Assembly: GCA_947470895.1 (NCBI GenBank)
Contig: CANIVF010000040.1
Coordinates: forward strand, 1 to 36,287
Source: Bacteroidota bacterium
GTDB taxonomy: Bacteria; Bacteroidota; Bacteroidia; Cytophagales; Cyclobacteriaceae
Length of the DNA stretch: 36,287 nucleotides
Reading direction: 5' to 3'
Both the position numbers and the translations under genes were made by a program. The notes below the pieces were generated by a model. That model did not search any database and was not told the DNA's origin. It worked only from the letters and a program-made list of their open reading frames with translations. Shown piece after piece: positions 1 through 36,287 of the stretch. Every line of letters begins with the position of its first letter. Position 1 is the first letter of the stretch.

Positions 1-120
1 AAACATGCAGGAAAAACAACACTCAATATCTCCGCCATTGGTGAAAAACGAATATGGTTAGACGGATTATTTGATATCGTCAGGCAAAAAGATCAACGAC
101 TAGCATTTTCTAATGCATAA
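1..120 (+). CDS. C-terminal end of an unrecognised protein (5' truncated)
   Basis: Frame 1 is open from the first base to a TAA at 118-120 and encodes the last 39 residues of a protein, ending DQRLAFSNA. The other two forward frames and the reverse frames are interrupted within this stretch, so this is the most likely coding frame. The tail has a short strand-like segment and a hydrophobic helix-like segment (WLDGLFDIV). I do not recognise the family. It reads in the same direction as gyrB and ends 131 bases before it. The spacer carries a promoter-like element, so the two are probably separate transcription units. Confidence 0.4.
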   Translation, partial: KHAGKTTLNISAIGEKRIWLDGLFDIVRQKDQRLAFSNA

Positions 121-224
121 TCTGGGGTTAATGATCCTCAAGAGCTTGCTCCGCAAAGTGTGCGATTAAAAAAAATACTTGAGTTTTTTACCTTAAAAAA
201 TACCTTAAACGCCTACAAAAACCG

Positions 225-232
225 TATTTTTG
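225..232 (+). promoter_or_regulatory. Putative gyrB promoter, -7 element
   Basis: TATTTTTG matches the Bacteroidota -7 consensus TAnnTTTG exactly. It lies 19 bases upstream of the gyrB ATG, which would give a very short leader. The -33 region is weak: only TTA at 205-207, about 17 bases upstream. This is inferred from sequence only. Confidence 0.45.
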
Positions 233-242
233 AAGGTTATAA

Positions 243-4359
<4,117 letters not shown>

Positions 4360-4363
<4 letters not shown>

Positions 4364-5268
4364 AACCGTCCTTTTTTGAATTCAATCTTTTTCTGAGTTA
4401 CATTCTTTTCAAAGAGGTGTAACATAATACCATCCTTTAAACCCACATCAGGAACAAGAATGCTGTTAGCGCGTGCCCATTCCATCACTTGAAGATAAAT
4501 TCCCGTTGCGGGTACAATAACATCAGCACGGTCAGGGTTCATTTGTAAATCATAGATGCGCTGATCCATCGTTTGACTTTCAATCATCTTACGAATCTCC
4601 TTTACCTTTTTGATAGGTAGGGCTTGCCCCGGTTTTTTCTTAGCCAGTTCAAAAATCTTGCTGATGTTTCCACCAGTTCCCACAGCAGTTAATTTACCGT
4701 ATTCTTTCTTCACGTTATCCTTTACCCACTTCTCCATATCATTCCACATCACTGGAGAGTCGTGATGTTCTAATACGCGTACCGAACCGACTTTAAAAGA
4801 ACGCGTTTTGATTTTAATCCCTTTTACAAACAGGTTGAGCTCCGTACTACCACCACCCACATCGATGTGCAAATAAGTATCACTGCCGAGGTAAGAAGCG
4901 ATAGCGCGGTTGATGAATTCAGCTTCTAAAAGTCCATCAATGATGTTTATCGTTACACCAATTTCATTCTTTACTTCTTCCGCTAACTCTGGTCCGTTTT
5001 CAGATTCACGCATCGCAGATGTTGCACAGAACATGTAGTCATCAACTTCATAGAGTTCAAGAAGTAACTTATACGCCTTCATAAGTTTCTTAAACTTCGC
5101 CTTGCTGATATCACTGATTCGGTTATCGTTGAATACATCATGCCCTAGTCGCAAAGGGAAACGAACGTATTCTAATTTCTTAAACAGGAGCTTGGGGCCT
5201 TGATCGTAGATGGTCGAGATTTGAAGGCGAATGGCGTTTGAACCAATGTCTATAGCAGCGAGTTTCAA
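4360..5268 (-). CDS. ppx: Ppx/GppA family phosphatase (exopolyphosphatase-like)
   Basis: Member of the ASKHA-fold Ppx/GppA family, which removes terminal phosphate from polyphosphate or from pppGpp. Visible motifs are the phosphate-1 loop AIDIGSNAIRL at residues 5-15, ATSAMRESENG, and phosphate-2 DVGGGSTEL beginning at D136. At 302 residues it has only the catalytic domain pair and lacks the C-terminal HD-like domain of long E. coli Ppx or GppA, as is common in Bacteroidota. It converges on ppk1 with a four-base overlap, so synthesis and breakdown of polyphosphate are encoded side by side on opposite strands. Sequence alone does not settle whether polyphosphate or pppGpp is the preferred substrate. 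Confidence 0.88.
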
Positions 5269-5296
5269 CGGAAGTGGTTAATGACGATTACCACTG

Positions 5297-5304
5297 CAAA
5301 ATAA
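5297..5304 (-). promoter_or_regulatory. Possible ppx promoter, -7 element
   Basis: On the minus strand this reads TTATTTTG, a 7 of 8 match to TAnnTTTG. It is 28 bases upstream of the ppx ATG and divergent from the metH promoter. No convincing -33 box was seen. Confidence 0.28.
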
Positions 5305-5316
5305 GCACATCGAATC

Positions 5317-5347
5317 TTTATATTTAACATGTTAATGCTTTTCTTTG
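5317..5347 (+). promoter_or_regulatory. Putative metH operon promoter
   Basis: TTTA at 5317-5320, 19 bases, then TTTCTTTG at 5340-5347 (7 of 8 to TAnnTTTG). A transcription start a few bases downstream would fall at or just before the first base of the SAM-I aptamer, which supports the placement. Confidence 0.42.
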
Positions 5348-5352
5348 CATTG

Positions 5353-5487
5353 CTTATCCAGAAAGACCGAGGGAAAGGGCCCACTGACGTCTTAGCAACC
5401 TTGCTCATAACTTGGTGCTAACTCCCTTCTGCAAAGAACAATCGTATGCAGAGAAGATAGGCGGCCCCTCATCAGGCTCTTTCTGGA
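5353..5487 (+). promoter_or_regulatory. SAM-I (S-box) riboswitch
   Basis: An RNA aptamer for S-adenosylmethionine upstream of the methionine synthase genes. Conserved S-box segments appear in order: CTTATCCAGAAAGACCGAGGG, AAGGGCCCACTGACG, CTTAGCAACC, GGTGCTAACTCCC. The closing helix P1 is visible as 5358-5366 pairing perfectly (9 bp) with 5478-5486. A further helix joins CTTCTGCA near 5427 with TGCAGAGAAG near 5447. No U-tract terminator lies between the aptamer and the start codon at 5509, so control is probably at translation. An alternative 8-bp pairing of 5477-5484 with 5502-5509 reaches the start codon. Confidence 0.93.
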
Positions 5488-5508
5488 AAGAAACTTAAAA
5501 GAGAAAGA

Positions 5509-6510
5509 GTGAATAAAATTCAAGGAATATTAAAAGAACGCATCTTAGTACTGGATGGTGCTATGGGTACGATGATTCAACGTCATACGTTGGAAGAGGT
5601 CGATTTCAGAGGCGATCGTTTTAAGGATCATAAATCTCCACTGAAGGGTAACAATGATTTGTTATCCATTACCCAATCGGATATCATCAAAGATATTCAT
5701 CGTCAGTATTTGTTGGCTGGCGCTGATATCATCGAAACCAATACATTCAGCAGTACTTCTATTGCTCAAGCTGATTATCACTTGGAGCATATTGTTTATG
5801 AGCTGAATTATCAATCCGCAAAGATTGCCAAAGAAGTTGCTGTAGAGATAACGAAGTCAAATCCTGAAAATCCACGCTTTGTAGCAGGCGCACTTGGGCC
5901 AACGAATAGAACGGCATCCTTATCTCCCGATGTAAACAATCCTGGCTTTCGCGCAGTTTCATTTGATGATTTGCGCATTGCGTACAAAGAACAAGTGAAA
6001 GGTTTGCTGGATGGGGGCGCAGATGTGCTGCTGGTTGAAACTGTATTTGATACACTCAATGCCAAAGCTGCTTTGTTTGCGATACAGGAATATTTTGAAG
6101 AAACAGGAAAACAAGTTCCGATCATGGTATCGGGTACCATTACAGATGCCAGTGGTCGTACGTTGTCGGGGCAAACTACAGATGCATTTCTGATTTCACT
6201 ATCCCATGTTCCGTTGTTAAGCATCGGATTGAACTGTGCATTAGGCGCAGCGCAATTGCGTCCTTACTTGCAAGTGTTAAATGAACATGCACCATTCTTT
6301 GTCAGCGCTTATCCTAATGCTGGTTTACCTAATGAGTTTGGTCACTACGATCAATCACCCAAAGAGATGGGCGTGCAAATGGAAGAGTTTTTGAAAGAAG
6401 GACTGGTTAATATTGTTGGAGGTTGTTGTGGCACCACTCCGGATCACATCCGTGTGATTGCAGAGGTGGCAAAAAAATATAAACCCAGGGAGGTAGCTCA
6501 ACATGCATAG
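5509..6510 (+). CDS. metH: Methionine synthase, homocysteine-binding subunit (split MetH N-terminal domain)
   Basis: Zn-dependent homocysteine S-methyltransferase domain, which activates homocysteine for methyl transfer from methylcobalamin. The 333 residues align with the first domain of E. coli Met[41 protein letters not shown]. The zinc ligands are visible as C243 (GLNCALGA) and C306-C307 ([11 protein letters not shown]). The start is GTG at 5509, chosen because the conserved N-terminus begins only a few codons later. The frame ends in the linker that joins the homocysteine and folate domains in one-piece MetH and overlaps the next gene by eight bases. It is under the SAM-I riboswitch. The protein needs its partner to complete the catalytic cycle. 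Confidence 0.94.
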
Positions 6511-9172
6511 ACCATTAAAACTTAGCGGACTTGAGGCAGTAGTGATTACTCCCGGTTCTAATTTTGTCAACATCGGTGAACGCACAAACGTTACTGGCTC
6601 TGCCAAATTTCTTAAGCTAATTAAGGATGACCAGTTTGATGAAGCACTGAGTGTGGCATTGGATCAGGTGCGCGGAGGAGCACAGGTAATTGATGTGAAT
6701 ATGGACGAAGGTATGCTTGACTCTGAGTCAGCCATGGTTCGGTTCCTCAATCTCATGGCTTCAGAGCCAGAAATTTCTCGTATCCCGGTGATGATTGATT
6801 CATCGAAGTGGGACGTGATTGAAGCAGGCTTAAAATGTTTACAAGGCAAAGGCATTGTAAACTCCATCAGCTTAAAGGCTGGTGAAGAAGAATTTATACG
6901 CCAAGCAAAGTTGGTAAGAAGGTATGGTGCCGCTACAGTGGTAATGGCATTTGATGAACTAGGTCAGGCCGATACCTATCAACGCAGAATTGATATTTGT
7001 AAACGAGCATACGACATCCTGGTCAATCAGGTGCATTTTCCTCCTGAGGACATCATCTTTGATCCGAATATTTTTCCTGTTGCTACGGGAATTGATGAAC
7101 ATAGAAACTATGCGCTTGATTTTTTCAAAGCGACAAAATGGATCAGAGAAAATCTTTTTGGTGCACACGTCAGTGGAGGTGTAAGTAACGTTTCGTTCAG
7201 CTTCCGCGGAAATCAGAAGGTGAGGGAAGCGATGCACTCAGCATTTTTATATCATGCCATTCAACATGGTATGGATATGGGAATTGTGAACCCTACCATG
7301 CTGGAAGTGTATGATGAAATTCCGAAAGATCTATTAGAGCGTGTTGAAGATGTATTGTTGAATCGGAGAGAAGATTCGACAGAACGTCTCCTTGAATTTG
7401 CTGAAACCGTCAAAGGATCTGCAAAGAAAAAAGAGTTGGACGATGAGTGGAGAAAAGGGACTGTAGAAGAACGCATTAATCATTCGTTGGTAAAAGGCAT
7501 CATTGATTTCATCGATGCTGACACAGAAGAAGCGCTGCAAAAATACGGTAAGCCGTTGAATGTGATTGAAGGTCCACTCATGGTAGGAATGAATGTAGTG
7601 GGCGATTTATTCGGAGCAGGAAAAATGTTTTTACCTCAAGTGGTAAAAAGTGCACGCGTTATGAAAAAATCGGTGGCCTGGTTAACACCTTTCCTAGAGG
7701 AAGAGAAAAGAAAAAGCGGAAAGGAAGGACAAGCAGCTGCAAAGATTCTCTTAGCAACGGTGAAGGGGGATGTGCATGACATTGGTAAGAACATCGTTGG
7801 TGTGGTATTGGCCTGCAATAATTATAACGTCATTGATTTAGGTGTTATGGTGCCAGCTGAAAAGATTCTGGAAGCAGCTAAGCGTGAAAAGGTAGATGTT
7901 ATTGGACTAAGCGGATTGATTACTCCTTCATTGGATGAAATGGTTCACTTCGCCAAAGAGATGGAGCGGGAAAAAATGGATTTGCCACTTCTGATTGGCG
8001 GAGCCACCACATCTCGCATACATACTGCTGTAAAAATCGATCCTGTTTATTCAGGTGTGGTGGTTCATGTACTGGACGCTTCTCGTTCTGTGCCGGTAGC
8101 TAGTGAATTAATTAATCAGGATACGCGAGGTGCATTCAAAGCAAGAATCAAACAGGAGTATGTTGATCTTCGTAAGGATCACGAAGGAAGACAACAATTG
8201 AAGAATTATATTCCTTTGGATGAGGCAAGAAAGAATCGTGTAAAAGTTGATTGGTCTCAGGTTAATTTCCAAATACCAACTTTTACCGGAAGAAAGGAAT
8301 TGGTAAACTATTCATTGGAAGAAATAAGGAAATACATTGATTGGACTCCCTTCTTTCAAACCTGGATGCTGGCAGGAAGATATCCGGGAATTCTTAAAGA
8401 TACCGTGGTAGGCGTTGAAGCAACGAAATTATTTGCAGAGGCCAACACGATGTTGGATGAAATTGTAGCCAACAAGAGTCTTCAGGCAAATGGTGTGGTT
8501 GCTTTTTATCCGGCTGTCAATCGGGGAGATGATGTTAAGGTATTAACTGATGAAGATCAGCCTAATGCAACGTTTCATTTCCTCCGTCAGCAAAACAAGA
8601 AAGCACAAAACCTTCCCAATTTTTGCTTAGCGGATTTTGTATCACCAAAAGAAGGTCAGGATTATTTTGGAATGTTTGCTGTTACTTCAGGGATAGGTTT
8701 AGAGTTATTAGTTGAAAAACATAAAGCCAATCATGATGATTATTCAGAAATCATGGCCAAAGCTCTTGCCGATCGTTTAGCCGAAGCCTTTGCGGAATGT
8801 TTGCACGAAAAGGTGCGCAAAGAGTTTTGGGGCTATGCTTCCGATGAGAAATTAACAACCGATCAATTAATCTCAGAAGAATACAATGGTATCCGTCCAG
8901 CCCCAGGTTATCCGGCTTGCCCGGATCACACCGAGAAAAAATTGTTGTTTGAACTACTCGATGCCAACAAAGTTGGGATAACACTGACTGAATCGTATGC
9001 CATGTATCCGGGAGCAGCGGTGAGTGGTTTCTACTTCTCTAATCAAAACTCAAAGTATTTCGGACTTGGTAAAATCGAAAGAGATCAAGTGGAAGACTAT
9101 GCACGAAGAAAGGGAATCAGCGTGGAGGAGGTAGAGAAATGGCTCGCACCCAACTTATCCTATGATATTTAA
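6503..9172 (+). CDS. metH: Methionine synthase, folate/cobalamin/reactivation subunit (split MetH C-terminal part)
   Basis: Carries the remaining MetH modules in 889 residues. The methyltetrahydrofolate-binding domain starts at [16 protein letters not shown] and contains [11 protein letters not shown]. The cobalamin cap and B12-binding domain contain the D423-x-H425-x-x-G428 motif ([13 protein letters not shown]), where H425 is the lower cobalt ligand, plus [14 protein letters not shown]. The C-terminal SAM-dependent reactivation domain contains [15 protein letters not shown] and [12 protein letters not shown]. With the 333-residue partner the total is 1222 residues, close to one-piece E. coli MetH. 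The ATG lies inside the end of the upstream frame (eight-base overlap), which suggests coupled translation. metF follows 17 bases later. Confidence 0.96.
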
Positions 9173-9189
9173 GAATTGAAATCCATGTT

Positions 9190-10146
9190 ATGAAAGTAGT
9201 AGATCATATTAAAAACGCAAACGGCAAAACGGTATTTACCATTGAGATATTACCGCCTTTAAAGGGTGAGAATATCAATAACCTGTTTAACAACTTGGAC
9301 CCCTTGATGGAATTCAAACCTCCGTTTATTGATGTTACCTATCATCGCGAGGAGTACGTTTATAGAAAGAAGGAGGGAGGATTATTGGAAAAGATATCAA
9401 CTCGCAAACGACCAGGCACGGTAGGAATTTGTGCGGCAATACAAAACCATTATAAGGTAGACACTGTTCCGCATATTATTTGTGGAGGATTTAGTAAAGA
9501 AGAGACAGAGAACGCATTGATCGATCTTCATTTCTTAGGAGTTGATAATGTGCTTGTTCTTCAAGGCGATGCCATTAAAAGCGAAAGTAAGTTCGTTCCT
9601 GAACTGGATGGTCATAAGTATGCATCGGAATTGCTTGATCAAGTGGTGAAGATGAATAATGGAATTTATCTGGATGAAGAATTGGAGAGTGCAGCCCCCA
9701 CCAATTTTTGTATTGGTGTTGCAGGCTATCCTGAAAAACATTTTAATGCACCCAACTTAAAAACTGATCTAAAATATCTGAAGTTGAAAGTTGATATGGG
9801 AGCAGAGTACATAGTGACCCAGATGTTTTTCGATAATAAGAAGTATTTTGATTTTGTTGACAAGTGTAGGGAGGCAGGTATCAATGTGCCCATCATTCCA
9901 GGGCTTAAGCCACTAACCGGAAAGGCTCAACTAACGGTTCTCCCAAAGACATTTCATATAGATATCCCTGAAGAACTATCGGAGGAAGCTGAAAAATGTA
10001 AAGACAACGTTTCGCTGAAAGAAGTGGGTATTCGTTGGGCCATTCACCAGTCGAAAGAGTTGATAAAAAGAGGTGTGCCTACACTTCATTTTTATTCTAT
10101 GGGTAAATCAGATCCGATCTATAGAATTGCCAAAGAGTTGTTTTGA
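9190..10146 (+). CDS. metF: 5,10-methylenetetrahydrofolate reductase
   Basis: FAD-dependent enzyme that makes 5-methyltetrahydrofolate, the methyl donor for MetH. The 318 residues include the early glutamate in FTIEILPPLKGE, the HIICGGFSKEE segment, GVDNVLVLQGD, VAGYPEKH, GAEYIVTQMFFDNKKY, VPIIPGLKPLTG and the C-terminal GVPTLHFYSMGK. It sits 17 bases after the second metH gene on the same strand, ahead of a strong hairpin, so it is the last gene of a SAM-riboswitch-controlled methyl-cycle operon. Confidence 0.96.
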   Translation: MKVVDHIKNANGKTVFTIEILPPLKGENINNLFNNLDPLMEFKPPFIDVTYHREEYVYRKKEGGLLEKISTRKRPGTVGICAAIQNHYKVDTVPHIICGGFSKEETENALIDLHFLGVDNVLVLQGDAIKSESKFVPELDGHKYASELLDQVVKMNNGIYLDEELESAAPTNFCIGVAGYPEKHFNAPNLKTDLKYLKLKVDMGAEYIVTQMFFDNKKYFDFVDKCREAGINVPIIPGLKPLTGKAQLTVLPKTFHIDIPEELSEEAEKCKDNVSLKEVGIRWAIHQSKELIKRGVPTLHFYSMGKSDPIYRIAKELF

Positions 10147-10149
10147 AAT

Positions 10150-10181
10150 AAAAAGCACCGGTTTTGAAACCGGTGCTTTTT
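10150..10181. terminator. Bidirectional intrinsic terminator between metF and the SGNH gene
   Basis: A near-perfect inverted repeat with core GCACCGGTT/AACCGGTGC is flanked by A-tracts on the left and T-tracts on the right. It gives a strong hairpin followed by U residues on either strand. metF ends at 10146 and the convergent SGNH gene ends at 10203, so it serves both. Confidence 0.9.
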
Positions 10182-10202
10182 ATTTGATTAGTTAATTTTT
10201 AC

Positions 10203-11696
10203 TTAAGGAGTTGGTAGTTCGTTAGAAGGATAATCATTTGGATTGCATAGGGGAATACTTGATCCCCACTTTGCATTAATTGCTGTGATGAACAGGTTTG
10301 CTATGTATGCGGATCCCCGGGCATTAGGGTGAACTCCATCTAATGAAAATGCACCGAACGGAGGTAATATCGAAGCCGCTAAAGCGGATCCATTAACGGA
10401 GACTTTACCAGCCTTAAGATCTTTCAGCGCGGAATTCACGTCTATCAAAACCAATCGTGAACTCTGCGCGCTAACGGCAGCAGCAATACTGGTGTTGAAT
10501 TGAGTAACGGCATTTTGAATTTCAGTGATTTCGGATGGAATCAAGATAAGATCATCACCTTTTAAAGAAAGAGCGCCAGCACTTGACGTATTAATTAAAG
10601 GGGCAGTAACACCGTTCTTGGCACCGCCTCCTAAGTCAGCACCAAGATAAGAAGCAGCCGTGAGGCACACTAAATCAGTTGAGGTAGTTTGTCTTGCTTT
10701 GGCATAGGGAAGTAATCCAGCATAGGGGCCTGCCATGTATGGTGTTAAATCAGTCAATGTTTCGTCTGTGATGAGAATTGCATTTTGACCTGCCTTATAA
10801 GTTAATCTTCTCTTGGTAGCCTCTTCCGCTGTAATGATTAAATTAGCCACCATTCCGGTAAGAAAAGCGTTATAGTTGTTGGCTAAGAGACTCGTTAAAG
10901 CGGAGGCAGATTCAGCACTCAAGGGTATTGGATTATAAACTACCGTTGAGAAGAACGGAGCCGAGGTAACATCCGGTATGTTAGCAACAGCGCCTTCTGC
11001 GTCCGCTTTTGCGTTCAGTATTTCGGTAAGTGCTAAGTTAAACAGGGTCTGAAATGTGGCAGGTGAAGTGAGCGTTCCTGCAGCGGATGCACCCGCTGTA
11101 GCATATCCCAGCGCATCATTATTGCCAAGCCAAAATGTGAAAAAAGTACCATTACTCATAGCGGCTTTAGCGTCTCCAATCAACGTGGACGAGCCTGGGT
11201 TAGAAGCTATTCTAGCATAATACGGATTAGCAGCTAATGCAGGTGATTGTGCAGATCCGATGGTAACACCGGGAACTCCAAAATTATTAAGAGTTGCTTT
11301 ACCAGCAAATGGAGCCAATGAAGCATTACCATCTCCAGCTAAAGGTACTGGTGCAGGTGAGCCATTTACTATTTTAAGTTTTAATCTTCCTAGCGTACAT
11401 CCTCCTGCAGGGTTAAAACATCCATTATCGGAATTAACAGACGGAACATTAAAGGTTCCACCGCCAACTAGGGCTAATTGTTTGGACAGTGCAGAAACGT
11501 AAGAAGTGTTTTGACCTGCAGTATAGAGTGCTCCATTCATGAATCCTGCTGTCAGGGAATTTCCCACGGACACCATTTTCGTAAAATCAAGATCTGCAAC
11601 AGCAGGTTGCGGTAATTCAGGTAATGTGTATTGGTCACAAGCTCCTATGAGCGTTGCTAACGTCAATATAATTGAGTATTTCTTAATGTTTTTCAT
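10203..11696 (-). CDS. SGNH/GDSL-family hydrolase lipoprotein
   Basis: Predicted surface or periplasmic lipoprotein esterase of about 497 residues. I take the start as ATG at 11696; the frame can be extended to a TTG at 11705. The signal peptide ends in a lipobox TLIGAC with lipidated C20. Four SGNH blocks can be traced: GNSLTAG (nucleophile S47), a glycine-bearing segment near NNFGVPG, GNND at 191-194 with oxyanion N193, and DGVHPNARG with catalytic D453 and H456. The stretch between blocks III and V is unusually long and rich in Ala and Thr, so the substrate is not predictable. It lies 19 bases downstream of the TonB receptor and is probably cotranscribed with it, which suggests surface hydrolysis tied to uptake. 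Confidence 0.85.
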   Translation of the reverse strand: MKNIKKYSIILTLATLIGACDQYTLPELPQPAVADLDFTKMVSVGNSLTAGFMNGALYTAGQNTSYVSALSKQLALVGGGTFNVPSVNSDNGCFNPAGGCTLGRLKLKIVNGSPAPVPLAGDGNASLAPFAGKATLNNFGVPGVTIGSAQSPALAANPYYARIASNPGSSTLIGDAKAAMSNGTFFTFWLGNNDALGYATAGASAAGTLTSPATFQTLFNLALTEILNAKADAEGAVANIPDVTSAPFFSTVVYNPIPLSAESASALTSLLANNYNAFLTGMVANLIITAEEATKRRLTYKAGQNAILITDETLTDLTPYMAGPYAGLLPYAKARQTTSTDLVCLTAASYLGADLGGGAKNGVTAPLINTSSAGALSLKGDDLILIPSEITEIQNAVTQFNTSIAAAVSAQSSRLVLIDVNSALKDLKAGKVSVNGSALAASILPPFGAFSLDGVHPNARGSAYIANLFITAINAKWGSSIPLCNPNDYPSNELPTP

Positions 11697-11715
11697 AATC
11701 TTCAATATTGGAGGA

Positions 11716-14673
11716 TTAATTCATTAGCTGATCGAAAGTGATAGAAACATAATAGATGGCACCGATAGTCGGCCCCCCGTAGTTAAGCACATATCTCGTG
11801 TTAAGCAGGTTCGAGCCACCAAACTTCAATACCGACTTCATTTCTTTTAGTCTGTAGCTTACTTGTGCATCATATGTTCCTACTGCAGGAACTTCTCCTC
11901 TTGCAAATGAAGCACCCCAATAGAATTTATCCTGCCAGCGGTAGTTTACATTAAAGCCAAAGCGCTCAGTAACTTTGCGATTACCTACTCCAACATTGAA
12001 TTTATGTTCAGGTGTATTAAATCCATCAAACAAAAAGTCAGCACCTAGGGAAGTGTTTAACCTATTCCAGTTATAGTTACCGATTAACTTATAACCCCGA
12101 GGAAGGCTATACTCCATACCCAAGGCAATACCCTGTGATGTGATTTTACGATCATTTATGTTGGTATAAACCGAGAAGGTATTTTCCTGACCTGGTGTTG
12201 TAATTGGTGTTAATAAACTCTGACCATTACGAACGTTTTGCTCTGTAATGGCAGTCACCCCCTGGTTAATTATCCCAGCAGATTTGCGCACCGCAATCTG
12301 CGTAATAAAATGACTGATCTGGTTTCGGTAGTAAGCAATATCAACCATAAACCGATCGCCAATTAAGCCTTTATATCCAAATTCGATGTTTCTTACTTGC
12401 TCAGGTCTTACTGCTTCAATGCTGTTGATTGGTTTTAATAAACCTATTGTGGTAGGATCTCCCAATGCTAAACCGGCATTTCCCCGGCCACCTAATGCTG
12501 CGATATACGTTGGATTAGATAAGTTTTGAGTGATCTTACTGATGTAATCATTCACCGAAGATAACGTATATGTCTGACCTGGTACAAATACTTTATACTT
12601 TTCTGCGTAGTAGGGAAGGCCTCCTAATAAACGTGCAGATACTACATTCAGATCGATATGTTGACCTTGAGTAGTTGGGTTTCTAAAACCAGTTTGATAA
12701 GAAGCTCTCAGGTTATGTTTTTCAGCCAGTGTATACACAGCAGAAAGACGAGGATTGATCTGTTCGTTGAAGTTTTGGTTTTTATCATAACGAACGGAAC
12801 CGGTAAGCTTCAACTTATCGCTTATAAATTTTTTAGCAGCTTGAGCATAAGCCCCTACCTCCTGTATTGTGATTTGATTACCTGGGCCATCCGCGAAAAT
12901 GGTTCCATTTGAATTCAAGTCGTAGTACCGATAACTGGCTCCGACAAGAAGATCCATGAATTTGATTTGATTTTTGAAATTGTATTGTCCTTCATAGTGA
13001 TATAAAGATGTCTTATCACTGAATAATGAACCATAAGGAATAACATTTGATCTTGCGCTCGCGCTAGCATCAGTAAAAGCTTGTGTTCCGGGTAAAATAC
13101 GACCAGTATCGGCAATGCCTCTGGCAAAGCTATGGGCTGTCTGTTGCTGTTGAAGTGTTGGATCTACGTTTAAAGTCGGATTGAATCCCTGAAGCGCTAA
13201 AGATTGTAAGTAAGCACCACCATATTGTCCAAACCAAAGAGAATTGTTCTTCCATCCATCGTTAATCAATACGCCAGTTAAGTCTGCTATATATGAATCA
13301 CCGCTATTCTCAATAGTAGTATAGCCACGCACGAAGAAGTTACTTCCTTTCAATTCCAACTTATATTGGTTGATGGAGAAATCTTTCAAAGAATAGCGTT
13401 GTGCACCTGTATATACCGATGTTCCGGCACCATAATTCCATTGTCCCACTAATTCAATTTTATCGGTAATTCTATAATGCAATGCTGCATTCGCCTTAAG
13501 ATTCTTTGCGTTATAATCAACCAAATATCTTTCTTCATAACCTGTTCTGGAAACATTTTGGTTTGGCAGATATCCTAAAAATGGCTGGAGCGCTGGTGGT
13601 AGACTGCCTCCAAGACTCAACCCGACTAAAGAAAGATTGGCCGCTACTTCATCACCAAATACATGCACCTTATTGGCTCCTGGATTGGATGAATAACCCG
13701 TAGGAGTTTGAGATGTATTTTGGTCTAATTGATTAGTACCATACCAATCGGTTGCTTTACTATAGGATAGGTTCACTTTAAAAGCAAAGCGATTATTGAA
13801 TGCTTTTGCATAACGAAGAGCACCTTCGGTCATAGGGCTGGCATATCCAGGACCTATTGGGTTAACGCTTCCACCATTATCCAAATAGGAAGTTCCTCCA
13901 TTGATATGGTTCATTCCTAATTTCGCGAAAGCACTTAATCCTTGATATTCAAAAGGACTTTTACTGTTTACCAGTAGTGCTCCGTTAAATGCGCTCGGGC
14001 CGTACAAAGCAGAAGAGGCGCCTGGAATAAATTCTACACTTTCCACATCCAATTCAGAAGGGCCATTCAAATTACCAATTGGAAAGTTAAGAGCAGGAGC
14101 CTGAGTATCCATTCCGTCAGTAAGCTGAATAAAACGAGTATTTCCTGTTGAGTTAAATCCACGGGCATTGATAATTTGAAAGTTGATACTACTTGTTGTC
14201 ATATCAAGTCCTTTCATATTAATCAAACCTTTATAGTAATTATCTGCTGGCGTGTTTTGCACACCAAGTATATCCATCTTTTCAATCGTTACAGGAGATT
14301 TTAATATGCTCTCTTCAATTCGAGATGCAGAGATGACAATTTCCTGACCTAACAAAGTCTGTTCAAGCATGGATACTTCAAGTCCCGAGGTATTGGCATC
14401 CTTAATTTCGATTTCCTGACTACTGTAGCCAATAAAAGAAAACACCAGAACAAACGGAGGTGCTGCATTAACCTTTAAATTGAACTCGCCACTAGTGTTT
14501 GTTATTGTACCAATAACTCGTCCCTTAACTACGATGTTAACACCGGCTAGCGGATCACCGGTACCACCATCTTTTACCGAGCCGGTAATGGAGGTAGTCT
14601 GCGCCATGAGTGTCGCTGTGCCGCAGAACCAAAAGAGCGCAGCAATCAACGCCTTCCTGTAGAGTATATTCAT
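11716..14673 (-). CDS. TonB-dependent outer-membrane receptor with carboxypeptidase-regulatory-like domain
   Basis: 985 residues. A signal peptide (cleavage near TLMAQ) is followed by a CarboxypepD_reg-like beta-sandwich at roughly residues 28-115 (SITGSVKDGGTGDPLAGVNI, GVNIVVKG, SFIGYSSQEI). A plug domain follows at roughly 120-250, with EIVISASRIEESI, INARGFNSTGN and VEFIPGASSALYG. A long beta-barrel then ends in YYVSITFDQLMN. The plug lacks the typical SusC signature, and no SusD-like gene follows. Instead the downstream partner is an SGNH-hydrolase lipoprotein. The ligand cannot be read from the sequence; a hydrophobic ester is a guess from the neighbour. A promoter lies just upstream. 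Confidence 0.92.
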   Translation of the reverse strand: MNILYRKALIAALFWFCGTATLMAQTTSITGSVKDGGTGDPLAGVNIVVKGRVIGTITNTSGEFNLKVNAAPPFVLVFSFIGYSSQEIEIKDANTSGLEVSMLEQTLLGQEIVISASRIEESILKSPVTIEKMDILGVQNTPADNYYKGLINMKGLDMTTSSINFQIINARGFNSTGNTRFIQLTDGMDTQAPALNFPIGNLNGPSELDVESVEFIPGASSALYGPSAFNGALLVNSKSPFEYQGLSAFAKLGMNHINGGTSYLDNGGSVNPIGPGYASPMTEGALRYAKAFNNRFAFKVNLSYSKATDWYGTNQLDQNTSQTPTGYSSNPGANKVHVFGDEVAANLSLVGLSLGGSLPPALQPFLGYLPNQNVSRTGYEERYLVDYNAKNLKANAALHYRITDKIELVGQWNYGAGTSVYTGAQRYSLKDFSINQYKLELKGSNFFVRGYTTIENSGDSYIADLTGVLINDGWKNNSLWFGQYGGAYLQSLALQGFNPTLNVDPTLQQQQTAHSFARGIADTGRILPGTQAFTDASASARSNVIPYGSLFSDKTSLYHYEGQYNFKNQIKFMDLLVGASYRYYDLNSNGTIFADGPGNQITIQEVGAYAQAAKKFISDKLKLTGSVRYDKNQNFNEQINPRLSAVYTLAEKHNLRASYQTGFRNPTTQGQHIDLNVVSARLLGGLPYYAEKYKVFVPGQTYTLSSVNDYISKITQNLSNPTYIAALGGRGNAGLALGDPTTIGLLKPINSIEAVRPEQVRNIEFGYKGLIGDRFMVDIAYYRNQISHFITQIAVRKSAGIINQGVTAITEQNVRNGQSLLTPITTPGQENTFSVYTNINDRKITSQGIALGMEYSLPRGYKLIGNYNWNRLNTSLGADFLFDGFNTPEHKFNVGVGNRKVTERFGFNVNYRWQDKFYWGASFARGEVPAVGTYDAQVSYRLKEMKSVLKFGGSNLLNTRYVLNYGGPTIGAIYYVSITFDQLMN

Positions 14674-14694
14674 AAGAATTATGGGTTTAATCCT

Positions 14695-14724
14695 TAAATC
14701 TACAAGAAAAACTGAATATACAAA
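14695..14724 (-). promoter_or_regulatory. Promoter of the TonB receptor/SGNH operon
   Basis: On the minus strand, TTTG (14721-14724) is followed after 18 bases by TAGATTTA (14695-14702), a 7 of 8 match to TAnnTTTG. The receptor ATG is 21 bases further on. Both boxes and their spacing fit Bacteroidota vegetative promoters. Confidence 0.55.
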
Positions 14725-14764
14725 CGATTGCTTGGGTCCTTTTTTGCAAACGGTTGAACCCCGT

Positions 14765-15103
14765 TTAAGAGTTTTTTTTTTCTTGCCGTATAAGTTCTAC
14801 AAGTCGGTCACAAAGAGAGTTAATCTCGCTTGAAATTCTCTCGTCACCGGTGGAGCTGAGCACGCTTTGGGCTATGCCGCCCAAGCACTCGATGTAGAAT
14901 CGCTTCATTTCATCAACAGGCATATCCTTAGTCCACAAATCGATGCGCATAGTGTTTTTTTGTTGACTATCCCACAAGGAAATAGAGATTGATTTGGTCT
15001 CAGAAGGCGTATCATGCGGTTTATCAGTGGCATCCCATTGTATTCGTTCGGGTACATTATTTTGGTCAAGATCGATATTAAATTGAATGCTGGATTTTTT
15101 CAT
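14765..15103 (-). CDS. gldC: Gliding motility protein GldC
   Basis: 112-residue cytoplasmic-looking protein without signal peptide or membrane segment. It matches GldC of gliding Bacteroidota, most clearly in the block MRIDLWTKDMPVDEMKRF at about residues 52-69, with LDQNNVPERIQWDA near the N-terminus. GldC is associated with gliding and type IX secretion in Flavobacterium; its biochemical role is not established. The usual neighbour gldB is not in this window. The 3' end holds a run of ten A residues (sense strand) encoding the Lys-rich tail EKKNS, a possible slippage site that would change only the last residues. The ATG at 15103 opens directly onto the conserved start of the family. Confidence 0.88.
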   Translation of the reverse strand: MKKSSIQFNIDLDQNNVPERIQWDATDKPHDTPSETKSISISLWDSQQKNTMRIDLWTKDMPVDEMKRFYIECLGGIAQSVLSSTGDERISSEINSLCDRLVELIRQEKKNS

Positions 15104-15167
15104 GCTGCAAATTAATTCTATCTCTGATATACAGCTAAATCTATGAATTGTTTCTGGTTTTATTATT

Positions 15168-15824
15168 TCAAAAAATCATTTCAGGAATTTCTCCTTCAAT
15201 GATGAGTTCACCTTGTGTAGCATTTTTTATTTCCTCAATGCTCACACCCGGAGCGCGCTCAATCAGTTTGAATCCCCCTTGAGGCAATACATCTAAAACG
15301 GCCAGATCACTTACTATTTTTTTTACGCACCGGATTCCGGTAATGGGCAACGAACATTCCTTCAAAAGTTTAGATGCCCCTTCTTTGCTGCAATGCTGCA
15401 TGGCAACTATGATATTCTTTGCTGAAGCGACCAGATCCATGGCACCTCCCATACCTTTTACCATTTTACCAGGCACTTTCCAATTGGCTATGTCACCATC
15501 TTGCGAAACTTCCATAGCACCTAATATAGTCACGTCAACATGGCCACCTCTGATCATCGCGAAGCTTTCTGCAGAATTAAACAAGGCCGATCCGCAAACC
15601 ATGGTGATCGTTTGCTTACCTGCATTGATAAGATCAGAATCAACTTCACTTTCTTTAGGAAAAGGACCAATACCAAGCAGTCCATTTTCCGACTGTAGAA
15701 CAACATTTAGTGAAGGTGGGATATAGTTGGCCACAAGAGTGGGAATACCAATACCTAAATTGATATACATTCCATCGCGAACTTCTCTGGCTATTCTTTT
15801 GGCAATACCTATTTTATCTAACAT
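15168..15824 (-). CDS. scoB: 3-oxoacid CoA-transferase, subunit B
   Basis: Beta subunit of a family I CoA transferase (succinyl-CoA:3-ketoacid or acetoacetate type), which moves CoA between an acyl-CoA and a 3-oxoacid. The catalytic glutamate lies in QSENGLLGIGP (E46 counted from the ATG at 15824). Further landmarks are YINLGIGIPTLV, GGHVDVTILGAMEV and KGMGGAMDLV. About 218 residues is the normal subunit length. The ATG shares one base with the scoA stop (TGATG), indicating coupled translation. A TTG one codon earlier is a less likely start. Which keto acid is used cannot be told from the sequence. Confidence 0.93.
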   Translation of the reverse strand: MLDKIGIAKRIAREVRDGMYINLGIGIPTLVANYIPPSLNVVLQSENGLLGIGPFPKESEVDSDLINAGKQTITMVCGSALFNSAESFAMIRGGHVDVTILGAMEVSQDGDIANWKVPGKMVKGMGGAMDLVASAKNIIVAMQHCSKEGASKLLKECSLPITGIRCVKKIVSDLAVLDVLPQGGFKLIERAPGVSIEEIKNATQGELIIEGEIPEMIF

Positions 15825-16522
15825 CAATCTTTTATTATTGTCCTTTGTTCAATTCTTTTCTCATAATTGCTTCCTTGGAATATTCGTTGAACATAGATTC
15901 CTGGTGTGTGAATATGATTAGGATCCAGTTCGCCAGCAGGTAGAAGTTCTTCTACTTCGGCAATGGTTATTTTTCCTGCAGTGGCCATCATGGGATTGAA
16001 ATTGCGAGCTGTGCCTCGGTATATAAGATTTCCTGACGTGTCTCCTTTCCATGCTTTTACGATAGCAAAATCAGCTTTAAGCCATTGTTCCAGTAAGTAT
16101 AGTTTTCCTTCGTATTCTCTTACTTCTTTTCCTTCGGCTACTTCAGTGCCTACACCTGCAGGCGTATAAAATGCAGGAATTCCGGCACCACCAGCTCGTA
16201 TTCGTTCAGCCAGGGTTCCTTGAGGAATTAATTCTACTTCTAGTTCACCTGAAAGTAACTGTCGTTCAAACTCAGCATTTTCACCCACATAGGAGGAAAT
16301 CATTTTTCTTACCTGACGCGTTTTCAAAAGAAGTCCAATGCCGAAATCGTCAACACCTGCATTGTTAGATATACAGGTGAGTCCTTTCACTCCTTTTTTT
16401 AACAATGCCTGAATACAGTTTTCGGGTATACCACAAACACCAAATCCACCCAGCATGAGTGTAGAATTGTTAGTCACGTCATGCACCGCTTGGTCTGCAC
16501 CGGATACAACCTTGTTGATCAT
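15824..16522 (-). CDS. scoA: 3-oxoacid CoA-transferase, subunit A
   Basis: Alpha subunit pairing with the adjacent subunit B. Landmarks are [15 protein letters not shown], the [12 protein letters not shown] segment, [19 protein letters not shown] and [17 protein letters not shown] place the start at ATG 16522 (MINKVVSG), which aligns with the family. A TTG at 16540 would add six residues but falls inside a palindrome that looks regulatory. The length of about 232 residues is typical. It is the first gene of a two-gene unit starting 57 bases after ribF ends, so it may have its own promoter or be read from the ribF operon. Confidence 0.93.
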
Positions 16523-16527
16523 AGTAT

Positions 16528-16541
16528 TTTGTTTAAACAAA
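16528..16541. promoter_or_regulatory. Perfect 14-bp palindrome upstream of scoA
   Basis: TTTGTTTAAACAAA is a perfect two-fold palindrome whose near edge is 5 bases upstream of the scoA ATG (16522). Its length and position suit binding of a dimeric repressor to the scoAB promoter or leader. No regulator gene is adjacent, so the binding protein is unknown. Confidence 0.35.
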
Positions 16542-16578
16542 TCTCAAACTACTCGGTACAAATTCCAAATAGCTTTAT

Positions 16579-17511
16579 TCAGATATTCTCGAGAGCCTTA
16601 AGGGCTGCTTCTTTATCTTTATGTAATTGATTTTTGAGAGACTCCAGATCCTGAAATTTTGAATCCATTCTAAGTAACTTAATGAATGACACATGAAGAG
16701 ATTCTCCATAAATCTCTTTATCAAAATTGAAAATATTTACTTCAATTGATCTTTTCGATCCATCTATGGTGGGCCTCGTTCCAATATACAACATGCCCCC
16801 GTATACAATTTTTTCATGCGTAACTTTTACGGCATAAATTCCTTCTGCTGGTATCAGTTTGTCATGAGAATCAAGATCAATGTTAGCGGTAGCATAGCCG
16901 AGTACACGACCAAGTTTGTCACCTTTAATAATACGACCTGTTATCGAATAGGGGCGACCTAAAAAGTGATTGGCTATATCGATATCTCCTTCTTCGAGTG
17001 CTTTTCTGATTTTTGAAGAACTTACAGTAACGTGGTCAATATCCTGTTGAGGTATCTCCTCCACATCAAATCCATAAGCAGGCCCATTGAGTTTTAATTG
17101 CTCAAAACTGCCCTCTCTGTTTTTTCCGAAGCGGTGATCATATCCGATGACTAGTTTTTTGGTGCCAATAGTCTCCACCAGAATTTTTGTAATAAATTCT
17201 TGTGAAGTGATTTGGGAAAATTCTTTTGTGAACGGTATTCTGATTAAGTGATCAATATTTTGTTCCCTAAGTAATTCGGCTTTTTCCTCAAAGGTGTTCA
17301 ATAATTTAAGACTTAAGTCGGCAGGCTTGAGAATCATTCTCGGGTGCGGCCAAAATGTAATCACTACACTTTCTCCTCTGTTCTTCTTTGAAAACTCTTG
17401 TAATCGTTGCAGGATTTTTTTATGACCAAGGTGAACGCCATCAAACGTTCCGCTGGTTACAATACCATATTGTAATCGAGTAAAATCATCAATACTATGA
17501 TAGATCTTCAT
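16579..17511 (-). CDS. ribF: Bifunctional riboflavin kinase/FAD synthetase
   Basis: Makes FMN and FAD from riboflavin. 310 residues in two domains. The N-terminal nucleotidyltransferase has the HIGH-type loop GTFDGVHLGHKKIL at about residues 21-34 and VIGYDHRFGKNREG near 128. The C-terminal flavokinase starts at about residue 180 with GRPYSITGRIIKGDKLGR, and contains the substrate loop GYATANIDLD. The ATG is three bases after the truB stop. It is the last gene of the ftsX-DUF3098-uppP-truB-ribF run. FAD from this enzyme is the cofactor of MetF, encoded elsewhere in the window. Confidence 0.96.
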   Translation of the reverse strand: MKIYHSIDDFTRLQYGIVTSGTFDGVHLGHKKILQRLQEFSKKNRGESVVITFWPHPRMILKPADLSLKLLNTFEEKAELLREQNIDHLIRIPFTKEFSQITSQEFITKILVETIGTKKLVIGYDHRFGKNREGSFEQLKLNGPAYGFDVEEIPQQDIDHVTVSSSKIRKALEEGDIDIANHFLGRPYSITGRIIKGDKLGRVLGYATANIDLDSHDKLIPAEGIYAVKVTHEKIVYGGMLYIGTRPTIDGSKRSIEVNIFNFDKEIYGESLHVSFIKLLRMDSKFQDLESLKNQLHKDKEAALKALENI

Positions 17512-17514
17512 CGT

Positions 17515-18165
17515 TTATGGGTTTATCTCTTCGAGGGTGGCTGCATCTTTCAAGTGGAATTGACCGATTCGCGTTCTGCATAATTTTGAAAGATAGGCAC
17601 CAACTCCTATTTCTTCTCCAAAATCGCGAGCAAGACTTCTGATATAAGTTCCTTTTGAACAAACAATACGAAAGCTGACAATTGGTAATTCAATACGAGT
17701 GATCTCAAATGCAGAAACAGTAACCTCACGAGGCTTCAATTCAGGTTTTTCTCCTTTACGAGCTAATTCGTAGGCTCTTTTACCATCAACTTTTATGGCT
17801 GAATGAATAGGAGGAATTTGTTGTATAGTGCCTGTAAATTTTTTTGTCGCTTCATAGATAACGCCATCCGAAATCGCTGATATGTCTTTTGCTTCTGACA
17901 CTGTTGTTTCAAGATCATGAGAAGGGGTAGTTTGGCCAATCACAAAATTACCAGTGTATTCTTTCTCCTGAGCCTGATATTCATCAATCCGTTTTGTCAT
18001 TTTACCCGTGCAAAGGATGAGCAATCCTGTCGCCAATGGATCTAACGTGCCGGCATGACCAATTTTTTTTATTTTTAGTTTTCTTCTCAGTTTATTTACG
18101 ACATCAAACGATGTCCACTGTATGGGTTTATCAATGAGAATAACCCGGTCTATATTATTATCCAT
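17515..18165 (-). CDS. truB: tRNA pseudouridine(55) synthase
   Basis: Isomerises uridine 55 in the T-loop of tRNAs. 216 residues, with the catalytic aspartate D42 in GHAGTLDPLATGLL and the conserved KEYTGNFVIG, IPPIHSAIKVDGKRAYELAR and CSKGTYIRSLARDFG segments. It ends soon after the catalytic domain and lacks the C-terminal PUA-type extension of E. coli TruB, which is usual in Bacteroidota. Its ATG overlaps the uppP stop by one base (TAATG), so translation is coupled. Confidence 0.96.
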   Translation of the reverse strand: MDNNIDRVILIDKPIQWTSFDVVNKLRRKLKIKKIGHAGTLDPLATGLLILCTGKMTKRIDEYQAQEKEYTGNFVIGQTTPSHDLETTVSEAKDISAISDGVIYEATKKFTGTIQQIPPIHSAIKVDGKRAYELARKGEKPELKPREVTVSAFEITRIELPIVSFRIVCSKGTYIRSLARDFGEEIGVGAYLSKLCRTRIGQFHLKDAATLEEINP

Positions 18166-18959
18166 TACACTACATTCAATTCAATACCTAGCAAATAGAG
18201 AGTTAAAATGATAACGCCTAATGCAATCCTATAATAACCGAAAAGTCTGAATCCGTGTTTCGTTAAAAATGAAATGAACGATTTAATCGCCAGGATGGCA
18301 ACAATAAAGGCAACTAGATTACCAATGGCTAGAATCATGATTTCATTTCCTCCGAATGAACTTCCGCTTTGGTAAAACTTTAACAACTTGTAAGCGGTGG
18401 CCATAAACATGGTTGGCACGGCCAGAAAAAACGAAAACTCAGCTGCAATTTTCTTGGTTAATTTTTGTGTCAAACCTCCAATGATGGTAGAAGCAGATCG
18501 GGAAACACCGGGCACCATGGCAATAGTTTGGAAGAGTCCTATTTTGAATGCTGTTGAATAATTGACGTTTGTTTCACCTCGTTCCTCAGTTTCATGACAG
18601 AGTTTATCGATAAAGAGAAAAATAATCCCACCTATAATTAACATAATAGCCACCACTTCAATGCGCTCTAACATTTGATCGATGAAATCATTTAATAAAA
18701 ACCCAAGCACGGCTGCAGGAAGAACAGCGATGAATAATTTGAAATAAAAGTCAACTGATTGAAAAAAGCGCTTCCAATAGATAACCATAACAGATAAAAT
18801 AGCTCCTAACTGAATAGCTACCGTAAACGTTTTGGTGAATGGATCAGACGCTATGCCAAAAAGGGAAGACACGATAATCATATGTCCCGTAGATGATACA
18901 GGTAGAAATTCTGTTAGCCCTTCAACAATCGCTAAGATGATAGCATCAAAAATTGACAT
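18165..18959 (-). CDS. uppP: Undecaprenyl-diphosphate phosphatase
   Basis: Integral inner-membrane enzyme (BacA/UppP) that dephosphorylates undecaprenyl diphosphate to recycle the lipid carrier for cell-wall polymers. 264 residues with about eight hydrophobic segments. The two signatures are present: [14 protein letters not shown] at residues 13-26, containing E13, E17 and H26, and PGVSRSAST with R154. It lies six bases after the DUF3098 gene and overlaps truB by one base, within a cell-envelope and division cluster. Confidence 0.96.
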
Positions 18960-18965
18960 GAAATA

Positions 18966-19178
18966 CTATTTTTCCTCAGAGGAGTTGGGTGTGTGCATGA
19001 TAGCAAAGATCTCAACAATGAATCCGGCCATTACGATGAGAGGACTTACTGTTATACCAAGAAATCCAAATCCGTAAGGATCAGTATCCATAGCCATGGT
19101 GGCGAAACCAACGGCTAGCAATACGACACCCAAAATCATTAACTGATAGTTTCTTTTTCCAAATGGTAGCTTATTCAT
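18966..19178 (-). CDS. DUF3098 family small membrane protein
   Basis: 70-residue protein with two transmembrane helices (about residues 12-30 and 40-62). It opens with PFGKRNYQLMILG, the typical start of DUF3098 proteins, and contains SPLIVMAGFIVEIFAIM. The family is found mainly in Bacteroidota next to ftsX and uppP, as here: two bases after ftsX and six before uppP. Function is unknown. The conserved position suggests a role with FtsX or in envelope assembly, but nothing in the sequence shows this directly. Confidence 0.85.
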   Translation of the reverse strand: MNKLPFGKRNYQLMILGVVLLAVGFATMAMDTDPYGFGFLGITVSPLIVMAGFIVEIFAIMHTPNSSEEK

Positions 19179-19180
19179 AA

Positions 19181-20077
19181 TTAATACAGTTCGTCTAATG
19201 ATAACTTCAGATATTTACTTACCGCTCTATAAGTACTTGCCACAGCGACCAGAATTCCAGTCAATAGTAATGCGCCAAGTAGAAAAAGAAGACGGTCGTT
19301 GTTTTGAATGAGTGATAAGTCCTCCACTTTTCTAGTAGCAAACATCAGCATGGCAATCAAGAGGCTATTGGATAAAACTCCGGATACTAAGCCATGAATA
19401 CTTGCGCGAATTAAGAATGGCATCTGGATAAAACTACTACGGGCTCCCACAAGTTGCATACTGCGAATTAAGAATCGCTGTGAAAAGAGGGCAAGACGCA
19501 GTGTATTGTTAATTAAGAGCACTACAATGGTTAAGAGTAAAGCAACCAATCCCATTAGTATCAGACTTATCTTCGTTATGTTCTTGTTGATGGAGTCAAT
19601 TACATTTTCCACGTAGTACACCTCATACACGCCACCGATTTTTTCAACCTCTGCTTTTATTTTCCGCAAACTTTCCACATGATGAAACTCGTCTTGAATT
19701 TTAACGAGGTAAGCGTCTCTTAACGGATTTTCACCAAGAAATTTTTTAAAATCTTCTCCAGTTTCTTTAATAAATTCTTTTGCCGCCTCATCCTTAGAAA
19801 CAAATTGAATAGCATTTTGATTTTTTGACACGAATACCTTCGAAGCAATACTCTTTTCTAGTTGACCTCGCTGAGTTTCGCTGACTTGATTTTTCAGATA
19901 GACTTGAATTTTTACATTCTCTCTAACAAGTCTTTCCAACTCACTTGAGTAAATCACTAATGCTCCAAAAACGCCAATAACAAAAAGCGCTAAGGTTATA
20001 CTAAGCACTACGCTGATGTACGGATAGCTCCCTAATTTTTTCTTTTTGGTATTGAACTTTCTGGACGGATTGCTCAT
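19181..20077 (-). CDS. ftsX: Cell division protein FtsX
   Basis: Membrane subunit of the FtsEX ABC-type complex that activates peptidoglycan hydrolases at the septum. About 298 residues from ATG 20077 (MSNPSRKF). It has a basic cytoplasmic N-terminus, TM1 near residues 26-46, and an extracytoplasmic domain to about residue 165 (VKIQVYLKNQVSE, FVSKDEAAKEF, NPLRDAYLVKI). Three C-terminal transmembrane segments follow, with NNTLRLALFSQR and MQLVGARSSFIQMPFLIRA. The frame also opens at a TTG at 20086, but that codon lies inside a promoter-like element. ftsE is not in this window. First gene of a five-gene operon. Confidence 0.94.
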   Translation of the reverse strand: MSNPSRKFNTKKKKLGSYPYISVVLSITLALFVIGVFGALVIYSSELERLVRENVKIQVYLKNQVSETQRGQLEKSIASKVFVSKNQNAIQFVSKDEAAKEFIKETGEDFKKFLGENPLRDAYLVKIQDEFHHVESLRKIKAEVEKIGGVYEVYYVENVIDSINKNITKISLILMGLVALLLTIVVLLINNTLRLALFSQRFLIRSMQLVGARSSFIQMPFLIRASIHGLVSGVLSNSLLIAMLMFATRKVEDLSLIQNNDRLLFLLGALLLTGILVAVASTYRAVSKYLKLSLDELY

Positions 20078-20083
20078 AAACAC

Positions 20084-20091
20084 CAAAGATA
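20084..20091 (-). promoter_or_regulatory. Possible ftsX operon promoter, -7 element
   Basis: Minus-strand TATCTTTG matches TAnnTTTG exactly and is only six bases from the ftsX ATG at 20077. If used, the mRNA would be nearly leaderless. The -33 region is AT-rich without a clear box. Confidence 0.35.
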
Positions 20092-20140
20092 CAATTTATT
20101 CTATTTTTTAACGTTTTCACCCCTAAAATGACCTAAAAGA

Positions 20141-20164
20141 AAACCCTTCGATAAAGAAGGGTTT
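20141..20164 (-). terminator. Intrinsic terminator after the anti-sigma gene
   Basis: AAACCCTTC and GAAGGGTTT form a perfect 9-bp stem with a 6-base loop. Read on the minus strand it is followed by TTCTTTT. It ends the sigma/anti-sigma unit before the ftsX operon. Confidence 0.8.
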
Positions 20165-20184
20165 AAGTCTTTTTGTGTTTTCGG

Positions 20185-21042
20185 TTAATTAGATCGGAAG
20201 GTATTTAGTTTTTGGATGAGAACTGGATCTGAAATCTCCTTCAGCATTGTTACTGTCTTTTTGGATTCATCCAAGATATAATAAGCGGTTTTATAATATA
20301 GAAATAATGATTGCGAATTCTGGCCATTTACTTCTATGATTTCATACAAACCGTGATCAAAATTACCGTATAGAATTAACTTTCCGTTAGCGAACTGGTA
20401 ATGAGATTTGTATTTTCTTTCTTCTGTATTTACCGAAACTTCAATACTGGCAATAACTATTGTAGTGTTTTTTGAAGAGGTGTTTTCTGGGACTTTTCCA
20501 TCATTATTTTCCATTAGATCATCTGTAGGATCTAACAAATCAATGGCAGGTTTACTTTCTTTGGCGTTTTCTTTGCCAACGATAGCATGAGTCTTAATCC
20601 CTAATTTTTTGATTTCTTTTTCTTGATCAATCTGGGTTTTCTCATTTAATTGATCAGATACGCTATCAACTCGAACTTCTGTGGCGGGTTCTTCTGACTG
20701 CCTTATCGAATCAACAATGGATGATGATAATTGATTAGGATTGAAATTTGCACTTTTGTCGGAGTAAAAATACAATCCGGTAGCAAGTACTGCGGCTCCT
20801 ATAAGACCAGCAGCAATCCGTAATGGCGAAAAGAAAATAGAGTTGGTAGCTATCGGCACGTTGTTTAGTATCGATTTTAATTCAGCTACTCTTGCGGTTC
20901 TAAGTCCTTGAATGATCTCTTTTTGCAATTCCATCTCAGTTTTCAATGAAGCATCGGAAACCAGTTGCTGCTCAAAAGATTTTCTATCCTGCTCATTGAG
21001 TCGGTTAGTCAAATAGTCATCAATTAATTCAAAATTGCTCAT
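20185..21042 (-). CDS. Putative membrane anti-sigma factor
   Basis: 285 residues. The N-terminal 60 residues (ELIDDYLTNRLNEQDRKSFEQQL, helical and charged) resemble the short cytoplasmic sigma-binding segment seen in many Bacteroidota anti-sigma proteins. There is no zinc-finger HxxxCxxC motif. One transmembrane helix lies at about 75-93 (AAGLIGAAVLATGLYFY). The rest is extracytoplasmic: a polar linker to about residue 190, then a strand-rich end. The gene starts six bases after the ECF sigma gene on the same strand, the classical sigma/anti-sigma order. The anti-sigma role is inferred from topology and position, not from a recognised domain. Confidence 0.68.
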   Translation of the reverse strand: MSNFELIDDYLTNRLNEQDRKSFEQQLVSDASLKTEMELQKEIIQGLRTARVAELKSILNNVPIATNSIFFSPLRIAAGLIGAAVLATGLYFYSDKSANFNPNQLSSSIVDSIRQSEEPATEVRVDSVSDQLNEKTQIDQEKEIKKLGIKTHAIVGKENAKESKPAIDLLDPTDDLMENNDGKVPENTSSKNTTIVIASIEVSVNTEERKYKSHYQFANGKLILYGNFDHGLYEIIEVNGQNSQSLFLYYKTAYYILDESKKTVTMLKEISDPVLIQKLNTFRSN

Positions 21043-21048
21043 GTTGTG

Positions 21049-21588
21049 TTAGTCTAGAAAGTCATGCTCCGAATATTGAGCCTTCACCAATTCATCTAAT
21101 TTTTGTTTGCACTTATATTTCTTCGTCTTTGCAGTATCCGTGTTTGCGAATCCTAATTTGTCCGCGATTTCCTGCATCGACATTTCATCAAAGTAATAAT
21201 ACATCAAAACTTTCCTGCAGGTTTCTCCCAACTGGTCGAGACACTGCGCTATAATCTTATTTCTCTCAGGCCCATCCAGATCCATGCTTTGGGATGAATC
21301 CTTCTCTTCATTAGAAAGTCGCTTCTTCCGATCAAGTTCTTTTCTCCAAAGGTTCTGACAGATGCTATATATGTAAGTACTTATTTTGGCTGTCATAACC
21401 AAGTTACCAGATCTTGCCTTTTGCCAGAATACCACTAAAGCATCCTGATACACATCTCGAGCTTCCTCTTCAGTTCCACTGTTGGTGATTACCAATTTGG
21501 TCATCATCCTGTAATATTTCTTATAAATCAACTCGAGAGCCTTCTCATCACCATTTTTGATCCTTTCGAAGATCTCTTTTTCGTCCAT
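21049..21588 (-). CDS. ECF-type RNA polymerase sigma factor
   Basis: About 179 residues from ATG 21588 (MDEKEIFERI). A GTG at 21621 would add eleven residues with no family match. Region 2 is visible as EEARDVYQDALVVFWQKA, with the promoter-melting stretch following (ISTYIYSICQNLWRKELDRKKR). Region 4 is CLDQLGETCRKVLMYYYFDEMSMQEIADKLG with a helix-turn-helix and the TAKTKKYKCKQKL recognition helix. There is no region 1 or 3. It pairs with the putative anti-sigma protein encoded six bases downstream. The inducing signal and regulon are unknown. Confidence 0.9.
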   Translation of the reverse strand: MDEKEIFERIKNGDEKALELIYKKYYRMMTKLVITNSGTEEEARDVYQDALVVFWQKARSGNLVMTAKISTYIYSICQNLWRKELDRKKRLSNEEKDSSQSMDLDGPERNKIIAQCLDQLGETCRKVLMYYYFDEMSMQEIADKLGFANTDTAKTKKYKCKQKLDELVKAQYSEHDFLD

Positions 21589-21694
21589 CTCTAAGTTCGA
21601 CTTGAATACTCTCAGCGCCACAGTTGGTAACCTTTAGGTAATATAAGTTAATATTTTGAATGGTTAAGGTCGTGATTTTTTCGATAATAAATAC

Positions 21695-22126
21695 TTAGTC
21701 CGCTCTCTTCCATGTTTGGGTTCGATATATTGGCCCCCAATAACCGCGTAATTTCAAGTCGGAACCTTCGATCCAAATTTTGCACTGATAGATCTTGCCA
21801 TTCTTAGGATCTAAAATAGTGCCTTCTGAAAAATCAGTCCCTATCTTTTTCATGTCTTTCAATATTTCCATGCCAATAACCTTTTTATTAAATCGAGGAT
21901 CATCAGTAGGGCATTCAGTACAGACAGGATCAGGATCTTCCTGTTGCATTCGAAATAACTTTACAATTTTACCGTAATATTTTCCTCCCTTCTCGAAAAT
22001 GTCAACCACCGATTTTAACTCTTGAGTCTCATCATCAAACGATTTCCATTTACCGATAATTTCTGATTGGGCAAAGGCAAAGCTTTGAGTGAGGATCACG
22101 AAAATACAAGAGAAGAAGGTTTTCAT
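21695..22126 (-). CDS. Secreted DUF2147 family protein
   Basis: 143 residues with a clear signal peptide (MKTFFSCIFVILTQSFAFA, cleavage before QS). The mature domain has the DUF2147 pattern: IIGKWKSFDDE at its start, FEKGGKYYGKIVKL, NKKVIGMEILKDMKK, LDPKNGKIYQCKI and RGYWGPIYRTQTWKR. The family is a small beta-barrel-like periplasmic fold of unknown function, common in Bacteroidota and Proteobacteria. Two cysteines (VCTEC) lie in a loop. It follows the hppA terminator, so it is probably transcribed alone. Confidence 0.85.
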   Translation of the reverse strand: MKTFFSCIFVILTQSFAFAQSEIIGKWKSFDDETQELKSVVDIFEKGGKYYGKIVKLFRMQQEDPDPVCTECPTDDPRFNKKVIGMEILKDMKKIGTDFSEGTILDPKNGKIYQCKIWIEGSDLKLRGYWGPIYRTQTWKRAD

Positions 22127-22158
22127 ATTTGAAAATATAGAATGATTTATAATACTAA

Positions 22159-22204
22159 GATAATGAAAAGAGTCATGCTGGTTAGCATGACTCTTTTCAT
22201 TATC
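22159..22204 (-). terminator. Very long perfect hairpin terminating hppA
   Basis: 22159-22179 and 22184-22204 are perfect inverted copies, a 21-bp stem with the loop GGTT. The T-rich end of the arm provides U residues in the minus-strand transcript. It lies 17 bases after the hppA stop and before the DUF2147 gene. Confidence 0.85.
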
Positions 22205-22220
22205 TGAGAAACGATGATTC

Positions 22221-24518
22221 TTATTTCACATTCATGATCTGTGAAGCATCAGCCTTCACAACCACTTCAATTTTTTCTTTGGTTACTTCTTTAGAAGCTG
22301 TGCCATCCGCTTTAGGTACAAGCAACGGGGCGATTACCAAGGCCACTACTGACATCAATTTTAGCAAGATATTTAACGAAGGACCCGAAGTATCTTTAAA
22401 GGGATCTCCTACAGTATCACCAACAACCGCAGCTTTGTGTGGATCTGATTTTTTGTAGAACATTTGACCATTGATTTCAACTCCTTCTTCAAAACTTTTC
22501 TTGGCATTGTCCCAAGCACCACCAGCGTTTGACTGGAAAATTGCCATCAAAACACCTGTCACAGTAACACCAGCAAGTAGGCCTCCGAGTGCTTCTACAC
22601 CTAAACCAGGCATAAAGGCAACGACTACAGGAACTACTACGGCCATCACACCAGGAAGAACCATTTCTCTAAGAGCTGCCTTGGTTGAAATTTCAACGCA
22701 TTTACCATATTCAGCAGAGCCATCAGCATCATGGAAAGTTTTTTGTTCATCGGTTGACCATTCCTCAACAGGTTTATCACCATTCTTCTTCATCAGAGCA
22801 AGCGCTGCTTTTAGTTTTGGAATGTCATTGAATTGTCTTCTTACTTCTTCTATCATAGCCATAGCCGCACGACCTACGGCACCCATGGCAAGAGCAGAAA
22901 ATACGAAAGGAAGCATACCACCAATAAATAAACCAGCCATAACATTTGCTTTAGAAACGTCAATCGTGCTGATCTTAGCGGTTGTCATGAAAGCTCCAAA
23001 TAGTGCTAGCGCAGTAAGTGCTGCAGAAGCAATGGCAAAACCTTTTCCAATAGCGGCTGTAGTATTACCAACCGCATCCAATTTGTCGGTGCGCTGACGA
23101 ACTTCTTTAGGAAGATCAGCCATTTCAGCAATACCTCCGGCATTGTCAGAAATCGGGCCATAAGCATCAACGGCTAACTGAATACCAAGATTTGAAAGCA
23201 TACCAACGGCAGCAATGGCGATACCATAAAGACCTCCAAAATGGAAAGCACCGATGATAGAAGCTGCAATGATCAGAATTGGCCACATCGTTGACATCAT
23301 ACCAACCCCAAGACCAGCAATAATATTAGTAGCGGCACCGGTTGATGACTGCCTTACAATTGAAAGTACAGGCTTCTTGCCCATAGCGGTATAGTATTCT
23401 GTGATCAATCCGATTGCAACACCAGCAACTAATCCAATTACTGTAGCGATGAAAATACCCGTTGAAGTGTAGAGATTTCCTTTTTCTGGATCTGCCCAGG
23501 TATAGAGTGGGTCCTGGAACCACCATTCAGTTGGCAGCATCCACTTTATGATAAACCAGGAAGCGATGATCATAACAACAGATGAAACAATTTCACCCAT
23601 ATTTAATGCTGTCTGTGGGTTACCTCCTTCTTTAACTTTCACAAAGAATGTTCCGAAGAAAGACATTACAATTCCTACGCCAGCAAGTACTAATGGAAGA
23701 AGCACTGCGGAAAGTCCGTCAAAATTATCACTGAAACCAGGAACCATAAAGGCGGCTCCAAGCACCATAGTACTCACTATTGATCCAACGTATGATTCAA
23801 ACAAATCAGCACCCATACCGGCAACATCACCTACGTTGTCACCTACGTTATCAGCAATTGTTGCTGGATTCAAGGGGTGATCTTCTGGAATACCTGCTTC
23901 TACTTTCCCCACTAAGTCTGCACCAACATCAGCCGCTTTGGTATAGATACCACCTCCAACTCGCGCAAAAAGTGCGATTGAAGAAGCGCCAAAAGAGAAT
24001 CCAGTAATGATTGTAATTACCTGATTAAGGTTAGCTTGAGAATCTACTCCATAAATTTTTGAGTATACAATAAATAGAACACTTAAACCTAAAACTCCGA
24101 TACCAACTACACCCATACCCATGACAGAACCACCCGTGAATGCAACTTCAAGAGCTTTGCCTAAGCTGGTCCGAGCTGCATTCGTGGTTCTTACGTTTGC
24201 TTTTGTAGCCACGCGCATTCCGATAAATCCTGCAAGAGCGGAACAGAATGCACCAAGCACAAATGAAATACCAACCAGCGGGGAAGAAGTTTCACTGTCA
24301 GCAGTAAGTCCGAGTAATAATGCTACGCATACAACGAAAATGGCAAGTACTTTATACTCAGCTTTTAGAAAAGCCATTGCACCCTCGGCTATGTGGCCGG
24401 CAATTTTTTTCATTTTATCCGTACCGGGATCTTGTTTAGCCACCCAGGCACTTTTCCACACAACATAGAGTAACCCCATAACTCCAAAGAAGGGTAGTAC
24501 GTACAATAAATTTTGCAT
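22221..24518 (-). CDS. hppA: Membrane-bound ion-translocating pyrophosphatase (K+-dependent type)
   Basis: Hydrolyses pyrophosphate and pumps H+ and/or Na+ across the inner membrane. 765 residues with about 16 hydrophobic segments. The substrate-binding motif [11 protein letters not shown] runs from D197 to E207, followed by [24 protein letters not shown] and near the C-terminus [14 protein letters not shown]. The motif [10 protein letters not shown] has alanine at residue 488 and glycine at 491, the pattern of K+-dependent enzymes (K+-independent ones have lysine at the first of these positions). The pumped ion cannot be decided by eye. It is monocistronic, with its own promoter and terminator. 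Confidence 0.95.
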
Positions 24519-24585
24519 ACAGATTATTTAGTTATTTTCACCAATAATGACCGAATTATATCAGTCAGGGCTTTAAAAAGCTTCG

Positions 24586-24593
24586 CAAAGATA
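24586..24593 (-). promoter_or_regulatory. hppA promoter, -7 element
   Basis: Minus-strand TATCTTTG is an exact TAnnTTTG match, with TTTT about 19 bases upstream as a poor -33 box. The leader to the hppA ATG would be about 60 bases. Confidence 0.48.
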
Positions 24594-24647
24594 TAAGAAG
24601 AGCTAAAAAATTAAAATATTTAAAATTTAGTAGATATACTACCTTTT

Positions 24648-25028
24648 TCAGACTGAGAAAAGCTTTCTTAAGCTCAGCCAGAGTTGTTTTCGAGCTGGTT
24701 CATTTTCAAGAAGTTGAGTCAGGTTTTCGGAGCATATAAAAGAAAGTCCATTTGATTCCAGATTTTCGTACCGGGCTATTCCAGCTGGTAAATCTCCAAA
24801 ATAAATTAGTTTGTCTGTTCTTTTACTAAAGTTTTTGATATTTAGAGTTGGCTGAGAGGTAATGGTGATCGAGTCGATAGAAATTTTTAAGGCGGTAATA
24901 ATTTTAGTAAGAAGCTCGCGCTCTTTTCCCCCGAGTTTTTCCCAATCCTGGTTGATGACAACCATAGGTTTGGAATTGATTTGGAAAATTTCTTCTTGAT
25001 AGGTGGTTACAAATATTTCTTGATCCAT
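24648..25028 (-). CDS. Uncharacterised protein, possibly HolD (psi)-like
   Basis: 126 residues, no signal peptide or membrane helix. I do not firmly recognise it. The layout is an N-terminal hydrophobic strand (KPMVVIN), a helix (RELLTKIITALK), then strands KLIYFGD and GLSFICSE. It ends with LTQLLENEPARKQLWLSLRKLF, an Ala-Arg-x-x-Leu-Trp helix that resembles the end of E. coli HolD and related uracil-DNA-glycosylase-like folds. That would make it a candidate clamp-loader psi-type protein. This is a weak fold-level inference. Its ATG overlaps the thioesterase stop by one base (TGATG), so the two are cotranslated. hppA lies downstream with an independent promoter. Confidence 0.7.
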   Translation of the reverse strand: MDQEIFVTTYQEEIFQINSKPMVVINQDWEKLGGKERELLTKIITALKISIDSITITSQPTLNIKNFSKRTDKLIYFGDLPAGIARYENLESNGLSFICSENLTQLLENEPARKQLWLSLRKLFSV

Positions 25029-25552
25029 CAGTCCTCCAATTCAAATATGGATCTTAATTCATTTGCTTCCGATGGCTTCATCCTTCCGGTTAAAATTAAG
25101 CGTAATTGTCTTCTTCTCAATGCTCCATCGTATAGTGCTCTCTCTTCTTCATTTTCAGGTTCAATCTCAGGCACCTCTACAGGTTTTCCTTCTTTATCAA
25201 CAGCCACAAAAGTGAAGTAAGCCGTATTGCTGGCTACTTTTTTTCCTTCCGGGATATTTTCGGCATCAACATCGATTCGTATTTCAATGGAAGAGTTAAA
25301 TGCCCGGGTTACTTTAGCTCTCAGCGTCACTACATTTCCCAATTGGATAGGAGAGCGGAATGAAATATTATCGACCGAAGCTGTCACAACGGTGCTGTTC
25401 GAATGCTTTTGCCCAGCAATGGCAGATACAATATCCATCCAATGCATCAAACGCCCCCCCATGAGATTATTGAGTGTATTTGTGTCGTTTGGCAAAACGA
25501 GTTCGGTCATGCTGACTAGCGACTCTCGTGGATATTTTTTCTTTCTTGTCAT
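25028..25552 (-). CDS. Hotdog-fold acyl-CoA thioesterase
   Basis: 174 residues of the YciA/BFIT type, which hydrolyse acyl-CoA to free fatty acid and CoA. The family block is LPNDTNTLNNLMGGRLMHWMD at about residues 20-40, followed by VVTASVDNISFRSPIQLGNVV and the strand NTAYFTFVAVDKEGKPVEVP. The charged tail (EEERALYDGALRRRQLRL) is typical. The usual N/D-x-H-x-x-G pattern reads DTNTLNNLMGG here, with threonine in place of histidine. It is the first gene of a two-gene unit and divergent from the thr leader. Confidence 0.87.
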   Translation of the reverse strand: MTRKKKYPRESLVSMTELVLPNDTNTLNNLMGGRLMHWMDIVSAIAGQKHSNSTVVTASVDNISFRSPIQLGNVVTLRAKVTRAFNSSIEIRIDVDAENIPEGKKVASNTAYFTFVAVDKEGKPVEVPEIEPENEEERALYDGALRRRQLRLILTGRMKPSEANELRSIFELED

Positions 25553-25632
25553 ATTTCAATCGATGGCAATAAACAAATGAGTGTTTGTTCGGTTTTATTA
25601 ATCACAAAAATCATAAAAAAACTTTGCAATAC

Positions 25633-25755
25633 ATGCAGTCAATTTGCTTCTTGCGTGAAATAGTTATAAACGTGTTGATTCTGAGCACCAATTATATCAC
25701 TCTTTCTTTCTCAATCTTAATTGAGAAAACAACTATTATTACCATTACGGGGTAG
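25633..25755 (+). CDS. thrL: Threonine operon leader peptide (putative)
   Basis: A 40-codon frame from ATG 25633 to TAG 25753-25755. Its last ten residues are EKTTIITITG, so seven of the last eight codons are Thr or Ile. The enterobacterial ThrL peptide has the same kind of run (TTITTTITITTG) and the same position upstream of thrABC. Threonine and isoleucine are end products of this pathway, so the codon run is the expected sensor. The 5' end is uncertain: TTG or GTG codons at 25651, 25672 and 25675 would give shorter peptides. The stop is 103 bases before thrA. The first 30 residues show no bias and may be partly untranslated. Confidence 0.72.
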   Translation: MQSICFLREIVINVLILSTNYITLSFSILIEKTTIITITG

Positions 25756-25778
25756 CTCCCGATATACCTGCTTTTCTC
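25707..25778 (+). promoter_or_regulatory. Attenuator-like RNA structures in the thr leader
   Basis: Three pairings can be read directly. 25707-25715 pairs perfectly with 25720-25728 (9 bp, loop CTTA), ending just before the Thr/Ile codons. 25748-25752 pairs with 25757-25761 around the leader stop codon. 25723-25729 (GAGAAAA) can pair with 25772-25778 (TTTTCTC). The first and third share bases and are mutually exclusive, as expected of an attenuator switch. I see no hairpin with a following U-run before thrA, so the termination step is not identified. The rest of the 25553-25858 spacer shows no further gene. Confidence 0.5.
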
Positions 25779-25858
25779 CGACATCCTAGAGTTCTCATTA
25801 AAATCAAGTTGAATGTATTTTCAGCGTAGACATTTTTGTCAGATCATTAATTTATAAT

Positions 25859-28312
25859 ATGAAAGTCTTAAAGTTTGGGGGTTCATCAGTAGCCAATCCC
25901 TCCAGAGTTAAATCCGTAATTGATGTTTTAAGTCCTTATATACATATAGAAAAGATAGCTGTGGTGTTCTCTGCTTTTGGAGGAGTTACCGATATTTTAA
26001 TTTCATTGAGCACCTGGGCGCTTGAGGGAAAATCAGAATACAAGGAACAACTTCAAGCTTTAGAGCAACGGCATTTGGTTGCTGTTCGTGAGTTAATAAG
26101 TATTCAAAAACAGAGTTCAATCATAGCCAATGTGAAATTTACCATCAACGAGCTTGAAGATGTACTTCATGGAGTTTATCTGGTAAAAGAAAGAACACCA
26201 AGGACGCTTGATTACATCATGAGCTTTGGTGAACGTCTTTCCACGTACATTATTTCTGAGGCCATGAAAGAAATAGGTTTGAATGCCGAATTTTTAGACG
26301 CAAGGAAAGTTATTCGGACAGATAATCATTTTGGTTATGCTCGTGTGGATTTCGAAGTAACGAATCAGTTAATTCAGGAATATTTCAATACTCATGATGC
26401 TATTCAAATCATTACTGGCTTTATTGGATCATCAGAAACTGGCGAAACAACGACAATTGGAAGAAGTGGATCAGATTACACCGCAGCTATTTTTGCTGGA
26501 GCATTAAAGGCAACTTCGCTGGAGATTTGGACAGATGTTGATGGTATGATGACGGCTGATCCCCGTAAGGTAAAAAAGGCTTTTACGGTAAAAGAGATGA
26601 CCTATCATGAGGCCATGGAGCTTTCGCACTTTGGAGCAAAAGTTATTTTCCCTGCCACGATGCAGCCCGCCATGTTAAATCATATTCCTATCTGGATTAA
26701 AAATACATTCAACCCAACATTTGAAGGAACCGTGATTAAGCAAACTTCCAAAAATAAAAGTCTCATCATTAAGGGAATTTCTTCGATGGATAAAATCAGC
26801 TTGCTCAATGTTCAGGGAACTGGTTTGATGGGTGTAGTAGGAGTTTCCATGCGATTGTTCAGTGCTCTGGCCAGCCAAAAAATCAATGTTATTTTAATTA
26901 GCCAGGCTTCTTCGGAACATTCGATTTGTTTAGCTATTGAAACATACAAAGTGAAACAAGCTAAAACTGCCATTGAAAAGGAATTTCAATATGAGATCCG
27001 AGGTAAGGAGATGGATGAGGTTCTGGTTGAAAACGATCTTGCCATTGTGGCTATAGTAGGGGAGAATATGAAGCACAACCCGGGTACTAGCGGAAGAATG
27101 TTTAGTGCACTGGGAAAGAACGGTATTAACATTAGTGCGATAGCACAAGGATCATCGGAGTTAAACATTTCAGCCGTGGTGCATGAACAAGATGTTGCCA
27201 AGGCGTTAAATGTTTTACACGAAGCATTTTTCTTATCGGACCGCAAGGTGTTGAATATATTTCTTGTTGGCACAGGCTTGATAGGCAAATCACTCCTATC
27301 TATGATTAACAAACAATTTCATCAACTGGCTTCTCAAAACCATTTGGAGATCAATGTTGTGGGTATTGCCAACAGTAAGAAAATGATTTTTGATGCTAAT
27401 GGTCTTTCATTGGGAAAAGTTGTAGAAAAGATGAAGGCCTCTGGGGAAGCGATGGGCATGAATGATTTCTTTGGAAATATGATTGCTCTCAATTTATCCA
27501 ATAGCATTTTTGTTGATTGTACCTCTAGTGAAGAGGTGGCGGAATACTATTCTTCAATCTTGTCATCGAATATTTCAATCGTAACGCCAAATAAAAAAGC
27601 GAACTCCGGACCGTTTGAACGTTATCGGAATTTAAAGTCAATCTCACTGAAACGCGGAGTGAAATTTTTATATGAAACCAATGTAGGAGCAGGGCTTCCG
27701 GTAATTAATACCATGAATGATTTGCTGTTAAGCGGTGATCGCGTGATACGCATTGAAGCCGTGCTAAGTGGCACACTGAATTTTATTTTCAGTTCTTTTA
27801 CAGAAGGCAAACATTTTAGTGAAGTAGTGAAGGAGGCAAAAGAAAAAGGATACACGGAACCAGATCCGCGAGATGACCTCAATGGAATGGACGTGGCACG
27901 CAAAGTACTTATTCTTTCTCGTGAATCTGGTTTGCTCCTAGAACTGCAAGATATACAAGTTGAAAACCTTGTTCCGAATGATTGTAAGGGTGAATTATCA
28001 ATTAGTGAATTTTTCGATAGACTTTCTGCTCATGATACTGACTTTGAAATTCTCAGAAGAGAAGCGGCAGTCAAAAATGAAAAATTAAGATATATGGCTG
28101 TGCTGGAAAATGGAAAGACAACTATTCGATTGGGGTCAGTAAATGATCAGCATCCATTTTATTCCCTGAAGGGAAGTGATAATATAATATTGTTGACAAC
28201 GGAACGATATCATGATCGGCCAATGGTCATAAGAGGGCCGGGTGCTGGGGCAGAAGTTACGGCTGCCGGTGTATTTGCTGATGTTATACGAATTGGTAAT
28301 TATTCAAATTAA
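25859..28312 (+). CDS. thrA: Bifunctional aspartate kinase/homoserine dehydrogenase I
   Basis: Catalyses the first and third steps from aspartate to threonine and methionine. 817 residues, full length. The aspartokinase domain begins KFGGSSVANPSRVKSV, with GRSGSDYTAA near residue 200 and EIWTDVDGMMTADPRKV. Two ACT regulatory modules lie at roughly 310-455, including ISQASSEHSICLAIE and NISAIAQGSSELNIS. The homoserine dehydrogenase starts with the NAD(P) loop VGTGLIGKS at 470-478 and holds TNVGAGLPVINTMNDLL, SGTLNFIFS and YTEPDPRDDLNGMDVARK. The ACT domains imply feedback inhibition by threonine. It is first of thrA-thrB-thrC, behind a leader peptide. Confidence 0.97.
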   Translation: MKVLKFGGSSVANPSRVKSVIDVLSPYIHIEKIAVVFSAFGGVTDILISLSTWALEGKSEYKEQLQALEQRHLVAVRELISIQKQSSIIANVKFTINELEDVLHGVYLVKERTPRTLDYIMSFGERLSTYIISEAMKEIGLNAEFLDARKVIRTDNHFGYARVDFEVTNQLIQEYFNTHDAIQIITGFIGSSETGETTTIGRSGSDYTAAIFAGALKATSLEIWTDVDGMMTADPRKVKKAFTVKEMTYHEAMELSHFGAKVIFPATMQPAMLNHIPIWIKNTFNPTFEGTVIKQTSKNKSLIIKGISSMDKISLLNVQGTGLMGVVGVSMRLFSALASQKINVILISQASSEHSICLAIETYKVKQAKTAIEKEFQYEIRGKEMDEVLVENDLAIVAIVGENMKHNPGTSGRMFSALGKNGINISAIAQGSSELNISAVVHEQDVAKALNVLHEAFFLSDRKVLNIFLVGTGLIGKSLLSMINKQFHQLASQNHLEINVVGIANSKKMIFDANGLSLGKVVEKMKASGEAMGMNDFFGNMIALNLSNSIFVDCTSSEEVAEYYSSILSSNISIVTPNKKANSGPFERYRNLKSISLKRGVKFLYETNVGAGLPVINTMNDLLLSGDRVIRIEAVLSGTLNFIFSSFTEGKHFSEVVKEAKEKGYTEPDPRDDLNGMDVARKVLILSRESGLLLELQDIQVENLVPNDCKGELSISEFFDRLSAHDTDFEILRREAAVKNEKLRYMAVLENGKTTIRLGSVNDQHPFYSLKGSDNIILLTTERYHDRPMVIRGPGAGAEVTAAGVFADVIRIGNYSN

Positions 28313-28318
28313 GAAAAT

Positions 28319-29254
28319 ATGAAGCCAAAATCAGTCAGAGCTTTCGCGCCTGCTACGGTAGCCAACGTGTGTTGTGGATTTGATATCTTAGGATTTGCTG
28401 TTAACTATCCTGGTGATGAGGTTATCCTTACGTTACGTGATGATTCGAAGATTAGTGTAATCGCCATCCATGGCGACAATGGAAAACTTCCTTTGGATGC
28501 GAATAAAAATACAGCAAGTGTTGCCGTTCAATCGTTATTGAAAGAATTGGGTAGTAATCAGGGTGTCAATATTGAATTGTTTAAAAACCTTGCTTTAGGA
28601 AGTGGCATGGGTTCCAGTGCAGCAAGTGGAGTAGCGGCTCTGGTTGCGATGAATCATTTGTTAGGAAATCCATTGAAGCGTGAGGATTTAGTTCGCCATG
28701 CTATGGAGTCAGAACGCATAGCTTGTGGATCTGCTCATGCCGATAATGTTGCACCTTGTTTGTTGGGTGGTTTTGTTTTAGTGCGAGAGTATCATCCGCT
28801 GGATTTAGTGAAGATTCCAGTGGCCCATGATTTATTTTGCACCTTGGTGCATCCTCATCTTGAGCTAAAGACGGAAGATTCCAGAAGAGTTTTGAAACCC
28901 ACTTTACCTTTGAAAGATGTAATCACGCAAAGTGGTAACATCGCAGGATTAATACTTGGCTTAATTAAGCCAGATTTTGAACTCATAGGCCGATCATTGA
29001 AAGATGTTATTGCTGAACCAATTCGCTCTGCATTTATTCCTGGATTCGATCAGCTACGAAGTAAAGCCATCGAAGTGGGTGCGCTTGGTTTTGGTATTTC
29101 GGGCTCGGGTCCTACCGTATTTTCGATAAGTACCAGCTATGAAAAAGCGATGGCCTCTGGTGAAGTTATTGAACAGGAATTTTTGAAATATCAATTGGCA
29201 TCTGATGTATTCGTTTCGAAAATCAATATGGAAGGTGCCAGAGTTATGGAATAG
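28319..29254 (+). CDS. thrB: Homoserine kinase
   Basis: GHMP-superfamily kinase that phosphorylates homoserine. 311 residues. It begins RAFAPATVANVCCGFDILGFA. The ATP loop is LALGSGMGSSAASGVAAL near residues 91-108, followed by ESERIACGSAHADNVAPCLLGG and the C-terminal GFGISGSGPTVFSI. The ATG is seven bases after the thrA stop, and thrC follows 39 bases later. Confidence 0.96.
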   Translation: MKPKSVRAFAPATVANVCCGFDILGFAVNYPGDEVILTLRDDSKISVIAIHGDNGKLPLDANKNTASVAVQSLLKELGSNQGVNIELFKNLALGSGMGSSAASGVAALVAMNHLLGNPLKREDLVRHAMESERIACGSAHADNVAPCLLGGFVLVREYHPLDLVKIPVAHDLFCTLVHPHLELKTEDSRRVLKPTLPLKDVITQSGNIAGLILGLIKPDFELIGRSLKDVIAEPIRSAFIPGFDQLRSKAIEVGALGFGISGSGPTVFSISTSYEKAMASGEVIEQEFLKYQLASDVFVSKINMEGARVME

Positions 29255-29293
29255 TGGTCAGAAATTAATATAGTCGATCTTAAATAGTTATTG

Positions 29294-30592
29294 ATGAATT
29301 TTTATAGCACTAACAATTATAGCCATCGCGTTTCGCTAAAGGAAGCCGTCTTGCAAGGACTGGCTCCTGATCAGGGGTTGTATATGCCTGAGCAAATTAT
29401 TCCTTTATCAAAATCTTTCTTTGATTCAATTTCTAATTTCTCATTTCAAGACATAGGCTTTAAAGTGGCATCTCAGCTAATTGGAGGTGACTTACCTGCT
29501 GCGGAATTGGAGCGGATAGTGGCACACACTATTCAGTTTGATGCTCCGTTGGTGGAAGTTGATAAGAACATTTATGCTTTGGAATTATTTCATGGACCAA
29601 CACTCGCATTTAAAGATTTTGGTGCTCGTTTTTTATCGGGTCTTTTAGGATATTTCGCTAATCAGCAGGATAGAGAAATAGTCATTCTTGTGGCAACATC
29701 TGGAGATACTGGTAGTGCAGTGGCCAATGGATTTTATAATGTACCAAGAACCAAGGTTGTTGTTCTTTATCCTTCTGGTAAAGTAAGTGATATTCAGGAA
29801 AAACAATTCACCACACTTGGTGGAAATATCACTGCATTGGAAGTAGACGGAACATTTGATGATTGTCAGCGATTGGTAAAACAAGCATTTCTTGATCTGG
29901 ATTTAAAAAATAAATATTTTCTAACATCAGCTAACTCAATCAATATTGCCAGATTGATTCCTCAATCCTTTTATTATTTCAACGCTTACGCACAAATACC
30001 TGACAGGGAAATGCCCTTGGTATTCTCTGTTCCTAGCGGAAATTTTGGCAACCTAACAGCAGGTATTCTTGCTAAAAAGATGGGATTACCCATTCAAAAA
30101 TTCATTGCGGCAACAAACCTAAACAAGGTAGTTCCAGAATTTTTTGAATCTAAAATTTTTGAACCAAAGAGTTCTATTTCTACCATCAGCAATGCCATGG
30201 ATGTAGGTAATCCAAGTAATTTCTTTAGAATGTACGACCTATATGGAAATGATTTTGAAGCCTTGGCCAAAGATGTTACGAGTTGTTATTTTCGTGATGA
30301 TGAAACAAAGTCCGCTATGCTTAATGTATATAATTCATGCGGCTATGTGATGGATCCGCACGGAGGAATTGGTTTTTTAGGACTAAAAAAACATCTTAAA
30401 AAGAATGAAACGGGTATATTTTTAGAGACTGCTCATCCCGCTAAATTTAAGGATGTGGTGGAAGAGTCAATACATGATGAAATTAGATTACCAGCACGTT
30501 TAGAGGAGTTTATGTCTGGAGTGAAAAAGAGTATTAAAATTTCAGCTCAGTTCGGTGATTTTAAATCTCTACTTCCAGCCTTGATCGCCTAA
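29294..30592 (+). CDS. thrC: Threonine synthase
   Basis: PLP enzyme converting phosphohomoserine to threonine. 432 residues from ATG 29294; a TTG directly before it is also in frame but less likely. The PLP lysine is K107 in GPTLAFKDFGARFL. The phosphate-binding loop is VATSGDTGSAVANGFY. Other landmarks are FTTLGGNITALEVDGTFDDCQ, TSANSINIARLIPQ and FSVPSGNFGNLTAG. Final gene of the thr operon. Its last 24 bases overlap the convergent pcm gene, leaving no spacer for a separate terminator. Confidence 0.96.
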   Translation: MNFYSTNNYSHRVSLKEAVLQGLAPDQGLYMPEQIIPLSKSFFDSISNFSFQDIGFKVASQLIGGDLPAAELERIVAHTIQFDAPLVEVDKNIYALELFHGPTLAFKDFGARFLSGLLGYFANQQDREIVILVATSGDTGSAVANGFYNVPRTKVVVLYPSGKVSDIQEKQFTTLGGNITALEVDGTFDDCQRLVKQAFLDLDLKNKYFLTSANSINIARLIPQSFYYFNAYAQIPDREMPLVFSVPSGNFGNLTAGILAKKMGLPIQKFIAATNLNKVVPEFFESKIFEPKSSISTISNAMDVGNPSNFFRMYDLYGNDFEALAKDVTSCYFRDDETKSAMLNVYNSCGYVMDPHGGIGFLGLKKHLKKNETGIFLETAHPAKFKDVVEESIHDEIRLPARLEEFMSGVKKSIKISAQFGDFKSLLPALIA

Positions 30593-31216
30593 CAGTGGGA
30601 CAAAAGCAAAATGATCAAACTCCTCTTGAACAAGTTTGCCTTGTTTTTTTGTGATACGCAACATCTTTTGCTTTTCGCGATCCCCAACCGGAATGATTAA
30701 TATGCCATTTTCCGCCAGTTGATTAGTTAATGCTAAAGGTACAATGGGGGCTCCGGCAGTAACAATTATTTTATCATAGGGTGCTTTGGCGGGAATACCC
30801 ATTGATCCGTCCCCAAAGAAAAAAAATGGCTTATAACCCAGTGTTGGTAAGAACTCTTTGGTATGTTCATAGAGTTTTCTATTATACTCGATGGTGTAAA
30901 CTTGGGCACCTACTTCTAAAAGTACTGCAGCCTGGTAACCTGATCCAGTTCCGACTTCCAAGACTTTCTCTCCGGTTTTCAGTTGTAGCTTTTCTGTCTG
31001 GAAGGCTACGGTGTAAGGCTGAGAAATAGTCTGCCCTTCGCCAATAGGGAAGGCTTTATCCTCATAAGCATGATTTAGCAGAGCAGCATCAAAAAATGCA
31101 TGTCTTGGCACATTTCCTATTCCTGCCAAAACCCGTTCATCAGAAATGCCTTTTTCTCTCAGTTTTTTAACTAATTTATTGCGAAGGCCTCTTTGCTTGT
31201 AATTATCCTCGATCAT
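30569..31216 (-). CDS. pcm: Protein-L-isoaspartate O-methyltransferase
   Basis: Methylates L-isoaspartyl residues for repair of aged proteins, using SAM. 215 residues from ATG 31216 (MIEDNYKQRGLRNKLV), which fits the family. A TTG at 31231 would add five residues. Landmarks are VPRHAFFD, IGEGQTISQPYTVAFQTE, and the SAM loop VLEVGTGSGYQAAVL. YDKIIVTAGAP and LIIPVGDREKQ follow. The 3' end overlaps thrC by 24 bases on the opposite strand. No promoter with a good -7 box is evident upstream. Confidence 0.95.
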   Translation of the reverse strand: MIEDNYKQRGLRNKLVKKLREKGISDERVLAGIGNVPRHAFFDAALLNHAYEDKAFPIGEGQTISQPYTVAFQTEKLQLKTGEKVLEVGTGSGYQAAVLLEVGAQVYTIEYNRKLYEHTKEFLPTLGYKPFFFFGDGSMGIPAKAPYDKIIVTAGAPIVPLALTNQLAENGILIIPVGDREKQKMLRITKKQGKLVQEEFDHFAFVPLLGDQGWK

Positions 31217-31476
31217 TTCATTAAGTGCCAATATGACGTAAAAAAGGTCATTTTTTCAAGGTAAACAAAGTTTTATGAAATCTTTAGGAAAATTGAAACT
31301 CAAGTCTCTACTTTGGGGTTCTCTTTATCACAGTGAAAACTATTTTGCCATAGCGTTACTGTGTAAACCTGACCCTGACAGTAGGAGTGGTAATACCACC
31401 CACTACTGCAAGGGCGGGTAAATTACCTCCATGATTGTTATATATCCTGAATTGAGTTCTACGAGATTAAGCTCAA
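31217..31476. other. Intergenic spacer with one imperfect hairpin
   Basis: This stretch holds no convincing gene. At 31379-31408 the arms CAGTAG-GTGGT and ACCAC-CTACTG form a 6 plus 5 bp stem with a small internal loop. No U-run follows on either strand, so a terminator role for the beta-barrel gene is unsure. A short A6/T6 inverted repeat lies near 31240-31258. Confidence 0.4.
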
Positions 31477-32322
31477 CTATTTCTTGGATTTTTCATTATT
31501 AACTTTCAGTGTGCTTTTTCCCTTTTTGCGTTGATCTGTTTTAAGATCAATGAAGTAATTAAGAGATAAAACCAATTCACGACTCCTTACTCTTAGCTCA
31601 TCCTGATAATATAAAATGCCGGGAAGCCCGAATTCACCTTTTCCATTCCTACTCAAGAAGCTTTGACCAAACGAGTAGCGAACATTTACCATAATTTTAT
31701 GATTACCATATGGTTCGAAGATCAAACCTGCAGAAGCATTTAATCCGAGTTGTATCCGGTTTGGTTCACGCACATTCATTTCATCGACTGCCACTGAGTC
31801 TTTATTGAATACAATCTTATAGTGCAGATCATAGTTAGGAGGGTTAATGAAATTTTCATTCAAATCGCCATTAATAAGTACACCCTTTCCGCCAAGCCAA
31901 TAACTGATTGTAGGTCCCACTCCAAAATACCACTTGTAGACCTTCTCCTTTCCGAGTTTAGCTTTGAATTCCGCTGTGTATAAAATAGGAATGTCAAGGT
32001 ATTTGAAGGTCATATCGTTTCTGGTGCCCGAATTATCTATTGATTCGAGTCGCTTGCCTTTTTGAGCGTACAGGAAAGAGGTTTGTAGGAAGAAACGTTT
32101 TTGAGCTCGGAAGGCAAGACTTATGCCAGCATGGTAACTAGGAATTGGTTTAAGTTTATAAAATTCCTTGTTATCCTTATTCTCAAAAACCATCCAATTA
32201 ATTTGACCTCCAACAACTGGACCTACTAAAATCTGAGCAGATGTTTTAATGCTCGATAACAGAATTATGAGAAACGAGATGTGGAGTATTTTAAGCGACC
32301 TGCCGTGAACGGATAATGTCAT
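31477..32322 (-). CDS. Outer-membrane beta-barrel protein (PorT/opacity-like)
   Basis: 281 residues with a signal peptide (hydrophobic core ILHISFLIILLSS, cleavage near KTSAQ). A series of amphipathic strands with alternating aromatic residues follows: GPVVGGQINWMVF, PSYHAGISLAFRA, RFFLQTSFLYAQKGKR, YLDIPILYTAEF, WYFGVGPTISYWLGG. IMVNVRYSFGQSF and ELVLSLNYFIDL close the barrel, and the tail is Lys-rich. This is the pattern of small 8- to 10-strand Bacteroidota barrels. It is divergent from the giant surface-protein gene, which recalls SprB-type adhesins with their SprF/PorP-type partners. It is shorter than SprF and I do not claim orthology. Confidence 0.8.
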   Translation of the reverse strand: MTLSVHGRSLKILHISFLIILLSSIKTSAQILVGPVVGGQINWMVFENKDNKEFYKLKPIPSYHAGISLAFRAQKRFFLQTSFLYAQKGKRLESIDNSGTRNDMTFKYLDIPILYTAEFKAKLGKEKVYKWYFGVGPTISYWLGGKGVLINGDLNENFINPPNYDLHYKIVFNKDSVAVDEMNVREPNRIQLGLNASAGLIFEPYGNHKIMVNVRYSFGQSFLSRNGKGEFGLPGILYYQDELRVRSRELVLSLNYFIDLKTDQRKKGKSTLKVNNEKSKK

Positions 32323-32354
32323 AGATGTTAAACCTCTATATAATGCTCTTTTAA

Positions 32355-32362
32355 CAAAAGTA
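32355..32362 (-). promoter_or_regulatory. Promoter of the beta-barrel gene, -7 element
   Basis: Minus-strand TACTTTTG is an exact TAnnTTTG match, 32 bases upstream of the ATG at 32322. The -33 region is T-rich without a clean TTTG. Confidence 0.48.
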
Positions 32363-32441
32363 ACTAAAGTTGATTAAAACCATAGAGCTATTTTCTAGAG
32401 CAAAAATACTTTTGTTGCAATTCAACCCCTTTTTTTTTGAA

Positions 32442-32470
32442 TTGAAAGAACATTCGTAGCTTTAGTTTTG
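32442..32470 (+). promoter_or_regulatory. Promoter of the giant surface-protein gene
   Basis: TTG (32442-32444), 18 bases, then TAGTTTTG (32463-32470), an exact TAnnTTTG match with good spacing. A second exact -7 match, TACTTTTG, lies at 32407-32414. The leader to ATG 32549 would be about 70 bases and contains an inverted repeat at 32508-32521 (CAGAC/GTCTG). Confidence 0.55.
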
Positions 32471-32548
32471 AGAACCTACCTTTTCCCGCACGGAAATAGT
32501 TACCAAACAGACATCTGTCTGATAAAGTGATTGAGTTCTCTGAATTTT

Positions 32549-35500
32549 ATGACACGTTTTATGAATATTATAAAGAGTTTATCAAATAGAATCAGCGTGA
32601 AAAGTGCAGTTTTCTTTTTTATCACCTTTCTCATAACCAGTACAATAGCTTTTGGTCAAGTCGAGATCTGTAATAATGGTCTTGATGATGACTTTGATGG
32701 ATTTATTGATTGTTATGACGGTAGTTGCGCTAATTCTTCATTATGCGATGGTAGCTTTTTAGGTAATGATGCAAATTGTAGTGTACCTCCTCCGCAGTTT
32801 CCTCTTTTTACAATGACGCTGGATTTTGCATCTCCCAACGAAACCACCAACCACCTGGCTCGTATGGCAATTGGCGACTTGGACCGTGATGGCACCCCTG
32901 AAATTGTGACGATGAACAGGTATACAAAAAAATTGTTCATTTTAAACGGCAATGATGGCTCCATCAAAAGTCAGACAACAGTAGCGTGGGAACCCCAATG
33001 GGAGATTGCCATAGGCAATATTGATAATGATAATTGTGCTGAGATATTTTTCATTGGGCAGGATAATACACCTGCAGGGACTACTAATGATGGTATCTAT
33101 TTGTTTGCTTACGATTGTAATCTAAATCTACTTTGGAAAACAGCAAAGAAATTACCCTCAGACCCTATCAATTTTGGTCTTGCTGACTTTGATAACGATG
33201 GTCTGATCGAGTTATATGCCAAAGACGAGATATATGATGCCAAAACGGGTACGCGCATCGTTAAGAGTTCAGCAGCAAGCTATACAAAAATCAATGGTGG
33301 CCCAGTAGCGGCAGATATCATTGATGATCCGGGGCCAGCTGATGACAATAAACTTGAATTGATTCTAGGGCTTACCATTTTCAAGGTAAACTTAGGTGGA
33401 CGTACAGTAGATGCGGGTTCATTAACGCTTCTAAAAAATCGTGCCGAGTATTTTATTCGCGATGTTTACAATGCTACAAGTATTGCCGATTTTAATCAGG
33501 ACGGATTTCTTGATGTAGTCGCTTCCGGTTCGACTATTGGATTTGATAAAAACACAACCATTTTTTATTGGGATGTTAAAAATGATGTCCTAAAAACCTA
33601 CCGAGATCTTACCAGTAGTTATGGTGCGAACGGGTGGGCTAATGGGACGGGAAGGGTAAATATAGCTGACCTTGATGGGGATGGAAAGTTAAATGTTTCC
33701 TATGTTTCGGGTCAGTATCTATATGCATTAAAGGAGGACTTAACTTTACATTGGAGAATTAATATCAATGAAGAAACATCTGGGTATACCGGTTGCACAC
33801 TGTTCGATTTTAATGGTGATGGAAAATCTGAAATCGTATACAGGGATGAACAGTACCTTTATATTATAGATGGAACAGATGGTTCGATTTACAATCAAAA
33901 GGCATGTGTTTCCCGAACCAACAGAGAGTATCCAATTGTAGCCGATGTGGATGCTGATGGATCCACAGAACTATGTGTTGCCTGTGGGTTTGATGATGCG
34001 TTGGCAAAAACGAATTTCAATGATCTTAACTTCTCAAGATATTCGCATATCAGGGTTTATAAATCAGCTGCGGAACCTTGGGTGCCTGCGCGCAGGGTTT
34101 GGAACCAGCATGGTTATTTTGTAGTAAATATCAATGACGATCTTACTATCCCTAAAGTACTTCAGAAACATCAACTTGTATTTTCTACCGGCAATTGTAC
34201 ACAGGGCCCCAATAGACCTTTGAATAAATTTTTGAATCAATCACCATTTCTAAATTCAGAAGGCTGTCCAACCTATGCGTCACCTGACTTGGCATTTTCT
34301 ATTGATCCTTCTGTCGTGCCTCCTACATGTCCTGATTTAAACTTTACAGTATCCTTTCAAATAACTAACCTGGGTGATGTAGGATTAAGCGGAAACATTC
34401 CGGTTACATTTTATAACAAAAACCCTCTCCTTGCTGGAGCAACTAAATTAAATACCATTACGATTGCGCTTTCCAATTTTAAGCCTAATAATTTGTTTGA
34501 TATAGTCAATACAACTGTAAATGGAATTGGCTCTGATTCACTTTACGTTGTACTTAATGATGCCGGCACGACTGTACCGACACCTATTTCATTACCGAAT
34601 ACAACGTTTTTTGAATGTAATTATGACAATATTATAGGGGTAAAAGTAAAACCGAAGCCTGTTACGATAACAGCACTTGAGGTCAATCCTAATGAGAAAT
34701 GTTCCTCTCCCAATAATGGTGCTGCAAGAGCATTCGTCCCACAGATCGGGGCTGGAGAAAATACCGCTGATTATAATTTTTATTGGTCAAACGGAGCAGT
34801 AGCCAAACCTATTGCATCAGCGGATTTCATCGGCCCGATTTATTCTGGGATCGCAGAGGGACTGTACACGGTTTATGGAATTCATAAAACCGCAAATTGT
34901 AGTAGTGATACTGTTCAGGTCATTGTTACCGCAGTACAATCTATTGTTCCGGCAATCACTGTCAATGTATTGTCTCATCAAACTCAGTGCAATCCTCCTA
35001 ATGGTAAGCTGGAAGTATTGGTTGCTGGTGGTAATTCCGGATATACTTTTGAATGGATAGATGTGGCAAAACCACTAGGAATAACAACCTCTGTTGCACC
35101 TGGTTTAATAGGTGGTAATTATACGGTGTTTGTTAGCCGAAACGGCTGTACGCTAGCGGCTAGCGCAGTGGTTAACGATAATGCTCCTGATCCTCAAGTC
35201 ACGGCAACATCAACACCTGTTGTAAATTGTCAGACTCCTAATAGCGGAACGGTTACAGCAAGTGTTTCTATTGGAGGTACACTTCAACCAATAGCAGACT
35301 TTGCGTTTGACTGGCATTTTTATGATAATGCAACGTCTACACGAGGAAGTCAATTGCCGGCAGCTAATGGTGTTGGTGCATCTCGGACCGGTCTGGTTGC
35401 TGGTTTTTATCAAGTTATTGCAACTGGGAATAGTTCTCAATGTTCATCAAACTCATTTGTAGTAGAGGTTAAAAATCAGGTTGTCATTCCAATAGTCACC

Positions 35501-36287
35501 ATCACTGAATTATCTCCTCAAACATCGTGTGATCCTGCCATTCCTAATGGGAGGTTGCAAGCTACGGTAACCCTTGGAGGTGTGCCACAAAACCCTTCTG
35601 ATTTCACCATTGAATGGTTTGTTGGTCAAAACACATTGGCGGTAAACTCCCATGCTACCGTTTCGGGCGTCAATGGTAGTGTTGCTGAAAAAATAAAGGG
35701 CGGAGGTCAATCGTACACGGTTAAAGCAACATCAGCTTTTCAATGTTTTTCAACAGATGACGCTGTGATCACTGAAACTTTGGTCAATCCGGTAGTTACA
35801 CTTTTACCCACTCCTAATGGTATTTGTAATCCTGCATTGGTTAGTGGTCCTGCTACCTTTCAAGGAAGTGTTGCTGCAACTCTAACTTTTGGAGGTAATC
35901 CAGTTGTTGATTTTACCAACTATGTTTTTGAATGGTATGATGGTTCGCTAGTAGGTATTGGAGCCAAAAGACCCGAATCTTCTTCGACACTCGTTTCATT
36001 AAATGCTGGGTTTTATACACTTCAGGTTAGGAGAACCGATATTTCATGTACATCTTCCCCTAAAACAGCTGAAGTTATAAACTCAACTGTTCTACCTATT
36101 ATTTCTACCACTGCGATCGGATCAACCAACTGTGCGGTTCCTTTGGCCAACGGTCAGGCGTTGGTAACAGATGTTAACGGAGCAGGCACGGCTTTACCAT
36201 TTGTATTTAAATGGCACACTGGCGTGGATACGACCACACCGATTGTTGGAGCCACTGGAGCTACACTTTCAAACCGTCAGGGCGGGG
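32549..36287 (+). CDS. Giant secreted surface protein with FG-GAP and Ig-like repeats (3' truncated)
   Basis: Open for 1246 codons with no stop before the window ends. The signal peptide covers about residues 1-36 (core AVFFFITFLITSTIAFG). A calcium-type motif LDDDFDGFIDCYDGSC follows near residues 43-58. Roughly residues 100-480 form an FG-GAP/VCBS-like propeller, with repeated D-x-D-x-D-G elements: LDRDGTPEIV, FDNDGLIELY, FNQDGFLDVV, LDGDGKLNV, FNGDGKSEIV, VDADGSTEL. Then come VWNQHGYFVVNINDDLTIP and an Ig-like adhesion module. From about residue 715 there are tandem cysteine-marked repeats. This architecture fits type IX-secreted gliding or adhesion proteins of the SprB kind. The sorting domain would lie beyond the window. 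Confidence 0.88.
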   Translation, partial: MTRFMNIIKSLSNRISVKSAVFFFITFLITSTIAFGQVEICNNGLDDDFDGFIDCYDGSCANSSLCDGSFLGNDANCSVPPPQFPLFTMTLDFASPNETTNHLARMAIGDLDRDGTPEIVTMNRYTKKLFILNGNDGSIKSQTTVAWEPQWEIAIGNIDNDNCAEIFFIGQDNTPAGTTNDGIYLFAYDCNLNLLWKTAKKLPSDPINFGLADFDNDGLIELYAKDEIYDAKTGTRIVKSSAASYTKINGGPVAADIIDDPGPADDNKLELILGLTIFKVNLGGRTVDAGSLTLLKNRAEYFIRDVYNATSIADFNQDGFLDVVASGSTIGFDKNTTIFYWDVKNDVLKTYRDLTSSYGANGWANGTGRVNIADLDGDGKLNVSYVSGQYLYALKEDLTLHWRININEETSGYTGCTLFDFNGDGKSEIVYRDEQYLYIIDGTDGSIYNQKACVSRTNREYPIVADVDADGSTELCVACGFDDALAKTNFNDLNFSRYSHIRVYKSAAEPWVPARRVWNQHGYFVVNINDDLTIPKVLQKHQLVFSTGNCTQGPNRPLNKFLNQSPFLNSEGCPTYASPDLAFSIDPSVVPPTCPDLNFTVSFQITNLGDVGLSGNIPVTFYNKNPLLAGATKLNTITIALSNFKPNNLFDIVNTTVNGIGSDSLYVVLNDAGTTVPTPISLPNTTFFECNYDNIIGVKVKPKPVTITALEVNPNEKCSSPNNGAARAFVPQIGAGENTADYNFYWSNGAVAKPIASADFIGPIYSGIAEGLYTVYGIHKTANCSSDTVQVIVTAVQSIVPAITVNVLSHQTQCNPPNGKLEVLVAGGNSGYTFEWIDVAKPLGITTSVAPGLIGGNYTVFVSRNGCTLAASAVVNDNAPDPQVTATSTPVVNCQTPNSGTVTASVSIGGTLQPIADFAFDWHFYDNATSTRGSQLPAANGVGASRTGLVAGFYQVIATGNSSQCSSNSFVVEVKNQVVIPIVTITELSPQTSCDPAIPNGRLQATVTLGGVPQNPSDFTIEWFVGQNTLAVNSHATVSGVNGSVAEKIKGGGQSYTVKATSAFQCFSTDDAVITETLVNPVVTLLPTPNGICNPALVSGPATFQGSVAATLTFGGNPVVDFTNYVFEWYDGSLVGIGAKRPESSSTLVSLNAGFYTLQVRRTDISCTSSPKTAEVINSTVLPIISTTAIGSTNCAVPLANGQALVTDVNGAGTALPFVFKWHTGVDTTTPIVGATGATLSNRQGG
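34700..36287 (+). repeat. Tandem SprB-like Ig repeats in the giant surface protein
   Basis: Repeat units each open with a cysteine in a C-x-x-P-x-x-G-like context: CSSPNNG, CNPPNG, CQTPNSG, CDPAIPNG, CNPALVSG, CAVPLANG. The first codons of these cysteines are at 34700, 34988, 35228, 35528, 35825 and 36131, a period of 96, 80, 100, 99 and 102 codons. Most units share an aromatic core (FEW, FDW or FKW with following residues) and a GxYTV or GFYTL strand before a second cysteine. The last unit is cut by the window end. The units are diverged at the DNA level. Confidence 0.78.

What the first reader, a model, noticed from the sequence alone, without database searches (positions are those of the whole stretch)
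25633..25755. Unmarked thr leader peptide in a Bacteroidota thrABC operon
A short frame upstream of thrA ends EKTTIITITG then TAG, a Thr/Ile run like that of enterobacterial ThrL, and sits exactly where an attenuating leader peptide belongs. Translation-coupled attenuation is best known in Proteobacteria, so a readable case in a Cytophagales-like genome, with a different peptide body and longer spacer, deserves attention. What I see is the codon run and the position; its regulatory role is inference.
Basis: partly seen in the sequence, partly recalled or inferred. Interest (0 to 1): 0.8.

Follow-up and report, generated by a model that had tools for sequence, protein, structure and literature searches.

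The report
Threonine leader peptide with stop-codon hairpin
A tiny threonine/isoleucine-rich reading frame in front of this bacterium's threonine genes is real and conserved, and it seems to switch the genes with a layout that lacks the usual terminator hairpin and instead wraps the stop codon in a small hairpin.

Summary
The Thr/Ile frame ending EKTTIITITG-TAG (25753-25755) upstream of thrABC is a real, conserved leader ORF: its ending recurs in 39 of 42 same-genus and 7 of 20 other same-family thrA upstreams (0 of 33 in other families of the order, some of which have other forms), with all four Thr codons used. The start is probably GTG 25672, not ATG 25633.

Leader attenuation itself is ordinary in this genome: his, phe, trp and ilv leaders end in strong intrinsic terminators. 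The thr leader differs: no terminator follows; its stop codon sits in the loop of a GC-rich hairpin, as in 69 of 80 leaders chosen by Thr/Ile content alone against 20 of 917 control stops, with unrelated stems in several families; then comes a C-rich, G-poor spacer, often with CATAT. Stop-hairpin and terminator-type thr leaders did not coincide in any of 183 upstreams.

Best reading: ribosome stalling at Thr/Ile codons, with a non-intrinsic, perhaps Rho-dependent, off-switch. Sensing is well supported by sequence; the off-switch is inferred, without expression data. New variant of a known kind.

The parts
25623..25654 (+). Promoter-like elements of Bacteroidota type (consensus recalled): TTTGCAA (25623-25629) and TTCTTGC (25648-25654)
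   Evidence: By eye: in relatives TTTGCAA is followed about 25 nt later by TTATTTCG, TTATTGC or TTCTTGC; transcription start inferred at about 25660, not mapped
25672..25755 (+). Thr/Ile leader ORF, 27 codons from GTG 25672 (TTG 25675 also in frame) to TAG 25753-25755: (M)LILSTNYITLSFSILIEKTTIITITG
   Evidence: In-frame Thr/Ile run and start position conserved
25729..25749 (+). Control codons ACA ACT ATT ATT ACC ATT ACG (Thr, Ile)
   Evidence: 73% Thr+Ile in frame over 63 leaders, all four Thr codons used
25707..25728 (+). Hairpin P1 inside the ORF, just 5' of the Thr run: TTTCTCAAT / ATTGAGAAA, loop CTTA
   Evidence: z -5.3 in the window; 66 nt before the last codons: mean z -1.8 against +0.3 for a control stretch in own family
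25748..25761 (+). Hairpin P2: CGGGG / TCCCG with the stop codon TAG in the loop (TAGC)
   Evidence: and, with leaders chosen without regard to hairpins, (69 of 80 against 20 of 917 control stops)
25762..25807 (+). C-rich, G-poor spacer without intrinsic terminator (possible Rho loading region); GATATACC, a near match to the CATAT element, just after P2
25808..25825 (+). Weak hairpin P3 (GTTGAA / TTCAGC); CTGAAA / TTTCAG-like hairpins are seen near this place in close relatives
   Evidence: By eye; not supported by fold statistics (mean z -0.45 over 63 leaders) nor by the RNAalifold consensus of 12 relatives
25859..28312 (+). thrA: bifunctional aspartokinase / homoserine dehydrogenase
   Evidence: Pfam PF00696, PF22468, PF00742
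28319..29254 (+). thrB: homoserine kinase (GHMP kinase; the substrate is inferred from the operon)
   Evidence: Pfam PF00288, PF08544
29291..30592 (+). thrC: threonine synthase (ORF listed from TTG 29291; ATG 29294 in frame)
   Evidence: Pfam PF14821, PF00291

Best explanation
This is a threonine/isoleucine-sensing leader-peptide attenuator of the thrABC operon. A short ORF (about GTG 25672 to TAG 25755) is translated as the leader RNA is made. When charged tRNA-Thr or tRNA-Ile is scarce the ribosome stalls in the Thr/Ile run, close enough to cover the 5' arm of hairpin P2 (stop codon in its loop), so that P2 stays open and the RNA behind RNA polymerase is shielded. When both are plentiful the ribosome terminates at the stop codon and leaves, P2 forms, and the naked, C-rich, G-poor stretch before thrA lets transcription be ended by something other than an intrinsic terminator, most likely Rho. 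Shown by sequence: the conserved leader ORF, the conserved P2, the lack of a terminator, the C>G bias, and a Rho gene in the genome. Inferred: stalling, P2 as the off signal, Rho action, and the regulatory response itself.
For: Leader conservation and frame. P2: of 80 leader stops chosen by Thr/Ile content alone, 69 lie in the loop of a hairpin of at least 4 pairs (73 in or beside one), against 20 of 917 other stops; arms differ and even swap between families (CGGGG/TCCCG, ACCCC/GGGGT, CATGCCC/GGGCATG), so the hairpin rather than its sequence is kept. No upstream classed as stop-hairpin (73 of 183) has a terminator of 8 or more pairs with 4 or more G-C after the leader stop, while nine terminator-type thr leaders (stems of 8-15 pairs) and the own-genome his, phe, trp and ilv leaders (12-13 pairs) have one. 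C minus G in the 60 nt after the stop averages +10.5 over 50 own-family leaders, against -2 to +3 in eight terminator-type loci and -8 to 0 in the four own-genome leaders; with the hairpin arm left out it is at least 5 in 41 of 50 own-family and 14 of 25 other-family leaders, against 12.8% of window intergenic 50-mers. Rho present over its curated cut-off. Covering the Thr run and P2 hardly changes computed thrA start accessibility (mean change 0.022), which speaks against a translational switch.
Against: No expression data. C>G bias is a weak predictor of Rho action: 9 of 50 own-family and 11 of 25 other-family leaders miss the threshold, other-family leaders average only +3.1 with the hairpin arm included (4 of 25 at 8 or more), a stretch 90-150 nt upstream of the leader stop is mildly C-biased too (mean +2.9), and the random controls come from one window. 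The CATAT element is not explained by Rho, has two spacings, and the window has only a near match. Two genus members (L036, L038) have TGG in place of the stop in the hairpin and end three codons later, so the stop need not be in the loop. P2 is short in many GCGCCC forms (three G-C pairs) and its energy is only mildly better than shuffles (mean z -1.2). Thirteen of 63 leaders have marginal terminator-like matches of 5-8 pairs.
Confidence: 0.5

Rival explanations
1. A classical ribosome-mediated attenuator whose terminator is simply weak or non-standard (for example P3 or AT-rich hairpins before T runs); P2 is the usual 1:2 pause hairpin, which in E. coli trpL also has the leader stop codon in or near its loop (recalled).
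For: Other leaders of the genome are classical. Three other-family stop-hairpin loci (L205, L215, L223) have AT-rich hairpins followed by T runs after CATATAAT (by eye). P3-like hairpins recur in close relatives (by eye); 13 of 63 own-family and 10 of 28 other-family leaders have a marginal terminator-like match.
Against: No terminator-like site in 25500-25900. Of the 13 marginal own-family matches (5-8 pairs), several are P2 itself, and the two longest other-family ones (L218, L227) lie upstream of the Thr run. P3 is no more stable than shuffles. RNAalifold on 12 close relatives showed no antiterminator pairing.
Confidence: 0.22
2. P2 is a signal read by RNA polymerase or by a ribonuclease: a hairpin-stabilised pause, or a hairpin-guided cleavage, at the CATAT element downstream of P2; the stalled ribosome prevents it.
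For: CATAT within 42 nt after the stop in 52 of 76 leaders against 5.0 expected by shuffling; 30 of 52 start 13-17 nt after the stop codon, by my count 8-11 nt after P2. It occurs in families that share no stem sequence.
Against: In 18 leaders, most of them of the window's subclade, it starts 4-7 nt after the stop, and 27 of 75 leaders, the window among them, lack it near the stop, so a strict ruler is not kept. No pause or cleavage data.
Confidence: 0.2
3. Translational switch: the ribosome position in the leader ORF opens or closes the thrA start codon.
For: Known for other uORFs, for example toiL/topAI in E. coli (PMC12121999, abstract read).
Against: Computed accessibility of the thrA start hardly changes when the Thr run and P2 are kept single-stranded (mean 0.022, range -0.081 to 0.226, 50 leaders); the distance from leader stop to thrA varies from 75 to 193 nt in own-family leaders.
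Confidence: 0.06
4. Chance ORF.
For: None beyond its shortness.
Against:: conserved in frame with synonymous variation over 63 distinct leaders.
Confidence: 0.01

Closest known systems
thrL leader of the enterobacterial thrABC operon (recalled; Rfam Thr_leader, accession recalled)
   Same: Short ORF rich in Thr and Ile codons directly upstream of thrABC; a Thr-Gly near the end
   Different: No Rfam match other than a SAM riboswitch elsewhere in the window, none to a leader family in 20 tested loci at E up to 1; no intrinsic terminator; different peptide body
Leader-peptide attenuators of his, phe, trp and ilv in the same genome
   Same: Same control-codon principle: HGHHHH, FYFFYFFY, WWW and Leu/Val/Ile-rich peptides
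   Different: All four have 12-13 pair terminators with T tracts; the thr leader has none
Terminator-type thr leaders of other Bacteroidota (L197, L200, L202, L203, L204, L210, L191, and L053 and L073 in the window's own family)
   Same: Thr- or Thr/Ile-rich leader before thrA
   Different: Terminator of 8-15 pairs; in the seven that the classifier recognised, no stop-codon hairpin
Bacteroid-trp RNA motif (RF01692; listed in PMC2864571, passages read)
   Same: Putative cis-regulatory RNA of Bacteroidota; by its name linked to trp
   Different: No covariance-model match
tnaC, and the Rho-dependent cys leaders proposed for Mycobacterium (PMC1262725, passages read)
   Same: Leader peptide followed by a region without conserved terminator hairpins, with Rho proposed
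   Different: tnaC senses free Trp through its nascent chain (recalled); here the peptide body is not conserved, so codon stalling is more likely

Membership tests
Ribosome-mediated amino-acid operon attenuator (leader-peptide class) | Short ORF with a run of codons for the pathway product, directly upstream of the operon | tested here: met
Ribosome-mediated amino-acid operon attenuator (leader-peptide class) | Control codons conserved in frame in relatives while the flanks change | tested here: met
   Ending in 39 of 42 genus and 7 of 20 family upstreams; Thr+Ile 0.73 in frame against 0.01 and 0.02; peptide bodies differ. The run is thin (2 Thr in the last 12 codons) in L041 and L043
Ribosome-mediated amino-acid operon attenuator (leader-peptide class) | Intrinsic terminator (stem plus U tract) between leader ORF and first gene | tested here: not met
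Ribosome-mediated amino-acid operon attenuator (leader-peptide class) | Antiterminator/terminator alternative pairing | tested here: inconclusive
   RNAalifold on 12 close relatives keeps only P1 and P2
Ribosome-mediated amino-acid operon attenuator (leader-peptide class) | Operon expression rises when Thr or Ile is short | not testable with these tools
   No expression data
Rfam Thr_leader and other Rfam leader families | Covariance-model match | tested here: not met
Rho-dependent leader-peptide attenuator (tnaC-like outcome) | Rho gene in the genome | tested here: met
   TIGR00767, 656.3 bits, over cut-off
Rho-dependent leader-peptide attenuator (tnaC-like outcome) | C-rich, G-poor untranslated stretch after the leader stop | tested here: met
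   for the own family (weaker in other families); C>G bias alone does not prove a rut site
Rho-dependent leader-peptide attenuator (tnaC-like outcome) | Termination lost when Rho is inhibited | not testable with these tools
   Needs an experiment
Nascent-chain arrest peptide (TnaC type) | Conserved peptide sequence that arrests the ribosome | tested here: not met
   Peptide bodies are not conserved, and the last residues change with the hairpin (ITG, TTP, TTL, TTR, TMP)

The most novel reading that the evidence does not exclude
Bacteroidota have a second, widespread kind of thr leader attenuator without intrinsic terminator or antiterminator, in which a hairpin wrapped around the leader's stop codon is itself the sensor of whether the ribosome has left, handing the RNA polymerase to Rho or to a pause or cleavage site at a CATAT element; it and the classical terminator type replace one another among lineages.
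Probability: 0.35. Interest if true: 0.78.

Novelty: new variant of a known kind. Interest (0 to 1): 0.56.

Why it matters
If true, it shows that leader-peptide control in Bacteroidota comes in two forms in the same cell, with thr using a compact design in which the ribosome's departure from a stop codon is read by a hairpin around that codon. Ready-made comparisons (the four terminator-type leaders of the same genome, lineages with a terminator-type thr leader, and natural stem swaps) make the role of Rho and of transcription-translation coupling in this phylum directly testable.

Tried and rejected
Rejected: ATG 25633 as the start. Rejected: known RNA family (in one search only an unrelated ctRNA hit below its gathering score, on the minus strand of L047). 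Rejected: translational occlusion of thrA. Rejected: nascent-chain arrest, since the peptide body is not conserved. Not convincing: P3 as a terminator. A whole-region fold of 25621-25880 was not unusually stable (z -0.80). Literature: searches listed no paper that I recognised as describing a thr leader of Bacteroidota with a stop-codon hairpin; only some listed papers were opened (passages of PMC4833913, PMC7366714, PMC9723704, PMC2864571 and PMC1262725, one whole section of PMC9723704, the abstract of PMC12121999). Vitreschak et al. 2004 (FEMS Microbiol Lett 234:357), seen only in the reference list of PMC1262725, was not read, so an earlier prediction of thr attenuators in this phylum cannot be excluded.

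Upstream regions read: 95 of the 138 genomes with a match (some matches are other aspartokinases or cut genes); 77 of the 80 loci (three lack the thrA start), 21 of whose 36 hits are identical to upstreams already in the first set; 88 of the 172 matching genomes, taken roughly from the best score down, so distant thrA genes are under-sampled. G097 is in both sets, so the 183 upstreams are 182 genomes. Selection: the own-family leaders were picked by the motif ACGGGN-stop, which holds the 5' arm, and 27 other-family stops were picked by eye, so its 74 of 76 (misses L079 and L203, the latter a terminator-type locus caught by the motif) is biased; one search repeats the test with leaders chosen by Thr/Ile content alone (misses: L079, L086, L092, L197, L203, L210, L240). 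The nine terminator-type loci were picked by eye; two of them, L191 and L204, were scored 'none' by the classifier. That classifier kept one candidate stop per upstream and favoured stops with a hairpin or a terminator. In one search a later stop than the likely leader stop was used for L203.

Full report
What was checked. A Thr/Ile content this high before a stop codon is reached by 1 of 2000 dinucleotide shuffles of the upstream 330 nt.

Conservation. ThrA was sought in 146 related genomes (138 with a match) and 95 thrA upstream regions were read. The ending ACGGGN-stop is present in 39 of 42 genus members, 7 of 20 further family members and none of 33 order members of other families. It is preceded by a Thr/Ile run, thin in L041 and L043 (2 Thr in the last 12 codons). 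The three genus exceptions are L036 and L038, where the stop has become TGG and the frame runs on for three codons with the hairpin sequence kept, and L092, whose thrA is only 40% identical but which has eight Thr codons and, by eye, a hairpin just before its stop. Over 63 distinct leaders, Thr+Ile make up 73% of the ten codons before ACG GGG in frame, against 1% and 2% in the other frames, and all four Thr codons are used (ACA 52, ACT 59, ACC 112, ACG 27), so the amino acids and not the bases are kept. Among 77 usable loci of a named-genome scan, 36 carry the ending, 21 of them identical to upstreams of the first set; they include Chryseolinea serpens, C. lacunae, Ohtaekwangia koreensis, Chryseosolibacter indicus and C. 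histidini, Parachryseolinea silvisoli and Dawidia soli. The Runella, Spirosoma and Dyadobacter loci lack it.

Start. In nine close relatives the frame is open for only 28-30 codons before the leader stop, so it cannot reach the place of ATG 25633. An ATG or GTG 15-41 codons before the stop is present in 57 of 58 distinct leaders, GTG in the window's subclade (25672). Just upstream, TTTGCAA is followed about 25 nt later by TTATTTCG, TTATTGC or TTCTTGC in relatives (by eye), which I read as the Bacteroidota -33 and -7 elements (consensus recalled); ATG 25633 lies between them.

Not exceptional in kind. The same genome has leader peptides MNNVQNIHGHHHHAYSTSGWSLF before hisG, MNSSRFYFFYFFYQSSAGLERESVC before pheA, MMMKNVNMAWWWHKSNFDM before trpE and a Leu/Val/Ile-rich peptide at the head of the ilv cluster (its first gene is an Aminotran_4 protein followed by an ILVD_EDD_N protein, and acetolactate synthase). 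Each is followed by a 12-13 pair terminator with a T tract. Leader-peptide attenuation in Bacteroidota has been noted in print: PMC9723704 (section read) for Flavobacterium psychrophilum, and PMC7366714 (passages read) mentions short ORFs reminiscent of leader peptides in Bacteroides thetaiotaomicron.

What is unusual. No terminator-like site is found at 25500-25900. Among 63 leaders of this type 13 have a marginal 5-8 pair match, several being the stop hairpin itself, and 10 of 28 other-family stop-hairpin leaders have one, whereas nine terminator-type thr leaders have stems of 8-15 pairs. Instead the stop codon lies in the loop of a GC-rich hairpin. With leaders chosen by Thr/Ile content alone, this holds for 69 of 80 (73 with the hairpin in or beside the stop) against 20 of 917 other stops in the same stretches; three of the seven misses (L197, L203, L210) are terminator-type. 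With leaders picked for the motif or by eye, a biased set, it is 74 of 76 against 78 of 2390. Stems differ between families: CGGGG/TCCCG and ACGGG/CCCGT in the window's family, ACCCC/GGGGT, CAACCC/GGGTTG and CATGCCC/GGGCATG elsewhere; the second and third pairs from the loop occur in both orientations (47 GC and 23 CG; 48 GC and 24 CG). The last codons change with the stem (ITG, TTP, TTL, TTR, TMP), which says that the RNA hairpin and not the peptide end is kept. In a phylum sample (88 of 172 matching genomes read), the classifier finds 28 stop-hairpin upstreams in five families, 5 terminator-type ones (one family), 1 with a run only and 54 without a recognised leader. By eye two further terminator-type loci of that sample (L191, L204) belong to other families, and two (L053, L073) lie in the window's own family. 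In the candidates kept by the classifier no upstream of the 183 has both features.

Other parts. A second hairpin (P1) precedes the Thr run: z -5.3 in the window, mean z -1.8 against +0.3 for a control stretch in the own family (50 and 49 leaders), and -1.7 against -0.7 in other families (25 each). After P2, CATAT occurs within 42 nt in 52 of 76 leaders against 5.0 expected, at two spacings; 27 of 75, the window with GATATACC among them, lack it near the stop. The 60 nt after the stop are C-rich and G-poor: 16 C and 8 G in the window, C-G of 8 or more in 48 of 63 leaders against 3.4% of intergenic 60-mers of this window, though a stretch 90-150 nt before the stop also averages +2.9. Own-family leaders average +10.5 (50) and other-family stop-hairpin leaders +3.1 (25), against -2 to +3 in eight terminator-type loci and -8 to 0 in the four own-genome leaders. 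With the hairpin arm left out, C-G is at least 5 in 41 of 50 and 14 of 25 leaders (window +6), against 12.8% of intergenic 50-mers.

Mechanism. A ribosome stalled in the last Thr/Ile codons would cover the 5' arm of P2 (footprint recalled); a ribosome that has finished and left lets P2 form. So P2 formation would report that Thr and Ile are plentiful, and with no intrinsic terminator the off step must be something else. Rho is my first choice: it is encoded, the spacer is C-rich and G-poor, and the same proposal was made for terminator-less cys leaders in Mycobacterium, there called rather weak by its authors (PMC1262725, passages read). A polymerase pause or RNA cleavage at CATAT, or a non-standard terminator, remain open. 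A translational switch is unlikely, as computed thrA start accessibility hardly responds. Stalling, the regulatory response and the role of P2 are inference; no expression data were available.

Relation to known systems. It works like a leader-peptide attenuator and meets the codon and position criteria, but fails the terminator criterion that defines the classical type and matches no Rfam leader family. A stop codon in or near the loop of the first hairpin also occurs in E. coli trpL (recalled), so that feature alone is not new; its conservation without a terminator, across families with unrelated stems, is what I did not find in print (searches; open-access library only).

Noticed in passing
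window 5351-5463 (+): SAM riboswitch (RF00162, 67.6 bits); the gene behind it was not examined.
   Followed up: no
L264, L268, L270, L271 (own genome, upstream of hisG, pheA, trpE and the ilv cluster): Four classical leader-peptide attenuators with intrinsic terminators in the same genome.
   Followed up: partly
upstream of the thr promoter in relatives, e.g. L011, L014, L018: A recurring palindrome-like ACTAAC-N-GTTAGT lies upstream of the thr promoter, on the side of the divergent thioesterase gene in the window; possibly an operator. Diverged in the window.
   Followed up: no
L197, L200, L202, L203, L210 (one family of the phylum sample): Thr leaders with strong terminators, some with G-rich stretches that could pair with the terminator's 5' arm: textbook-like thr attenuators in Bacteroidota.
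   Followed up: partly
L036 and L038: The leader stop TAG at the hairpin has become TGG; the hairpin sequence is kept and the frame ends three codons later.
   Followed up: no
L014 (G011) and L030 (G036): thrA frames with one in-frame stop inside (TAA and TGA); cause not examined.
   Followed up: no
window 24648-25028 (-): 126-aa ORF next to the thioesterase gene without any Pfam match at E 1e-5.
   Followed up: no
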